Positions 1 through 64,000 of a stretch of DNA of 64,000 nucleotides are shown piece by piece (the first letter of the stretch is position 1; each line of letters opens with the position of its first letter). Location of the stretch: assembly GCA_027483945.1 (NCBI GenBank), contig JAIXTM010000009.1, positions 62,001 to 126,000 on the forward strand, in the 5' to 3' direction. This DNA comes from Hyphomicrobiales bacterium (lineage in GTDB: Bacteria > Pseudomonadota > Alphaproteobacteria > Rhizobiales > Beijerinckiaceae). A program made the translations under genes and the position numbers. Under the pieces are notes generated by a model. The model was not told where the DNA came from, ran no database searches, and saw only the letters and a program-made list of their open reading frames with translations.

Positions 1-64
1 TCTGTCCGTCGAGATAGCCCTGGCGTGCTCTGGTGCTGTACCGGTCGATGCGCATGAGGTTCAT
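1..64 (-). CDS. Probable YqgE/AlgH family protein, N-terminal fragment
   Basis: Partial gene: only about 21 codons lie inside the window, reading leftward from an ATG at 64 (a second ATG is at 55). The visible residues end in RARQGYLDGQ. YqgE/AlgH proteins begin with a short variable leader followed by GYLDGQ, so this is the best match, but the fragment is too short to be sure. It is divergent from the DsbD-alpha gene, leaving about 115 bases between them for both promoters. The identity is inference. Confidence 0.45.
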   Translation of the reverse strand, partial: MNLMRIDRYSTRARQGYLDGQ

Positions 65-180
65 GCTAGGCCGCCGCGCGGCGATTTCAACGGCCAAATG
101 GCCCGGCCGGCCGCCGGTCTTGCGGTCGTCACGGGATCGTGGCTCGAAGGTCGGGCCGGCTCTTCCTAAATGGAGGGATG

Positions 181-1038
181 ATGCTGCGTATCCTCACCCC
201 TGCGACGCTGGCCGCCGCCATGCTCGCCGTCTGGCCGGCCGGCCTGGCCTCCGCCGCCGAAAGCGCCTGGTCTCAGACGCCGCATGCCCGGATGCGCCTC
301 GTCGACGGCGGCACGGCCCCGGACGGTGCGCGCCTGGCGGGTGTGGAGATCGTGCTGTCGCCGGGCTTCAAGACCTACTGGCGCGACCCCGGCGAAAGCG
401 GCGTGCCGCCGGTCTTCGACTGGTCGGCGTCCGGCAACCTGAAGGCGGCCGAGGCGCTTTTCCCGGCGCCGAGCCGCTTCGACGATCCGGCCGGCTTCTA
501 TAACGGCTACAAGGGCGGCGTGGTTCTGCCCGTGAAGGTCACGGCCGCCAATCCGGCCGAGCCCGTGGCGCTGGCCGTGAAGCTCGACTACGCCGTCTGC
601 GAGAAGATCTGCATCCCCGTGCGCGGCGAAGCGCAACTGACCCTTCCGCCAGCCGCCGCGGCGACGAATCCGGCCGTGTCAGCAGCCCTCGCCCGCGTGC
701 CCGTGCGGCAGGCTCCCCGGCGGCCCGGCGACCTCACGATCGGCGAGGCCGGATGGGAAGGCGTCAAGGCGCTGAAGGTCACGGCGTCGGTGCCGGACGC
801 GGAGTCCAAGGCGGAGCTGTTCGTGGAAGGTCCCTCCGGCTGGTTCTTCGGCAAGGCCGAGCGCCAGCCCTCCCTGTCGCCCGTCCAGGGCGGGGCGGGC
901 CGCCCGGTTGCCTTCACGCTCCCCGTGGAGCCGCCAGCGGACGCGTCCGGCCGCGTCACGCTGCGCCTGACCCTGGTCGCGGGTGCGCGTGCCATCGAGA
1001 GCGAATTGCCCCTCGACGCGCCGGCAAAGGCCCCCTAA
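181..1038 (+). CDS. Periplasmic DsbD alpha-domain-like thiol:disulfide interchange protein
   Basis: A 285-residue secreted protein. The chosen ATG at 181 follows GGAGG with normal spacing (an ATG at 178 is too close) and opens a signal peptide ending LASA before AES. The body resembles the N-terminal immunoglobulin-like domain of DsbD: a TYWRDPGESG segment near residue 65 and the cysteine pair in YAVCEKICIP, the redox pair that accepts electrons from the DsbD membrane domain and passes them to periplasmic substrates. There is no membrane or thioredoxin domain in this gene; separate CcdA and thioredoxin genes lie at 7098-8231. A peroxiredoxin gene follows 50 bases downstream. The exact substrate is unknown. 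Confidence 0.8.
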   Translation: MLRILTPATLAAAMLAVWPAGLASAAESAWSQTPHARMRLVDGGTAPDGARLAGVEIVLSPGFKTYWRDPGESGVPPVFDWSASGNLKAAEALFPAPSRFDDPAGFYNGYKGGVVLPVKVTAANPAEPVALAVKLDYAVCEKICIPVRGEAQLTLPPAAAATNPAVSAALARVPVRQAPRRPGDLTIGEAGWEGVKALKVTASVPDAESKAELFVEGPSGWFFGKAERQPSLSPVQGGAGRPVAFTLPVEPPADASGRVTLRLTLVAGARAIESELPLDAPAKAP

Positions 1039-1088
1039 TTCAGGGCCGTTCCGCTATGCCGGACCCTTCCATCGGAGAGAGAGAGAAG

Positions 1089-1574
1089 ATGACGATCAGT
1101 GTCGGTGACCGCCTGCCGCAGGCCACTTTCCGCGTGATGACGGCCGAAGGGCCGCAGGCCCGCTCCACCGACGACGTCTTCGCCGGCCGAAAGGTCGTTC
1201 TGTTCGCCGTGCCGGGCGCCTTCACGCCCACGTGCAATAACAACCATCTGCCGGGCTTCCTCGCCAGGCGCGACGACATTCTCGCCAAGGGCGTGGACGC
1301 CATCGCCGTCACCGGCGTCAACGACGTCTTCGTCATGACCGCCTGGGCCCGGCAATCGGGCGGCGAGGGCAAGATCGAGTTCCTGGCCGACGGCAATGCC
1401 GACTTCGCCCGCGCCCTCGGCCTCTCCTTCGACGGTTCCGGCTTCGGCCTCGGCACCCGCTCGCAGCGCTATGCCATGCTGGTCGAGGACGGCGTCGTGA
1501 AGGTGCTCAACGTCGAGGACGGGCCGGGCAAAGCCGAGGCCTCCGGCGCCGACGCGCTGCTCGCCTCCATCTGA
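1089..1574 (+). CDS. Peroxiredoxin, Prx5 type, 1-Cys
   Basis: A 161-residue thiol peroxidase reducing hydrogen peroxide and organic hydroperoxides. The peroxidatic cysteine is C49 in the motif PGAFTPTC, and no other cysteine is present, so an external thiol (glutathione/glutaredoxin or thioredoxin) must resolve it. GLGTRSQRYAM near the C-terminus is typical of the Prx5 group. The start at 1089 follows a purine-rich GGAGAGAGAGAAG; an in-frame ATG at 1056 lacks such a site. It probably forms an operon with the upstream DsbD-alpha-like gene and the downstream dehalogenase (12-base gap). Confidence 0.92.
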   Translation: MTISVGDRLPQATFRVMTAEGPQARSTDDVFAGRKVVLFAVPGAFTPTCNNNHLPGFLARRDDILAKGVDAIAVTGVNDVFVMTAWARQSGGEGKIEFLADGNADFARALGLSFDGSGFGLGTRSQRYAMLVEDGVVKVLNVEDGPGKAEASGADALLASI

Positions 1575-1585
1575 AGGCCGCCGCC

Positions 1586-2275
1586 ATGCCGGCTCCCGTC
1601 GTTCTCGATCCGCGGACGACCGGGGCCGTCGTCTTTGATGCCTACGGCACGCTCTTCGACGTCCATGCGGCGGTGATGGAGCGTGCCGCCGCGATCGGGC
1701 CGGCGGCGCGAGCGCTGTCGGACCTCTGGCGCGCCAAGCAGCTGGAATATTCCTGGGTCCTCTCGCTCGCCGGCCGCTACGTGCCGTTCTGGACGCTGAC
1801 CGAGCGCGCCCTCGACCACGCGCTGGCGCGCTTGCCGGACGTCGATCCCGGCATCCGGGCCGCGCTGCTCGCCGCCTATCGCGAGCTTTCCGCCTTCGCC
1901 GATGCCGGGCCGTGCCTGGACAGGCTGCGCGCAGGCGGGCTGAAGACCGCCATCCTTTCCAACGGCGATCCAGCCATGCTGGCCGACGCGGTTTCGGGCG
2001 CGGGCCTGGCCGGGCGGCTCGATGCTGTCATCTCGGTGGAGGAGGCCGGCATCTTCAAGACCGCGCCGGAGGCCTACCGCCTGGTGGAGGCGCGGCTGGG
2101 CATCGCGCCCGAACGCGTGGTCTTCGTCTCGTCCAACCGCTGGGACGTGGCGGGCGCCGCCGCCTTCGGCCTGGATCCGGTCTGGATCAACCGGGCCGGG
2201 CTGCCGGACGAATATCCGGACCTGCCGCCGGTCGCCGTCGTCGCCTCGCTGGAGGCGCTTCGCGTCAACCCTTGA
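1586..2275 (+). CDS. Haloacid dehalogenase, type II (HAD superfamily)
   Basis: A 229-residue HAD hydrolase of the L-2-haloacid dehalogenase family, which hydrolyses (S)-2-haloalkanoic acids to (R)-2-hydroxyacids. Motif I is FDAYGTLFD with nucleophile D18, motif II includes SNGDP, and the late motif FVSSNRWDVAGA with following WINR is characteristic of type II dehalogenases rather than phosphatases. The length fits the family. It is last in a rightward run after the peroxiredoxin and its 3' end overlaps, tail to tail, a second, unrelated dehalogenase-type gene. Substrate in vivo is not known; related proteins include housekeeping HAD enzymes. Confidence 0.85.
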   Translation: MPAPVVLDPRTTGAVVFDAYGTLFDVHAAVMERAAAIGPAARALSDLWRAKQLEYSWVLSLAGRYVPFWTLTERALDHALARLPDVDPGIRAALLAAYRELSAFADAGPCLDRLRAGGLKTAILSNGDPAMLADAVSGAGLAGRLDAVISVEEAGIFKTAPEAYRLVEARLGIAPERVVFVSSNRWDVAGAAAFGLDPVWINRAGLPDEYPDLPPVAVVASLEALRVNP

Positions 2276-3128
2276 GGAAGAAGTCCCGCATGGCGGCGAG
2301 CGTCTCGGCCGGCGCCTCCTCGGCGAGGTAATGGCCGGAGGGCACGGAAAGCGCTGTGACGTCATCCGCCCAGTCCCGCCAGATCGCCTCCATGTCCGGA
2401 TACCAGCGCCCGATCGGCCCCTTGCTGCCCCATAGGGCGAGCAGGGGACAGGCAATTGTCCTGCGGCCGCGATCGGCCTCGTCCAGCTCCCGATCGATCC
2501 CGATCCCGGCGCGGTAGTCCTCGCACATGGCGTGGACCGTCGCGGGGTCGGAGACCGCGGCGCGGTAATCGGCGATGGCTTCGGGCGCGAAGAAGGCGGT
2601 GCCGTTGCGGAAATAGAAGAGCTCGGGGTCGCTCGCGATCAGCCGCTCCGGCACGGGATGCGGCTGGGCCAGGAAGAACCAGTGCCAATAGCCCATCGCG
2701 AAGGCCATGTCGGTCCGGGCGAAATGCTCCGCCGTCGGCAAGATGTCGAGGACGGCGAGGCGGCTCACCGCCTGCGGATGGTCGAGCGCCAGCCGGTAGG
2801 CCACGCGCCCGCCCCGGTCATGGCCGGCGACCGCGAACCGATCGAAGCCGAAATGGCGCATCAGCGCGATCTGGTCCCGGGCCATGGCGCGCTTGGAATA
2901 GGGCGCGTGGTCGGCGGTGGTCGGCGGCTTGGACGAGCGTCCGTAGCCCCGCAGGTCCGGCGCGATCACGGTGAAGTCGCGGGCGAGGTCGTCCGCGATC
3001 TTCCCCCACATCATGTGCGTCTGCGGATGGCCGTGGAGCAGCAGCAGCGGCGGGCCTGACCCGCCGTGCCGCACCCGCAGTTCCGCCTCGCCGGTGGAAA
3101 TGCGGTCGAGCGCGAAGCCCTCGAACAT
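2265..3128 (-). CDS. Alpha/beta hydrolase, haloacetate (fluoroacetate) dehalogenase-like
   Basis: A 287-residue alpha/beta hydrolase. The oxyanion segment is HGHPQTHMMW, and the nucleophile elbow is GHDRGGR, with an aspartate (D104) instead of serine, as in dehalogenases and epoxide hydrolases. R105 and R108 match the two carboxylate-binding arginines of fluoroacetate dehalogenases, D128 matches the catalytic acid, H149 and W150 match the halide pocket, and H266 (SGHYLAE) is the general base. Y205 is a candidate third halide ligand. These positions agree almost number for number with the Burkholderia FA1 enzyme as I recall it. The gene ends 11 bases inside the convergent type II dehalogenase gene and starts 14 bases after cysK ends, so it may be cotranscribed with cysK. 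Confidence 0.85.
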   Translation of the reverse strand: MFEGFALDRISTGEAELRVRHGGSGPPLLLLHGHPQTHMMWGKIADDLARDFTVIAPDLRGYGRSSKPPTTADHAPYSKRAMARDQIALMRHFGFDRFAVAGHDRGGRVAYRLALDHPQAVSRLAVLDILPTAEHFARTDMAFAMGYWHWFFLAQPHPVPERLIASDPELFYFRNGTAFFAPEAIADYRAAVSDPATVHAMCEDYRAGIGIDRELDEADRGRRTIACPLLALWGSKGPIGRWYPDMEAIWRDWADDVTALSVPSGHYLAEEAPAETLAAMRDFFLKG

Positions 3129-3142
3129 GGCCGCCGCCGTGC

Positions 3143-4117
3143 TCAGAGGCCCTCGAACAGGGCGGTGGAGAGGTAGCGCTCGGCGAAGGAGGGGATGATG
3201 ATGACGATGTTCTTCCCCGCCGCCTCGGGCCGCGCGCCGATCTCCAAAGCCGCAGCGACGGCCGCGCCCGAGGAGATGCCGACCGGGATGCCCTCGATCC
3301 GCGCCACCAGCCGCGCGGTGTCGAACGCGGTCTGGTTGCCGACGGTGACGACCTCGTCGATCACGCCCCGGTCCAGCACGTCCGGCACGAAGCCCGCGCC
3401 GATGCCCTGGATCTTGTGCGGGCCGGCATTGCCGCCGGACAGGACGGGCGAATCCTCCGGCTCCACCGCGACGATCCTCAGCGTCGGGCGCCGGGGCTTC
3501 AGCACCTGGCTGACGCCGGTGACCGTGCCGCCGGTGCCGACGCCGGAGACGAAATAGTCGACCTCGCCGCCCGTGTCGGTCCAGATCTCCTCGGCCGTCG
3601 TCTTGCGGTGGATCTCCGGGTTCGCCGGGTTGCGGAATTGCTGCGGGATCACCGCGCCGGGGATCGAGGCCTTGAGCTCCTCGGCGCGGGCGATGGCGCC
3701 GCGCATGCCGAGCGGGCCGGGGGTCAGTTCCAGCTCGGCGCCGAGCAGCGCCAGCATCTTGCGGCGCTCGATCGACATCGTCTCCGGCATGACGAGGATC
3801 AGCCGGTAGCCGCGGGCCGCCGCCACGAAGGCGAGGGCGATGCCGGTATTGCCCGAGGTCGGCTCAATCAGCGTGCCGCCCGGCTTGATCTCGCCGGCGG
3901 CCTCCATCGCGTCGATCATGTTGACGCCGATGCGGTCCTTCACGCTGGCGATGGGATTGAAGAATTCCAGCTTGGCCAGGAGGTTGGCCTGGACGTTCTT
4001 CGCCTTGGCGAGCCGGTTCAGCCGCACGAGCGGCGTGTTGCCGATCGTGTCGGTGATGGACTCGTAGATCCGGCCGCGACCGGGCTTGGCGTTCGGGGTC
4101 TCAGCGGATGCGACCAT
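3143..4117 (-). CDS. cysK: Cysteine synthase A (O-acetylserine sulfhydrylase)
   Basis: A 324-residue PLP enzyme making L-cysteine from O-acetyl-L-serine and sulfide in the cytoplasm. The PLP lysine is K60 in [11 protein letters not shown]; the substrate loop [10 protein letters not shown], the phosphate-binding [10 protein letters not shown] and the late SSGAAVAA are all present. The start at 4117 has AGGAG nine bases upstream, and a clear promoter lies just ahead (4147-4175). The upstream gene in the same direction encodes an Rrf2 regulator, a pairing familiar from CymR-type control of cysteine metabolism. Confidence 0.96.
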
Positions 4118-4146
4118 GGCTCTGGCTCCTGCTTCTGTCCGGTTGT

Positions 4147-4175
4147 TATTTACGCACGGACCGCGAGATATTCAA
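4147..4175 (-). promoter_or_regulatory. Promoter of cysK
   Basis: Read on the minus strand, TTGAAT (4175-4170) and TAAATA (4152-4147) are separated by exactly 17 bases, a good match to a housekeeping sigma-70 promoter. The -10 lies about 30 bases upstream of the cysK ATG. It means cysK can be transcribed independently of the dut-Rrf2 operon. Confidence 0.6.
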
Positions 4176-4181
4176 TAATCA

Positions 4182-4196
4182 CACGATCAGATCGTG
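4182..4196. promoter_or_regulatory. Perfect palindrome upstream of the cysK promoter, candidate operator
   Basis: CACGATC-A-GATCGTG is a perfect 7-base inverted repeat around a single central base. It starts seven bases upstream of the cysK -35 and overlaps the last codons of the Rrf2 gene. Its position suits an activator or repressor site, with the Rrf2 protein encoded next door as the obvious candidate binder. Binding is inference. Confidence 0.4.
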
Positions 4197-4639
4197 AAAT
4201 CGATGGGGCGCGTTCCGGTGCCGAAGACCTGGCGCTCCTCCGCCGCCTTGCACATTTCCTCCACCGTCACCTTGTCGAGTTCGGCGAGGAAGGCGTGGCT
4301 GGCGCCGGCGACGATCGGCCCGACGACGAGGTCGACAAGCTTGGAATCGGGCACCGGCGGCATGGCGTCCTCGCCGGTCGCCTGCATCGCGGCGCGCACG
4401 ATGTCGCCGGCCGTGACGCGGCGCCGCTCGCGGGCGAACTCGTAGCCGCCGCGCGGGCCGCGCACGCCCTTCAGGATGCCGGCCTTCACCAGCGCCTGCA
4501 GCATCGTCTCCAGATGCCGCGGCGGCAATTGGTGGCGCGCCGCCAGCACCTTGGCCGAAACCGGCGTGGGCCGGGCATGCAGGGCGACGTCGACCACGGC
4601 CGCGATCGCGAGCAGGCTGCGCCGGGACAACAGGATCAT
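4187..4639 (-). CDS. Rrf2-family transcriptional regulator
   Basis: A 150-residue winged-helix regulator; the start at 4639 follows a strong GGAGG. The N-terminal helix-turn-helix region contains HLETMLQALVKAGI and the wing GVRGPRGGYE, both Rrf2 signatures. IscR and NsrR bind an iron-sulfur cluster through three cysteines, but here only one cysteine is present (EEMCKAA), so a cluster is unlikely. It sits between dut and cysK in the same orientation, 69 bases before cysK, which suggests a CymR-like sensor of cysteine status. The effector is not visible from sequence. Confidence 0.85.
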   Translation of the reverse strand: MILLSRRSLLAIAAVVDVALHARPTPVSAKVLAARHQLPPRHLETMLQALVKAGILKGVRGPRGGYEFARERRRVTAGDIVRAAMQATGEDAMPPVPDSKLVDLVVGPIVAGASHAFLAELDKVTVEEMCKAAEERQVFGTGTRPIDFTI

Positions 4640-4658
4640 GAAGACCTCCGGAAACGGA

Positions 4659-5129
4659 TCATGGGCGGCCGATGCCCGTGGAGCCGAAGCCGCCGGCCCC
4701 GCGAGCCGTCTCGTCGAGCGAGGACACCGGCATGGGCGTGAGACGGGCGACGGATGCGACGACGAGCTGCGCAATGCGCTGGCCCCGCGTCACCGTAAAG
4801 GGCTCGGAACCGTGATTGACAAGGATGACGCCGACCTCGCCGCGATAATCGGCGTCGATCGTGCCGGGCGCGTTGAGCACCGTGACGCCGTGCCTCAGGG
4901 CGAGGCCCGAGCGGGGACGCACCTGCGCCTCGAAACCGTCCGGCACCGCGATGGCGATGCCGGTCGGCACCAGGATGCGTGCGCCGGGTTCGATCACCAG
5001 CACCTCGTGCTCGCCGATCGCGGCTTGCAGATCCATGCCCGCGGCCTGCGCCGTGGCATAGGCCGGCGGCTCCAGTCCCTCGCCATGGGGCAGGATGCGC
5101 ATGGGCAGGGCCGTCACGGACCCGCTCAC
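4659..5129 (-). CDS. dut: Deoxyuridine 5'-triphosphate nucleotidohydrolase
   Basis: A 156-residue trimeric dUTPase converting dUTP to dUMP and pyrophosphate, keeping uracil out of DNA. All five family motifs are visible: [32 protein letters not shown] and the glycine-rich tail [10 protein letters not shown]. It starts with GTG overlapping the coaBC stop by four bases, so the two are translationally coupled, a pairing often seen in proteobacteria. An internal ATG at 5102 would leave a shorter leader. Confidence 0.96.
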
Positions 5130-6337
5130 GCCCCGGCCTCGCGCGCCAGCTCCGCGGCGACTTCGTTGACGAGGGCGTTGGCGACCTCGTCCTTGGGCAT
5201 GAGCTGCCAGTCCCGCACCGCGTCGCGGGTGACGAGGTGGACGCGGTTGTGGTCCCCGCCCATCACGCCCGAGCCCGGGCTGACATCGTTGGCGACGATC
5301 CAGTCGCAGCCCTTGCGCGCGAGCTTGGCCTGCGCGTTGGCGACCACGTTCTCGGTCTCGGCCGCAAAGCCGACGAGCAGGCGCGGCCGTAAGGCCGAGC
5401 GCGCCACGCTCGCCAGGATGTCCGGGTTCTCGGCGAAGGCGAGGGCGGGTGTCCCGCTCCCGCTCTTCTTCATCTTCTGTCCGGCCGGCTGGTCCACCCG
5501 CCAGTCGGCGACGGCGGCGGCGAAGATGCCGGCATCGGCAGGCAGCGCCGCTTCCACGGCGGCCTGCATCTCCCGCGCCGTCTGGACCCGCACGACCGAG
5601 ACGCCCGCCGGATCGGCGATCTCAACCGGCCCGGAAACCAGCGTCACCCGCGCGCCGGCCGCCGCCGCGGCCCGGGCGATGGCGTGGCCCTGCTTGCCAG
5701 AAGAGCGGTTGGCGATATAGCGCACCGGGTCGATGGGCTCGTGCGTGGGACCGGACGTGACGAGGACGTGCCGGCCCTTCAGCGGGCCTTCCCCCGGCTC
5801 CAGCATGGCGTCGATGGCGGCCAGGATGTCCTCCGGCTCGGAGAGCCGGCCCGGCCCCCATTCGCCGCAGGCCATGGAACCCTCGCGCGGGCCGACCACG
5901 GCGACGCCGTCGCCGACCAGCGTCGCCATGTTCCGCTGCGTCGCCGGGTGGTTCCACATCCGGACATTCATGGCCGGTGCGATGAGGATGCGCTTGTCCG
6001 TCGCGAGCAGCGCGGTCGACGCGAGATCGTTGGCGATGCCGTTCGCCATCTTGGCGATGAGATCGGCCGTAGCGGGCGCCACGACGACGAGGTCCGCGGC
6101 ACGGGAGAGCTGGATGTGGCCCATCTCCGCCTCGTCGGTCAGGGAGAACAGGTCGCCATAGACCTTGTCGCCCGTGAGGCCCGCCACCGCGAGCGGTGTC
6201 ACGAACTGCTCGCCAGCCTTGGTCAGGATCGCCCGCACCGACGCGCCGCGCCGGCGCAGCAGCCGCGCCAGTTCCAGCACCTTGTAGGCGGCGATGCCGC
6301 CGCCGATGATCAGGAGGATCCGTCTGTCCTGAAGCAC
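5126..6337 (-). CDS. coaBC: Bifunctional phosphopantothenoylcysteine decarboxylase / phosphopantothenate-cysteine ligase
   Basis: About 403 residues; makes 4'-phosphopantetheine for coenzyme A. The N-terminal CoaC flavoprotein half has GGGIAAYK, the PAMNVRMW motif and the substrate-clamp cysteine in [10 protein letters not shown]. The C-terminal CoaB half begins at [16 protein letters not shown] with RSSGKQGHA. The reading frame is open to a TTG at 6352, but GTG at 6337 gives the usual short leader before [10 protein letters not shown] and is preferred. First gene of the coaBC-dut-Rrf2 run. Confidence 0.95.
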
Positions 6338-6426
6338 GCCCTGCGCCCCCAATGCCGCGCAACCCTATCGGGACGGGCGGCGAAAATACAGATGGCACCG
6401 GGAATTATCAGATCAAGCGGCAGGGC

Positions 6427-7038
6427 TCACAGCGGCACGCCAAAAGCCTTCAGCGGCGGTATGATGTCGAGCCCGGGCGTCATGTGGATGCCCTTCATGC
6501 CGATATTCCGCGCGCCTTCGATATTGGCGGCCGAATCGTCGATGAACACGCATTGGCCGGCCTCGAGGCCGAACCGCTCCAGGAACAGCCGGTAGATCGC
6601 CGGGTCCGGCTTCAGCAGCCGCTCCCGTCCCGACACGATGATCCCGTCGAACAGGTTCAGGAACGGATAGGCCTCCGCCGTCACCAGGAACTTCTCCTGC
6701 GGGAAGTTGGTGATCGCGTAGACCGGCCAGCCCATGGCCTTCAGCCGCTCCAGCACGGCGACATTGGCCGCGATCGGCCCGGCGATCGTCTCCAGCCAGC
6801 GCGTGTCGAAGGCCGAGATCTCCGCATGCCACGTCGGATGGCGGGCCGTCAGATGGGCGATGGCCTCCGCATACGGGCGGCCGCGATCCTGTTCCAGATG
6901 CCAGGCCGGCGAACAGATCTCGGTCAGGAACCACTCGGCCTTCGCCGGATCGGGGAAGATCGTGCGGTACAGATAACGCGGGTTCCAGTCGAGCAGGACA
7001 TTGCCGATATCGAAGACGACGGCGGGGATTTGGCGCAA
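6427..7038 (-). CDS. HAD-family hydrolase, phosphatase-like
   Basis: A 203-residue HAD-IA hydrolase. Motif I is VVFDIGNVLLDW, with the nucleophile aspartate and the FDxGNVL form of YihX-like sugar-phosphate phosphatases; motif II is AITNFP, motif III lysine is in RLLKPDPAIY, and motif IV is VFIDDSAANIEGA. No ATG is available before motif I, so a TTG at 7038 is taken, preceded by GGAG. A small-molecule phosphatase is the likely role; the substrate cannot be told. Confidence 0.85.
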   Translation of the reverse strand: MRQIPAVVFDIGNVLLDWNPRYLYRTIFPDPAKAEWFLTEICSPAWHLEQDRGRPYAEAIAHLTARHPTWHAEISAFDTRWLETIAGPIAANVAVLERLKAMGWPVYAITNFPQEKFLVTAEAYPFLNLFDGIIVSGRERLLKPDPAIYRLFLERFGLEAGQCVFIDDSAANIEGARNIGMKGIHMTPGLDIIPPLKAFGVPL

Positions 7039-7097
7039 GGTGCCGGGCTCCAGAAGCGGAAACCCCGCTTAGCGCAGCCGTTTCCCGACCGCCAGCC

Positions 7098-7820
7098 TCA
7101 GAACCGGGTCGTCAGCGCCGTGAGCCAGGCCGGGGAGGCCTGCACCAGGGCCGTCTCGATCGTCTTGTCCAGCCCGGTCAGGACGACGAGGCCGAGACCC
7201 GCGAAGACAAGGCCGAGCACGGTCTTGGCCGGGCCGCCGGCAGCCATGAGCCGGCCCCGCCAGCGCAGCAGCGCATCCCGGGACAACAGGCCGAGCAGAA
7301 CGAGCGGCGTCGCGGCGCCGAGCCCGAAAACCGCCATCGTGGCGGCCACCTGGCCGAGGTCGCGCCCTTGCGCCGCCAGCACCGAGGCCGCGCCCAGCGT
7401 CGGCCCGATGCACGGACTCCAGACCGCGCCCAGCAGCAGGCCGACGCCGAACTGTCCGGGCAGGCCGCCGGTGGAGACGCCGCCGAAGCGCTGCTCCATC
7501 CAGTTGCCCATCGGGCCAGCCGCCGCCGCGACCCGCATGCTGAAGGCGGGCACCGCGATCGCGGCGCCGATCAGGATGAACAGGATCGCCGCCACGGTGC
7601 GGAAGACGCCGCCGTCGAGGCCGATGGAGAAGCCGATCGTGGCGACGAAGAGCCCGATCGTGACGAAGGAGAGCGTCAGCCCCGCCGCCAGCGCCAGCGG
7701 GCCGTAGCGGCTCTCCGACAGGGCGGTCCCCAGCACGATCGGGACGATCGGCAGGACGCAGGGCGAGAGGATGGAGACGAGGCCCGCCAGATAGGCGAGC
7801 CCGAGCGTGGCAAGCGACAT
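7098..7820 (-). CDS. CcdA/DsbD-type transmembrane electron carrier
   Basis: A 240-residue inner-membrane protein with six predicted hydrophobic helices. The two redox cysteines occur in the symmetric motifs ILSPCVLP near residue 21 and WSPCIGP near residue 135, which define the CcdA/DsbD-beta family moving electrons from cytoplasmic thioredoxin to the periplasm. It follows the thioredoxin-like gene by 12 bases in the same direction. Together with the DsbD-alpha-like gene at 181 the window holds all three DsbD functions as separate genes. A role in cytochrome c maturation is the alternative. Confidence 0.9.
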   Translation of the reverse strand: MSLATLGLAYLAGLVSILSPCVLPIVPIVLGTALSESRYGPLALAAGLTLSFVTIGLFVATIGFSIGLDGGVFRTVAAILFILIGAAIAVPAFSMRVAAAAGPMGNWMEQRFGGVSTGGLPGQFGVGLLLGAVWSPCIGPTLGAASVLAAQGRDLGQVAATMAVFGLGAATPLVLLGLLSRDALLRWRGRLMAAGGPAKTVLGLVFAGLGLVVLTGLDKTIETALVQASPAWLTALTTRF

Positions 7821-7832
7821 GGGGCTCTGCCT

Positions 7833-8231
7833 TCAGAGGGCGGTGCGCAGCAGGGCCTCGATCGCGGCCGGGTTGGTCACGCCGACCGAGCGCCCGGTCT
7901 CCTTGTCTCCCCTGAAGACGATGAGCGTGCTCTGGCGCTGCGCGCCGAGCGCCCGCAGCGCATCCTTCTGGCTGTCGAAATCCACGACGAGGACCTGCAT
8001 CGCCGCGAAATCCGGCTTCTGCGACAGGCTGGCGATGACCGGCTTCTGCGCCGCGCAGATATAGCACCAGGAGGCGGTGACCTCGATCAGGACCGGCTTC
8101 CCGCTGGCCTTCGCGGCGGCCAGCGCCTGCGGCGTGAACGGCCGGGACTCGCCGGCGACGGCCCAACCCGCCGGCATGAGCAGCAGGCCGGCAAGAACGG
8201 CACGGCGGGCGAGGGCGGAAGCGAGAGACAT
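7833..8231 (-). CDS. Periplasmic thioredoxin-like protein
   Basis: A 132-residue protein with a signal peptide (A-rich segment ending AGWAVAG) and a thioredoxin fold; the active site is WCYIC (C56, C59). It resembles the DsbD gamma domain or the DUF953/thioredoxin_7 group. The cis-proline loop is not the classical form: QRQSTLIVF lacks proline before TLIV, which may affect substrate binding. It is the promoter-proximal partner of the downstream CcdA gene and probably its periplasmic redox partner. Confidence 0.85.
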   Translation of the reverse strand: MSLASALARRAVLAGLLLMPAGWAVAGESRPFTPQALAAAKASGKPVLIEVTASWCYICAAQKPVIASLSQKPDFAAMQVLVVDFDSQKDALRALGAQRQSTLIVFRGDKETGRSVGVTNPAAIEALLRTAL

Positions 8232-8347
8232 CGGACACTCCGGTGGGGAACGGTTTCGCTTGTCCGCTCTATCACGCGCGGCGCGGCGCGCATCCGCGCC
8301 GCCGCTTCACGTCCCCGTGTCCCGCCTCACGTCTGCGTGTTCCGGCC

Positions 8348-10630
8348 TCAGCCGCCGATATTGAACGCCGCCAGCGCCGCCATGTTGACGATGTCGCTGT
8401 CCTTCGCCGACAGCGACATGACCTGCACGGGCTTGTCGAGGCCGACGATCATCGGCCCGACCACGGTCGAGCCGCCGAGCTCCTGCAGCATCTTCGTGGA
8501 GATGGAGGCGGAGTGGAACGCCGGCATGACCAGCACGTTCGCCGGCCCGGTGAGCCGGGCGAACGGATATTGCTGCATCAGGTCGCGGTTGAGCGCCACG
8601 TCCGCGGCCATCTCGCCGTCATACTCGAAGTCGACCCGCATCCCGTCGAGGATCTTCACCGCCTCGATGACCTTCTGGGAGCGCTCGCCCCGCGGCTGGC
8701 CGAAGGAGGAGAAGGCGAGCATCGCGACGCGCGGCTCGTAGCCGAGGCGCCGGGCGACGCCGGCCGCCTCGATGGCGATCTCCGCCAGTTCCTGCGCGGT
8801 CGGCATCTCGGTGATCGCGGTGTCGGCGACCAGCACCGTCCGCCCGCGTGACAGGACCAGGGACACGCCGATGACGCGGTGGCCCGGGCGGGGGTCGATC
8901 AACCGGCGCACGTCCTCCAGCGCCGAGGAAAAGTTGCGGGTGGAGCCCGTCACCATCGCGTCGGCATCGCCGAGCGCCACCATGGCGGCGCCGAAATGGT
9001 TGCGGTCCTGGTTGATCAGCCGCTGGCAGTCGCGGAACAGGAAGCCCTGCCGCTGCAGCCGGTCGTAGAGATATTGCGCATAGACCATGTTGCGGTGGGA
9101 CAGGCGCGCATTGTGCACCTCGATGCCCGGCTTGCCCTCCAGGTCGATGCCGGCGAAGGCCGCCGTCTCGTAAACCCGGTCCTCGCGGCCGACGAGGATC
9201 GCCGTGCCGAGCCCCTGGTTCACGAAGGACATGGCCGCGCGGATGACCTGCTCCTCCTCGCCCTCGGCGAAGACGACGCGCTTGGGGAAGCGCCGCACGC
9301 GCTCGAAGATGCGGTTGAGCGTGCCGGCGACCGGGTCGCGGCGGGCCGAGAGCTGCGCCTTGTAGGCGCGCATGTCGACGATGGGCCGGCGCGCGACGCC
9401 GGTATCCATCGCCGCCTGCGCCACCGCCGCCGGCACGACCTGGATCAGGCGCGGATCGAACGGAACCGGGATGATGTAGTCGCGCCCGAAGCGCGGGCGC
9501 GAGCCCTGATAGGCGGCCGCCACCTCGTCCGGCACGTCCTCGCGGGCGAGCTCGGCCAGGGCCCGCGCGGCGGCGACCTTCATCTCCATGTTGATGGAGG
9601 TGGCCCGCACGTCCAGCGCGCCGCGGAAGATGTAGGGGAAGCCCAGCACGTTGTTGACCTGGTTCGGATAATCCGACCGGCCGGTGGCGATGATGATGTC
9701 GTCGCGCACCGCGTGGGCTTCCTCCGGCGTGATCTCCGGATCGGGGTTCGCCATGGCGAAGATGATCGGGTTCGCCGCCATCGACAGCAGCATGTCGGAG
9801 GTGAAGGCGCCCTTGGCGGAGAGGCCGAACACCACGTCCGCACCCTTCATGGCGTCGGCGAGGGTGCGCGCCTTGGTCTCCACCGCATGGGCCGACTTCC
9901 ACTGGTTCATGCCCTCGGTACGGCCCTTGTAGACCGCGCCCTTGGTGTCGCAGAGGATGACGTTCTCGTGCCGGACGCCGAGGCCCTTCACGAGCTCGGC
10001 GCAGGCGATGCCGGCCGCGCCCGCGCCGTTGACGACGAGCTTCACGTCGGACAATTCGCGCCCGGTGAGGGCGCAGGCATTGATCAGGCCCGCCGCCGCA
10101 ATGATCGCCGTGCCGTGCTGGTCGTCGTGGAAGACGGGAATGTCCATCAGCTCGCGCAGGCGGCTTTCGATGATGAAGCATTCCGGGGCCTTGATGTCCT
10201 CCAGGTTGATGCCCCCGAAGGACGGGCCGAGATAGCGCACCGCGTTGATGAATTCGTCCGGATCCTCGGTGTCGACCTCCAGGTCGATGGAATCGACGTC
10301 GGCGAAGCGCTTGAACAGGACCGCCTTGCCCTCCATCACCGGCTTGGAGGCGAGGGCGCCGAGATTGCCGAGGCCGAGGATCGCGGTGCCGTTGGAGATG
10401 ACCGCCACGAGGTTGCCGCGCGCCGTGTAGTCGAACGCCGTGGACGGATCGTCGGCGATCGCCTTCACCGGCACCGCGACGCCCGGCGAATAGGCCAGCG
10501 ACAGGTCGCGCTGCGTCGCCATAGGCTTGGTGGGGACGATCTCCAGCTTGCCCGGCCGCCCCTGCGCATGGAACAGCAGCGCCTCCTGGTCCGTGAAGGT
10601 GGGGCGCGAGCGGCGCGGCTTGTCGGTCAT
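8348..10630 (-). CDS. maeB: NADP-dependent malic enzyme with C-terminal phosphotransacetylase-like domain
   Basis: A 760-residue MaeB-type enzyme decarboxylating malate to pyruvate with NADP+. Residues about 1-420 hold the malic enzyme N-domain and NAD(P)-binding domain ([29 protein letters not shown], and the dinucleotide motif [10 protein letters not shown]). Residues about 430-755 match the phosphate acetyl/butyryl-transferase domain, which in MaeB proteins is regulatory (acetyl-CoA sensing) rather than catalytic. The length matches the family. It stands alone, divergent from the next gene. Confidence 0.96.
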
Positions 10631-10761
10631 GATGGCGTTGTCCGGCGTTATTCTTGTGCGGGGCCGGCACCTTACGGAGCCCGTTCGTAGCCCTCAACCC
10701 TGCTCCCGTTGAATTCGTGCACGGGTTGCCCGAACGTCACGACGCCGCTAAGCCGGACGAC

Positions 10762-11391
10762 ATGACGGACCTGCCTTTCCGGACCGCGGCGGATGCCGCG
10801 CGGTCCCGCCACGGTTTCCTCACCCTCGACGAGACGGCGGCCCTGGCGGAGCGCGGCATCGTCGTCTTCGACCCGGCCTCGACGCTCGTCGCCCGCGCCG
10901 CGGTGCTCGCCGAGGGCGTGACGCTCTGGCCCGCCACGCAGGTGCGCTGCGCCGATGGCGGACGGGTCGAGATCGCTGAAGGCGCGGTCCTGTGGACGGG
11001 CACGCGCCTTGCCGCCGAGGGCGGGATCATCACCGTCGGGTCGGCAACCTCCATCGGCGAGGAGGGCGGCTTCACCATCGTGGCGGAAGCCGGCCGGACC
11101 ATCGCGATCGGCGCCGAGGCGCGGCTTCGCGGCGGCGGCACGCTGGAAGGCGAGTGCGGGATCGGCGATGGCGGCCAGATCATCGGTGCGATCCGCGCCC
11201 GCGACATCCGCCTCGGCGCCGGCGGCTCCTGGCGCGAGCCCGACCCAGACCGCCGCGGCGGCGTCCTGAAGGGCGTCGGCGTCGCGCGCGGCCTGGCCGT
11301 GCCGTCCGGCTTCACGCTGCAGGGCTTCGGCGTCTTCGACGTCGCCGACCTGAAGCCCCAGAGCTTCTTCCATCCCAGGGGCTCCCGATGA
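10762..11391 (+). CDS. Uncharacterised protein with beta-helix-like repeats
   Basis: A 209-residue cytoplasmic-looking protein with no signal peptide. Its central part is a run of short hydrophobic/glycine repeats (VLAEGVTLWP, VEIAEGAVLWTG, ITVGSATSIGEE, IAIGAEARLRGG) spaced like rungs of a left-handed beta-helix or a bactofilin, so a parallel beta-helix fold is likely. No acyltransferase catalytic histidine is recognisable. The stop overlaps the start of the aldo/keto reductase gene (ATGA), implying coupled translation. No clear ribosome-binding site precedes the chosen ATG. Function unknown. Confidence 0.6.
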   Translation: MTDLPFRTAADAARSRHGFLTLDETAALAERGIVVFDPASTLVARAAVLAEGVTLWPATQVRCADGGRVEIAEGAVLWTGTRLAAEGGIITVGSATSIGEEGGFTIVAEAGRTIAIGAEARLRGGGTLEGECGIGDGGQIIGAIRARDIRLGAGGSWREPDPDRRGGVLKGVGVARGLAVPSGFTLQGFGVFDVADLKPQSFFHPRGSR

Positions 11392-12176
11392 CCGCATCGC
11401 CGTTTCCGCCGGACGGTCTCGAGCTCGGCCTCGGGCTTCTCGCCATGGGCCGCAGCTGGGGCGTCGCCGGCGCCGCGCCGCCGTCGGACGCGGATGCGAT
11501 GCAGCTCCTGGAGACGGCGTTCGGGCTCGGCATCCGGGTGCTCGATACCGCGCCCGCCTACGGCTCCAGCGAGCGCCGCCTGGGCCGTTTCCTGTCGGGC
11601 CTGGCGGCGGCCCAGCGCGAGCGCCTCGTCGTCATGACCAAGGCGGGCGAGAACTGGGACCCGGATGCGGGCAGCACGGTCGACCATTCGGCGGACGGGC
11701 TGAGGCGCAGCATCGACGCTTCGCTCGCGCTGCTCGGCCGCATCGACGTGCTTCAGATCCACAAGGCGACGGTGGACAACGTCGCCTCCGACGGCGTCGC
11801 GAAGGCCATCGCCTATGCGAAGACGTGCGGCGTGCGCTGGTTCGGTGCCAGCGTGCCGGACCTGGCGACCGGCGAGGCCGCCATCGCCGCCGGGCTCTAC
11901 GACACGCTGCAATTCCCGCTCAACGCCGCGGCGGCGACGCTGGCCCCGCTCGCTGGGGACATCGCCTCCGCCGGCGGCTTCGCCATCGTGAACCGCCCCT
12001 TCGCCATGGGCGCGAGCGTGGCGCAGGCCGGCGATCCGGCCGGCCCGGCGCGTGAGGCCTTCCGCTTCGTGGGGGCCCATGTGCCGCGCGGTGTCGTGCT
12101 GACCGGGACGGGCAAGGCCGCCCATCTCATCGAGAACGAAGCCGCTTTCCGCCAAGCCATGGCCGTTCACGCCTGA
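11388..12176 (+). CDS. Aldo/keto reductase family protein
   Basis: A 262-residue (beta/alpha)8-barrel oxidoreductase. The catalytic tetrad can be placed: D and Y in VLDTAPAYGSSE, K in VVMTKAG, H in LQIHKAT. It is short for the family (commonly 290-330) and the C-terminal NADPH-binding segment is not obvious, so cofactor use is uncertain. Translationally coupled to the beta-helix-like gene upstream; the pair may act together, for example in cell-surface sugar metabolism, but this is inference. Confidence 0.75.
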   Translation: MTASPFPPDGLELGLGLLAMGRSWGVAGAAPPSDADAMQLLETAFGLGIRVLDTAPAYGSSERRLGRFLSGLAAAQRERLVVMTKAGENWDPDAGSTVDHSADGLRRSIDASLALLGRIDVLQIHKATVDNVASDGVAKAIAYAKTCGVRWFGASVPDLATGEAAIAAGLYDTLQFPLNAAAATLAPLAGDIASAGGFAIVNRPFAMGASVAQAGDPAGPAREAFRFVGAHVPRGVVLTGTGKAAHLIENEAAFRQAMAVHA

Positions 12177-12250
12177 AGGTCACGGCCTTATCCACGGCCG
12201 ATCCGTGGCCGCGGCGTGAAACGCCCCGGCCGATTTGCTAGCGTCCGGCC

Positions 12251-14986
12251 ATGGATGCTCTGGTTCCCCGCTCCGCCTTGAGCGAGCCGCCCGCGCCCGC
12301 GCGCGGCGGGGACGAGCGCGTCACGCCGATGATGGCGCAATATATCGAGATCAAGGCCGCCAATCCGGACTGCCTCCTGTTCTACCGGATGGGCGATTTC
12401 TACGAGCTGTTCTTCGAGGACGCGGAGATCGCCTCCCGCACGCTCGGCATCACGCTCACCCGTCGCGGCAAGCATCTGGGCGAGGACATCCCCATGTGCG
12501 GCGTGCCGGTCCATGCCGCCGACGATTATCTCCAGCGCCTCATCGCCGCGGGGCACCGCGTCGCCGTCTGCGAGCAGACCGAAGACCCGGCCGAGGCGAA
12601 GAAGCGCGGCTCCAAGTCGGTGGTGCGCCGCGATGTCGTTCGCCTCGTCACCCCGGGCACGATCACCGAGGAGCGCCTGCTGGAACCCGGCCGGGCGAAC
12701 CTCTTCGTGGCGATCGCCCGCCGCCGCGCCGGCGACGAGGCCCATGTCTACGGCCTTGCCGCCATCGATATCTCCACCAGCCGCTTCGTCGTCTGCGAGG
12801 TGCCGGGCACCGCGCTCGCCGCCGAACTCGCCCGGCTGGAGCCGCGCGAGATCGTCATGGCCGACACGATCCATGACGATCCCGACCTCAAGGGTCTCTG
12901 GCGCGACACCCGTGCCGCCATCGTGCCCCTGCCCCGCGACGGGCTCGACGCCGCCTCCGGCGAGAAGCGCCTCAAGGACTATTTCGGCGTCGCATCGCTG
13001 GACGCCTTCGGCCAGTTCGGCCGCTGCGAGATCGCCGCCGCCGCCATGGCGCTCGCCTATGTGGAGCGCACCCAACTGGCCGCCCGGCCGCCCCTGTCGC
13101 CGCCGATACGGGAGGAGGCGGGCGCCGCGATGGCGATCGACGCGGCGACGCGGGCCAACCTCGAACTGACCCGCACCCTTTCAGGGGAGCGGCAGGGCAG
13201 CCTCCTCGCCGCCATCGACCGCACCGTGACGCCGGCCGGCGGGCGCCTCCTCGCCGAGCGCCTCGCCGGGCCGCTCGTCGATGTGGGCGCGATCCGCCTG
13301 CGGCAGGATTCCGTCGCCTTTTTCGTCGAGGCGCGGGACCTGCGCGAGCGCGTGCGGCAGGCGCTCGGCCACGCACCGGATATCGCCCGCGCGCTCTCGC
13401 GCCTGCTGCTGGACCGCGGCGGCCCGCGCGATCTCGCGGCCCTGCGCGACGGCCTCACCGTGGCGCTACAGCTCGGCCGCAGGCTGGACGGGGAGCCCGA
13501 CTGCCCGGCCGAGATCGGCGCCGCGGCTCTCGCGCTCTGCGCCATCGATCCCGACCTGCCGCAGCGCCTCGCCGCCTGCCTTGCAGACGATCTGCCGCTG
13601 CTGAAGCGCGACGGCGGCTTCGTGCGGGAGGGATGCGAGGCGGCGCTCGACGAGGCGCGCCTCCTGCAGAGCGACAGCCGCCGCTACATCGCCGCGCTCC
13701 AGGCCCGCTACGCCGCCGAGACCGGCTGCCGGACGCTGAGGATCAAGCATAACGGCATGATCGGCTATTTCGTCGAGGTGCCGCAGCAGGCCGGCGAGGA
13801 CTTCCTGCGCGAGCCGTTCAACCAGCTCTTCGTCCATCGCCAGACCATGGCGGGCGCCATGCGCTTCTCCACCGTCGAGCTCGGCGAGCTGGAATCGAAG
13901 ATCGCCTCCGCCGCCCAGCGCGCCGTGGCCATCGAGCTGTCGCTCTTCGACGGGCTGACGCGCGCGGTCGCCGCCGCGCAGGACGCGATCAGGCGCGCGG
14001 CTGATGCGCTGGCCGTCATCGACGTCTCCGCCGCGCTCGCCGATCTCGCGGCCGATCTCGGCTGGTGCCGGCCATTGGTGGAGGAGGGGCTCGCCTTCCG
14101 CATCGAGGCGGGGCGCCATCCGGTCGTGGAGGCCGCCTGCCGCCGGGACGGCCAGGCCTTCGTCGCCAACGGCGCCGACCTCTCGCCGCCGGACGGCGAG
14201 CGCGCCGGCCTCATCACCCTGCTGACCGGCCCGAACATGGCGGGCAAGTCCACCTATCTGCGCCAGAACGCCCTGATCGCCGTGCTCGCGCAGATGGGCG
14301 CCTTCGTGCCGGCGACCTCGGCCCGGATCGGCGTCGTGGACCGGCTGTTCTCCCGCGTCGGCGCCGCCGACGATCTCGCCCGCGGGCGCTCCACCTTCAT
14401 GGTGGAGATGATCGAGACCGCCGCCATCCTGAACCAGGCCGGCGAGCGCGCCCTCGTCATCCTCGACGAGATCGGCCGCGGCACGGCGACGTTCGACGGC
14501 CTGTCCATCGCCTGGGCGACCATCGAGCACCTGCACGCGCAAAATCGCTGCCGGGCCCTGTTCGCGACCCATTATCACGAGCTCACGGCGCTTTCGGACA
14601 CGCTGCCCCGCGTCGCCAACGCCACGATGCGCGTCACCGAGTGGAACGGAGAGGTCGTCTTTCTCCACGAGGTCGTGCCCGGCGCGGCCGACCGGTCCTA
14701 CGGCATCCAGGTCGCGCGCATCGCCGGCCTGCCGGCGGCGGTGATCGACCGCGCCCGCGCGATCCTCACCGAGCTGGAGAAGACCGACCGGGAGCGTCCG
14801 GTCGCCCGCATCGTCGATGACCTGCCGCTCTTCTCCGCCGCTCTCCGCCAGCCGCCGCCTGCGCAGGCCGCGCCGGTGCGTGACGCGCTGCGCGAGACAC
14901 TCGAGGCCATCGACCCGGACGAGCTCACGCCCAAGCAGGCGCTGGAGGCCTTGTACCGGCTCAAGGGCGCCGCCCGCGAGGGCTGA
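12251..14986 (+). CDS. mutS: DNA mismatch repair protein MutS
   Basis: A 911-residue mismatch sensor and ATPase. The N-terminal mismatch-binding motif is [10 protein letters not shown] (Phe-x-Glu wedge). The C-terminal ATPase has Walker [14 protein letters not shown] near residue 660, a signature helix around [10 protein letters not shown], and Walker [15 protein letters not shown], followed by FATHYHEL. The C-terminal tail [12 protein letters not shown] matches the MutS tetramerisation/beta-clamp end. The gene ends three bases before a convergent gene, leaving no room for a dedicated terminator between them. Confidence 0.97.
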
Positions 14987-14989
14987 GCC

Positions 14990-17380
14990 TCACGCCAGCC
15001 GCAGGTGCCGCACGGGCCGTCCCGGCGCGAGCGCCGCCGCCGCACGCACGATGCTCTGCGCGTCGAGGCCGAAATGCCGGTAGAGGTCCTGGATCGTGCC
15101 GGTCTGGCCGAAATGCTCGACGCCGAGCGCCCGCATCCGGTGGCCCTGGACAGAGCCGAGCCAGCCGAGCGTCGCCGGGTGCCCGTCCACCACCGAGACG
15201 ATGCCGCAATGGGGCGGCAGGCCGGCCAGGAGCCGCTCCACATGGGAACGCGCCTGGGGCAGGCCGTGCTCGCGGGCGCGCTGCGCCGCCGTCCAGCCGG
15301 CATTGAGCCGGTCGGCGGAGGTCACCGCCAGGAGCCCCACATCCCGCCGGTCCTCGGCAAGGAGGCCCACGGCCTCGATCGCCTCCGGCGCGAGCGCGCC
15401 CGTATAGGCGATGACGATCTCCGCATTGGGCCCCGGCCGGCGCAGCCAGTAGCCGCCATTGACGATGTCCTCGGCGAGCGCCGCGTCGATCTGGCGGCGC
15501 GGCTGCTCGATGGAGCGGGTGGAGAGCCGCAGATAGACCGAGCCGCCGGCCCGGTCGCGCAGCCAGGTCGTGTCGTCGGGCTCGCCCTCGCCGTCGCGCT
15601 GCATGTAGTCGAAGGCGAAACGCATGATCGTCGCCAGTTCGTCCACGAAGGCCGGCTCGAACGAGGCGAGCCCGTCCTGCGCCATGCCGATGAGCGGGGT
15701 GGCGATGGACTGGTGGGCGCCGCCCTCCGGCGCCAGCGTCACGCCCGACGGCGTCGCCACGATCATGAAGCGGGCGTCCTGGTAGCAGGCATAGTTCAGC
15801 GCATCGAGACCGCGCTCGATGAAGGGATCGTAGAGCGTCCCCACGGGCAGGAGCCGCTCGCCGAAGATCGAGTGGGAGAGGCCCAGCGCCGACAGCATCA
15901 GGAACAGGTTCATCTCGGCGATGCCGAGTTCCATGTGCTGGCCGGAGGGCGAGAAGTCCCAGGTGAAGGTCGAGGGTATCCGCTCGGCCTTGAAGATGTC
16001 GGTCATCGCCTCGCGGGCGAAGAGCCCGCGCCGGTTCACCCAGGCGCCGAGATTGGTCGAGACCGTTACGTCCGGGGAGGTGGTGACGACCCGGTCCGCG
16101 AAGGCATCGTCGCGCTTGGCGATTCCATGCATCAGGAGGCCGAAGCCCTGCTGGGTCGACATGGCGGGCTGAAGCTCCACCTCGAGCCGCTCCGGGACCG
16201 GGACGGCGGCCGCGCTGCGCCGGCGCGTGCCTTCCGCATGGAACGGCGCCGCCGCCACGAACCGGCGCAGGGCCTCGGCGTCGCTCACGCCCTCGTAGGG
16301 CTCCCATTCGTGGCCGTCGCGGATGTTCAATTCGCGCTTCAGCGCCTGGAGCTGCGTCGGCGTCATCAGGCCGGCATGGTTGTCCTTGTGGCCGGCCAGC
16401 GGCAGGCCGAAGCCCTTGATCGTGTAGGCGATGAAGCAGACCGGCCGGTCATGCCCCCGGGCACGTTCGAAGGCCTCCAGGAGCTTTGGCAGGTCGTGCC
16501 CGCCCAGATTGGTCATCAGGGCGGAGAGCTGCGCATCGCTGCGCCGCTCGATCAGCGCGCTGACCTCGCCCTGGTCGCCGATATCGTCGAGCAGGCGCCT
16601 GCGCCAGGCGGCGCCGCCCTGGAAGGTCAGCGCCGAATAGAGCTGGTTCGGGCAGGTGTCGATCCAGCGCCGCAGCGCCTCCCCGCCGGGCTCGGCGAAG
16701 GCCGCCTCCTGCAGCGTGCCGTTCTTGATGATCTCCACGTCCCAGCCGAAGGAGCGGAAGATGGCCTCGAACCGCTCCCACAGGCCCTCCCGCACGACGG
16801 CGTCGAGGCTCTGGCGGTTGTAGTCCACCACCCACCAGGTGTTGCGCACCCCGTGCTTCCAGCCCTCCAGCAGGGCCTCGAAGATATTGCCTTCGTCCAT
16901 CTCGGCATCGCCGAGCAGGGCGATCATCTTGCCTTCCGGGTGACTGAGGCCCCAGCCGCGGGCGCGCAGGTAATCCTGTGCCAGGGCGGAGAACAGCGTC
17001 TGCGCGACGCCGAGGCCCACCGAGCCGGTGGAGAAGTCCACGTCGTCGATGTCCTTGGTGCGCGACGGATAGGACTGGGCGCCCTTGAAGCCGCGGAACG
17101 TCTCCAGCTTCTCCCGCGTCTGGTTGCCGAACAGGTACTGGATCGCGTGGAAGTTCGGGCTCGCATGGGGCTTCACCGCGACCCTGTCCTCGGGGCGGAG
17201 CGCGGCGAAATAGAGCGCGGTCATGATCGTGGAGAGCGAGGCGGACGACGCCTGGTGCCCGCCGACCTTCAGCCCGTCCTCGCTGGGGCGGACATGGTTG
17301 GCGTTGTGGATCGTCCAGGTCGCGAGCCAGCGCACCTTGCGCTCCAGCTCGGCCAGCGCCGCGATCCCCGCTCGGTCCAT
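14990..17380 (-). CDS. Transketolase / homodimeric pyruvate dehydrogenase E1-like enzyme
   Basis: A 796-residue thiamine-diphosphate enzyme. The ThDP/Mg motif is GDAEMDEGN with DYNRQ 28 residues later; the layout (N-terminal ThDP domain, pyrimidine domain with MGIAEMN-like GIAEMNL, C-terminal transketolase domain with SVVDGHP) follows AceE-type E1 proteins. No E2 or E3 genes are nearby, so membership in a pyruvate dehydrogenase complex is not supported and it may be one of the stand-alone E1-like transketolases common in Hyphomicrobiales. Start at 17380 chosen because an AGGGAGA lies upstream; the frame is open to 17416. Confidence 0.85.
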   Translation of the reverse strand: MDRAGIAALAELERKVRWLATWTIHNANHVRPSEDGLKVGGHQASSASLSTIMTALYFAALRPEDRVAVKPHASPNFHAIQYLFGNQTREKLETFRGFKGAQSYPSRTKDIDDVDFSTGSVGLGVAQTLFSALAQDYLRARGWGLSHPEGKMIALLGDAEMDEGNIFEALLEGWKHGVRNTWWVVDYNRQSLDAVVREGLWERFEAIFRSFGWDVEIIKNGTLQEAAFAEPGGEALRRWIDTCPNQLYSALTFQGGAAWRRRLLDDIGDQGEVSALIERRSDAQLSALMTNLGGHDLPKLLEAFERARGHDRPVCFIAYTIKGFGLPLAGHKDNHAGLMTPTQLQALKRELNIRDGHEWEPYEGVSDAEALRRFVAAAPFHAEGTRRRSAAAVPVPERLEVELQPAMSTQQGFGLLMHGIAKRDDAFADRVVTTSPDVTVSTNLGAWVNRRGLFAREAMTDIFKAERIPSTFTWDFSPSGQHMELGIAEMNLFLMLSALGLSHSIFGERLLPVGTLYDPFIERGLDALNYACYQDARFMIVATPSGVTLAPEGGAHQSIATPLIGMAQDGLASFEPAFVDELATIMRFAFDYMQRDGEGEPDDTTWLRDRAGGSVYLRLSTRSIEQPRRQIDAALAEDIVNGGYWLRRPGPNAEIVIAYTGALAPEAIEAVGLLAEDRRDVGLLAVTSADRLNAGWTAAQRAREHGLPQARSHVERLLAGLPPHCGIVSVVDGHPATLGWLGSVQGHRMRALGVEHFGQTGTIQDLYRHFGLDAQSIVRAAAALAPGRPVRHLRLA

Positions 17381-17535
17381 GGCTGTCGTCTCCCTTGCGG
17401 CGGAACGATAGCGCATCCGCGCGCTCCAGGATTGCCAAACCGGATTTGGCGAAGCCCGCGAGCCCGTTCCCGTCCTGTTCTTGACCCGGCCCGCCGCGCT
17501 GCTACGGTGATCCCATTGCTGATGGGATATTTTTC

Positions 17536-19104
17536 ATGGTCGTTCGCGTCGCCACGGTGGCGTTCGAGGGCATCGAGGCGCGTGCCGTCGACGTGCAGGT
17601 GCAGATTTCGCCCGGCTCCGTCGTCTTCACCGTGGTCGGCCTGCCCGACAAGGCCGTGGGCGAGAGCCGCGAGCGCGTCCGCTCGGCGCTGATCGCCTCC
17701 GGCCTCGCGCTCCCCGCCAAGCGCATCACCGTCAATCTCGCCCCGGCCGACCTGCCCAAGGAGGGCAGCCATTACGACCTGCCCATCGCGCTCGGCGTCA
17801 TGGCGGCCATCGGCGCGATCCCGGCCGACGCGCTGGAGGGCTTCACCGTGCTGGGAGAGCTCGCGCTCGACGGGCAGATCACCGCGGTCGCCGGCGTCCT
17901 GCCGGCGGCGGTCGCCGCCAACGGTCGCGGGCAGGGGCTCATCTGCCCGGAATCCTGCGGGCCGGAGGCCGCCTGGGCTTCCGCCGACATGGAGGTGCTG
18001 GCGCCGCGCTCGCTGATCCAGCTCGCCAACCATTTCAAGGGCACGCAGGTGCTCTCCCCGCCCGCGCCCGCCATCGCCGCGCCGGCAGGCGCGCTGCCGG
18101 ACATGCGCGACATACGCGGGCAGGAAAGCGCCAAGCGCGTCATCGAGATCGCCGCCGCCGGCGGCCACAACCTCCTCATGAACGGGCCTCCCGGCGCCGG
18201 CAAGTCGATGCTGGCGAGCCGCCTGCCGTCGATCCTGCCGCCGCTCTCGCCCCGCGAGCTGCTCGAAGTGTCGATGGTCCATTCGGTCGCGGGCCTGCTG
18301 GCCGAGGGGCGGCTCACCGACCGCCGTCCCTACCGCGCGCCGCACCATTCGGCCTCCATGGCCGCGCTCGTCGGCGGCGGGCTCCATGCGAGGCCCGGCG
18401 AGGTGTCGCTCGCCCATCACGGCGTGTTGTTCCTCGACGAACTGCCCGAGTTCCAGCCGCAGGTGCTGGACAGCCTGCGCCAGCCCATCGAGACCGGGGA
18501 GGTGCTGATCGCCCGCGCCAATCACCGCGCGGTCTATCCCGCCCGCTTCCAGCTCGTCGCCGCCATGAATCCGTGCCGCTGCGGCCGGGCGACCGAGCCC
18601 GGCTATGCCTGCCGCCGCCAGCCCAATGAGCGCTGTATGGCGCAGTACCAGGCGCGCATGTCCGGGCCGCTTCTGGATCGTATCGACCTCGTCATCGAGG
18701 TGCCGCCGGTCTCCGCCGCCGATCTCATCCTGCCCCCGCCGTCCGAAGGCTCAGCGGGGGCGGCCGCGCGGGTGGCGCGGGCCCGCGCCATCCAGGGCGC
18801 GCGGTTCCAGGCGCTGGGCGCCGACATCGCGGTCAATGCCGCCTGCCCGCCGGGCCTCATCGAGGAGGTCGCGCGCCCCGATGCGGACGGGGCGCGGCTC
18901 CTGAAGGACGCCGCCGACGCCATGCGGCTCACCGCGCGGGGCTTCCACCGCGTGCTCAAGGTCGCGCGCACGCTGGCGGATCTCGACGGCGAGCCGAAGG
19001 TCGGCCGCCTGCACCTCGCCGAGGCTTTGTCCTACCGGGCGAGCGTCGACAGGGTGACGCCGGAGGCCAGCGGCAGCCTCAGCGCGGCGACGGCCAGGGC
19101 CTGA
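17536..19104 (+). CDS. comM: YifB/ComM-family Mg-chelatase-like AAA+ ATPase
   Basis: A 522-residue AAA+ protein of the ComM/YifB family, the branch-migration helicase that extends heteroduplex during natural transformation in gamma-proteobacteria. The N-terminal Lon-like domain (residues about 20-165) precedes Walker A GPPGAGKSMLAS, HHSASMAALVGGG, Walker B LFLDELPEF, and a cysteine cluster in MNPCRCG, YACR and ERC. The family usually ends near EALSYR; here about 22 more residues overlap the convergent cyclase gene by 73 bases. It could serve recombination of GTA-delivered DNA, but that is inference. Confidence 0.93.
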   Translation: MVVRVATVAFEGIEARAVDVQVQISPGSVVFTVVGLPDKAVGESRERVRSALIASGLALPAKRITVNLAPADLPKEGSHYDLPIALGVMAAIGAIPADALEGFTVLGELALDGQITAVAGVLPAAVAANGRGQGLICPESCGPEAAWASADMEVLAPRSLIQLANHFKGTQVLSPPAPAIAAPAGALPDMRDIRGQESAKRVIEIAAAGGHNLLMNGPPGAGKSMLASRLPSILPPLSPRELLEVSMVHSVAGLLAEGRLTDRRPYRAPHHSASMAALVGGGLHARPGEVSLAHHGVLFLDELPEFQPQVLDSLRQPIETGEVLIARANHRAVYPARFQLVAAMNPCRCGRATEPGYACRRQPNERCMAQYQARMSGPLLDRIDLVIEVPPVSAADLILPPPSEGSAGAAARVARARAIQGARFQALGADIAVNAACPPGLIEEVARPDADGARLLKDAADAMRLTARGFHRVLKVARTLADLDGEPKVGRLHLAEALSYRASVDRVTPEASGSLSAATARA

Positions 19105-20081
19105 TCGCGGCCTTTCAGGGCGTGGTCGCCGAGCGGCACCGCCGCGATCCCCTCCGGCAAGGCGGGGATCAGGTCGAGCAGCGAGGCCGAGATCAGGACA
19201 TCCTCGCCGAGCTCCTTGCACAGCCCTTCCAGCCGCGCCGCCACGTTCAGCGTGTCGCCGAAATAGGCGATCTTGTGCCGGTCGACGCCGATCTCGGCGG
19301 TGACGATCGTGCCGGCATGGAGCGCGGCCCTCACGCGCGGCGGCTCGCCGAAATCGCGGACCCAGCGCTCGCGCTCCTTGTGCAGCGTCGCGCAGATATC
19401 GGCGAGGCACCGGATGCAGCGCGCGTTCTCGATGCCCCGCGCCAGCGGCCAGCTCACCATGGCGAGGTCGCCGATATAATCGTCCACCGCGCCGCGATGG
19501 CGGCGGATCGGCTCGGCCATGGCCGCGAAGATCGTGCCGAGCCATTCCTGGGCCCTGAGGTCGCCGTGCTGCTCGGCGAAGGCGGTGGAGCCGACGACGT
19601 CCACCAGGAGGAACACCTTCTCCTCCCGCACCGGCCGGTAATAGCGGCCGAGCATGAGGTTCACGAAGGTCTGCGCGCCCAGAAGATCGCGGGTGCGCAC
19701 GATGAGGACCATCATCGCCGAGACCGCGAGCGCATAGATGAGCACGCGCGGCGTCACGCCGACGATCTCGCCCCAGCTGCCCGGCAGCAATTCCAGGGCC
19801 CAGACGATCGTGCCGCCGATGGCGTTTCCCGTGACGATGAGGACGACATAGGTCGCCTCGGCCAGCAGCACGTAGAGGACGGGCGGCCGGCCGCGCAGCC
19901 AGGCCTGGAAGCGCGGCAGGACGAGCCCGCGCTCGAAGGCCATGATGCAGGCGCCCGTGAACACGCCGAAGATCGCCGCCGCGAGCGGGCTCGGCCCGCT
20001 CACCAGCAGGTTATAGAGCAGGCCCGCTCCCGCGCTCGCCGCCAGGACGCCGACCCACAGCCAGAATCGCTGTCCGACCAT
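19032..20081 (-). CDS. Membrane-bound class III adenylate/guanylate cyclase
   Basis: A 349-residue protein with four hydrophobic segments in residues 1-145 and a C-terminal class III nucleotidyl cyclase domain starting at LLVDVVGSTAFAE, where the first metal aspartate is present. The second metal aspartate lies in DYIGDLAMVSW and HAGTIVTAEIGV is the typical mid-domain motif; RHKIAYFGDTLNVAARLE is the conserved cyclase segment. A TTG at 20138 would extend the N-terminus, but ATG at 20081 opens directly into the first helix. It converges with comM with a 73-base overlap. Confidence 0.88.
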   Translation of the reverse strand: MVGQRFWLWVGVLAASAGAGLLYNLLVSGPSPLAAAIFGVFTGACIMAFERGLVLPRFQAWLRGRPPVLYVLLAEATYVVLIVTGNAIGGTIVWALELLPGSWGEIVGVTPRVLIYALAVSAMMVLIVRTRDLLGAQTFVNLMLGRYYRPVREEKVFLLVDVVGSTAFAEQHGDLRAQEWLGTIFAAMAEPIRRHRGAVDDYIGDLAMVSWPLARGIENARCIRCLADICATLHKERERWVRDFGEPPRVRAALHAGTIVTAEIGVDRHKIAYFGDTLNVAARLEGLCKELGEDVLISASLLDLIPALPEGIAAVPLGDHALKGRDQALAVAALRLPLASGVTLSTLAR

Positions 20082-20263
20082 GCCTGAGCAAAGCCCTGCG
20101 CGCTCACGATGCAAAGCGATTTCCCGCGATGCTGACAATTGTCGGCATCCCGCTCACCGGTTCCAAACCACGTTTCCTCGGTCTTCCTCAACCTGCCTGC
20201 GCGATGGTCGCGGCGGGACATGACCGGCGCTCAACGCCGGCATGCGAGGCGCGGACGGAGACG

Positions 20264-22354
20264 ATGCTGCTCGAACTGGCGGACCACATGGTCGTCATCA
20301 CCGGCGCGATCACGCTGGCGGGGCTGCTTGCGGCGCTCGCCATGCTGCGCCGTGGCCATAAGCCGTTCCACGCCGAGATCGAGCGGCTGCAGGACCGTCT
20401 GTTCGCGATCGCCGAGAGCGAGGAGCGCTACCGCAGCCTGATCGAGGCGCAGGGCGACCTGATCGTGCGCGAGGACGCGGCCCGCGTCATGGCCTATGCC
20501 AACGAGGCCTATCGCCGGATGGCCGGCGTCACCGCCGCGACGCCTGTCGCCGACATCCCGCATGTTCCCGTCCTGGAGCGGACCGAGCCGGTCGTGCGGC
20601 CCGACGGCTCGCGCCTGATCGACGAGAAGGTGGAGGCGCCCGACGGCGAGCGTTGGATCTCCTGGGTCGAGACCGTCGTCATCGACCGCGAGGGCCGGTC
20701 GGAGGTGCTGCGGGTCGGGCGAGACGTCACCGAGCGTGTCACCGCCGCCGCGGCCCTCGAGGAGGCCCGCCGCAAGGCGGAGGCCGCCAACGACGCCAAG
20801 TCCCAGTTCCTGGCCATGGTCAGCCACGAGGTACGCACCCCCCTCAACGGCATCCTGGGCATGGCGGGGCTCCTCTCCGACACCCCGCTCTCCGCCGAGC
20901 AGAAGACCTATGTCGGCGCGGTGAAGTCGTCCGGCGAGGCGCTGCTGTCGCTGATCGACGAGATCCTGGACTTCTCGCGCATCGAGGCCGGCCGGCTGGA
21001 CCTCGTCGCGGCCCGGTTCGACCTCCACCAGCTCGTGGAGGGCGTGGTGGAGCTCCTGGCGCCGCGCGCCCAGGGCAAGGGGATCGAGATCGCCGCCTCG
21101 GTCGCGCTCGGCGTGCCGCAATTCGTCATCGGCGACCGGGACCGCCTGCGGCAGGTTCTGGTGAACCTCGCCGGCAATGCCGTGAAATTCACCGATGCCG
21201 GCGGCGTCGGCATCCGCCTGTCGCGCGGCACGGCGGGCTTCATCGAGATCGAGGTCGCCGATACGGGGCCCGGCATTCCCGAAGCCAAGCTCGATGCCAT
21301 CTTCGAGCGGTTCGAGCGCGTGGACGCCTCGGCCTCGGGCGCCGCGGAGGGCACCGGGCTTGGCCTTGCCATCTCGCGCCGCATCGTGGAGCGCATGCAG
21401 GGCCGCATCGGCGTCGCCAGCGCGCCGGGCAGGGGATCCACCTTCACCATCGCGCTGCCCCTGCCGGACGCGGACCGCAACAACCAGGCACCGGCGCGTC
21501 CGGACCTGTCCCATCGCCGCGCCCTCATCGTGTCGCGCTCGCCGTTCGAGGCGCCGTATCTGATGAGCCGGCTCGAGGAGGCTGGCGGCGTCGCCGAGCG
21601 GGCGACCAGCGTGGCGGCGGCCGAGCGGAGCCTCGGCGCAAGGGCCTACGACCTTCTCATCGTCGATTGCGCCCTCGGCGATGCCGCGACCAAGCGCTTG
21701 GCAGCGGCGGCTCGGCGGCACGGCGTCAACCGCACCCTGGTGCTGCTCTCGCCCTTCGAGCGGCGCGAGTTCGGCCCGCCGCATGCGGCCGGGTTCGACG
21801 GCTATCTCGTCAAGCCGATCCGGCCGCGCTCGCTCTTCGCCCGCCTCAGCGACGAGCCCGCGGCCCCTGCCGAAGGCCCGGCCAGCGAGGAACGCGCCGC
21901 CCGCCCGGCACCGGCGCCCGTCCACGTGCTGGTCGCCGAGGACAACGACATCAACGCCCTCCTGGTGACGCGCCTCATCGAGAAGCTCGGCGGCACGGTG
22001 GAGCGGGTCACCAACGGGCACGACGCCGTCTCGCGGCTCGGCTCGCGGTCGCGCCGCCGCTACGATCTCGCCTTGCTCGACATCCGCATGCCGGGCCTGG
22101 ACGGCATGGCCGCCGCCCGCGCGGTGCGCGCCGCCGAACATGCCCGCAACGTCTCCCCCGTGAGACTGGTCGCGGTGACGGCGAACGTCTCCGCCGCCGA
22201 CCGGGAGGCAGCCCATGCCGCCGGCTTCGACGACTTCCTGCCCAAGCCCATCGACCCGGCCGCGCTGCAGGCCCTGATCGAGGCCTTGCCCGCGCCGCGC
22301 CGCCGCCGGAGCCGCGACGCCGAGACCGCCAGGCGCGCTGCCGGCGCGCCTTGA
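20264..22354 (+). CDS. Hybrid sensor histidine kinase with two receiver domains
   Basis: A 696-residue hybrid kinase. Order: one membrane helix (residues about 9-28), coiled linker, PAS domain (about 50-165), HisKA with phospho-accepting H near residue 187 in [10 protein letters not shown], HATPase (N box [10 protein letters not shown] boxes DTGPGIP and GTGLGLA), then two receivers. The first receiver (about 425-530) keeps VDCALGD and the lysine in LVKPI but lacks the N-terminal acidic pair, so it is probably not phosphorylated; the second is complete ([24 protein letters not shown]). ATG at 20264 follows GGACGGAG. No output regulator is adjacent. Confidence 0.9.
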
Positions 22355-22387
22355 CAGCCGGCATCGGGCGGACCGACAAGGTCGCCC

Positions 22388-23356
22388 ATGCCGTCCACGC
22401 CAAAGCCCCGGCTCGACATCGTCCTGTGCGCCCCGCGCGGCTTCTGCGCGGGCGTCGTCCGCGCCATCGACGCGGTGGAGAAGGCGCTCGCCCTCTATGG
22501 CCCGCCCGTCTATGTGCGCCACGAGATCGTCCATAACCGCTACGTGGTGGACGGCTTGAAGCGCAAGGGCGCGATCTTCGTCGACGAGCTGTCGGAGATC
22601 CCCCACACGACGGCGCCGGTCATCTTCTCCGCCCACGGCGTGCCCAAGGCAGTGCCGGACGAGGCGGCCGGCCGCAGGCTCTTCGCCATCGACGCCACGT
22701 GCCCGCTCGTCACCAAGGTTCACCGCGAGGCCGAGGTCCATCACCGGCGCGGCCGCCATGTCGTCCTCGTCGGCCATGCGGGCCATCCGGAAGTGATCGG
22801 CACGATGGGGCAATTGCCCGAGGGCGCGATCACGCTGGTGGAGACGCTCGCCGACGTCGGCAGCTTCACGCCGCCGGCGGGGCAGGAGCTCGCCTATGTC
22901 ACCCAGACGACCCTCTCGCTGGACGACACCCGCGAGATCGTCGAGGCCTTGAAGGCGCGGTTCCCGGGCATCGTCGATCCCCACAAGGAGGACATCTGCT
23001 ACGCGACGACCAACCGCCAGGAGGCGGTGAAGGCGGTCGCGCCGCAGGTGGACGCCATGCTCGTCGTCGGCTCGCCCAACTCGTCCAATTCCCAGCGCCT
23101 GCGCGAGGTCGCCGAGCGCGCCGGCTGCCGCGTCTCGCGGCTCGTCCTGCGGGCGCAGGACATCGACTGGAGCGAGCTTGAGGGCATCACGCGCCTCGGC
23201 CTCACCGCCGGCGCCTCGGCGCCAGAAATCCTGGTGGAGGAGATCATCGACGCCTTCGCCGCGCGCTACGCGGTGGAGGTCGAGACGTTCTCCACCGCGT
23301 CGGAGAGCGTGTTCTTCCCGCTGCCGCGGGCCCTGCGCGAGCAGGCGGCCGAGTAA
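22388..23356 (+). CDS. ispH: 4-hydroxy-3-methylbut-2-enyl diphosphate reductase
   Basis: A 322-residue [4Fe-4S] enzyme, last step of the MEP isoprenoid pathway, giving IPP and DMAPP. The three cluster cysteines are in GFCAGV (C20), [11 protein letters not shown] and [10 protein letters not shown]; the catalytic glutamate segment and [11 protein letters not shown] are conserved. Its stop overlaps the thrB start by one base (TAATG), the start of a tight ispH-thrB-rnhA operon. Confidence 0.97.
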
Positions 23357-24321
23357 TGGCGGTCTATACCGAGATCGGCGAGGACGAGCTGGCGTCCTTC
23401 CTGACGGCCTACGATGTCGGCGAGGCCTTGTCGGTCAAGGGCATCGCCGAGGGCGTGGAGAATTCCAACTACCTCCTGCATACACGGGCCGGCTTCTTCA
23501 TCCTGACCCTCTACGAGAAGCGGGTGAGGGAGGGGGACCTGCCGTTCTTCCTCGGCCTCATGAACTATCTGGCATCGCGCGGCCTCACCTGTCCGCTGGC
23601 GGTGGCGATGCGCAGCGGGGAGACGCTGGGCCGGCTGGCCGGCCGGCCGGCGGCGCTCATCACCTTCCTCGATGGCGTCTCCGTGAAGCGCCCCAATGCC
23701 GGCCATTGCGGCGAGGTCGGCGAGGCGCTCGCCCGCTTCCACGAGGCCGGCCGGGATTACGGCCTGTCCCGGGCCAACGCGCTCTCCATCGGCGGCTGGC
23801 GGCCGCTGGCGGAAGCCGCGGGCGCCCGCGCCGACGAGGTGCGCTCCGGCCTCGCCCGGCGGCTGGACGAGGAACTCGCCTCGCTTGAAGCCGGATGGCC
23901 CGGCGGCCTGCCGCAGGGCGTCATCCATGCCGATCTCTTCCCCGACAACGTCTTCTTCATCGGCGGAAAGCTCTCCGGCCTCATCGACTTCTATTTCGCC
24001 TGCAACGACGCGCTGGCCTACGACCTCGCCATCTGCCTGAACGCCTGGTGCTTCGAGGCGGACGGCTCGTTCAACCTGACCAAGGGCCGCGCGATGATCG
24101 CCGGCTACGAGCGGGTGCGGCGGCTGGGGCCGGAGGAGGTCGAGGCGCTCCCCGTCCTGTGCCGGGGGGCCAGCATGCGCTTCCTGCTGACGCGTCTCGT
24201 CGACTGGCTCAACGTGCCGCCCGGCGCGCTGGTGAAGCCCAAGGACCCGCTGGAATACGACCGCAAGCTCGGCTTCCACCGCCTCGCCCGCTCGGCCGCC
24301 GATTACGGGCTGGAGCGGTGA
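23356..24321 (+). CDS. thrB: Homoserine kinase, aminoglycoside-phosphotransferase fold
   Basis: A 321-residue kinase phosphorylating L-homoserine for threonine synthesis. It is the type II (ThrB2) form with choline-kinase-like fold: the Brenner motif is [11 protein letters not shown] and the metal aspartate is in [21 protein letters not shown] near residue 30 is characteristic of the family. It lies between ispH and rnhA with overlapping stops and starts, an arrangement conserved in many alphaproteobacteria. Confidence 0.95.
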
Positions 24322-24764
24322 CGAAACGCGTCACGATCCATACCGACGGCGCCTGTTCCGGCAATCCCGGCCCCGGCGGCTGGGCGGCCCTCCTCGTCTA
24401 TGACGGGGTGGAGCGGGAGCTCTCCGGCGGCGAGGCGCTGACGACCAACAACCGCATGGAGCTGATGGCGGCGATCAGCGCGCTGGAGGCCCTGAAGCGC
24501 CCCTGCGCCGTCGATCTCTATACCGACAGCCAATATGTCCGGCAGGGCATCCTTGACTGGATCCGCGGCTGGAAGGCGCGCGGCTGGAAGACCGCCGACA
24601 AGAAGCCGGTCAAGAACGACGATCTCTGGCGCCGGCTCGACGAGGCGAGGAGCCGCCACGACGTCGCCTGGCACTGGGTCAAGGGCCATGCCGGCAACGA
24701 GCACAACGAGCGCGTCGACGCGCTGGCCCGCGCCGCCTGCGAGGCGGCGAGGCCCGCCCGCTGA
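24318..24764 (+). CDS. rnhA: Ribonuclease HI
   Basis: A 148-residue RNase H removing RNA from RNA-DNA hybrids. It starts with GTG inside the thrB stop (GTGA overlap). The catalytic acids are D10 ([14 protein letters not shown]), E in NNRMELMA, D in LYTDSQYV and D in NERVDALA; the basic handle [18 protein letters not shown] is present. Length is normal for the family. Confidence 0.97.
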
Positions 24765-24896
24765 AGGCCGAAACAGATACGTCTTGGCGCTTCCTCACGC
24801 GGCATTGGCCATCGGCGCGCCGCGGCGCGGGGTTGACGGGCCGGTTGGGCGGGCGTCGATTGGGGCAACCTTTCTGACCTGTCGCGGAGCACGCCG

Positions 24897-25757
24897 ATGA
24901 GCTGGCATTCCCAGACCTGGAACTGGTTCGACGGCGCCTGGATCGAGGGCAATCCGCCCCTGATGGGCCCGCGCTCCCACGCCTTCTGGCTCTCGTCCTC
25001 CGTCTTCGACGGCGCCCGCGTCTTCGAGGGCGTGATGCCCGACATCCGCGCCCATGCCGAGCGCGTGAACCGCTCCGCAGCGACGATGTCGCTGAAACCC
25101 ACCATGGAAGCGGAGGCCATCGTGGAGCTGACCCGGGAGGGCGCGAAGAAGTTCGGCCCCGGCGCTCAGCTCTACGTGAAGCCGATGTACTGGGCTGAGG
25201 CCGACGGCGCCTCCGTCATTCTCCCGGATCCGGATTCGACCCGCTTCTGCCTGTGCCTCTTCGCGGCGCCGCTGCCGCCGGCGGGCCATGGCATCGCGCT
25301 CACCACCTCGCGCTTCCGCCGGCCGAGCCTGGAGACGATGCCGACCGATGCCAAGGCCGGCTGCCTCTACCCCAATAACGGCCGCGCGCTGCGGGAGGCG
25401 AAGGCGAGGGGCTTCGACAACGCCCTCGTCCTCGACACGCTCGGCAACGTCGCCGAGACGGCGACGTCGAACGTGTTCATCGCCAAGGATGGAACGGTTC
25501 GGACACCTGTGCCCAATGGAACGTTCCTCAACGGAATCACCCGCCAGCGGGTCATCGCCCTGTTGCGCGCCGACGGCGTCGAGGTGCAGGAAACGACGCT
25601 GACCCCGAAGGATTTCGAGGAGGCGGACGAGATCTTCACATCGGGCAATTATTCCAAGGTGACGCCGGTCGTCAGGCTGGAGAACCGGGACCTCCAGCCC
25701 GGCCGCTTCGGCAAGCGCGCACGCGAACTTTACTGGGACTTCGCCCATTCGGGCTGA
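24897..25757 (+). CDS. Branched-chain amino acid aminotransferase-like class IV PLP enzyme
   Basis: A 286-residue fold-type IV aminotransferase, a branched-chain (ilvE-like) or related enzyme. DGARVFEG near residue 40 and the PLP lysine in TDAKAGCLYPNN, then ETATSNVF and FTSGNYSKV, follow the family plan. The lysine context differs slightly from classical IlvE, so a D-amino-acid or beta-specific activity cannot be excluded. A 132-base gap separates it from rnhA. Confidence 0.88.
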   Translation: MSWHSQTWNWFDGAWIEGNPPLMGPRSHAFWLSSSVFDGARVFEGVMPDIRAHAERVNRSAATMSLKPTMEAEAIVELTREGAKKFGPGAQLYVKPMYWAEADGASVILPDPDSTRFCLCLFAAPLPPAGHGIALTTSRFRRPSLETMPTDAKAGCLYPNNGRALREAKARGFDNALVLDTLGNVAETATSNVFIAKDGTVRTPVPNGTFLNGITRQRVIALLRADGVEVQETTLTPKDFEEADEIFTSGNYSKVTPVVRLENRDLQPGRFGKRARELYWDFAHSG

Positions 25758-25817
25758 CGGCGGCGCGCCCGCCCCATAAGCTGCTTCCGACGCCGCCAGG
25801 CCAGGAGGTTTCCCAGA

Positions 25818-26552
25818 ATGCGCAATGCCTTGCTCGCCGGTCTTGCCGCCCTGGCCCTGACGGTTTCCACGGCCCTCGCCGCCGAGCGGGTCGACCTCGA
25901 ACTCATCCTCGCCGCCGACGGGTCCGGCTCCATCGACGACGACGAACTGATGCTCCAGCGGAAGGGCTGGGCCGACGCGCTGACGAGCCCCGAGGTCCTG
26001 GCCGGCATCCGCGACGGGCTCACCGGCTCCATCGCCGTCATGTATTTCGAATGGGGCGGGCCCTCGTCCCAGGTCGTGATCGTCGACTGGCAAATCGTCA
26101 GGGACGAGGCGAGCGCCCGTGATTTCGCCCAGAAGCTGGTCTCCCGGCCACGCGGCGCCTATGGCTACAATTCCATCTCCAACGCGGTGGATTTCTCGGT
26201 CCGCCAGGCCGAGGGCAACGCCTTCGACGGCCAGCGCAAAGTGATCGACGTCTCCGGCGACGGCCCCAATATCGGCGGACGGCCGATGGAGCTTGCAAGG
26301 CGCGATGCGGTGGAAAAGGGCTTCACGATCAACGCTTTGGCGATCCGCCGCCCCGGCGGCCGGGCCCTGCGCGGCGAGCCGCTGGAGGATTATTACGCCC
26401 GCGAGGTGATCGGCGGCCCCGGCGCCTTCGTCGAGATCGCGGACGAGACGCGGCCTTTCGCCATCGCCGCTCGCCGCAAGCTCGTGACCGAGATCGCCGG
26501 CGTTCCCGCTCCGACACGTCATGCGGATTCGGGCGCTGCCCTGCGGCGCTAA
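25818..26552 (+). CDS. Secreted DUF1194 (von Willebrand A-like) protein
   Basis: A 244-residue exported protein; the signal peptide ends STALA before AERVD. The rest is a DUF1194 domain with a vWA/Rossmann fold. The metal-ion-dependent adhesion site is visible as LAADGSGSID, with the later VIDVSGDGPN acid. Family members are periplasmic proteins of unknown role in alphaproteobacteria. It follows the aminotransferase by 60 bases, possibly in one transcript, and converges with murJ. Confidence 0.85.
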   Translation: MRNALLAGLAALALTVSTALAAERVDLELILAADGSGSIDDDELMLQRKGWADALTSPEVLAGIRDGLTGSIAVMYFEWGGPSSQVVIVDWQIVRDEASARDFAQKLVSRPRGAYGYNSISNAVDFSVRQAEGNAFDGQRKVIDVSGDGPNIGGRPMELARRDAVEKGFTINALAIRRPGGRALRGEPLEDYYAREVIGGPGAFVEIADETRPFAIAARRKLVTEIAGVPAPTRHADSGAALRR

Positions 26553-26556
26553 GGAA

Positions 26557-28083
26557 TTACCGGCGAAGCGGCACCTTCAGCAGCTTCGCCCCGACCAGCG
26601 CCGTGCCGCCATAGGCGAGCCCGCCGAGGATGGCGAGGGCGGCCAGGGTCAGCATGGCAGGGTTGAGCGGGCCGAACGCGCCGATCCGCCCGGCGATCGC
26701 GGGCGTTCCAAACCAGATGGCAAGGGCCAGCGCCAGGCTCGCGGCCATGACCAGCGCCAGCGTCCGGCCAAGCACCGCATCGGGTTTCGTCCAGCCGCGC
26801 CTGAGCGCCACGGCGTAAAGCAGCAGCAGGTTCGCCCAGGCGCCCACGGCCGTCGCCAGCGCCAGGCCCGGCGCGCCGTAGCGCGGCATCAGGACGAGCT
26901 TGAGCGCCACGTTGAGACCTATCGCGGCGAGCGAGATCACGACCGGCGCGGTCGTGTCGCCGCGGCTGTGGAAACTGGCGATCGCCGAGCGGATCAGCAC
27001 GATGGCCGGCAGCCCGGCGGCATAGGCCATCAGCACGGCCCCGGCGGCCTCTGCGGCGGCGCGGTCGAAGGCGCCGCGTACGAAGACCGCCTCCATGATC
27101 AGGACCGGGATCATGAGAAAGGCGACGGCGAAGGGCGCCGAGAGGATTAGCGTGAGGCCGATCGTGCGGTTCTGGGCCCGGTGCGCGCCTGCTTCGTCCG
27201 CATCCGCCAGCCGCCGGCTCATCGTCGGCAGGAGGACGGTCCCGGCTGCGATGCCGATGACCCCGATGGGCAGCTGATAGAGCCGGTCCGCGTAATTGAG
27301 CGAGGATGCGGCACCCGTGCCGGCCAGCGTCACCAGGATCGTGTCGGCGAAGAGCGCGATCTGCACCCCGGCAGCGCCGAGGGTCGCTGGGACCAGGCGC
27401 TTCAGGAAGCCTTTCACCTCGCTGTCGAGGCGCGGGCGCACGGCGAGCGGTGTGGCGTCGATCCGCGCCGCCGCCGCCAGCAGGAGCAGGAGTTCCAGGA
27501 GACCGGCGGCGAACACGCCCCAGGCGGCCGCATGCGCCGCGCTCGGGAAGAGGACCGCGGCAGCGAGCGCCGCGACGATGGAAACGTTGAGCAGGATCGG
27601 CGCTGCGGCCGCCACCGCGAAGCGCTCATGGGCATTGAGGACGCCCGACAGAAGCGTAACCAGCGAAACGAAGAGGAGGTACGGGAAGGTGATCCGCGTC
27701 AGCGTCACGGCGAGCGCGAAGAGCGCCGGATCGTCCCGGAAACCCGGGGCCAGAACGCCGACCAGCTGCGGCATGAACGCGATCGCGAGCGCCGTCACCG
27801 CGATCAGCGTCAGCCCGAACAGGGCGGTGACGCGGCCCGAAAACAGCCGCGCCGTCGGCGCGCCCTGGCGCGTCAGCAGCCGCGCATAGGCCGGCACGAA
27901 GGCCGCGTTGAAGGCGCCTTCGCCGAAAATGGCGCGGAAATGGTTCGGGATCCGGTTGGCGACCACGAACGCGTCCATCAGCGGGCCGGCGCCGAGGATC
28001 GCCGCCATGACGATCTCCCGGGCAAGGCCTGTGACGCGGGAGACCAGCGTCCAGCCGCCGACGGACAGGATCTGGCGCAGCAT
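26557..28083 (-). CDS. murJ: Lipid II flippase MurJ
   Basis: A 508-residue polytopic membrane protein with about 14 helices; it flips lipid II across the inner membrane for peptidoglycan synthesis. MLRQILSVGGWTLVSRVTGL at the N-terminus, PNHFRAIFGEGAFNAAFVPAY and the later ADRLYQLPIGVIG are signature segments of MurJ/MviN. The ATG at 28083 shares one base with the stop of the upstream glycosyltransferase (TGATG), so the two are translationally coupled. Confidence 0.95.
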   Translation of the reverse strand: MLRQILSVGGWTLVSRVTGLAREIVMAAILGAGPLMDAFVVANRIPNHFRAIFGEGAFNAAFVPAYARLLTRQGAPTARLFSGRVTALFGLTLIAVTALAIAFMPQLVGVLAPGFRDDPALFALAVTLTRITFPYLLFVSLVTLLSGVLNAHERFAVAAAAPILLNVSIVAALAAAVLFPSAAHAAAWGVFAAGLLELLLLLAAAARIDATPLAVRPRLDSEVKGFLKRLVPATLGAAGVQIALFADTILVTLAGTGAASSLNYADRLYQLPIGVIGIAAGTVLLPTMSRRLADADEAGAHRAQNRTIGLTLILSAPFAVAFLMIPVLIMEAVFVRGAFDRAAAEAAGAVLMAYAAGLPAIVLIRSAIASFHSRGDTTAPVVISLAAIGLNVALKLVLMPRYGAPGLALATAVGAWANLLLLYAVALRRGWTKPDAVLGRTLALVMAASLALALAIWFGTPAIAGRIGAFGPLNPAMLTLAALAILGGLAYGGTALVGAKLLKVPLRR

Positions 28084-29078
28084 CAGGCGCGCTCGCCCGC
28101 CCGCTCGTCGCGCTCCCGCGGCAGCGGCGGAGGCGGGCCAGCGCCGATGCGCTCGCCGACGAGATAGAGCGGCCGGCGCTTCACCTCGGCGAAGATGCGC
28201 CCGACATAGGAGCCGATGACGCCCAGCGAAATGAGCTGGATGCCGGAAAAGAACATCACCGACACGATGATGGACGGGAAGCCCGGCAGGTCCGTCCCAA
28301 AGAACAGGGTCCGCAGCAGGAAATAAAGGGCGGTCAGGATCGAGATCGCCGAGATTATGAAGCCGAGATAGGTCGAGATCTTCAGCGGCACGGTCGAGAA
28401 GGAGGCGATCCCGTCGAAGGCGAAGCGGAAGAGCTTGCGGAAGCTCCATTTCGTCTCGCCGAAGAGCCGGTCATCCACCACGAAGGGCACGCCGACGGAC
28501 GGGTAGCCGATCCAGGCATAGAGACCCTTGGAGAAGCGCGCCCGCTCGCCCATGGCCCGCAACGCGTCGATGCCCTTGCGGTCGATCAGGCGGAAATCGC
28601 CCGCGCCGGGGGGCAGCGGCGTCTCTCCGAAGGCATCGAACAGCCGGTAGAACGACCGGGCGAAGGCCTTCTTCAGCGCGCTTTCGCCGTCCCGGTCGGT
28701 GCGCTGGCCATAGACCATGACATAACCTTCGCGCCATTTCGCGACGAAGTCCGCAATCGTCGCGGGCGGGTGCTGCAGGTCCGCGTCCATAATGACGACC
28801 GCCTGGCCGCGGGCATGGTCGATACCGGCGGCGATGGCGATCTCCTTGCCGAAATTGCGGCTGAGCGAGACCGCGCGGAAGCGCCCGTCCTCGGCATGGA
28901 CCTCCCGCAGGCCGGCGAGCGTCCCGTCCCGGCTGCCGTCGTTGACGAAGATGACCTCCCAGCGGTCGGTCAGCCGGTCGAGCACCGGTACCAGCCGCTC
29001 GCGCAGGGGCCGCAGGTTCTCCGCCTCGTTGTAGACGGGCACGACCACGGAGATTTCGGGGGAATCGGCTGCCGGCAC
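28083..29078 (-). CDS. Family 2 glycosyltransferase, polyprenyl-phosphate sugar transferase type
   Basis: About 331 residues. A GT-A domain (SVVVPVYNEAENL, FVNDGSRDGT, DXD-type DADLQHPP) is followed by two C-terminal membrane helices, the layout of GtrB/ArnC/DPM1 enzymes that load a sugar on undecaprenyl phosphate. The frame is open to a TTG at 29135, but the GTG at 29078 has GGAGG seven bases upstream and gives the normal leader before the GT domain. Coupled to murJ and divergent from a YdjC-type deacetylase. The sugar donor cannot be told. Confidence 0.88.
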   Translation of the reverse strand: MPAADSPEISVVVPVYNEAENLRPLRERLVPVLDRLTDRWEVIFVNDGSRDGTLAGLREVHAEDGRFRAVSLSRNFGKEIAIAAGIDHARGQAVVIMDADLQHPPATIADFVAKWREGYVMVYGQRTDRDGESALKKAFARSFYRLFDAFGETPLPPGAGDFRLIDRKGIDALRAMGERARFSKGLYAWIGYPSVGVPFVVDDRLFGETKWSFRKLFRFAFDGIASFSTVPLKISTYLGFIISAISILTALYFLLRTLFFGTDLPGFPSIIVSVMFFSGIQLISLGVIGSYVGRIFAEVKRRPLYLVGERIGAGPPPPLPRERDERAGERA

Positions 29079-29185
29079 GGATGCGCCTCCAGAACGTCGC
29101 CTCCGCGTTGTGGCCGCGCTCCTTGCGGAAGGCAAGGCAGAAAGCCGGCCTTACCGGCGCCGCGGGGAGCCGCTATCAGGGTGCG

Positions 29186-30040
29186 ATGAGCCAGGCCGCC
29201 TTCATCCTCTGCGCAGACGATTACGCCATGACGCCCGGCGTCAGCCGCGGCATCCTCGACCTCGTGGAACAGGGCCGGCTCTCGGCGGCGGGCTGCATGA
29301 CCAATCGCCCGCACTGGTCTGAATGGGGACCGAGGCTGCTCGCCCATCGCGGCGAGGCGGGGATCGGGGTTCATCTGAACCTGACCCTGGGCGCCCCGCT
29401 CGGAGCAATGCCGCGCGTCGCGCCGTCGGGCACGCTGCCGGCGCTGCCGGACGTCGCCCGCGCCGCCTTGTCAGGTGCCGCCGCATTCGCCGAAATCCGG
29501 GCCGAGGTCGGGCGGCAGATCGACCGTTTCGCCGAGATCGCCGGAGGCCCTCCGGATTTCGTCGACGGGCATCAGCATGTCCATGTCCTGCCGGGCGTCC
29601 GGCGGGCGCTGCTCGGCGTGCTGAGCGAACGGGGCCTCGCGCGCTCGGGTCTATGGCTGCGGGATCCCCGGGACACGCTCGGCGCGATCGGGGCCCGCAA
29701 GGTCGCCGCCGGCAAGGCCGCCGCCGTAGCCGCCCTCGCGACGGGCTTCGGCGCGGCGGCACGACATGCGGGCTTTCTCACCAATCGCGGCTTTGCCGGC
29801 TTCTCGCCCTTCGATCCGTCCCGCGACTACGCCGCCGAGTTCGCGACCTATCTAGAGAAGCCAGGCCCGGCCCACCTCGTCATGTGCCACCCCGGCGAGA
29901 TCGACGACGAATTGCCGGAACTGGATCCGGTCGTCGGCACGCGGCCGCAGGAATTGGCTTTCCTGAAATCCGATGCGTTCCCGGCGCTGCTGGCCGCACG
30001 GGGCCTGCAGCTTGTGACAGGCCCCGCTAGAGACACCTGA
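29186..30040 (+). CDS. ChbG/YdjC-family carbohydrate deacetylase
   Basis: A 284-residue protein with the YdjC fold, metal-dependent deacetylases of N-acetylated sugars or hopanoid/glycan precursors. FILCADDYAMTPGVSRGI holds the catalytic acid pair, HLNLTLG and FVDGHQHVHVLPGV the metal histidines, and MCHPGEIDDEL the C-terminal motif. Divergent from the glycosyltransferase-murJ pair, which hints at a shared envelope glycan role (inference). ATG at 29186 follows a weak AGGGTG. Confidence 0.88.
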   Translation: MSQAAFILCADDYAMTPGVSRGILDLVEQGRLSAAGCMTNRPHWSEWGPRLLAHRGEAGIGVHLNLTLGAPLGAMPRVAPSGTLPALPDVARAALSGAAAFAEIRAEVGRQIDRFAEIAGGPPDFVDGHQHVHVLPGVRRALLGVLSERGLARSGLWLRDPRDTLGAIGARKVAAGKAAAVAALATGFGAAARHAGFLTNRGFAGFSPFDPSRDYAAEFATYLEKPGPAHLVMCHPGEIDDELPELDPVVGTRPQELAFLKSDAFPALLAARGLQLVTGPARDT

Positions 30041-30050
30041 CACAACAAAA

Positions 30051-30070
30051 CGGGGCCCGAACGGGCCCCG
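30051..30070 (-). terminator. Intrinsic terminator of sodB, probably bidirectional
   Basis: A perfect 8-base-pair stem, CGGGGCCC / GGGCCCCG, with a GAAC loop. On the minus strand the stem is followed by TTTTG, giving a normal terminator for sodB (ends at 30096). It also lies 10 bases after the YdjC stop and may stop that transcript too. Confidence 0.75.
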
Positions 30071-30095
30071 CTTCGATCTCGTTAGGTCCGGAAAC

Positions 30096-30695
30096 TTACT
30101 TCGCGGCCGCGTCGTACCGCTCTTCGACGTATTCCCAGTTCACCAGGTCGTCGAGGAAGGCCTTGAGGTAGTCCGGCCGGCGGTTGCGGTAGTCGATGTA
30201 GTAGGAGTGCTCCCACACGTCGACGCCCAGGATCGGCGTGGCGCCATGAACGAGCGGGCTCTCGCCGTTCGGGGTCTTGGAGATTTCGAGCTTGCCGTTC
30301 TTCACCGAGAGCCAGGCCCAGCCGGAGCCGAACTGGCCGACGCCCGCGGCGATGAAGTCTTCCTTGAACTTCGCCACCGAGCCGAGGTCCTCGGCGATCT
30401 TCTTCTCCAGCTTGCCCGGCAGCGCGCCGCCGCCCTTGGGCTTCATCCACTTCCAGAAATGGAGGTGGTTGTAGTGCTGGCCGGCATTGTTGAAGAGCGC
30501 CTGGTTCTTGCCGTAGGAGCCCTTGACGATCTCTTCGAGGCTCTTGCCCTCGAATTCGGTGCCCTTCAGCAGGTTGTTGCCGTTGTTCACATAAGCCAGG
30601 TGATGCTTGTCGTGATGATATTCCAGCGTCTCCCGCGACATGTAGGGCTGGAGCGCGTCGTGCGCGTAAGGCAGGTCGGGGAGGGTGAAGGTCAT
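30096..30695 (-). CDS. sodB: Superoxide dismutase, Fe type
   Basis: A 199-residue cytoplasmic enzyme dismutating superoxide. Metal ligands are H27 (LEYHHDKHH), the histidine in NAGQHYNHLHFW, and the D and H in GVDVWEHSYYID. The glutamine in NAGQHYNH is placed as in iron enzymes rather than manganese ones, and FGSGWAWL is conserved. AGGAGAG precedes the ATG. A promoter and an inverted repeat lie upstream (30762-30795), and an intrinsic terminator follows. Confidence 0.96.
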   Translation of the reverse strand: MTFTLPDLPYAHDALQPYMSRETLEYHHDKHHLAYVNNGNNLLKGTEFEGKSLEEIVKGSYGKNQALFNNAGQHYNHLHFWKWMKPKGGGALPGKLEKKIAEDLGSVAKFKEDFIAAGVGQFGSGWAWLSVKNGKLEISKTPNGESPLVHGATPILGVDVWEHSYYIDYRNRRPDYLKAFLDDLVNWEYVEERYDAAAK

Positions 30696-30761
30696 CGCGA
30701 TCTCTCCTGGTTGGCAGCGCCGAGCGGGCGCGGCGGCACGGTCAGTTTCGAGCCCGGCTGG

Positions 30762-30790
30762 TAGTTAAGTGCGAACCCGTTCCATGGCAA
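30762..30790 (-). promoter_or_regulatory. Promoter of sodB
   Basis: On the minus strand TTGCCA (30790-30785) and TAACTA (30767-30762) are separated by exactly 17 bases. The -10 is 67 bases from the sodB ATG, leaving a modest leader. An inverted repeat overlaps the -35 element. Confidence 0.5.
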
Positions 30791-30795
30791 TGGAA
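30780..30795. promoter_or_regulatory. Inverted repeat overlapping the sodB -35, candidate operator
   Basis: TTCCAT-GGCA-ATGGAA is a perfect 6-base inverted repeat with a four-base spacer in the divergent region between sodB and the membrane protein gene at 30862. Because it covers the -35, a protein bound here should block sodB. The binder is unknown; an iron or oxidative stress regulator would be the natural guess. Confidence 0.4.
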
Positions 30796-30861
30796 TGGAA
30801 CTGATTCGTTGCTCGCGCATTCAGCGCTGGTAGGCTGCCGCTTCGGCAAAGGAAGGGCATC

Positions 30862-31875
30862 ATGTTGAGGACGATCCTGGGACTTGGGGTGGCGATGATC
30901 CTCGCCGGCCTCTATTTCGTCTATGCCGGGATCGATTACATTGTCCTCGAGCGCGGCTGGACCATGGTGATCGCCGGCACGACGCTGGGCTCGGCCGGGG
31001 CGATCCTGGTCGGCTTGTGGGCCGTCGGACGCGAATTGCGTGCCCTGCGCGAGGTCAACGCCTTCCGGGCTCCCACCCCGATCGAGCCGGCTCTGCCGCG
31101 CGACCCCGAGGCATCGGCGCGGCCCGCGCCGGAACTGCCGGTGGTCCCGGTCATCGCGCCCGTCGGCGCCGGCCTTGCCTCCGCTGCCTCGGCGGAAGCC
31201 GTCAGCGAGACGCTGGTGGACGATGCCGCCGGGACCGATGCGCCGGACGACGATGGCGACGTGCTCCGCCGCCCCGTCCCGGCCGATGGGATGATCGCGC
31301 CCACGGCAGCCAGGCTTGATGCCTCCCCTGCGTCGGATGCCGCGGCCGCGGACGACGGCGCGGATCATCGTGAACCTGTGGTCGCGGACCTGTCCCCCGG
31401 CCTCATGCCTGCTTCCACGGCCGAACCGGCCCGCGAGTTCACGCTCGATGCCGTTCCCGGACCCATCGTCGAACCGCCGGTCTCGACCCGCGTCCACGAG
31501 GACGCGGCGCCCTCGCTCGACATCCGTCCGACCCGCGACGTGCCGAGCGAGGCCGACGCGCCGCTGCTTAAGCTCGACGAGGAATTGTCGGTCTCTGACC
31601 TTCTGCGTGCCCCGGAGGCGGCTTCGGTCGCTGAAGAAGAACCTGCGCCCCCGGCGGCGGAGCCGCTACCAGAGCCGGAGCCTGCCCCGGAGGTGCCGCC
31701 CTTCGATGTCCCGACGGTTGTCGGGAGCTACGCGTCCGGCGGCCATACCTACGTGATGTTCTCGGACGGCTCGATCGAGGCGGAGACGCCGGAGGGCGTC
31801 TTCAAGTTCGGCTCGCTCGACGAGTTGAAAGCCTTCATCGCGTCCGGCGAGGCACGGCCCGAACCGGTCATCTGA
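30862..31875 (+). CDS. Uncharacterised membrane-anchored acidic protein
   Basis: A 337-residue protein not recognised as a family member. Residues about 3-22 and 35-55 form two membrane helices; residues about 60-285 are a long low-complexity Ala/Pro/Asp/Glu-rich linker, likely disordered; the last 50 residues form a compact segment (GSYASGGHTYVMFSDGSIEAE, then FGSLDELKAFIAS) that looks folded and resembles short C-terminal modules in other rhizobial membrane proteins. The topology suggests a tethered domain on one face of the inner membrane. The 3' end overlaps the convergent hydrolase gene by eight bases. Function unknown. Confidence 0.6.
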   Translation: MLRTILGLGVAMILAGLYFVYAGIDYIVLERGWTMVIAGTTLGSAGAILVGLWAVGRELRALREVNAFRAPTPIEPALPRDPEASARPAPELPVVPVIAPVGAGLASAASAEAVSETLVDDAAGTDAPDDDGDVLRRPVPADGMIAPTAARLDASPASDAAAADDGADHREPVVADLSPGLMPASTAEPAREFTLDAVPGPIVEPPVSTRVHEDAAPSLDIRPTRDVPSEADAPLLKLDEELSVSDLLRAPEAASVAEEEPAPPAAEPLPEPEPAPEVPPFDVPTVVGSYASGGHTYVMFSDGSIEAETPEGVFKFGSLDELKAFIASGEARPEPVI

Positions 31876-32422
31876 TCAGGGCGAGGACGTCCCGGAACGC
31901 CGGGTTGTCGGCGCTTTCCAGCCATTCGAACAGCGCCATCTCGACCGTGGCCACCGCGATTCCGGCGTCGCGGGCCCGCATGATGGCTATATCGCGGTCC
32001 GGGTCGCGGCGGCTGCCGATCGCGTCCGCCACAAGGACCACGCGCAGGCCCTGCGCAGCGGCGGCGAGCGCCGATTGCAGCACGCAGACATGAGCCTCCG
32101 TCCCGCAGACCAGCAACGTGTCGCGTCCTTTCAGCCGCAGCGTCTCCATCCGCTCGCGCAGCGGCTCGCTGCCGTGGCAGGCAAAGCTCCGCTTGGGCAG
32201 GATGGCGGCCGCGTCACCTGCGGCTGCGATCACATCCCCCCGTGTCGGCCCGATCTTGTCGGCACAATGCTCGCTGATCGTCGCCGGCACGCCCAGAAGC
32301 CGGCCGCCCGCCAGCAGGATCCCAGCCCGCGCCGCGACGGTTTCGCCATCGGCGATGGCCGGCACCAGCCGCTCCTGAAGGTCGACGGCAAGCACCTGGC
32401 ACCGGTCGCGCCTGAGGATCAT
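31868..32422 (-). CDS. Isochorismatase-family cysteine hydrolase
   Basis: A 184-residue cysteine hydrolase. The catalytic triad is D in LAVDLQERL, K in LPKRSFAC and C in GTEAHVCVLQS. Such enzymes hydrolyse isochorismate, nicotinamide or related amides; related proteins are often called YcaC. The substrate is not clear. Its ATG overlaps the stop of oligopeptidase B (ATGA), so the two form an operon. Confidence 0.87.
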   Translation of the reverse strand: MILRRDRCQVLAVDLQERLVPAIADGETVAARAGILLAGGRLLGVPATISEHCADKIGPTRGDVIAAAGDAAAILPKRSFACHGSEPLRERMETLRLKGRDTLLVCGTEAHVCVLQSALAAAAQGLRVVLVADAIGSRRDPDRDIAIMRARDAGIAVATVEMALFEWLESADNPAFRDVLALIR

Positions 32423-34524
32423 GTCTTCGTCTCCGCGAGACCGACCGCCGCCAGCGCGAAGGCGAAGACCAGGGCCACCTCCTTCAGATGATCGAAACGT
32501 CCCGAAGCGCCGCCATGGCCGGCGGACATGTTGGTGCGCAGGAGGACTGGCCCGCCGCCGGTCATCGTGGCGCGCAGCTTTGCCACCCACTTGGCCGGTT
32601 CCCAATAGGTGACGCGCGGGTCCGAGAGCCCGCCCATCGCAAGGATCGCCGGATAATCCTGCGGCCTGACATTGTCGTAGGGCGAATAGGACAGGATCGC
32701 TTCGAAGGCCGCGGCGTCGGCCGCAGGGTTGCCCCATTCAGGCCATTCCGGCGGCGTCAGCGGCAGTTCGGCGTCGAGCATCGTGTTCATCACGTCGACG
32801 AAGGGCACGTCGGCGACGATGGCGGCGAACAGGTCCGGCGACATGTTGGCCACCGCGCCCATCAGCATGCCGCCGGCGCTCCCGCCATGGGCGACGATCC
32901 GGCCGGGGCTCGTGTAGCCGGCGGCGCACAAGGCCCTGCCGGCAGCGATGAAGTCCTTGAACGTGTTCGGCTTCTTGTCGCGCTTCCCGTCCTTGTACCA
33001 GCGCCAGCCGCGCTCGGTCCCGCCGCGCACATGGGCGATGGCGTAGATGAAGCCGCGATCCACCAGCGATAGGGGATTGGTGCGGAAATTGGCCGAGATG
33101 GCGGTGCCGTAGGAGCCGTAGCCGTAGAGCAGGCACGGCGCCGAGCCGTCGAGCGCGGTGTCGACATGGTGGAGCAGCGAGACTGGCACGAGCTCGCCGT
33201 CATGAGAGGGCACCATCAGGCGCCGCGTCACGTAGCAGGCCGGGTCGTGCCCCGACGGCACTTCCTGCTGCTTGCGCAACGTACGGCTGCGCTCCTCCAT
33301 GTCGTAATCGTAGATCTCCGCCGGCGTCGTCATCGAGGAATAGCCAAAGCGCAAAGTCGCCGTGTCGAACGCGTAGCCGGGCAGCAGCCAGAGCGAGTAG
33401 GTCTCCTCGTCGAAGGCGATCTCGTGCTCTTCGCCGTCCCCGAGCCGGCGCACCACGATGCGCGGCCGGGCGTCTTCCCGCTCCAGTCGCACGAGATGGT
33501 CGCGGAAGACTACGTGGGACACGATCAGCGTGCCGGGACGGTGCGGCACGACATCCTGCCACTGCGAGCGGCCGGGATTGGCCAGCGGCGCACCGACGAT
33601 CTTGCCGTCGTCGGCACCGTCCGCATTCGTCTTGATGAAAAGGCGATCGCCATGATGCTCGACGCTGTAGCGCAGCTCGGGCTCCCGGGCGGCAACCAGA
33701 TGGGGTCGGGCATCCGGGTCCGATAGATCGAGCAGATGGACCTCGCTCGTCTCGTGGTCGGCGATCACGATCGTGCCGTAGCGGCCCGACTGCGTCTCGT
33801 CCACGTCCACGAAATGGCCGGGATCCGTCGCCTCGTAGACGAGGGCGTCGTCGGTCGGGTCGGTCCCCAGACGATGTCGCATCACCCGGGACGGGCGATG
33901 GTTGTCGTCCAGCAGGACGTAATAGAAGGCGGTCGAGTCCAGGGACCAGACGATGGAGCCCTCCGCCTGGCCGATCGACAGCGCCGTGTCCTCGCCCGTC
34001 GCGAGGTCCCGAACCTTGATCGTGTAATATTCGGAGCCGCTGTCGTCGGCGCTCCAAGCCAGCAGTCTGTGGTCGGGCGAGTGGGCGGCATCGCCGAGAT
34101 CGAAATAGTCCTTGCCCTGGGCCAACGCCTCGCAGTCCAGCAGCACGGCGACATCGCCGCTCGGGCCCTCGCGCCGGCAAAGCTCGGGATGCTCGGCGCC
34201 CTCCGCATATCTGGTGAAATAGTGCCAGGGGCCATCGGCCTCCGGCACGGTCGAATCGTCCTCGCGGATGCGCCCGCGCATCTCGCGCACGAGGCCGCGT
34301 CGCAGCTTGCCGAGCGGCTTGAGCACGGCCTCCGTATAGGCGTTCTCAGCCTTCAGGTGCTGGCGCAGTTCCTTCGGCAGCTTGCGCGGCGATTTGAGCA
34401 CGTCCTTCCAGTTCTCCGCCTTCAGCCAGGCATAGTCGTCCCGCAGCACCTGGCCGTGCAGGTTGGTCTCGACGGGCCGCCGGGGAGCGGCTGGCGGCGG
34501 GGAAGGGGGCGTCAGGAAGCGCAT
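32419..34524 (-). CDS. ptrB: S9-family prolyl oligopeptidase (oligopeptidase B)
   Basis: A 701-residue serine peptidase: an N-terminal seven-bladed propeller (residues about 60-410) that filters short peptides and a C-terminal alpha/beta hydrolase domain. The nucleophile serine is in HGGSAGGMLMG and the histidine in SAGHGGASG; RGGTERGWRWYKDGK is typical of oligopeptidase B, which cuts after Arg or Lys in peptides. No signal peptide, so cytoplasmic. Promoter lies in the 273-base gap shared with mucR. Confidence 0.93.
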   Translation of the reverse strand: MRFLTPPSPPPAAPRRPVETNLHGQVLRDDYAWLKAENWKDVLKSPRKLPKELRQHLKAENAYTEAVLKPLGKLRRGLVREMRGRIREDDSTVPEADGPWHYFTRYAEGAEHPELCRREGPSGDVAVLLDCEALAQGKDYFDLGDAAHSPDHRLLAWSADDSGSEYYTIKVRDLATGEDTALSIGQAEGSIVWSLDSTAFYYVLLDDNHRPSRVMRHRLGTDPTDDALVYEATDPGHFVDVDETQSGRYGTIVIADHETSEVHLLDLSDPDARPHLVAAREPELRYSVEHHGDRLFIKTNADGADDGKIVGAPLANPGRSQWQDVVPHRPGTLIVSHVVFRDHLVRLEREDARPRIVVRRLGDGEEHEIAFDEETYSLWLLPGYAFDTATLRFGYSSMTTPAEIYDYDMEERSRTLRKQQEVPSGHDPACYVTRRLMVPSHDGELVPVSLLHHVDTALDGSAPCLLYGYGSYGTAISANFRTNPLSLVDRGFIYAIAHVRGGTERGWRWYKDGKRDKKPNTFKDFIAAGRALCAAGYTSPGRIVAHGGSAGGMLMGAVANMSPDLFAAIVADVPFVDVMNTMLDAELPLTPPEWPEWGNPAADAAAFEAILSYSPYDNVRPQDYPAILAMGGLSDPRVTYWEPAKWVAKLRATMTGGGPVLLRTNMSAGHGGASGRFDHLKEVALVFAFALAAVGLAETKT

Positions 34525-34797
34525 GTCTTGGATGTCCGGCGGTCAAGCTGTTCAACGGATGGAGTCTAATATAGCTGGGACTTCGTCTAGCGGCGGCAAT
34601 CGCCACTTGCACCATTTTTCCCAAGTGACGCTGCGGCATCATTGCGGATCGATGTCATTTCCCTTATTCGGGAAGCATTCGCGCGGTCGTGATTCATCTT
34701 GATGGTCATGCGCCGTGGTCGAAGCCTGTAAAATTTGAAATCAGTCCCCGCGCCGAATGTTCGCGCCGGGAGGATAACCTGGAGAGGCAAGACGCAC
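34525..34797. other. Divergent intergenic region between ptrB and mucR
   Basis: This 273-base gap is AT-richer than its surroundings. It contains an inverted repeat TTCCC-N6-GGGAA at 34659-34674 and a TGTAAAAT tract at 34731-34738. MucR proteins often bind AT-rich DNA in their own promoters, so autoregulation is plausible, but no convincing -35/-10 pair was found. Confidence 0.35.
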
Positions 34798-35232
34798 ATG
34801 GCGGACCAGAACGCGGCGGCGAACTTCATCGACCTGGCGGTCGAGATCGTCTCGGCCTATGTCAGCAACAACTCGGTCGCGGCCGGCGATCTCCCGGCTC
34901 TGATCAATGATGTCCATGCTGCGCTTCAGCGCACCGCGAGCGGGGTGGTGGAGACCCAGCCGGAAGTCCTGAAGCCTGCCGTATCGGTGAAGAAGTCTGT
35001 TACTGCCGACTACATCATCTGCCTCGAGGACGGGAAGAAGTTCAAGTCGCTGAAGCGTCACCTGCGCACCCAGTACAACATGACGCCGGAACAATACCGC
35101 GAGAAGTGGGGCCTGCCGGCCGATTATCCCATGGTCGCGCCTAACTATGCCGAGGCCCGCTCGCGCCTCGCCAAGGAGATGGGTCTGGGCCAGCAGCGCC
35201 GGAAGACCGCCGGCCGTCGCGCCCGCGGCTGA
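34798..35232 (+). CDS. mucR: MucR/Ros-family transcriptional regulator
   Basis: A 144-residue global regulator of the Ros/MucR family controlling exopolysaccharide, motility and cell-cycle genes in Hyphomicrobiales. The zinc-finger-like region is [19 protein letters not shown] followed by [13 protein letters not shown]. The Ros ligand pattern C-x2-C-x9-H-x4-H is altered here to C75-x2-D78-x9-H88-x4-Y93. GGAGAGG precedes the ATG at 34798, and an intrinsic terminator follows 25 bases downstream. Confidence 0.93.
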
Positions 35233-35249
35233 CCGACCGCATCGCCGGA

Positions 35250-35277
35250 AAGGCCGTCCTGGCGGGCGGCCTTTTTT
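35250..35277 (+). terminator. Intrinsic terminator after mucR
   Basis: A stem AAGGCCG / CGGCCTT with a GC-rich loop, followed by a run of six T (35272-35277). It ends mucR transcription 18 bases after the stop and isolates it from the DUF6456 gene. Confidence 0.8.
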
Positions 35278-35342
35278 GGTGCGCATGATAGGAATAAAAT
35301 CATTTTCTGCTTGCGTACCGGTGACCTGCATGCTACCCGTCA

Positions 35343-35364
35343 GAATAGGATTTTTAGCCTATTC
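35343..35364 (+). promoter_or_regulatory. Inverted repeat abutting the ribosome-binding site of the DUF6456 gene
   Basis: GAATAGG-N8-CCTATTC is a perfect 7-base inverted repeat whose right arm touches the GGAGGG ribosome-binding site at 35365-35370. It could be an operator on DNA or a leader hairpin that affects translation. Confidence 0.4.
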
Positions 35365-35376
35365 GGAGGGTATGTC

Positions 35377-36216
35377 ATGGTCAAGACGCGAAAGGGTGGA
35401 TCCTGTAAGGCCCGTCGGGATGCGAAGGTTGGAGCGTCCATGGACAGAGAGACCGCGCGACTCCTGTCCGGGCTTGCCGATGCAGGCGCCCATGCTTTTT
35501 CGGGACCGACCGGCGGGCTCATCCTGAGGCGTGCCTCGGGCGGCGTCTCCCTGGGCGGCGGCGCCTTCTCCGATGCGGCCGGCAACGATCTGGTGGCTCA
35601 GGATCTGGCGCGCTGGGAGCGCGACGGAGGCCGGGCGCTCCTGCGCATCACCGATCCGGGACGGGCGCGCCTGGCCCGCGAGGCCGCGGAAGACGAGCCC
35701 TTCGCCGCGCAGCATCGCGACGAGTCGCGTCGGCAGGATGAGCAGGGGGCCCCGGTGCGGGTCAACCTGGCGGAAAACCCGCTCGACTGGCTGAGGCGCA
35801 GGCAAGGCGGGGGCCTCATCGACGACGCGGGCTTCGATGCCGGCGACCGGCTGCGCCGCGATCTCACGATCGCCGCCATGCTGCCATCCGTGACGTCGCG
35901 CTGGGATCCAACGCCGCGCGGCGACCGTGCGCCCCGCGATCCTGGCTCGGCGAGCGACAGGACGATCGCCGCGCGCCAGCGCGTGCGCAGGGCTCTGGAT
36001 GCGGTTGGCCCGGACATGGCAGGCATGCTCGTGGATGTCTGTGGCTTCCTGAAAGGCCTGCAGCAGGTAGAGGCCGAGCGCGGCTGGCCGCCCCGCGCCG
36101 GCAAGGTCGTTCTCGCTTTGGCGCTCGGCCGCCTCGCCGCCCATTACGGGTTCCGATCCGAGGTCCGTGGCCCGGACCGGGCCTCGGGCAGCTTTGCCTG
36201 GCGCGACGCCGGCTGA
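35377..36216 (+). CDS. DUF6456 domain protein
   Basis: A 279-residue protein of the alphaproteobacterial DUF6456 group. NLAENPLDWLRRRQGGGLID opens the domain near residue 130 and LRRDLTIAAMLPSVTSRWD follows, the core of the family; the C-terminal LALALGRLAAHYGF ends it. The N-terminal 45 residues are basic and may contact DNA; members are often annotated as helix-turn-helix proteins and sit near regulators. ATG at 35377 follows GGAGGG. Role unknown, probably regulatory. Confidence 0.7.
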   Translation: MVKTRKGGSCKARRDAKVGASMDRETARLLSGLADAGAHAFSGPTGGLILRRASGGVSLGGGAFSDAAGNDLVAQDLARWERDGGRALLRITDPGRARLAREAAEDEPFAAQHRDESRRQDEQGAPVRVNLAENPLDWLRRRQGGGLIDDAGFDAGDRLRRDLTIAAMLPSVTSRWDPTPRGDRAPRDPGSASDRTIAARQRVRRALDAVGPDMAGMLVDVCGFLKGLQQVEAERGWPPRAGKVVLALALGRLAAHYGFRSEVRGPDRASGSFAWRDAG

Positions 36217-36219
36217 AGG

Positions 36220-36645
36220 CTAACCCGCAGCCTCGGCCGCATCGCGACGGATGCGGTCCACCATTGAGCGCACGCCGTTGGAGCGCTGCGGCGTCAGGTG
36301 CTCGGAGAGGCCGATGCGGGAGAACAGCTCCCGCACGTCCCGCGCCATGATCTCTTCCGGCGTCAGGCCGGAATAGAAGGCGACGATGATGGCGACGAGT
36401 CCCTGGACGATGTGGGCGTCGCTCTCGCCCTGGAAGAACAGCGTCGTCCGGCCGTCCGGGCCGGGCCGGATGTCGGTCCGCAGCCAGACCTGGCTGGCGC
36501 AGCCCCGGACCCGGTTGTCTTCGCTTTTGTCGGCCTCGGGAAGCGGCGGCGCGTCCTTGCCCACCTCGATCACGTAGCGATACCGGTCCTCCCACTCTTC
36601 GAGCAGGGCGAAGGTTTCGACAATCTCGTCGATCGTGGCGGGCAT
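36220..36645 (-). CDS. sufE: SufE-family sulfur transfer protein
   Basis: A 141-residue partner of the SufS cysteine desulfurase; it accepts persulfide sulfur for Fe-S cluster assembly. The acceptor is C49 in NRVRGCASQVW, and PATIDEIVETFALLEEWEDRY is the standard opening. The frame is open to an ATG at 36675, but 36645 matches the usual N-terminus. It stands apart from any suf operon here. Confidence 0.93.
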   Translation of the reverse strand: MPATIDEIVETFALLEEWEDRYRYVIEVGKDAPPLPEADKSEDNRVRGCASQVWLRTDIRPGPDGRTTLFFQGESDAHIVQGLVAIIVAFYSGLTPEEIMARDVRELFSRIGLSEHLTPQRSNGVRSMVDRIRRDAAEAAG

Positions 36646-36708
36646 GGCGGTCCGGTCGCTGCAGTCGCCTGCCATATAGGCCGGTTCGTGCGGGGTGACG
36701 AGTGCGCG

Positions 36709-36930
36709 CTAGCGCAGCACGTCCTTGGCCGCCGCTGCGGCGCCGGCGAGCCTCGCCATGGCTTTCAGATCGAGGTCCCCGCGCTGGGCCTTCATCAGCG
36801 CCTCACCCGTCTCCTGAGCATCCCGCAAGACGGGGGAGGCCATCAGTTGCGCTTCCGCCTGTCCGTCGCGGAGAGGCGACCAAGCGTAGACCAGACCTAT
36901 CGCAAGGGCGCAGCGCAGGAGGAACGACAT
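36709..36930 (-). CDS. Small exported or membrane protein
   Basis: A 73-residue protein starting MSFLLRCALAIGLVYAW, a signal-anchor or signal peptide, then a short helical acid/Ala-rich tail (LDLKAMARLAGAAAAAK). GAGAG precedes the ATG at 36930. Short proteins with the same opening occur in other Hyphomicrobiales, but I cannot name the family. It follows sufE's upstream side in the same direction (sufE is downstream). Confidence 0.5.
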   Translation of the reverse strand: MSFLLRCALAIGLVYAWSPLRDGQAEAQLMASPVLRDAQETGEALMKAQRGDLDLKAMARLAGAAAAAKDVLR

Positions 36931-37129
36931 CGGACTCTCGAAACGTCGTTGATGATCGGCGGGATGATCATGGCAGCTGCGGATGGAGATCGCGTGTGGC
37001 CATCGGCTCAAATCCGCGGCATCCCGTTGATGTCTCGTTCACCATGCCGGCCGGGCAGGTCACCTCCCGTTTACGCTAAGCGACGAATTGTCCGTTTCCG
37101 GCGCAAGCGGGCCGCGGACGGACCGTCCT

Positions 37130-37144
37130 TTAGCGTTGGCTTAA
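37130..37144. promoter_or_regulatory. CtrA-like box upstream of the histidine kinase gene
   Basis: TTAG-N7-TTAA, one mismatch from the alphaproteobacterial CtrA consensus TTAA-N7-TTAA, 69 bases upstream of the kinase start. Single sites of this kind can occur by chance, but a second similar site lies at 41310. Confidence 0.35.
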
Positions 37145-37212
37145 ACCGGGAGTGCCAGTCTCCCGGTCAAGACAGACAGGGACGCGCAAAAATCGGCGCG
37201 ACTGGGTTCCAC

Positions 37213-39036
37213 GTGTTGCGTTCGCCGGCATCCATCGCCGCCTTCCATGACCGCGTCGCGGCGCTCGTCCATCCGGACGCAGGCCGCGAGGCCAACGAGC
37301 GCGTCCGCCACGTGCGGTTCATGCTGACGCGCCTTGCCGCAGGCGTGGCTGGCCTGGCGCTGCTGCCGCTCTATCTGGCGCTGTTCGGTCGCCTCGGTGC
37401 CTTCGAATCGCTTGTCGCGGTGATGGCGATGATGCCGCTGGCCGCCGTCGCACTGCTTTCGCTCACCGGTCGCCTCGACCTCGCTCATGCCATTTCGGCG
37501 GCGGCCCTCGCGGGCATCATCACCGTCGGCGCTGCGGCGACGGGCGGCCTCGCTTCGCCCTTCCTGGTCGCCCTTGTGCTCGTGCCGCTGGACGCGGTCC
37601 TGTCGGGTTCGCGCCGGGCCATGGCCGCGACGCTCGCCATTGCCGTGCTGTCCCTTCTCGCGCTTGCGACATTCGCCCCCGAGGCGGGTGCGGCGGCGAA
37701 CGATGCGCTCACCGTGAGGATCGCCAGCGCTGCGGCGCTCGTCGCCGTGCTGGCGCGCGTCGGCTGGCTCGGCTTCGCCTTCAGCACGGGCGCCGCCGAG
37801 GCCGCCCGTGCCGCATCGCTGCGTGACGCGCGCCACCAGGCGGTGCTCGACGCCATGCGGGACATCGTCGTCTGGCAAAGTGCCAACGGCCAGGCCGGCT
37901 TCGTCAGCGCCGCCGGCGAGACGCTGCTCGGTGCGCCGCGACGCGTCCTGGTCGGCCGTGGCCTGTTCGAGCGCGTCCACGTGGCCGATCGCCCGGCCTA
38001 TCTGAAGGCCCTGGCCGATGCCGGCCGTGCCCAAGGCAGCGTGACGGCCGAAATCCGCCTGCGCACCGACGCCGACGGCGCCGGTTCCGACCGGGCGCCC
38101 CGCTTCGTCTGGATGGAAATGACCGCCCGCCGTGCCGCTTTCGGCGACAGCGACGCGATGGTCGTCACCGTGCTGCGCGATATCGGCGTTCGTAAAGATC
38201 AGGAGGCGGCAGCGGAGGCCGCCCGCGCTGAATCGGCCCGCGCGGTCGAAACGAAGGATCGCTTCCTCGCCACGGTCAGCCACGAGCTTCGCACGCCGCT
38301 GAACGCCATCATCGGATTCTCGGAAATCCTCGGCGGTGACGCGATCGGCGAGATCGACGAGGCCCGGCGCAAGGAATATGCGGGCATCATTCGTTCCTCC
38401 GGCGAGCACCTGCTCGACATCGTCAATGCGCTGCTGAACGTTTCCAAGATCGAAAGCGGCTCGTTCGATGTCACGCCCGAGCCCTTCGACATGCGCCAGC
38501 TCGCCCATGCCTGCTGCGATCTCGTTCAGCTCAAGGCGGATGGCGGCTGCATCAACCTGGTGCGCGACTGGCCGGCCGATCTTCCCGAAGTGAACGCCGA
38601 TCCGCGCGCCTGCCGGCAGATCCTGATCAACCTGCTGTCCAACGCGCTGAAATTCACGCCCTCCGGCGGCACGGTGACGGTTTCGCTGCGCCGGGTCGGA
38701 GAGGAAATGGTCATGGCCGTGCGCGACACCGGCATCGGTATCGCGGAGGCCGATCTCGGCCGGATCGGCGATCCGTTCTTCCAGGCGCGGTCATCCTATG
38801 ACCGGCCTTACGAAGGCACGGGCCTCGGCCTGTCGGTCGTGCGGGGCTTCGTCGGCCTCCATCGTGGCCGGATGAGCGTCGAGACCGCGCCGCGCCAGGG
38901 CACGACCGTGACCGTGTCGCTTCCGCTGGACTGCCGGATCGACGGGTTGCGCAGCGCCGGGCCCGCCACGATCCACGCCATCGCACGGCCGCCCCGGAAC
39001 GAGGTCGCCCCCACTCCGCTGAAGAGGATCGCCTGA
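37213..39036 (+). CDS. Membrane sensor histidine kinase, DivJ/PleC-like
   Basis: About 607 residues: five or six membrane helices (residues about 35-190), a PAS domain (about 210-325), HisKA with SHELRTPLNAIIGFSEIL and HATPase (NLLSNALKF, DTGIGIA, GTGLGLSVV). The membrane-PAS-HisKA plan and the sequence around the histidine resemble DivJ/PleC-type kinases that phosphorylate DivK; assignment to a named kinase is inference. No ATG precedes the first helix in frame after 37030, so GTG at 37213 is taken, with weak ribosome-binding site support. Followed directly by a peptidoglycan-binding protein gene. Confidence 0.82.
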   Translation: MLRSPASIAAFHDRVAALVHPDAGREANERVRHVRFMLTRLAAGVAGLALLPLYLALFGRLGAFESLVAVMAMMPLAAVALLSLTGRLDLAHAISAAALAGIITVGAAATGGLASPFLVALVLVPLDAVLSGSRRAMAATLAIAVLSLLALATFAPEAGAAANDALTVRIASAAALVAVLARVGWLGFAFSTGAAEAARAASLRDARHQAVLDAMRDIVVWQSANGQAGFVSAAGETLLGAPRRVLVGRGLFERVHVADRPAYLKALADAGRAQGSVTAEIRLRTDADGAGSDRAPRFVWMEMTARRAAFGDSDAMVVTVLRDIGVRKDQEAAAEAARAESARAVETKDRFLATVSHELRTPLNAIIGFSEILGGDAIGEIDEARRKEYAGIIRSSGEHLLDIVNALLNVSKIESGSFDVTPEPFDMRQLAHACCDLVQLKADGGCINLVRDWPADLPEVNADPRACRQILINLLSNALKFTPSGGTVTVSLRRVGEEMVMAVRDTGIGIAEADLGRIGDPFFQARSSYDRPYEGTGLGLSVVRGFVGLHRGRMSVETAPRQGTTVTVSLPLDCRIDGLRSAGPATIHAIARPPRNEVAPTPLKRIA

Positions 39037-39037
39037 G

Positions 39038-39751
39038 ATGAGCGCCCACGGATATGCCCACGCCTATGCCGGTGACGGACGGCCCCAAGGCCGACGTGCG
39101 CCGGTTCAGCGGCGCGAGGGCATGGCCATGCGGCTGCTTGCGGAAGCCGGCCGACGCCCGTTCCGCGCCTTCGGCATCATCCTGGCCATCGTCATGGCCG
39201 GCCTTATCGTCGTCAACGCCGTCGGCATGCAGGAGCGACGCCATCCGGCCCCGCTCTTTTCGCTGAAGGCGCCTGCTCCGCAGGCTCAAGGCACGGCGCC
39301 GGCGCAGCCGCGGGCCGCCTCACCGGAACCGGCGCAGCAGGAGCGCCGCGCCCCGCTGGTCGAGCCGCCGGCCCGGCCGCAGGATCTTGCCGCGCCCCCG
39401 CGTTCCGCTCCCGCCAGCCGCGACCCGATCGGCGACCTGCTGCGCGGCGGCGTATCCGAGCCACGCCAAGACGCACGCCAAGATGCACGCCAAGATGCAC
39501 GCCCTGCGGCGACGCCGGCGCCTCCCGCTTCCCGGGAGCCCGAGGTGGCCGTCAATGGCCGCGTCGCCAACGCACAGCGGGCCCTGACCAAGCTTGGCTA
39601 CGGCCCGCTCAAGGCCGACGGCGTCGTTGGCATCGGCACGCGCCTGGCGCTGGAGAATTTCGAGAAGGACCGCCGCCTGCCGCTGACGGGTGAATTGTCG
39701 CCGCGCGTGGCGCGCGAACTGGCGGCTGCATCCGGCATCGCCATCGAGTAA
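39038..39751 (+). CDS. Membrane-anchored peptidoglycan-binding domain protein
   Basis: A 237-residue protein: basic N-terminus, one membrane helix (residues about 45-63), a Pro/Ala-rich periplasmic linker (about 75-165) and a C-terminal PG_binding_1 domain (VANAQRALTKLGYGPLKADGVVGIGTRLALENF). It should tether the envelope to peptidoglycan. The linker contains a 12-base tandem repeat giving RQDA units. It starts one base after the kinase stop, so it is in the kinase operon. Confidence 0.87.
   Translation: MSAHGYAHAYAGDGRPQGRRAPVQRREGMAMRLLAEAGRRPFRAFGIILAIVMAGLIVVNAVGMQERRHPAPLFSLKAPAPQAQGTAPAQPRAASPEPAQQERRAPLVEPPARPQDLAAPPRSAPASRDPIGDLLRGGVSEPRQDARQDARQDARPAATPAPPASREPEVAVNGRVANAQRALTKLGYGPLKADGVVGIGTRLALENFEKDRRLPLTGELSPRVARELAAASGIAIE
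39462..39503 (+). repeat. 12-base tandem repeat inside the peptidoglycan-binding protein gene
   Basis: Three full copies and a half copy of CACGCCAAGATG (the first with one change), encoding repeated R-Q-D-A residues in the linker. Copy number may vary by slippage without shifting the frame. Confidence 0.85.
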
Positions 39752-39790
39752 GGCTTGGCCGGCGGCTTTTCCGCCGCCGGGACCGACAAT

Positions 39791-40135
39791 ATGCGCCTGC
39801 GCAGCGACATCTGGGTCGCGGCCTATATCCGCCGCCGCAACGGGGAGAACAGCCCCGCCATGCTGCGCCGGCGCGGCGTCGCCGAGGCCGGCGCCATCTT
39901 CGTGAAGATCGACAGGCTTGACGGTACGGCCGCGCTCTACGGGCCGGCACCCCAGAGCCTGCTTGAGGAGGGCGAGGCCGGAAGGCTCTTCGCGCCCGTG
40001 ACCGACGGCTTCGTGCCCGTGCCCGATGCGGAGGAGCGGCTTGCCCGCGAGATCCGCTTCGATCCCGACATCTGGATCGTCGAGGTCGAGGACCCGCAAG
40101 GACGCCCGCTGCTCGACATGCCAAAGGGCGTCTGA
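39791..40135 (+). CDS. DUF1491 family protein
   Basis: A 114-residue protein of the DUF1491 family, nearly confined to alphaproteobacteria and of unknown function. MRLRSDIWVAAYIRR, RGVAEAGAIFVKIDRLDG and the end DIWIVEVED are conserved family blocks. It lies 39 bases after the peptidoglycan-binding protein gene and converges with DUF2336. No catalytic motif is recognisable. Confidence 0.88.
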   Translation: MRLRSDIWVAAYIRRRNGENSPAMLRRRGVAEAGAIFVKIDRLDGTAALYGPAPQSLLEEGEAGRLFAPVTDGFVPVPDAEERLAREIRFDPDIWIVEVEDPQGRPLLDMPKGV

Positions 40136-40138
40136 GCG

Positions 40139-41263
40139 TCACGCCTCGCGGCGCGGCACGGCCGGACGCTGGCCTGACAAGGTTGGCCGACGGGCGGAGG
40201 TGGCGCCCGGCATGGCCCGCACGCCCGACGGTGCCAGGAACGGCTGGTGCTCGGCCTGGCGCTCCGGGATGCGCTCCAGCCCCGCGATAGCCGCCACGAT
40301 CCGGGCAGCGACCGCCCGGTCCGTGTCCCGCACCTGATCGACGAGCGCGAAGACGCGCGGGGCGGAATGCGAGATGGCCGGCTCGCGGTTGAGGAAGATA
40401 GCCGCCGCGTCCATGGCGCCCATGCCGATTGCGGTCAGGAGCAGCGCGAGCGATTCCCCGCTCCGGTCGCCGAGCATGCGGTCCGTCGCGGCCTGGTCGA
40501 GGCCGCTGGTTTCCGCGAGAGCGACGCGGAACGCTTCCGTTTCCCGGGCCCGGGCGAGCGCCACCAGGCGGGCGAGCGCGTCGGCTTCGCTGGCGGGCAG
40601 GGCTGGGCGGCCATCAAGCCCGGCCAGGGCGGCGACGCCCTTGAGGATCGCCATGCGGGTTTCGGCGAGAGCCTCCGGATAAAGGCAGGCCTTGTCCACC
40701 GCCGAAAGATCGGTGCGATCGGCGAGGTCCTGCGCCAGAACCGAGTCGTTCCGGGCCCGGACCAGCAGGCACTCGAGCGCCGGCCGGTCGAGGCGCAGTT
40801 TCTGGTTGGCCGCCAGGGCGCGATCGATGGCGGGATTGTCCCGCTCCAGCAGCGCGGCGACGACGGTGGCGGTGATGTCCGGGCGGCCGGCGACGGCCTC
40901 TGCCATGACATCCAGCCCGGAGGAGGCGATTACCTCCATGTCGGCAGCCTCCATGCGCCAAAGGCGCCGCGCCACGATTGCGGCCACGAGGCCCCCGCGC
41001 GCCAGCAATGCCGCGATGACCGCCGGCGGGGTTTCATCGCAGGCGGCGAGGCGCTCAGCCACGATGAGCAACCCGGCCTCGTCCACGAGCGGGATGGCGC
41101 CGAGTGCGAAGGTTTCGAACGCGGCGATAGTCGCCGGCGAATGGCTCATCGCGCCCACGAACAGGTCGGCCTGCACCCTCAGGAGCACCGCGTGCGCGGA
41201 CGCACCGTCCTCCCGGGCGGATCGGAGCAGGTTGGGCAAGTCGGCAAGGTCGTGAGCGGGCAT
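40139..41263 (-). CDS. DUF2336 domain protein
   Basis: A 374-residue helical protein of the alphaproteobacterial DUF2336 family. Repeated segments such as LPNLLRSAREDG, RLAACDETPPAVIAALLARG, AVAGRPDITATVVAALLER give a HEAT-like helical repeat. Function unknown; family members occur near motility and cell-cycle genes. A CtrA-like box (41310-41324) lies 47 bases upstream of its start. Confidence 0.8.
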   Translation of the reverse strand: MPAHDLADLPNLLRSAREDGASAHAVLLRVQADLFVGAMSHSPATIAAFETFALGAIPLVDEAGLLIVAERLAACDETPPAVIAALLARGGLVAAIVARRLWRMEAADMEVIASSGLDVMAEAVAGRPDITATVVAALLERDNPAIDRALAANQKLRLDRPALECLLVRARNDSVLAQDLADRTDLSAVDKACLYPEALAETRMAILKGVAALAGLDGRPALPASEADALARLVALARARETEAFRVALAETSGLDQAATDRMLGDRSGESLALLLTAIGMGAMDAAAIFLNREPAISHSAPRVFALVDQVRDTDRAVAARIVAAIAGLERIPERQAEHQPFLAPSGVRAMPGATSARRPTLSGQRPAVPRREA

Positions 41264-41309
41264 GGCGCGATCGTTTGGCGGGTGTGCGACCCACCTTCGC
41301 CCACGAACG

Positions 41310-41324
41310 TTAGAGCTTCGTTAA
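41310..41324. promoter_or_regulatory. CtrA-like box between DUF2336 and the small protein gene
   Basis: TTAG-N7-TTAA, followed by CC, one mismatch from the full CtrA motif TTAA-N7-TTAAC. It is placed between two divergent genes and could regulate either. Confidence 0.35.
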
Positions 41325-41414
41325 CCTTGACGAATTCTGAATGCGCAGACCGGGCGCGAAGGCTGCGTTCCGGGTTCGACGAAGACGGAAGGGGATCGCA
41401 CCAGGAGACGACCC

Positions 41415-41603
41415 ATGGCCATCCAGCAACGCGCGACAAGCGCCGACATCCTCGCCTTTCCGGCCCACCGCGTCGCGCCGACGCGTGCCGAGCCGGGCCA
41501 GGAGGCGACCATCCTGTTCTTCACGGGCGTGCGCTACGAGCGCCACCCGGCTCCGCAGGCACACCGTGACGGCTCCCGTCCGGTTCGCAAGCGCCGCGGG
41601 TGA
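41415..41603 (+). CDS. Small uncharacterised protein
   Basis: A 62-residue protein with a mid-sequence core ATILFFTGVRYERH and a basic tail. GGAGACGACCC precedes its ATG. Its stop overlaps the GTG of the lipoprotein gene (GTGA), which supports real translation. I do not recognise the family, though similar short proteins occur in other Hyphomicrobiales. Confidence 0.6.
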   Translation: MAIQQRATSADILAFPAHRVAPTRAEPGQEATILFFTGVRYERHPAPQAHRDGSRPVRKRRG

Positions 41604-42430
41604 GAGCGGGATTTCAGCGACCTTCTCCTGACCGGCCGCCTGCCGCCGGGCGGCGCACCCATGCCGCGATCATGGCCGGTGCCCTAGGCCTTCTCGCCGC
41701 CGGCTGCGGCATGAACGGCGATTTCGGCCGGCCCACTCCCTCCATCTGGACCAGCACGATCCTGCCCGCTGCCGGCTTCGCATCGGGCGCCGCGCGGGGC
41801 GAACCGCCATCGCTCTTTGCGCTCACCGACGACGAACAGCAAATGCGCGACCGCGCCTGGCGCTACATCATGCCGGCGCACGAGAAGTCCTACTTTTACC
41901 GGGTGCTGGGCGAGCTGGCGCGAACGCATGTCCTGCCCAAGGAAGCGCTCGTCCCCGATCCCACGATCTACAAGCGCGCCATCTGGGCGACGACCGCCTC
42001 GCCCGTCTCGCGCTACCGCCGCCTCACCGACGACATCGATGCAGACCGGGCGCTGATCCCGCCCTTCGCGGCGGTGACGGCCAGGGTCGAGGCGGCGGAC
42101 GATATCCGCCGCGGCGCCATGCGCCACCTCTCCGTGCAGGGCTATGAGCGCGAGAATGCCGAACTGCGCCTCGCCGAGAATGTCGGCTTGTCCATCTGGG
42201 TCTGCGAACTGATCGCCCAGCGCATCGAGGCCTACGACGTTGCGCTGAACGGACTGGTCGTCGAGGTGCCTCACAAGATAGCCGTCGAGAGCGAGCGGGC
42301 CCTGACGCGCCTGAAGCAGGACGCCGCAGCCTTCTGCGCCTCGCGCTGGCGCCTGCTGGAGCTGCGCCGCGCCGACGAGGGCCGCAAATCCCGCCGGGGC
42401 GTCGGTGAGCCCATCGTCGTGAAGGGCTGA
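41600..42430 (+). CDS. Putative lipoprotein of unknown function
   Basis: A 276-residue protein starting at a GTG coupled to the previous stop. A positively charged N-terminus (RRTHA) precedes a hydrophobic stretch ending in the lipobox LAAGC at about residue 36, so it should be a lipid-anchored envelope protein. The mature part is alpha-helical and rich in charged residues, without recognisable motifs. An ATG at 41672 would remove the basic residues of the signal, making GTG more likely. Confidence 0.65.
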   Translation: MRAGFQRPSPDRPPAAGRRTHAAIMAGALGLLAAGCGMNGDFGRPTPSIWTSTILPAAGFASGAARGEPPSLFALTDDEQQMRDRAWRYIMPAHEKSYFYRVLGELARTHVLPKEALVPDPTIYKRAIWATTASPVSRYRRLTDDIDADRALIPPFAAVTARVEAADDIRRGAMRHLSVQGYERENAELRLAENVGLSIWVCELIAQRIEAYDVALNGLVVEVPHKIAVESERALTRLKQDAAAFCASRWRLLELRRADEGRKSRRGVGEPIVVKG

Positions 42431-42435
42431 ACCGC

Positions 42436-42984
42436 CTATTGCGGCTGGCAGGATAGCGAGGAGACCAGCGCCCGGGCTTCCTCGCGCTGCGACACGAACG
42501 GCGCGTGTGCCCGCACGACGATCAGCCCGCGTGGCCGGGCGAGCGGAACCCGCAATTCGCCCGCCGGCGCTTCCTCCTCTCGGGCCTGCGCCGCTTCCAG
42601 CTGGCGCTGGGTCATCAGCGTCAGCGCGATGCCGCCGCGTGCGGCCGAACGGTCCGACAGCGCATAGACGACGCCGCCGAACTCGCCATGGATGGCGAGC
42701 GACTGCACGAGATCGCGGGTCACCACGCTGATCTTGTAAGGGCCGCGGCTGAGGTCGAAGGCGCAGGCCGACATTTCCACCGTGGGATCCGCGAAACGCG
42801 GGCGCACCGCGCCGTCTTCGGTGTCGAACAGCACGGTGGCCGCCAACGGGCTCGTCGCGACGATGCGCTGATAGGCACTGCTCGAACCCAGGCGCGGCAT
42901 GGCCAGGATTGCGACGACGTGAACGAGCGCTCCCAGGACGAGGCCGGTCGCCAAGGTCAGGATGATGTGGCGCCGCCCGGTCAT
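42436..42984 (-). CDS. DUF1254-like membrane protein
   Basis: A 182-residue protein with one N-terminal membrane helix (residues about 7-30). It resembles the DUF1254 protein normally found next to DUF1214 in Hyphomicrobiales. CAFDLSRGPYKISVVT and ALSDRSAARGGIALTLMT are the clearest blocks. Its ATG overlaps the stop of the upstream gene by four bases, and both follow the PBP1A gene. Function unknown. Confidence 0.75.
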   Translation of the reverse strand: MTGRRHIILTLATGLVLGALVHVVAILAMPRLGSSSAYQRIVATSPLAATVLFDTEDGAVRPRFADPTVEMSACAFDLSRGPYKISVVTRDLVQSLAIHGEFGGVVYALSDRSAARGGIALTLMTQRQLEAAQAREEEAPAGELRVPLARPRGLIVVRAHAPFVSQREEARALVSSLSCQPQ

Positions 42985-43552
42985 CGGCAGGCGAGCCTCC
43001 GGATGGCGGGGAGCGCGTCGGGACGCAGCGAGGAAACCGCGTTGGCGATCGGCGTGTCGTAGATCCGCAGAGCCAGCTCGAACGGAGCGTCCGCTGGCGC
43101 CGGCAGCCAGTTGCCGGGCTGGGGATCGGAGGCGACCGCGATGGTCGCCGGGCCGGACACCGGTCGCAGCACGTTTGCCGACGTCACGGCGTGGCGGTTG
43201 GACGGGTTCGGCACAAGCCGATGCTCGCGGTCCGACAGGGTCAGCGTCCAGGCCCGTCCTGCCGGAATGGAGCCCGTGACCGCGTAGGTGCAGGCGCCGG
43301 AGAGCGGACGTCCCGAACTGTCGGCCACGGCGACGAAGAGGATGCCCTCGCCGGCGCCCAGCGGCACGTCGCCGGTGCGGGCCACCAAGGCGAGCGCGTA
43401 AGGATCGGCACCGCCAAGGCGGGTGCCCGGCGCGGCCCACGGGCCCACCTGCACGACGCCGGGCTGCCAGCCGGAGGAGACGGACCAATAGGTCGCGCCG
43501 AGGCCGGTCACGGCCCCGATCGCAAGCACGGCGACGATCTGGATCGGAGACC

Positions 43553-43556
<4 letters not shown>
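42981..43556 (-). CDS. DUF1214 domain protein
   Basis: A 191-residue protein with an N-terminal signal anchor (QIVAVLAIGAVTGLGATYW) and a DUF1214 beta-sandwich: YTVTGS-like TYAVTGSIPAGRAWTLTLSD, PNPSNRHAVTS, GNWLPAP and FELALRIYD are family marks. DUF1254/DUF1214 pairs occur as domains or separate genes; role unknown. The start overlaps the PBP1A stop by four bases. Confidence 0.8.
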
Positions 43557-45757
<2,201 letters not shown>

Positions 45758-45880
45758 GGACGACCCCGACCGCGCCGCATTCGGCGCGTCCTACATTCTA
45801 TCGCGCGGTTGAGCCGGGCGAAACCATATAGCATCAAGCGGACGGCAGACGCCGCGACCGTTCAGCCATGAAGAAGCGAG

Positions 45881-46381
45881 ATGCCAGAGAAGTTCCCGGA
45901 CCGGCCCGAACCCTTCTGGCGGACCAAGGCCCTCGACTCGATGTCAGACGCGGAGTGGGAAAGCCTGTGCGACGGTTGCGCCCGCTGCTGCCTCGTCAAG
46001 TTGGAGGACGAGGACACCGGCGACGTCCACTACACGGATATCGGGTGCCGTCTGCTGGACGGCGCGTCGTGCCGATGCCGCGATTATCCCAACCGGCAGG
46101 CGCTCGTGCCTGATTGCGTGAAGCTGACGCCGCAGACGGTGAGGGGCCTTGGCTGGCTGCCGCCGACCTGCGCCTACCGGCTGGTGGACGAGGGGAAGGA
46201 CCTGCCCTGGTGGCATCCGCTTGTCTCCGGCAGGCCCGAGACCGTCCACGAGGCCGGCATCTCGGTACGCGACCGCGTCCATGCAGGCGAGGACGATCTC
46301 CCGGCTGAGCACTTCGTCGACCGGCTCGTGCGGTGGCCGATGCGTGCACCGCGCAAGGCCCGCAAGCCGCCGGCGCTCTAG
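45881..46381 (+). CDS. YcgN-family cysteine cluster protein
   Basis: A 166-residue UPF0260/YcgN protein. The family signature [11 protein letters not shown] lies near residue 30, with further cysteines in [20 protein letters not shown] and in PTCAYRL, suggesting metal binding (likely an Fe-S cluster or zinc). Function is unknown. It is divergent from PBP1A. Confidence 0.9.
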
Positions 46382-46508
46382 AGGGTCGCCGCTCCGCTGG
46401 CTGAAAATCTACCGCTCCGCTGGAACCAACCACGTCCGACAGAGGTTGCTGCAGCATGGCCGGCATCCGTTTGCGCCGGCCCGTCTGGCAAGACGAGGGG
46501 GGTTGGTC

Positions 46509-46778
46509 GTGAAAGCGCTGTGTCTCATGCCGTTCATGTTGGCGGTGCTGCTGCTGCCTCCGACCCTGGCTATTGCCGCCCCAAGCGAAGTCTCGCCCGT
46601 GACCGCCTCCGCGCGCTGCGCCAACGACGCCGCTGCCATCGGCTCGGCCCATGTCCGGCTGATCCTGGCCTGCCTCGATGGCCGGGCCGCGGACGGCTTC
46701 GTCGACAATTTCGCCGCGATCCGCCCGGCCCTGCGCGCGCGCATGCCTCAGGCCTGCGATTGCGTCGTCCTCGACTGA
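46509..46778 (+). CDS. Small secreted protein
   Basis: An 89-residue protein starting at a GTG with a GAGGGGG site six bases upstream. A signal peptide (KALCLMPFMLAVLLLPPTLAIA) is followed by a small mature protein with four cysteines after the signal (RCANDA, LACLDG, CDC), suggesting disulfides. Family not recognised. Confidence 0.55.
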   Translation: MKALCLMPFMLAVLLLPPTLAIAAPSEVSPVTASARCANDAAAIGSAHVRLILACLDGRAADGFVDNFAAIRPALRARMPQACDCVVLD

Positions 46779-46793
46779 CCGGTGCGGGACAGC

Positions 46794-47693
46794 ATGGAAG
46801 GGTCCAAGGCCGCCCGGGGCGAATCGGCCGCTGGCCTCGGATCACCGCATTTGCGCAGGCTGTCACCCGGCGACTGGTTCGCCATCCTCAAGCGCACGGT
46901 CACGGAATTCATCAATGACGACGTGATGGGCATTGCCGGCGGCGTCAGCTTCTACGCATTGCTGTCGCTGGTGCCCGCGATCGCCGCCTTCGTCTCGCTC
47001 TATGGCCTCTTTGCCGATGTCAGCACGGCGATCGACCATCTCGATATCCTGGGCAGCATGCTGCCGCGCGATGCCTTCCAGCTGGTGACCGAGCAGGTGA
47101 CGCGCATCGCCGGCCAGCCGGCGGGCAGCCTCTCGGCCGCCTTCCTGCTCTCGCTGGCGATCTCCCTGTGGAGCGCGAACGCGGCCATGAAGGCGCTGAT
47201 CGCCGGGCTGAACCGCGTGAAGGAGATCGAGGAGACCCGCGGCATCATCAGCTTGAACCTCGTCTCGCTGGCCTTCACCCTGGGCGCCATCGTGTTCCTG
47301 ATGCTGGCCGTGTCTGGCGTCGTCGTCGTGCCGGCGATCATGGCGTTCATCGGGTATGTCGGCACCGGGGAGACGCTCCTCGCGGCGGCGCGCTGGCCGC
47401 TCCTGTTCCTCGTCCTGATGGGCGGGCTGGCTTTGGTCTATCGCTTCGCACCCTCGCCACCGCGGAGCACGGCGCCGCGCTGGTTCACCGCCGGCGGCCT
47501 CGTCGCCGCCCTGTTCTGGATCGCCGCCTCGCTGGCCTTCTCGTTCTATGTCTCGTCGTTCGGGGCCTATAACGAAACCTATGGGTCGCTTGCCGCCGTC
47601 GTGATCTTCATGAGCTGGATCTGGATCTCCACCATGGTCGTCCTGCTTGGCGCCGAGCTTGACCGCGAGATCGCCCGCTACCGCGCCGCCTGA
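46794..47693 (+). CDS. YihY/BrkB-family inner membrane protein
   Basis: A 299-residue integral membrane protein with six helices of the YihY/UPF0761 family (formerly annotated as ribonuclease BN). GGVSFYALLSLVPAIAAFVSLYG and LWSANAAMKALIAGLNRV are signature blocks and ISTMVVLLGAELDRE closes the domain. Function not established. The frame extends to a GTG at 46782; ATG at 46794 is preferred. Confidence 0.9.
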   Translation: MEGSKAARGESAAGLGSPHLRRLSPGDWFAILKRTVTEFINDDVMGIAGGVSFYALLSLVPAIAAFVSLYGLFADVSTAIDHLDILGSMLPRDAFQLVTEQVTRIAGQPAGSLSAAFLLSLAISLWSANAAMKALIAGLNRVKEIEETRGIISLNLVSLAFTLGAIVFLMLAVSGVVVVPAIMAFIGYVGTGETLLAAARWPLLFLVLMGGLALVYRFAPSPPRSTAPRWFTAGGLVAALFWIAASLAFSFYVSSFGAYNETYGSLAAVVIFMSWIWISTMVVLLGAELDREIARYRAA

Positions 47694-47768
47694 GCCGCTT
47701 CACGAACGGGATCCGAAGGGAAAGCACGGCCGACTGACTGGGCCGCGATCCTGGTCCGGACATGAAAA

Positions 47769-47794
47769 AGGGGCGGCCTCGAAAGGCCGCCCCT
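47769..47794. terminator. Intrinsic terminator between convergent genes
   Basis: A perfect 11-base-pair stem AGGGGCGGCCT / AGGCCGCCCCT with loop CGAA. On the minus strand it is followed by TTTTTCATG, ending the DUF3618 operon; it may also serve the YihY gene. Confidence 0.8.
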
Positions 47795-47816
47795 CATTGT
47801 GTGCCCTGAGGCGAGG

Positions 47817-48989
47817 TCAGGAATTCATCTGCGAGGACGGGCCGGTGCCCGACTGGCCGAGGCCCCCCGACGCACCGCTGCCGGACTGGCTGCGGTTCTC
47901 GTCGCCGGCCGAGGCCGCCTGCTGCAGATCCTCGGTGTTTTCCGACATGCGGCGCTTGGCGTTGCGGCCGACATTGCGCGCCGCGCGGCGGACCCGCGAA
48001 GTGACCTCGCCCGCCATTTCGGACAGGCCCTCGCCGTCGAGCTTCTGCTCGTGCATCTCCCCGCGGGCATCCTCCGCAATCCCTTCGGCGACGCGGCGGG
48101 CGCGGGCATAGCCCTCGCGCGCGGCTTCTTCGGCCTGGCGGCGGGCGGACCGGGCGGTTCCGCCCATCATCTCGCGCTCGCGGCGGGTGGCCGGGAAGGC
48201 TGCGCCCAGCGCGGCGCCGATGGCGAGGCCGACAGCGGCCAGAACCAGCGGCTGCTCCTCGGCGACGCGCCGGACCTCGCGGCTGGCATAGCGCCCGGCG
48301 CTGGCGGCGCGATGACGCGCCTCCTCGGCGGCTTCCCAGGCGTAATCGCGGACGTCGCCGGCGGCCTCGGCCGCCCGTTCGCCCATGGCATAGGCGCGCT
48401 CGGTCACGCTCTCGGCATAGCCGGACGCGGCATCGCGCATGTCGTGGTAGCGGCGGGTGGCGGCGTCGCGCATGGCTTCGGCGCGCTCGCCGGCATCGCT
48501 CATCGTCGAGCCCACGCCCTCGCGCATCGCATCCGTCATGCGGCCGGCCCGGTCGCGCATGGATTCGCCCGAACCCATTGACATATCGTCCATATCCTCG
48601 TCGAGCGGGGCGCTGCGGCGGCCGGCGGCGCGATAGGCCGGATGCGCGTAGCGATGCTCGTCGTCGCGGCCGGAGCGGGCCTTGTCGGCGTTCCAGTTGC
48701 GCATGAGGAGCCAGGCGCCGGTGCCGATGAGCAGGGCCGGCAGCGGGTAGGACCGCGCGGCGAAGGCGACGCCCGCCGCCAGGGGGAGCGAGGGGCTGTT
48801 GACGTAGCCGCGGGCGGTTTCCCGGGCATAGGACTTCATCGGGTCCACCATGTGGGTCTTTGCGTAGCTTTTCACGTCATCCACCATGTTGCTGGGCTGC
48901 AGGCGCTCGCGCAGAGCCTCGAGCGTGTTGGCGAGCGATTCCCGGGCCTGGTCGGCCTCGCGCTCGTAGTCCTTCGTGGAACGGTCCAT
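47817..48989 (-). CDS. DUF3618 domain protein with amphipathic helical repeats
   Basis: A 390-residue protein. A DUF3618 segment (TKDYEREADQARESLANTLEALRERLQP) near the N-terminus leads to a weak membrane segment (residues about 75-95), a long region of short amphipathic repeats (AMRDAATRRYHDM-type) and a second hydrophobic segment LAAVGLAIGAALGAAF like the ElaB/YqjD family. The C-terminus is Gly/Ser-rich. Third gene of the nutrient-deprivation-type operon; ATG chosen at 48989. Confidence 0.8.
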   Translation of the reverse strand: MDRSTKDYEREADQARESLANTLEALRERLQPSNMVDDVKSYAKTHMVDPMKSYARETARGYVNSPSLPLAAGVAFAARSYPLPALLIGTGAWLLMRNWNADKARSGRDDEHRYAHPAYRAAGRRSAPLDEDMDDMSMGSGESMRDRAGRMTDAMREGVGSTMSDAGERAEAMRDAATRRYHDMRDAASGYAESVTERAYAMGERAAEAAGDVRDYAWEAAEEARHRAASAGRYASREVRRVAEEQPLVLAAVGLAIGAALGAAFPATRREREMMGGTARSARRQAEEAAREGYARARRVAEGIAEDARGEMHEQKLDGEGLSEMAGEVTSRVRRAARNVGRNAKRRMSENTEDLQQAASAGDENRSQSGSGASGGLGQSGTGPSSQMNS

Positions 48990-48991
48990 GG

Positions 48992-49372
48992 TCACACCTG
49001 TTCGCTGACGACTTGCGCGTCGCGCTTCACGTTGCGGATCGTGCGGGTGGGGGTGAGGTTCTCCGGCTTCAGCCGCTCGGCCCCGATCTTCACCATCACG
49101 TAGGCGGCTAGCGCCGTGAGAAGGGTCACGATCAGCGTCGCCCAGTGCTCGGGCACGCCCGCCAGCACCATGAAGCGCACGATGGTGAAGAGGAACATGA
49201 TGTAGGCCCCGATAGCCACCACCATGGCTCCCGCCATCAGGCCGACGCCGGCCGCGGCTTTGCTCGCCCGCTCGGCAAGCTCGGCCTTGGCGAGGCCGAT
49301 CTCCGCCTGGACCAGGGTGGAGACCTGGCCCAGCGCGTCGGTGAGAAGCGAGGTGATCGGCCGCTCAGACAT
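48992..49372 (-). CDS. Phage holin-superfamily (Phage_holin_3_6) membrane protein
   Basis: A 126-residue protein with two membrane helices (residues about 45-68 and 80-100) and an N-terminal amphipathic helix (SLLTDALGQVSTLVQAEIGLAKAELAERA) typical of the Phage_holin_3_6/DUF1469 family. In Hyphomicrobiales these are chromosomal stress-operon proteins, not lysis proteins. It overlaps the upstream gene by eight bases. Confidence 0.85.
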   Translation of the reverse strand: MSERPITSLLTDALGQVSTLVQAEIGLAKAELAERASKAAAGVGLMAGAMVVAIGAYIMFLFTIVRFMVLAGVPEHWATLIVTLLTALAAYVMVKIGAERLKPENLTPTRTIRNVKRDAQVVSEQV

Positions 49373-50525
49373 GCCGCTTCGCATGAGCGCCCCCCTGGCC
49401 GGAAGCCTGGCTGCGGCCGCTGGCGCGGGCGGGGCCGGGGGCGGAGCGGCGGCCATGGACCGAGTCGCTCCCGCCCATCGCCTCGTCCATCATGTCCTCG
49501 AGGTCGTCATCCATGTCGTCGTGGCCCATGTCGTCATGGCCCATGCCGCCCATCTCCCCGCCGAAGTGGTCGACGCGGGAGCGGGAGCGGGACGGCTCCT
49601 CGGCGCTGCGGGCGAACCGGGCAAGGGCCAGGCCCGCCACGAGCGCGCCGGCGAAGACGGCGACCGGCTGGCGCCGGGCGAAATCGCCCGCATAGTCCAT
49701 CATCTCGCTGAGCGAGGTGTGCTCCAGCGTGCGGGAGACCCGCTCGATGCCGGACGCCGCCTCGCGGACATAGCGCGCGGCCTCGGGGGAATGCTCCTCC
49801 ATCTCGTCCGCCGCATGGTCGATGGCGCTGGAAATGCCGCGCACCGTCTCCGCATGGTGGCGCTTGCGGTCCTCGATGGCGCCCTCGGCGAGGCGCACCA
49901 TGGAGGAGGCGAAGGTGCCGGCCCGGTCGCGGGCATCGCCGGCATAGTCGCGCACCCGGCTCGCCGTGTCGGCATAGGCCGCCTTGGCGGCCCGCCGCAG
50001 CGTGTCGGCCGACATGTCGCTACGGCCGGACGCCCCGCCGGAGCGGGCGCCGGCGCGGCCGGAGGTGCTGCCGGAACTGCCGCCATTGCCGCCCGAGGCC
50101 GAGCGCGAAGCGCCCGTCCCGAGGGAGCGGGTGGTCCCGCCGGCAACGCGAACGCCGGGAGTTTTCACGCCGGAGCCCTTGAGGCCGGAGCTTTCCGCGC
50201 CGGACCTGGCGGAGCCGGACGCCGCGGACCGGGCGCCGGTCCCGGACGCACCGCGGGACGCGGCGCCGGCACCCGCCGGCCGCGCCCCCGCGATCGGCTT
50301 CACGCCGCCCGGATTGATCCCGGCGGCGCCGCTGCCGGTGCCTTTCGCCGAGCCCGCGCCCGAGGCGCCGGTCAGGGTCGGATTGGAGGAGGTCCGGGAC
50401 GCGCCGGAGCCCGCGCCGGAAGCGCCCGGGCTGGCCGTGCCGCCCGCGCCCTGGCCGGGCCTGTTCTGGCCGGGCCCGGTCTGGTTCCCCGGCTTGGTCT
50501 GGTTCGTGTCGTTGTCGCTGGGCAT
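49365..50525 (-). CDS. Nutrient deprivation-induced-type protein, low complexity
   Basis: A 386-residue protein, first of a three-gene operon. Residues about 1-165 are Gly/Ser/Ala/Thr-rich and probably disordered; residues about 170-290 are helical with ElaB/YqjD-like features; RQPVAVFAGALVAGLALARFA is the single membrane helix. The tail is rich in Met, Asp and His (GHDDMGHDDMDDDLED). The neighbour pattern (holin_3_6 plus DUF3618) matches the rhizobial nutrient-deprivation-induced locus; the name is inference. ATG at 50525. Confidence 0.65.
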   Translation of the reverse strand: MPSDNDTNQTKPGNQTGPGQNRPGQGAGGTASPGASGAGSGASRTSSNPTLTGASGAGSAKGTGSGAAGINPGGVKPIAGARPAGAGAASRGASGTGARSAASGSARSGAESSGLKGSGVKTPGVRVAGGTTRSLGTGASRSASGGNGGSSGSTSGRAGARSGGASGRSDMSADTLRRAAKAAYADTASRVRDYAGDARDRAGTFASSMVRLAEGAIEDRKRHHAETVRGISSAIDHAADEMEEHSPEAARYVREAASGIERVSRTLEHTSLSEMMDYAGDFARRQPVAVFAGALVAGLALARFARSAEEPSRSRSRVDHFGGEMGGMGHDDMGHDDMDDDLEDMMDEAMGGSDSVHGRRSAPGPARASGRSQASGQGGAHAKRHV

Positions 50526-50748
50526 GGCTGTTGATCCCCACAGGAATGCGTCTGGGGACCAACGTGGACGCTCGGGCTTCGTTCCGAGGGGAGAAGCCTT
50601 GCTGACTGCCTTTCGACCATAATCAGTTAAGCGATACGCGCGAGTAGACACTGCGCGGCACGCGCGCGTAATCTTTGCGTGCCTATCCTACCGGGTTGCG
50701 TTGTTTGTATGGAAGCGTACTTCCGTTAATTTAAGTCAGATCGCAAGA

Positions 50749-51498
50749 TTACCCGAGTCTTGCAAAGCGTTCAAATTGCTTGTTGTCGGCTTGAAGCTCG
50801 ATTATGCTGGATACATCTCCAAGCATATTCGCTTTCTTACTCATCTTATCGAGGGATGTTACAACAGAAATAAGTGTTGGAGCATTATCGATCTTTACAA
50901 TATCAGAAAACATGAGGAATTTACTTGCAATAGCGTTACCGTGTTCGCCGACGAATTCAAAGATGGCGCGACGGTCACCGATGGAGACGAGGTTATGCGC
51001 ATCCCACACCGCGTCACGCCCCGCTATTTCGAAGCGTTTCGCAACGTTCTGACGACCGAAAATATCACTTACCCGATCGTATACTGCGGTATTTGCTTGG
51101 CGTTCTTTTGACTCTGCCGCCCGGAGCAAAGCACGACCAACAGCCATGGCTGAAGCATTTGAAACAGCTACAATTGCCCCTTCGATCCGGTCTAGCGGAG
51201 CGGATGCCGCAAATACGCTAGCGCCATCATAACCCACTCCAAACCAGTGAGCTGCGTCTCTTGCAGCATGATCAAAAAAGTCAGATGCGCCAGCCATTTC
51301 AGCTTCGCGCATACCAACGGCGCAATCGGAAACGAAGCACTTGTCTCCGGAGATCGAGACGTGCACGGCCGCTCTTGCGCCGCTTGGGTATGACACGGGT
51401 ACGTTCACTACGGCGGCTTCACCAACCGCTCGCGTTGAAATGAGCCGCGCAACGGCAGCTACTATCGCATCGTGGAGCGCGCGAGTGTCGGTAAACAT
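50749..51498 (-). CDS. Unrecognised protein, DUF1828-like N-terminal region
   Basis: A 249-residue protein in an AT-richer stretch unlike its neighbours. The N-terminal half (HVSISGDKCFVSDCAVGMREAEM, then AHWFGVGYDG) matches the layout of DUF1828: a short beta motif, a conserved SD pair, then a hydrophobic helix. The C-terminal half (FEFVGEHGNAIASKFLMFSDI) looks like a second domain, perhaps the DUF1829 type that follows DUF1828 in other proteins. Three bases separate it from the upstream gene, so the two form a pair. Assignment is tentative; a phage or defence link is only suggested by the context. Confidence 0.5.
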   Translation of the reverse strand: MFTDTRALHDAIVAAVARLISTRAVGEAAVVNVPVSYPSGARAAVHVSISGDKCFVSDCAVGMREAEMAGASDFFDHAARDAAHWFGVGYDGASVFAASAPLDRIEGAIVAVSNASAMAVGRALLRAAESKERQANTAVYDRVSDIFGRQNVAKRFEIAGRDAVWDAHNLVSIGDRRAIFEFVGEHGNAIASKFLMFSDIVKIDNAPTLISVVTSLDKMSKKANMLGDVSSIIELQADNKQFERFARLG

Positions 51499-51501
51499 AG
51501 G

Positions 51502-52047
51502 CTAAATGAGGCTCCACTGTGCGTTCGACGGCGGAACGTCCTTCGGGTTCAGAATGCGAATTCTATCACAAACATAACTCAAGGCATCCTCATATGTTGG
51601 AGGGTCCGGTTGCACCCTACGCGCGGCGTGGACGCCGGGCATGATGACGCGCTGCTCCACCGTCGCTATGTTATCGGTGCAGATATGCTCGTGCGTCTCG
51701 CCTTGCGAAAAGGACAAACCACGCAACTCCTCCGGCGTAGGCGGCCCCAAGGCGTTGCCGTGCCCCGAGATTGGTCGCCATTCGAGTCGATACAAGGTAA
51801 CGCAGGTGCGTTGATTTGGTTGATCGCACTCGAGTTGGAATGTCGCAGAATTGGGAAATTTAGGAAATACCGATATTCTGAATTTTAAGCCTCTAGGCAT
51901 CGAATGTGCGATGCGCACGCGGCATTCAAAAAGAGTTATTGGGTATCGTCCGTCTCGATTCTCTTTTGGTTGCCATGTGCCGCCAGCGACTAACGTTTTG
52001 TCAGCCCCCAAATATGCCATAGCCTCATCTAAACTTACGTGCTGCAA
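51502..52047 (-). CDS. Unrecognised protein, partner of the DUF1828-like protein
   Basis: A 181-residue protein in the AT-richer stretch; it may belong to the DUF6978 group by its LYRLEWRPISGHGNALGP segment followed by EHICTDN, but I would not rely on it. The start is a TTG at 52047 or an ATG at 52020 (the latter with GAGG close upstream). Cys residues occur at ECRVRI, QLECDQP, TCVTLY and HICTD. It is transcribed leftward ahead of the DUF1828-like gene. No signal peptide or membrane segment; function unknown. Confidence 0.45.
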   Translation of the reverse strand: MQHVSLDEAMAYLGADKTLVAGGTWQPKENRDGRYPITLFECRVRIAHSMPRGLKFRISVFPKFPNSATFQLECDQPNQRTCVTLYRLEWRPISGHGNALGPPTPEELRGLSFSQGETHEHICTDNIATVEQRVIMPGVHAARRVQPDPPTYEDALSYVCDRIRILNPKDVPPSNAQWSLI

Positions 52048-52260
52048 TTGCTAATTCCGGCATTGCGTTGCATGGAAACTGTATTGACCCATCAAGGAAG
52101 AATGCGTCGGATGACTAGACGACGAGTGCCGCACAAACGCGACATTTATTGACTGAAGAGGGATGATATCAGTTTTCAAGCTACCTAAGCAGTGCTTCTC
52201 GCTTTCACATTGTGGACGGCGAGATAGCATCGCCTCTGTCCAGCACAAACGACCGACCAT

Positions 52261-52276
52261 AAGGAAAAAATTCCTT
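52261..52276. promoter_or_regulatory. Inverted repeat overlapping the GTA promoter -35
   Basis: AAGGAA-AAAA-TTCCTT is a perfect 6-base inverted repeat whose right arm runs into the first bases of the TTGACA element. A protein bound here could block or recruit RNA polymerase. Confidence 0.45.
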
Positions 52277-52303
52277 GACACCCGAACGCTGCTCGGGTAC
52301 AAG
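52275..52303 (+). promoter_or_regulatory. Probable promoter of the GTA cluster
   Basis: A perfect TTGACA (52275-52280) and TACAAG (52298-52303) are separated by exactly 17 bases. The spacer itself is an inverted repeat CCCGA-N7-TCGGG (52281-52297). Transcription would start about 85 bases before the terminase gene. Confidence 0.6.
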
Positions 52304-52393
52304 TCAGGCATACTCCGGAATTGCGGGTGCGGCGCTCTGTGATGCCGCCCCTTCCTTGACGCCGCCCGCCCCTGACGCAGCGGATTTCCCGAC

Positions 52394-53059
52394 ATGCCCC
52401 GAAACCTCACGGACGAACGCGCCGCCGCCCTGGCGCGCGCGCAGCTTCTGGCCGAGACCACGGACCTGACCTGGAGCGCGCTCAGCCGCATTGTCGGCGT
52501 GCCGCGCTCGACGATCTACCGGATCGCGAAGGCGGAGGGCTGGGCCAAGGTGCCGAGCCGCTTCGACCTCGCGCTTGCGGAGGCGGCGGCGAGGCTGGCG
52601 GAGGCCAAGGCCGCCACCCTTGTCGCGGTGGCGTCCGGGGCCGCGCCGGCCGATCCGGCCGCGCTTCATGAGCCATCGCCCTTTGAGCGATCGCCCCACG
52701 GAACGCCGCATCCCTCGTTCCGCACGCCGCGCGACCATGCGGCCCTGGTGAAGCGCCTGTGGCGCGCCGCCACCCGCCAGGTCGGCGAGATCGAGCGGGA
52801 CCTTGCCGGCCGCGACATCGCGCTCGCCGACCGGGAGCGGGTCAGCCGCACGCTGGCGAGCGTGGTGAAGACGGTGCAGGAGCTGAGGAAGATCGATGAC
52901 GAACAGCGCGCCGCAAGCCTCGCCGCTCCTTCCAGCTCCGCCGCTCCCGCCGAGCCCGCCAGCCCCGCCGAGCCCGCTCCCGGAAGCCCCGGCGACCGGG
53001 ATCTCCGACGCCGCCTTGCGGAGCGGATTGCTGCGTTTGGCGGAAGAGGGCGATCCTGA
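52394..53059 (+). CDS. GTA small terminase subunit-like protein (gp1)
   Basis: A 221-residue protein. An N-terminal helix-turn-helix (SALSRIVGVPRSTIYRIAKAEGW) is followed by a helical core (LVKRLWRAATRQVGEIERDL, then SRTLASVVKTVQELRKIDDE), as in the gp1/TerS proteins of alphaproteobacterial gene transfer agents that select DNA for packaging. The C-terminal 50 residues are Ala/Pro-rich and overlap the large terminase gene by 164 bases if the upstream start is used. First gene of the GTA cluster. Confidence 0.85.
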   Translation: MPRNLTDERAAALARAQLLAETTDLTWSALSRIVGVPRSTIYRIAKAEGWAKVPSRFDLALAEAAARLAEAKAATLVAVASGAAPADPAALHEPSPFERSPHGTPHPSFRTPRDHAALVKRLWRAATRQVGEIERDLAGRDIALADRERVSRTLASVVKTVQELRKIDDEQRAASLAAPSSSAAPAEPASPAEPAPGSPGDRDLRRRLAERIAAFGGRGRS

Positions 53060-54323
53060 GGGCTTCCTCGACGGGATGCCGGCGGACCTGCAGCATTTCG
53101 CCGAGCGGACCTGGGGCCTCTGGCGCCACGATTACCAGGCGCCGCCGCCGGGCGACTGGACGATCTGGCTGATCCTGGGCGGCCGCGGCGCGGGCAAGAC
53201 GCGCGCCGGGGCCGAATGGGTGAGGGCGCTCGCCACCGGCTGCGATCCCCTCGTGCCGAAGGCCGGGCGCATCGCCCTTGTCGGGGAGACGATGGCGGAT
53301 GTGCGCGAGGTGATGATCGAGGGGCCTTCGGGCCTGCTCGCCGTCCACCGCGCCGTCCGCCCGGTCTGGCTGCCCTCGCGGCGGCGGCTCGAATGGCCGA
53401 ACGGGGCCGTGGCGCTCGCCTTCTCGGCGGAGGACCCGGAGGCCCTGCGCGGCCCGCAATTCGACGCCGCCTGGGCCGACGAGATCGGCAAGTGGCGCCA
53501 CGCGGAAGCCGCCTGGGACCAGCTGCAATTCGCCCTGCGGCTGGGGGAGCGGCCGCGGGAGCTGGTGACGACGACGCCGCGCGCAATGCCGCTGCTGAAG
53601 CGGCTCCTCGCCGACCCGAACGTGGCGGTGACGCGGGCCCGCACGGCGCAGAACGCCTTCCACCTGGCGCCGGCCTTCCTCCACGCCGTGGTCGGCCGCT
53701 ATGCCGGCACGCGCCTCGGCCGGCAGGAGCTGGACGGGGAGATGGTGGAGGAGCGCGCCGACGCGCTCTGGACGCGCGCCCTCATCGAGGCCGGGCGCCG
53801 GGAGGCGGCGCCCTCCCTCGCCCGGATCGTCGTGGCGGTGGACCCGCCGGTGACGTCGGGGCGCCGGGCCGATGCCTGCGGCATCGTCGCGGCGGGGATC
53901 GACGGGGACGGCCATGTGCACGTGCTCGCCGACGCCACGGTCTCGGGCTTGAGGCCCGCGGGGTGGGCTGAGGCCGCCATCGCGCTCTACCGGCGGCTGG
54001 AGGCGGACGCCCTCGTCGTCGAGGTGAACCAGGGCGGCGAGATGGCGGGCGCCGTCATCGCCGAGACCGACCCGTCCGTGCCGGTGACGCCGGTGCGGGC
54101 GAGCCGGGGCAAGTATCTGCGGGCCGAGCCCGTCGCCGCGCTCTACGAGCAGGGCCGGGTCAGCCATTGCGGGGCCTTCCCCGCGCTCGAGGACGAGATG
54201 TGCGATTTCAGCCCGGGCGGGCTTTCCAGCGGCCGCTCGCCGGACCGGCTCGACGCGCTGGTCTGGGCGGTGGCGCATCTGGCGCTCGCCCCGAAGGCCC
54301 GGCCGCGCGTCCGGGCGCTCTGA
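52896..54323 (+). CDS. GTA large terminase (gp2)
   Basis: A 475-residue packaging motor. Walker A is GGRGAGKTRAGAEW, Walker B is in FDAAWADEIGKW, and the RNase H-like nuclease starts at VVAVDPPVTSGRRADACGIV, with the later acid near the C-terminus (SPDRLDALVWA). It packages about one gene-length of host DNA into GTA heads. The proline-rich N-terminus (52896-53075) overlaps the small terminase; an internal ATG at 53076 would still keep the ATPase but loses upstream adenine-binding residues. Confidence 0.93.
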   Translation: MTNSAPQASPLLPAPPLPPSPPAPPSPLPEAPATGISDAALRSGLLRLAEEGDPEGFLDGMPADLQHFAERTWGLWRHDYQAPPPGDWTIWLILGGRGAGKTRAGAEWVRALATGCDPLVPKAGRIALVGETMADVREVMIEGPSGLLAVHRAVRPVWLPSRRRLEWPNGAVALAFSAEDPEALRGPQFDAAWADEIGKWRHAEAAWDQLQFALRLGERPRELVTTTPRAMPLLKRLLADPNVAVTRARTAQNAFHLAPAFLHAVVGRYAGTRLGRQELDGEMVEERADALWTRALIEAGRREAAPSLARIVVAVDPPVTSGRRADACGIVAAGIDGDGHVHVLADATVSGLRPAGWAEAAIALYRRLEADALVVEVNQGGEMAGAVIAETDPSVPVTPVRASRGKYLRAEPVAALYEQGRVSHCGAFPALEDEMCDFSPGGLSSGRSPDRLDALVWAVAHLALAPKARPRVRAL

Positions 54324-54347
54324 CCGCTCCACCACGAGGACATCATC

Positions 54348-55529
54348 ATGCTGCACCTTCTCGCCCGCCTGGCGGGCCGATCCCGCGCGCCTGCCATCGA
54401 GGTGAAGCGCTCCCGCACCGGGCCGGCGCTGGCGCTCTATTCCGGCGGAAGGCCGGTCTGGTCGCCGCGCGATTACGGCTCGATGGCGCGGGAGGCGTGC
54501 CAGCGCAACGCCATCGCCTATCGCTGCGTGCGGCTGGTGGCGGAGGCGGCGGCGACGCTGCCCCTGACACTCCTCGAAGGCGAAGCGGAGCTGACCGAGC
54601 ATCCGCTGCTGGCGCTGCTCGCCCGGCCGAACCCGCGCAGCGGGGGCCAGGCCTTCCTGGAGACGCTCTACGGCCATCTCATGGTGGCGGGGAACGCCTA
54701 TATGGAGGCCGCCGCCATCGACGGCGTGCCGCGCGAGCTCCACGCGCTGCGGCCCGACCGGATGCGTGTCGTGCCCGGCGCCGATGGCTGGGCGCAGGCC
54801 TACGAGTACCAGGTCGGCGCGCAGGTCGTGCGCTTCCCGCAAGCGGAGGCGCTGCCGCCGATCCTGCACCTGACATTGTTCAACCCGCTGGACGACCATT
54901 ACGGCCAGGCCCCGCTGGAGGCGGCGCATCTGGCGCTCGACATCCACAACGCGGCCTCGGCCTGGAACAAGGCGCTGCTGGACAACGCCGCCCGGCCCTC
55001 CGGCGCGCTGGTCTACGGGGCGGGGGAGGCGGCCTCCCTCACCGACAGCCAGTTCGACCGGCTGAAGGAGGAGCTGGAGGCGAGCTTCCAGGGCGCCGCC
55101 AATGCCGGCCGGCCGCTGCTGCTGGATGGCGGGCTCGACTGGAAGCCCCTGTCGCTGACGCCGAAGGACATGGATTTCATCGAGGCCAAGGCCGCTGCCG
55201 CGCGGGAGATCGCCCTCGCCTTCGGCGTGCCGCCGCTGCTGCTCGGGCTCTCCGGCGACAACACCCACGCCAATTACGCCGAGGCCAACCGGGCCTTCTA
55301 CCGCCAGACGATCATCCCGCTCGTGCGCCGCACGATGGGCGAGGTCGCCGCCTGGCTCTCGCCCGCCTACGGGGCGGCGCTCCGGCTGGAGCCGGACCTC
55401 GACGCCGTCGAGGCGCTGGCCGGCGAGCGGGAATCGCTGTGGCGCCGCGTCATCGCCGCGCCCTTCCTCACCGATGCGGAAAAGCGGGTCGCCGTCGGCT
55501 ACGGCGCCGACCCCAAGGAGGACACGTGA
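54348..55529 (+). CDS. GTA portal protein (gp3)
   Basis: A 393-residue HK97-type portal, the dodecameric channel at the head vertex. CQRNAIAYRCVRLVAEAAATL near residue 60, NPRSGGQAFLETLYGHLMVAGNAY and the late FGVPPLLLGLSGDNTHANYAEANRAFY are family blocks. Its stop overlaps the next micro-ORF (GTGA). Confidence 0.93.
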   Translation: MLHLLARLAGRSRAPAIEVKRSRTGPALALYSGGRPVWSPRDYGSMAREACQRNAIAYRCVRLVAEAAATLPLTLLEGEAELTEHPLLALLARPNPRSGGQAFLETLYGHLMVAGNAYMEAAAIDGVPRELHALRPDRMRVVPGADGWAQAYEYQVGAQVVRFPQAEALPPILHLTLFNPLDDHYGQAPLEAAHLALDIHNAASAWNKALLDNAARPSGALVYGAGEAASLTDSQFDRLKEELEASFQGAANAGRPLLLDGGLDWKPLSLTPKDMDFIEAKAAAAREIALAFGVPPLLLGLSGDNTHANYAEANRAFYRQTIIPLVRRTMGEVAAWLSPAYGAALRLEPDLDAVEALAGERESLWRRVIAAPFLTDAEKRVAVGYGADPKEDT

Positions 55530-55717
55530 AGGACATCCTGGACGTCTTCATCGCCCGCGGGGACCTGGCGCATCTCGCTTTGTTCCTGTGGGCCACGGCC
55601 GCCTCCGGGGCGGCCTTCACCGGGCTGCGCGAGCTCGTGGCGGCGAACCGCCGCTTCGACGAGTTCGTCCGCGAGCTCAGCCAGTTCAACCGCCGCTACT
55701 CGGGAGACGACGCATGA
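55526..55717 (+). CDS. GTA small membrane protein (gp3.5-like)
   Basis: A 63-residue protein starting at GTG, coupled to the portal stop. A single hydrophobic helix (LALFLWATAASGAAFTG) is followed by a charged tail. Small proteins are found at this position in GTA clusters (ORF g3.5), but the role is unknown. Its stop overlaps the next ATG (ATGA). Confidence 0.75.
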   Translation: MKDILDVFIARGDLAHLALFLWATAASGAAFTGLRELVAANRRFDEFVRELSQFNRRYSGDDA

Positions 55718-55881
55718 TCAAGCGCGCCACCGGCCGGATCGCCCGGCCCGATCCGCGAAGCCGGCCCGGCCCGCCGCCAGCCGACGTGTTCCGCGCCTTC
55801 GTGCGCAACCTGGAGCGGCTGGACGGCGTCCAGCGCCGCCCCTCCGATGCCGGGCCTTCCGGCGGGGAGGGTGGGCGATGA
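55714..55881 (+). CDS. GTA-associated micro-ORF
   Basis: A 55-residue basic, proline-rich protein (PADVFRAFVRNLERLDGVQRR is the helical core). It has ATGA overlaps at both ends, with the preceding micro-ORF and the protease gene, which supports real translation. No family recognised. Confidence 0.6.
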   Translation: MIKRATGRIARPDPRSRPGPPPADVFRAFVRNLERLDGVQRRPSDAGPSGGEGGR

Positions 55882-56417
55882 GGAACGCTCCGGTCGAGGT
55901 GAAATACCTCGCCAACGCCTTCGGCGGCGTCGAGCCGGACGGCACGTTCGAGGGCTATGCCAGCCTCTTCAACGAGCCCGATCTCGGCAAGGACGTCGTC
56001 ATGCCCGGCGCCTTCGCGGCGAGCCTGAAGCGCCGCGGCGCCGGCGGCATCCGCATGCTCTGGCAGCACGACCCGGCCGAGCCGATCGGCGTCTGGCTCG
56101 CGGTGCAGGAGGACGCGAAGGGCCTCAAGGTCCGCGGCCGGCTGAACCTCGCCGTCGCCCGGGCGCGGGAGGTGCTCGCCCTGATGCGCGAGGGCGCGGT
56201 GGACGGCCTGTCCATCGGGTTCCGCGTCGACAAGGCGAGGGCCGAGCCGCGCGGCGGCCTGCGCCGCCTCCACGCGGTGGATCTCTGGGAGATCTCCATC
56301 GTGACCTTCCCGCTCCTGCCGGCGGCGCGCGTCAGCACCGTCAAGGGCGGGCCCGCCGCGCCGGACGCCCGGCTCGCCGCCGCCATCGAACGGGCCGCCG
56401 CGTCCCTGCGCGGCTGA
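55878..56417 (+). CDS. GTA prohead protease (gp4)
   Basis: A 179-residue HK97-type prohead protease (herpesvirus-protease fold) that trims the capsid scaffold. LWQHDPAEPIGVW gives the catalytic histidine and VDGLSIGFRV the serine; DLWEISIVTFPLLPAARV is the conserved C-terminal block. Downstream lies the capsid gene. Confidence 0.93.
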   Translation: MRNAPVEVKYLANAFGGVEPDGTFEGYASLFNEPDLGKDVVMPGAFAASLKRRGAGGIRMLWQHDPAEPIGVWLAVQEDAKGLKVRGRLNLAVARAREVLALMREGAVDGLSIGFRVDKARAEPRGGLRRLHAVDLWEISIVTFPLLPAARVSTVKGGPAAPDARLAAAIERAAASLRG

Positions 56418-56471
56418 CCGCCTTTTTCGCCTGTCGTTTTGAACCCTTTTCCATGAACCGAAGGATTGCCC

Positions 56472-57737
56472 ATGACCAAGCGCATCGCCCGCACCGAACT
56501 GCCCCACAGCGACACCGCGCCCGAAACCAAGGCCGCCGGCGGCGACATTGCCGGCGCGTTCGAGGATTTCTCCCGCGCCTTCGAGGCTTTCAAGGAGACC
56601 AACGACAACCGCATCGCCGCGCTGGAGACGCGCGGCGCCGTCGATGTGGTGACTGAGGAGAAGCTCGCCCGCATCGACGCCGCGCTCGACGCCGCCCAGG
56701 CGCGGGTCGAGCGGCTGACCCTCGATCGCGCCCGCCCCGCCTTGGGAGGCGCGGCGCCCGCCGGGGAGGGCGAGCACAAGGCCGCCTTCGCGGCCTATGT
56801 CCGCGCCGGCGAGGCCCATGGCCTCAAGGACCTGGAGGTCAAGGCGCTCTCCGCCGGCTCCGGCCCGGATGGCGGCTATCTCGTGCCCGCCCAGGTGGAG
56901 ACCGAGATCCTGCGCCGCCTCTCGCTGGCCTCGCCGATCCGCGCCATCGCCTCGGTGCGCAGCGTCTCCTCGGGCAGCTACCGCAAGGCCTATTCCACGA
57001 CCGGCCCGGCCGCCGGCTGGGTCGGCGAGACCGCGCCGCGGCCGCAGACCGCGAGCCAGGCCCTCGCCGAGCTCTCCTTCCCGGCCATGGAGCTCTATGC
57101 CATGCCCGCCGCCACGCAGGCGCTCCTGGACGACGCCGTCGTCGACATCGACGCCTGGATCGCCGAGGAGGTGGAGCAGGCCTTCGCCGAGCAGGAAAGC
57201 GCCGCCTTCGTCAACGGCGACGGCATCAACAAGCCCCGCGGCTTCCTCGATTATGACACGGTCGCCAACGGCGTCTGGGAATGGGGCAAGATCGGCACGG
57301 TCGCGACCGGCGCCGCCGGCGCCTTCCCGGCCGCCAATCCCAGCGACGTGCTGGTCGACCTCGTCTATGCGCTCAAGGCCGGCTACCGCCAGAACGGCAC
57401 CTTCGTGATGAACCGCAAGACCCAGTCGGCGGTGCGCAAGTTCAAGGACGCAGCCGGCCATTATCTCTGGCAGCCGCCGGCCGCGATCGGCCAGCCGGCC
57501 ACGCTGATGTCCTTCCCGCTGGTGGAGGCGGAGGAGATGCCCGATATCGGCGCCGGCAGCCTCTCGGTCGCCTTCGGCGATTTCCGCCGCGGCTATCTGG
57601 TGGTGGACCGCCAGGGCGTGCGCGTCCTGCGCGATCCCTTCACCGCCAAGCCCTACGTGCTGTTCTACACGACCAAGCGCGTCGGCGGCGGCGTCCAGGA
57701 TTTCGACGCGATCAAGCTCCTGACATTCGCCGCCTGA
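56472..57737 (+). CDS. GTA major capsid protein (gp5)
   Basis: A 421-residue HK97-fold capsid protein. The N-terminal 100 residues form a coiled scaffold domain (the delta domain, removed by the protease); the mature coat starts near SAGSGPDGGYLVPAQVE. NKPRGFLDYDTV and the last block VLFYTTKRVGGGVQDFDAIK are typical. ATG at 56472; a TTG at 56466 is less likely. Confidence 0.95.
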   Translation: MTKRIARTELPHSDTAPETKAAGGDIAGAFEDFSRAFEAFKETNDNRIAALETRGAVDVVTEEKLARIDAALDAAQARVERLTLDRARPALGGAAPAGEGEHKAAFAAYVRAGEAHGLKDLEVKALSAGSGPDGGYLVPAQVETEILRRLSLASPIRAIASVRSVSSGSYRKAYSTTGPAAGWVGETAPRPQTASQALAELSFPAMELYAMPAATQALLDDAVVDIDAWIAEEVEQAFAEQESAAFVNGDGINKPRGFLDYDTVANGVWEWGKIGTVATGAAGAFPAANPSDVLVDLVYALKAGYRQNGTFVMNRKTQSAVRKFKDAAGHYLWQPPAAIGQPATLMSFPLVEAEEMPDIGAGSLSVAFGDFRRGYLVVDRQGVRVLRDPFTAKPYVLFYTTKRVGGGVQDFDAIKLLTFAA

Positions 57738-57741
57738 CCGA

Positions 57742-57757
57742 CGGGCGAATGCGCCCG
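57742..57757 (+). other. Hairpin between capsid and the convergent protease genes
   Basis: CGGGCG-AATG-CGCCCG, a perfect 6-base-pair stem five bases after the capsid stop. No T run follows on either strand, so it is not a classical terminator, but it could attenuate GTA transcription or protect the capsid mRNA 3' end. Confidence 0.4.
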
Positions 57758-57764
57758 CCGCGGG

Positions 57765-58616
57765 CTAGCGCGCGTTCCCGGCCGGATCCGGCCCGACGGG
57801 GACGACGCTCCGCGGCGGGGCTGCCCAGGGCGGGGGCATGGCCCGCGCCCGGGAGGCCTGCGCCCCGCCGAGCCGCACCAAAGTCGCCCGCGTATGCGCC
57901 TCGCGCAGCGGCATCGGCGTCGCCGCCGTGATGCCCCGGCACAGGGCGCCTTCGCCCAGATCCACGACCCAAGACACGATGCCGACCAGCACCGGGTCCT
58001 CGCCCTCCGCCACGATCGGCCCGCCGGAATCCCCGACGCAGGCCGACACGTCGCTGCGCCCGATCTCGCCGCGCTCCGACAGGAGCATGGTGGACGGGTC
58101 GTGACCGATGACGCGCAGCGTCGCCTTGCGCAGCTGCCCGGCGCTGGTGCGGTCGCCGAAGCGCGAGACGCCGAAGCCCGCGATGGTCAGCGCCCGCCGC
58201 TCGGCCAGCATGTCCAGCGAGCCGGCGATGCGGATCGGCCGCATGTCGGGGGGCAGCGGCGCCTTCAGCCGCACGATGCCGATATCGGAGCCGTTGCGCG
58301 GCAGGAGCGAGACGCTCATGCGGAACTGGGGGTTGCGCCAGCTCTGCTCGGCGGGAAATTCCCGCGGCCGGAACTGCGGATCGAGCGCCATGACGTAGAG
58401 GGCCTTGCCCCGCACCAGGCAATGGGCGGCGGTCATGACCAGCGTCGGGGAGACGACGACGCCCGAGCAGATCTCGCCCTTGGCGTTCATGATGCCGACC
58501 GTGTAGCTGCGCGGCCCGTCCGGGTCGGTCGCGGCCGATCCGCCGACGATGGCGGAAGCGGGACCGGGCAGGACGGACGCGGAGAGGGCGAGGGCGGCAA
58601 GGACGCGGCGAAGCAT
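57765..58616 (-). CDS. Secreted chymotrypsin-fold serine protease, inserted in the GTA cluster
   Basis: A 283-residue S1 protease. The triad is H in TAAHC, D in SDIGIVRL and S in CVGDSGGP; the C42-C58 disulfide pair is present. The S1 pocket reads S189-A190 (trypsin numbering), so a chymotrypsin-like rather than trypsin-like preference is expected. A signal peptide ends GPASA immediately before IVGG, so the mature N-terminus would already be the activated form. The tail after about residue 240 is Pro/Arg-rich. It runs against the GTA genes. Confidence 0.9.
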   Translation of the reverse strand: MLRRVLAALALSASVLPGPASAIVGGSAATDPDGPRSYTVGIMNAKGEICSGVVVSPTLVMTAAHCLVRGKALYVMALDPQFRPREFPAEQSWRNPQFRMSVSLLPRNGSDIGIVRLKAPLPPDMRPIRIAGSLDMLAERRALTIAGFGVSRFGDRTSAGQLRKATLRVIGHDPSTMLLSERGEIGRSDVSACVGDSGGPIVAEGEDPVLVGIVSWVVDLGEGALCRGITAATPMPLREAHTRATLVRLGGAQASRARAMPPPWAAPPRSVVPVGPDPAGNAR

Positions 58617-58672
58617 GTGCCGATGATTGCGGATGCGCGGGCGGCCGTAAAGTGGCCCGCCGTCGCGGCGTC

Positions 58673-59410
58673 TCACCGCATCCAGTCCGCCTGCCGTCCC
58701 CATCCCGCTAGCGTGCGGTCGATCCAGCCCTTCTGGGGGGCCACCAGGACGCCCTGGGTGAGGCCGCCGCAGCCCTTGCCCGCGCCGCCGCTGGCGAAGG
58801 CGGTCACGGCGACGATGCCGTCCGAGCCCGCGCGGGTCATCGGACCGCCGGAATCACCCTGGCAGGCGCCGGAGCCGGGCCGTGAGGCCCAGATCAGGAT
58901 CGTGCCGGGGCCGTAGGGCTCCACCACCGGGATCGAGGCGGCCCTGAGCCTGCCGGTCGTGCGCGCCTCGCCCTCGCGGGTGACGCCGTAGCCGAGGATG
59001 TCGAGCGTCTCGCCCGCCCGGGGCATGGCGCCGGCATCGAGGCTGGCGGGGACAAAGCGCGCCGGCAGCGGCGAAGGCAGGCGCACCAGCATCATGTCCA
59101 CGGAGCGGCTGCGCGTCTGCGCGGCGCCGGCCACATAGGCCGGGTGCCGCGCGATCTGGCGGGGCTCGATCAGGACCGGCTCGCCCTCGTTCCAATGGAT
59201 GCGCAGCGAGGCAGCCGACGAGCCGCAATGGCCGGCGGTCAGCACGACGTCCTGCGCCACCACGATCCCCGAACAGACGCCGCCCCGGTCGCTCAGCACC
59301 ATCAGCGTCGAGCGCGCCAGCCGCGTCGTCTCCGCTCCGCCCACGATGGCGGCGGCGGGCGTCGCGCCGAGTGCGGCGGCGAGGACGGACAGCAACAGCG
59401 TGATGCGCAT
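58673..59410 (-). CDS. Second secreted chymotrypsin-fold serine protease
   Basis: A 245-residue S1 protease upstream of the first in the same direction. The triad is H in TAGHC, D in SVDMMLVRL and S in CQGDSGGP, with the C42-C58 pair. The signal peptide ends PAAA before IVGG. The pocket position 189 is glycine, suggesting small-residue preference. Only 56 bases separate it from the other protease; the pair look like a tandem duplication. Confidence 0.9.
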   Translation of the reverse strand: MRITLLLSVLAAALGATPAAAIVGGAETTRLARSTLMVLSDRGGVCSGIVVAQDVVLTAGHCGSSAASLRIHWNEGEPVLIEPRQIARHPAYVAGAAQTRSRSVDMMLVRLPSPLPARFVPASLDAGAMPRAGETLDILGYGVTREGEARTTGRLRAASIPVVEPYGPGTILIWASRPGSGACQGDSGGPMTRAGSDGIVAVTAFASGGAGKGCGGLTQGVLVAPQKGWIDRTLAGWGRQADWMR

Positions 59411-59498
59411 GACGGGCCGGGGGCAGGGCGATCGGGACCCCGTCTGTAGCCCCGCGCCGCCCACGCCCGCAAGCGAACCCGAACGAAGGAGGCGACCC

Positions 59499-60068
59499 AT
59501 GAATCCCATTCCGCTCGAGGGACCCGGTGCCGAACCGGTGACCCTGGCCGAGCTCAAGGCCTATCTGCGCCTCGACGGCGACGAGGAGGACGCGCTGCTC
59601 GCCTCCCTCGGGAAGGCGGCCCGGCTCCTGGTGGAGGCCCATGCCGGGCGCATCACCACGATTCAGACGTGGCGCCTCGTCCTCGATGCCTGGCCCTGCG
59701 GGGGCGTCCTGCGGGTGCCGCTCGCCCCGCTGCGCGCCATCCTCGCCGCCCGCCTCATCGACGCCGATGGCGGGGCGGCGCCGCTGGCGTCGGACGCCCT
59801 CGTGCTCGATGCGGCGAGCGAGCCCGCCCGCATCCGGGTGAAGGACGGGACGCCCGCGCCGGGCTCGCCCCTCAACGGCATCGAGATCGACGTCTCGGTC
59901 GGCTACGGCCCGGCGCCCGGGGACGTGCCGGAGCCCCTGCGCGAGGCGATCCGCGCGCTCGCCGCGCGCTGGTTCGAGCAGCGGGGCGAGGCCCACCTGC
60001 AGGAACCGCCACGCCTGCCGCCGGAGATCGCGGCCCTGGTCGGGCCCTATCGCCGGGTGCGGCTGTGA
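59499..60068 (+). CDS. GTA head-tail connector protein (gp6-like)
   Basis: A 189-residue head-tail connector of the phage gp6/phiE125 gp8 group. The N-terminal helical part (VTLAELKAYLRLDGDEEDALLASLGKAARLLVEAH) and IEIDVSVGYGP are family blocks. AAGGAGG precedes the ATG. It resumes the GTA order after the protease insertion. Confidence 0.92.
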   Translation: MNPIPLEGPGAEPVTLAELKAYLRLDGDEEDALLASLGKAARLLVEAHAGRITTIQTWRLVLDAWPCGGVLRVPLAPLRAILAARLIDADGGAAPLASDALVLDAASEPARIRVKDGTPAPGSPLNGIEIDVSVGYGPAPGDVPEPLREAIRALAARWFEQRGEAHLQEPPRLPPEIAALVGPYRRVRL

Positions 60069-60406
60069 CCGCGCCCCGAAAGCCCGCGCCGCCGGGGGCC
60101 CTGCGCACCCGCTTCGTCCTGGAGGCGCCGGTGGAGACGCCGGACGATGCGGGCGGCGTTGTCCGCGTCTTCGCATCCGCCGGCGCCGTCTGGGCCGCTC
60201 TGGCGCGCCTCTCGGGCTCGGAAGGCTGGGAGGCGGACCGGGAGGCCCAGACGCTGAACTGGCGTGCCGAAATCCGCTTCCGCGCCGGGATCGATGCCGG
60301 CATGCGCCTGCGCCGCGGCACGCGCATCCTCGACATCCTGTCCGTCGCCGATCCCGACGGGCGGCGGCGCCGCCTCGTCCTCGATTGCCGGGAGACCGCG
60401 CCATGA
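60065..60406 (+). CDS. GTA head closure protein (gp7-like)
   Basis: A 113-residue protein of the phage head closure/adaptor group. The start is a GTG coupled to the gp6 stop. LEAPVETPDDAGGVVRVF and EIRFRAGIDAGMRLRRGTRILDIL are the family blocks. It seals the head-tail interface. Confidence 0.9.
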   Translation: MTAPRKPAPPGALRTRFVLEAPVETPDDAGGVVRVFASAGAVWAALARLSGSEGWEADREAQTLNWRAEIRFRAGIDAGMRLRRGTRILDILSVADPDGRRRRLVLDCRETAP

Positions 60407-60816
60407 CCGCTTCAGCGCTCCTCGCCCTGCGCGAGGCCGTCCAGGCCCGTCTCAAGGCCGACGCGCCGCTCGCCGGGCTGATGGGCGGCGAGGTGCGGCT
60501 CCACGACGAGCCGCCCCGTGCCGCCCGCGATCTCTATGCCGTCTGGGGCGAGGCGTCCGCGCGGGACTGGTCGACCGGGTCGGGCACCGGGGCGCAGCAC
60601 GCCTTCTCCATCGCGATCTGGTCGGTGGAGGGCAGCGCGCGCCCCGCGCTCGCCGCCGCCGCCCGCATGGCGGCGATCCTCCACGAGGCGGCCCTGGCGC
60701 CGGCCGGCCACCGGCTCGTGACGCTGCGCGCCGCCGCGGCCGAGACTGCCCGCGACCGGGCGAGCGGACGCGTCCGCGTCGTCCTGCGCTTCACCGCGCT
60801 CACCGAAACCGATTGA
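60403..60816 (+). CDS. GTA DUF3168 protein (gp8-like)
   Basis: A 137-residue tail terminator-type protein of the DUF3168 family. LREAVQARLKADAPLAGLMGG opens it and the ATG overlaps the gp7 stop (ATGA). Confidence 0.9.
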   Translation: MTASALLALREAVQARLKADAPLAGLMGGEVRLHDEPPRAARDLYAVWGEASARDWSTGSGTGAQHAFSIAIWSVEGSARPALAAAARMAAILHEAALAPAGHRLVTLRAAAAETARDRASGRVRVVLRFTALTETD

Positions 60817-60832
60817 TCAGAGGAGAGAGATG

Positions 60833-61246
60833 ATGGGCGCTCAGAAGGGCAAGGACCTCTTGCTGAAGCTCGACGACGGGACGGGGCTCTTCGTCACCGT
60901 CGCGGGGCTTCGGGCGCGGCAGATCGCGCTCAACGCCGAGACGGTGGACATCACCCATGCCGAATCCGCCGGCCGCTGGCGCGAATTGCTGGCCGGGGCG
61001 GGCGTGCGCCGCGCCGCCGTCACGGGCTCGGGCGTCTTCCGCGACGGCCAGTCCGACGCGGAGCTGCGGGAGATGTTCTTCGAGGGCGCGATCCGGCCCT
61101 GGCAGGTCGTCGTGCCGGATTTCGGCACGATCGAGGGCCCGTTCCAGATCGTCTCCCTCGACTATCGCGGGGACCATGCCGCCGAGCTGACCTTCGAGAT
61201 CAGCGTGGAATCGGCCGGCCCGCTCGCCTTCGCCGCGACGCCCTGA
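60833..61246 (+). CDS. GTA major tail protein (gp9)
   Basis: A 137-residue TP901-1-type tail tube protein. AQKGKDLLLKLDDG, IALNAETVDITHAES and FEGAIRPWQVVVPDFGTIEGPFQI are typical. Two adjacent ATGs exist (60830 and 60833); AGGAG spacing favours 60833. Confidence 0.93.
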   Translation: MGAQKGKDLLLKLDDGTGLFVTVAGLRARQIALNAETVDITHAESAGRWRELLAGAGVRRAAVTGSGVFRDGQSDAELREMFFEGAIRPWQVVVPDFGTIEGPFQIVSLDYRGDHAAELTFEISVESAGPLAFAATP

Positions 61247-61256
61247 GGAGGATGCC

Positions 61257-61583
61257 ATGGCCAACCGCCATCGCGGCGAGATCCGCGCCACCTTCGGGGA
61301 CAGGAGCTTCACCCTGTGCCTGACCCTCGGGGCGCTGGCCGAGCTGGAGGACGCGTTCGGCGTCGCCGACCTGCCGGCCCTGGGCGAGCGCTTCGCCACC
61401 GGGCGCCTCTCGGCGCGGGACCTGATGCGCATCCTCGGCGCGGGCCTGCGCGGGGCAGGCAACGCGCTCTCCGACGAGGACGTCGCCGCGCTGCCGCTCG
61501 CGGGCGGCCTCGGGGCGCTCGCCGCCACGGTCGGGGAACTCCTCGCCGCCACCTTCGGCGGGGAGGGCGACCGCGACCCTTGA
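61257..61583 (+). CDS. GTA tail assembly chaperone (gp10-like)
   Basis: A 108-residue protein of the gene transfer agent gp10 family. LCLTLGALAELEDAFGV and DLMRILGAGLRGAG are characteristic. It precedes a second small chaperone ORF, the arrangement used for tail tape measure assembly. Confidence 0.9.
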   Translation: MANRHRGEIRATFGDRSFTLCLTLGALAELEDAFGVADLPALGERFATGRLSARDLMRILGAGLRGAGNALSDEDVAALPLAGGLGALAATVGELLAATFGGEGDRDP

Positions 61584-61804
61584 GTGCCGCAGGCGCCGGC
61601 CCGGCCCGTCCCTTCCCCTGGCGGGAGGCGATGCATCTGGGCCTCGGCCGCCTGCGGCTCTCCCCCGACGCCTTCTGGCGCATGACCCCGCGCGAACTGG
61701 CGGCGGCGCTCGCCGCGCCGTCCGCCCCGCCCATGGACCGCGCCGCGCTCGCCGCCCTGATGCGCCGCTTCCCGGATCGGCCCGGTCCGTCCCCTTGCGA
61801 TTGA
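61580..61804 (+). CDS. GTA tail assembly protein, rcc01693-like (gp10.1)
   Basis: A 74-residue protein. The block FPWREAMHLGLGRLRLSPDAFWRMTPRELA is the family signature. The only in-frame start before it is a TTG at 61580 that overlaps the gp10 stop. Function in tail assembly is inferred from position. Confidence 0.8.
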   Translation: MSAAGAGPARPFPWREAMHLGLGRLRLSPDAFWRMTPRELAAALAAPSAPPMDRAALAALMRRFPDRPGPSPCD

Positions 61805-61814
61805 GGAGCACCCG

Positions 61815-62402
61815 ATGTTCGAGCCCGCCGAAACCAGCGCCGACCTGCAGATGAGCCGGCAGGACCTGCAGGACCTGACCCGGCTCTCCCGCCAGTTCGG
61901 CGTCTCACTCTCCGACGCCTTCGCCCGCGGCGTCGCCGGCGGGCGCAGCCTGTCGGACACGCTCCAGGGCCTCGGCCAGCGCCTGTCGCAGCTCGCTTTG
62001 CGCAGCGCGTTCAAGCCGCTGGAGACCATGTTCAGCCAGAGCATCGAGAGCCTGGCGAAGGCGGTCTCGGGCGCCGGGACGACGATCGCCAGCGCCCGCG
62101 GCAACGTGCTGGCGGGCGGGCGCATCGTGCCCTTCGCCGCCGGCGGCGTCGTCGCGGCGCCGACCTATTTTCCCATGGGCCGCGACACGGGCCTGATGGG
62201 CGAGGCCGGGCCGGAGGCGATCATGCCGCTGAGCCGCGGCGCCGACGGCCGGCTCGGCGTGCGCGCCAGCGGCGCCGCGCAGCGCCCGGTCAGCGTCACG
62301 GTGACGATCGCGACGCCGGACGCCGAGAGCTTCCGCCGCTCGGAGGCGCAGGTCGCCGCGACCCTCGCCCGCGCCGTGGCGCGTGGCCAGCGCGCGCTCT
62401 GA
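61815..62402 (+). CDS. GTA tape measure protein (gp11)
   Basis: A 195-residue tape measure protein, short as in Rhodobacter GTA, which has a short tail. GLMGEAGPEAIMPLSRG is the phage tape measure C-terminal motif, preceded by a helical region and the small hydrophobic VVAAPTYFPM. It fixes tail length. Confidence 0.93.
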   Translation: MFEPAETSADLQMSRQDLQDLTRLSRQFGVSLSDAFARGVAGGRSLSDTLQGLGQRLSQLALRSAFKPLETMFSQSIESLAKAVSGAGTTIASARGNVLAGGRIVPFAAGGVVAAPTYFPMGRDTGLMGEAGPEAIMPLSRGADGRLGVRASGAAQRPVSVTVTIATPDAESFRRSEAQVAATLARAVARGQRAL

Positions 62403-62412
62403 GGGCTCATCC

Positions 62413-63054
62413 ATGGCCGCCTTCCACGAGATCCGCTTTCCGGTCGACATCGCGCTGGGCAGCCGGGGCGGGCCGACGCGCCTGACCCAGGTCGTCACGC
62501 TCGCCTCGGGGCGCGAGACCCGCAACGCGCGCTGGGCCCATTCCCGCCGCCGCTACGATGCCGGCTACGGGATTAAGACCCTCGACGCGCTGCATCAGGT
62601 CGTCGCCTTCTTCGAGGAGCGGCGCGGACGGCTCCACGGCTTCCGCTGGCGCGACCGGCTCGACTGCCAGTCCTGCGCGCCCTCGGCCGCGCCGACGCCG
62701 CTCGACCAGGTGCTGGGGGAGGGCGACGGCATCCGCACCGCCTTCCAGCTCACGAGGACCTATGGCGGCGCCCATGCGCCCTACCGGCGGGATATCGTGA
62801 AGCCCGTCGCGGGCACCGTGCGGGTGGCGGTCGCCGGAACGGAGGCGGTCGCGGGGCTCGCCTTCGAATGCGACCCGGCGACGGGCATCGTCGCATTCCT
62901 GCCCGGCCACGTGCCTGCGCCGGGCGCGGCCGTCACGGCCGGCTTCCAGTTCGACGTGCCGGTCCGGTTCGACACCGACGCCCTCGACATCGACCTCTCG
63001 GCCTTCGCGGCCGGGGCCATCCCCTCGATCCCGCTGATCGAAATCCTGCCCTGA
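62413..63054 (+). CDS. GTA DUF2460 protein (gp12)
   Basis: A 213-residue distal tail protein. FPVDIALGSRGGPTR, RRYDAGYGIKTLDALHQVVAFFEERRGRLHGFRWRDR and the end SIPLIEILP are family blocks. In Rhodobacter GTA, gp12 forms the ring at the tail end. Confidence 0.93.
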   Translation: MAAFHEIRFPVDIALGSRGGPTRLTQVVTLASGRETRNARWAHSRRRYDAGYGIKTLDALHQVVAFFEERRGRLHGFRWRDRLDCQSCAPSAAPTPLDQVLGEGDGIRTAFQLTRTYGGAHAPYRRDIVKPVAGTVRVAVAGTEAVAGLAFECDPATGIVAFLPGHVPAPGAAVTAGFQFDVPVRFDTDALDIDLSAFAAGAIPSIPLIEILP

Positions 63055-63065
63055 GGACTCAAGCC

Positions 63066-63962
63066 ATGCGCACGATCGATCCTGCGCTCGCCGCGCACCT
63101 TGCCGGCGGGACGACGACCCTGTGCCGCTGCTGGCGGCTGATCCGCGCCGACGGCGCCGTCCTCGGCTTCACCGACCATGACCGCGACCTCGTCTTCGGC
63201 GGCACGACCTTCCGCGCCGCGACGGGGCTGGAGGCCGCGGAAGCCACCGCCGAACTCGGCTTCGCGATCGGCGGCGGCGAGGTCGCCGGCGCGCTCTCCG
63301 ATGCCGGCCTCACCGAGGAGGACCTGGCGGGCGGGCTCTACGACAATGCTCGCGTCGAGACCTGGGCCGTGAACTGGCAGGATGTCGGCCAGCGGCTCCT
63401 TCTCGATATCGGCTCGGTCGGCGAGGTGCGCCGGGGCGACGGCGCCTTCGTCGCCGAGTTGCGGGGCCTTGCCCACCGCCTCGACGAGGAGCGCGGCCGC
63501 GTCTATGCCGCGACCTGTTCCGCCGATCTCGGCGACGCCCGCTGCGGCATCGACCTGGCGCTCCCCGCCTGGCTCGGCACGGGCAGCGTGACGGCGGGCG
63601 ACGGTCGCGGCAGCCTTGTCGCCGCGGGGCTCGGCGCCTTCGCCGACGGGTTCTTCACCGGCGGGCGCCTGACCTGGACCTCCGGCGCCAATGCGGGCCG
63701 CAGCGTCGCCGTGCAGACCCATGGCGTGGACGGGGCGGGCGCCGCGACGCTCGCGCTCTGGGAGCCGGCGGCGTCCCCGATCGCGCCGGGCGACGCCTTC
63801 GGCGTGACCGCCGGCTGCGACAAGACCTTCGCCACCTGCCGCGCCCGCTTCGGCAACGGCGCCAATTTCCGCGGCTTCCCGCACATGCCGGGCAACGACG
63901 TGATGATCCGCTATGCCCGCGAGGGGCAGGCGGGCTTCGACGGCGGGAGCCTCGCCGGATGA
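63066..63962 (+). CDS. GTA DUF2163 hub protein (gp13)
   Basis: A 298-residue baseplate hub protein. Four cysteines, C151, C160, C251 and C258, have the same within-pair spacings (9 and 7) as the iron-sulfur ligands of phage lambda gpL as I recall them, and the end CRARFGNGANFRGFPHMPGND is the gpL-like C-terminal motif. An Fe-S cluster is therefore likely. It is followed immediately by the NlpC/P60 gene (ATGA). Confidence 0.92.
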   Translation: MRTIDPALAAHLAGGTTTLCRCWRLIRADGAVLGFTDHDRDLVFGGTTFRAATGLEAAEATAELGFAIGGGEVAGALSDAGLTEEDLAGGLYDNARVETWAVNWQDVGQRLLLDIGSVGEVRRGDGAFVAELRGLAHRLDEERGRVYAATCSADLGDARCGIDLALPAWLGTGSVTAGDGRGSLVAAGLGAFADGFFTGGRLTWTSGANAGRSVAVQTHGVDGAGAATLALWEPAASPIAPGDAFGVTAGCDKTFATCRARFGNGANFRGFPHMPGNDVMIRYAREGQAGFDGGSLAG

Positions 63963-64000
63963 GGCCGGCCAGCCGGGCGCGGATCGTGGCGGAGGCGCGG
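63959..64000 (+). CDS. GTA NlpC/P60 peptidase (gp14), first codons only
   Basis: Partial: 14 codons (RPASRARIVAEAR) before the window ends. GTA gp14 proteins open with RARIVAEAR-type sequence ahead of the NlpC/P60 domain, and the position after gp13 fits. The peptidase cuts peptidoglycan during entry. Overlaps the gp13 stop (ATGA). Confidence 0.8.
   Translation, partial: MRPASRARIVAEAR

Follow-up and report, generated by a model that had tools for sequence, protein, structure and literature searches.

Two putatively exported serine proteases lodged in a gene transfer agent cluster, probably an independent unit serving the host

A gene transfer agent (GTA) cluster is usually presented as a set of particle genes with their regulators; clusters of the RcGTA-like type encode a terminase, portal, prohead protease, capsid, connector and tail. 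In phages, independent genes inserted in operons are known as morons. Trypsin-like serine peptidases have been connected with GTAs in Caulobacter crescentus: according to the part of the LypABC report available to us (PMC13236601), the trypsin-like peptidases LypA and LypC are needed for GTA release, and their effect persists when the core GTA cluster is deleted, so that they are not encoded within it; they are multidomain components of a CARD-NLR-like system. Bacterial secreted proteases of the S1A (chymotrypsin-fold) family, such as the trypsin of Saccharopolyspora erythraea (PDB 5dk1), combine this fold and its catalytic triad with cysteines 42-58 and 191-220 and an export signal.

The locus described here departs from each of these. 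The window, a stretch of 64,000 nucleotides (positions 62001-126000 of contig C11 of a 3.1-Mb genome), holds an RcGTA-like cluster with the same components in the same gene order, with the difference that an extra pair of antisense genes for S1A proteases, A and B, stands between capsid and connector. Unlike LypA and LypC, these are single-domain proteins with predicted signal peptides and are encoded inside the cluster. They share the fold, triad, cysteines and export signal of the secreted S1A enzymes but lack Asp189, carry a signal-peptidase site directly before residue 16 that would leave no propeptide, and are encoded in a GTA cluster. The pair resembles the morons of phages in forming a unit that lies within a structural operon but has no demonstrated part in the particle, and differs from them in that it sits in a domesticated element, has been retained over several families and is left in place when the element is lost. 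We propose, with a probability of about 0.78, that it is an independent unit of exported, self-activating, host-serving serine proteases lodged in the GTA cluster.

No paper on a trypsin-like gene within a GTA cluster surfaced in the gene-transfer-agent literature searched with the terms trypsin or serine protease, Methylobacterium, Rhizobiales, Beijerinckiaceae and moron, a scope that leaves out subscription papers and preprints. The matches listed for RcGTA with a trypsin-like peptidase insertion include no such gene, the portions of PMC9836097, PMC11409702, PMC7360931 and PMC9765227 that were available mention none in a GTA cluster, and a search for secreted trypsin-like serine proteases in Methylobacterium returned nothing.

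The protease pair within the cluster

A sequence-only reading of this DNA had placed two chymotrypsin-fold proteases antisense within the GTA, between capsid and connector, and both the coordinates and the PF00089 matches confirm this (Table 1). The genes are tightly packed: 56 bases separate B from A, 27 bases lie between the end of the capsid gene and the end of A, and the starts of B and the connector are 88 bases apart. The right-hand set of flanking genes starts about 5 kb past the end of the window.

Table 1. Coordinates of the protease genes, the surrounding GTA genes and the left flank in the window
Feature	Coordinates	Strand	Evidence
Protease A, 283-aa serine protease of the S1A (chymotrypsin-fold) family, predicted to be exported; S189; second of the pair	57765..58616	-	PF00089 E 1.9e-23
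Protease B, 245-aa serine protease of the S1A family, predicted to be exported; G189; first of the pair	58673..59410	-	PF00089 E 1.6e-20
88-bp divergent intergenic region between B and connector, presumed promoter region of the pair	59411..59498	.	sequence
GTA major capsid protein, left neighbour	56466..57737	+	PF05065 E 6.7e-92, TIGR01554
GTA head-tail connector, gp6-like, right neighbour	59499..60068	+	TIGR02215 E 3.1e-51, PF05135
GTA terminase, portal, prohead protease	52896..56417	+	PF03237/PF17289, PF04860, PF04586
GTA tail genes, reaching nearly to the end of the window	60385..63962	+	PF11367, PF06199, TIGR02217, TIGR02218
Left flank of the GTA locus: PBP1A-like gene	43580-45697	-	tblastn of flank families; Pfam of family members
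Left flank of the GTA locus: CxxCxxCC (YkgJ-like) gene	45890-46363	+	tblastn of flank families; Pfam of family members

Both proteins show the PF00089 match and the His57, Asp102 and Ser195 that define the S1A family; trypsin-type Pfam domains are the only ones found in them, with no CARD, NLR or endonuclease domain, and their NCBIfam matches all fall far below the cut-off. The AlphaFold model of B (mean pLDDT 87) adopts the double beta-barrel fold, and its best PDB matches are chymases, cathepsin G and granzymes at Z 25-26 (for 2rdl_A, Z 26.3, rmsd 2.2 and 202 aligned residues); a profile of B likewise retrieves S1A enzymes from the PDB. In these comparisons residue 22 of B, the Ile of IVGG, aligns to residue 16 of chymotrypsin and of the chymases, cathepsin G and granzymes. 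We aligned 83 A and B proteins, 48 labelled as in a GTA and 35 as orphan (the latter including two, from G063 and G100, that keep tail genes beside the protease), with one broken copy left out. H57, D102, D194 and S195 are present in all 83, bearing out the intact triads described earlier for the window. The further claim, that a signal-peptidase site directly precedes IVGG, also stands as a sequence motif: 72 rows allow a judgement and 11 do not, and an AxA-type site abuts residue 16 in 71 of the former. The motif supports direct activation of A and B by signal peptidase through a predicted cleavage just before residue 16, whose freed N terminus would pair with Asp194. As that reading had it, position 189 is Ser in A and Gly in B; across the 83 rows it is G, S, A or Q, with Gly in most and Asp in none, so the Asp189 that gives trypsin proper its Arg/Lys specificity is found in neither protein. 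The S1 pocket would be open in B and narrower in A, given S189 and V216.

Around the pair, a scan of positions 57700-59600 for a sigma-70 consensus found no promoter, and folding of the convergent gene ends did no better than shuffles, with no terminator found. Words enriched upstream of B were considered as a shared motif and rejected, being read as antisense coding sequence of the connector, and no upstream motif is common to all genera. Eight aligned Bosea loci (L162, L164-L169, L171) keep GGTT and GCGCTAT upstream of B, with or without a GTA. Elsewhere in the genome, three more trypsin-family genes lie at C5:15470, C11:137996 and C17:396648, the second of which overlaps a DegP-like gene beside the Ccm genes on the right-hand side of the GTA. 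Another gp12-like tail protein (45 percent) is encoded at C6:137963-138547 and suggests a prophage.

Conservation of the place and GTAs that lack the pair

A homologue of B was recovered, using protein B as the query, from 188 of 248 genomes of the window's family (f1, including Bosea, Methylobacterium and Chelatococcus), all at least 90 percent complete. The capsid was searched for in 172 of these 188 at E 1e-60, the other 16 being placed by local mapping of GTA genes. It was matched in 122 (43 of 80, 69 of 80 and 10 of 12), in 120 of which (110 of 112 in one set and 10 of 10 in another) B lies on the opposite strand directly downstream of the capsid, within 8 kb; in the 16 mapped genomes capsid and connector stand on either side of B. 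The exceptions in placement are G216, with a capsid match of 43 percent on another contig, and G247, with the two genes 14 kb apart. Counted over family genomes with both B and a GTA-type capsid, B is antisense and directly downstream of the capsid in 136 of 137; hence, the insertion is conserved in related GTA clusters, and the pair is not scattered over unrelated positions in most relatives. A-type copies occur in a subset of relatives: in the set of 112, the gap from capsid to B has a median of 916 bases, which gives room for A, and 49 gaps are below 300 bases, which do not. Named examples with the gene in place come from Bosea, Methylobacterium (our genus g9, one member of which, G009, matches Methylobacterium sp. 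W2 at 92 percent DNA identity), Microvirga, Chelatococcus, Enterovirga and Alsobacter, and, under Xanthobacteraceae-type names, from Ancylobacter rudongensis and strain 501b.

Across the order, 239 genomes were searched by profile; 42 gave matches, from five families. The place inside the GTA cluster is conserved in three families (f1, f20 and f35). Six of the eight loci read in f20 adjoin GTA genes; the other two (G432 and G480) do not, and their genomes have no capsid match. The five loci of f48, the family of Labrys sp. WJW, all adjoin the flank genes and not GTA genes. Of the f35 copies, that of G322 stands between connector and capsid and that of G456 next to the connector, with six beside neither; these six, all of genus g77, have no GTA or flank genes within 1.5 kb, and because of this the homologue may have moved there or be a paralogue. 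Only weaker matches came from f34. For nine other families of the order, one genome each was mapped in which both genes could be placed; none has a protease between the two, and to that extent the remark that standard GTAs have none held.

Other genes were seen at the capsid-connector joint in four loci (L197, L238, L258, L060), encoding ferritin-like (Dps-type), low-molecular-weight phosphatase, acyltransferase and DUF6968 proteins. A protein with RP-rich, RWIRPDA-like repeats lies between protease and capsid in L236, L255, L257 and L258, with a YNPNQPRVPAG-like motif in three of the four; its versions from L236 and L255 have no Pfam match.

The strongest competitor of our proposal is an accessory role, in which the exported proteases would help lysis of the producer and particle release, or open the recipient surface for uptake. 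It draws on the place conserved in f1, f20 and f35, on the presence of B in all tested GTA-bearing genomes of the family outside one clade, and on the requirement for LypA and LypC in Caulobacter GTA release, as given in the available part of PMC13236601. Against this, the same text describes multidomain proteins not encoded in the core GTA cluster, the pair runs opposite to the GTA operon, and it is absent both from one clade with a GTA-type capsid and from the GTAs of the nine other families. It thus lacks the general presence across GTA clusters of an RcGTA-like structural component. Together with the intact copies under purifying selection in GTA-less genomes described below, this makes the accessory role unlikely.

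The clade in question emerges from the 60 family genomes without B, 24 of which, all in genera g18 and g66, have a GTA-type capsid at 65-68 percent identity; a 25th case, G147, has its GTA-type capsid split, and the remaining 35 lack the capsid or show weaker matches only. The connector follows the capsid by 70-161 bases in 19 of the 20 such capsid loci that were read, the twentieth ending before the connector, and in one genome (G018) the whole GTA cluster was mapped. A GTA-bearing clade without the protease suggests that the GTA does not need it. Overall, B is missing from 24 of the 161 family genomes with a GTA-type capsid, all in one clade, versus 35 of the 86 without (both counts excluding G147). 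The presence of B hence does correlate with the GTA in the family; physical linkage explains the correlation without being proved by it, and function could explain it too.

Proteases without a GTA

The converse also occurs: no capsid was found at E 1e-60 in 50 of the 188 B genomes (37 of 80, 11 of 80 and 2 of 12). Six of these (G023, G031, G063, G100, G241 and G256) keep tail genes beside B and are partial clusters or assembly gaps; in G023 and G031 the connector is beside B, with no capsid there and no capsid match in the genome. With five fragmented g29 drafts set aside, 39 remain that neither partial clusters nor drafts explain. We searched these 39, along with G241 and G256, for the gp12 tail protein, all three controls scoring: 32 of the 41 had none, seven had one elsewhere only and two had one beside B. 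A particle made from another locus is possible in the seven because of that gp12-like gene, and likewise in Labrys sp. WJW and Methylobacterium platani because of a distant capsid match (49 and 43 percent, respectively) away from the protease locus; these two are the only ones with a capsid match among the genomes of 11 additional named-species loci, and G216 gives the same match as the M. platani genome. A missing capsid can be an assembly gap in draft genomes, an objection to which the single-contig genomes G010, G096, G197, G215 and G223 are less open.

We read 36 GTA-less loci, 15 of them named (four of these being the same contigs as others in the set), on 32 distinct contigs, for up to about 10 kb per side (shorter at contig ends) and saw no GTA gene within the stretch read. 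Nevertheless, in 35 of them the neighbours include a flank gene of the GTA clusters of relatives, on both sides in 13 (10 distinct contigs) and on one side in 22. The flank sets comprise PBP1A and CxxCxxCC genes on one side and a response regulator, a histidine kinase, and CcmI or CcmF on the other. Genes of these sets likewise adjoin the GTA of the window, those of G026 and G015 on both sides, and those of Bosea G012 and Methylobacterium G009 on the right. The remaining locus, L156, is not convincingly flanked, its lone response-regulator match lying 5.5 kb off on the wrong side. The one-sided evidence is weak in five Methylobacterium loci (L141, L181, L195, L206 and L237), where it rests on the histidine kinase: in G009 a relative of this kinase, 79 percent identical, borders the GTA, the response regulator there reaches only about 50 percent and is missing from L237, and wider stretches of G223 and G009 have nothing else in common beyond kinase and regulator. 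The clearest case of a protease left behind is G202, both of whose flanks align with its congener G026, the cluster being gone and the protease alone left between them. Labrys sp. KNU-23 has B and A between both flanks and no capsid match; Bosea OK403 and B. psychrotolerans, also with B and A and no capsid match, still align with GTA-bearing Bosea in the region just upstream of B. Two further loci show other states. L190 has the response regulator, B, A and only a remnant of the capsid, with the tail side gone and no full capsid in the genome, and looks like an intermediate, a half-eroded GTA; in the GTA-less L152 (G064), B is broken into two frames and is likely a pseudogene.

The B tree (85 proteins, 36 from orphan copies) requires at least 11 changes between the two labels, at least eight of them forced by well-supported branches, versus 27-28 with shuffled labels (A rows, G025b, G054, G054b and L152 were left out, and G063 and G100 were labelled as keeping GTA genes). 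Orphans group with in-GTA genes of their own genus in g26, g28, Bosea, Methylobacterium and g54 of f20. As a gene tree it counts switches and not their direction; that the direction is loss of the GTA we infer from the flanks. The dN/dS of A or B genes (NG86) is 0.10-0.25 in six GTA-less pairs and 0.09-0.18 in three in-GTA pairs, so orphan copies remain under purifying selection; it is 0.27-0.41 in three mixed pairs of a GTA-bearing and a GTA-less genome, which may reflect relaxed or changed selection after GTA loss. The protease thus stays without its GTA neighbours, keeps its active site and shows low dN/dS, from which we conclude that it has a use of its own.

Database searches bear on where else the pair may belong. 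A phage origin was considered, but 50,697 phage records gave no match to the proteases and PHROGs at best E 0.058, for A. Of 40 loci from IMG/VR, 21 (L241-L261) have RcGTA-like genes adjoining the protease, and viral collections hence seem to hold misfiled GTAs; the other 19, weaker matches (E 2e-9 to 3e-4), have no GTA genes beside the protease.

A second alternative puts the proteases on the recipient side: in cells not making GTA they would trim surface proteins, acting on phages, GTA particles or their receptors as a defence or a gate on uptake; in producers the antisense GTA transcript would silence both genes, a lowering of expression that the antisense layout would permit; and GTA-less lineages would keep the gate as particles of relatives, and phages, still arrive. 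This would explain both the location and the retention after GTA loss. However, the defence libraries returned weak, generic matches only (LmuA at E 1.9e-4 for A, Avs1b at E 8.5e-4 for B), and none of ten annotated neighbour proteins is a known defence protein; we regard this scenario as improbable. Least credible is neutral hitch-hiking on a conserved operon, for although physical linkage by itself keeps gene order and one copy (L152) is broken, the catalytic residues of all 83 aligned copies, the low dN/dS of GTA-less pairs and survival where no GTA gene remains beside the protease speak strongly against it.

A proposed host-serving unit inside a GTA cluster

The association between GTA and protease breaks in both directions, as an independent host function predicts. 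Where the sequence-only reading left a choice between help in particle release or entry and an independent cassette, the cassette is hence the better supported, and the GTA role the less so. Briefly, we advance the following course of events. The insertion would predate the split of the families, and the GTA would then have been lost around the protease unit many times. The proteases would be exported by the Sec route, and removal of the signal peptide at AxA|IVGG would directly free Ile16, so that no propeptide or second protease would be needed. Judged from the pocket residues, B, with G189 and an open pocket, would cut extracytoplasmic proteins after large hydrophobic residues, and A, with S189 and V216, after small ones. 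Their role would lie in nutrition or envelope upkeep, an assignment we make with modest confidence because, leaving aside the flank genes and a gene family present in three g28 loci, we saw no neighbour specific to the orphan copies.

Why, then, is the unit found so regularly at one place? Other genes are also found at the capsid-connector joint, such as the ferritin-like (Dps-type) gene of Methylobacterium fujisawaense, and these GTA clusters may have a general slot for insertions there. The pair would keep its position because insertions are tolerated at this joint and because it is transcribed in a direction of its own; the conserved place would then be an inherited position, perhaps helped by the insertion-tolerant joint.

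Thus, clusters usually regarded as particle genes and regulators here carry, over several families, a seemingly unrelated unit inside them, which cautions against assigning GTA function by position and explains the protease on some of the "viral" contigs of IMG/VR. The enzymes are also compact, and signal peptidase alone may suffice to activate them. Finally, the particle genes appear to have been deleted in nature again and again while the unit stayed, which amounts to a natural experiment by which the selected parts of a GTA cluster can be told from those that merely reside there.
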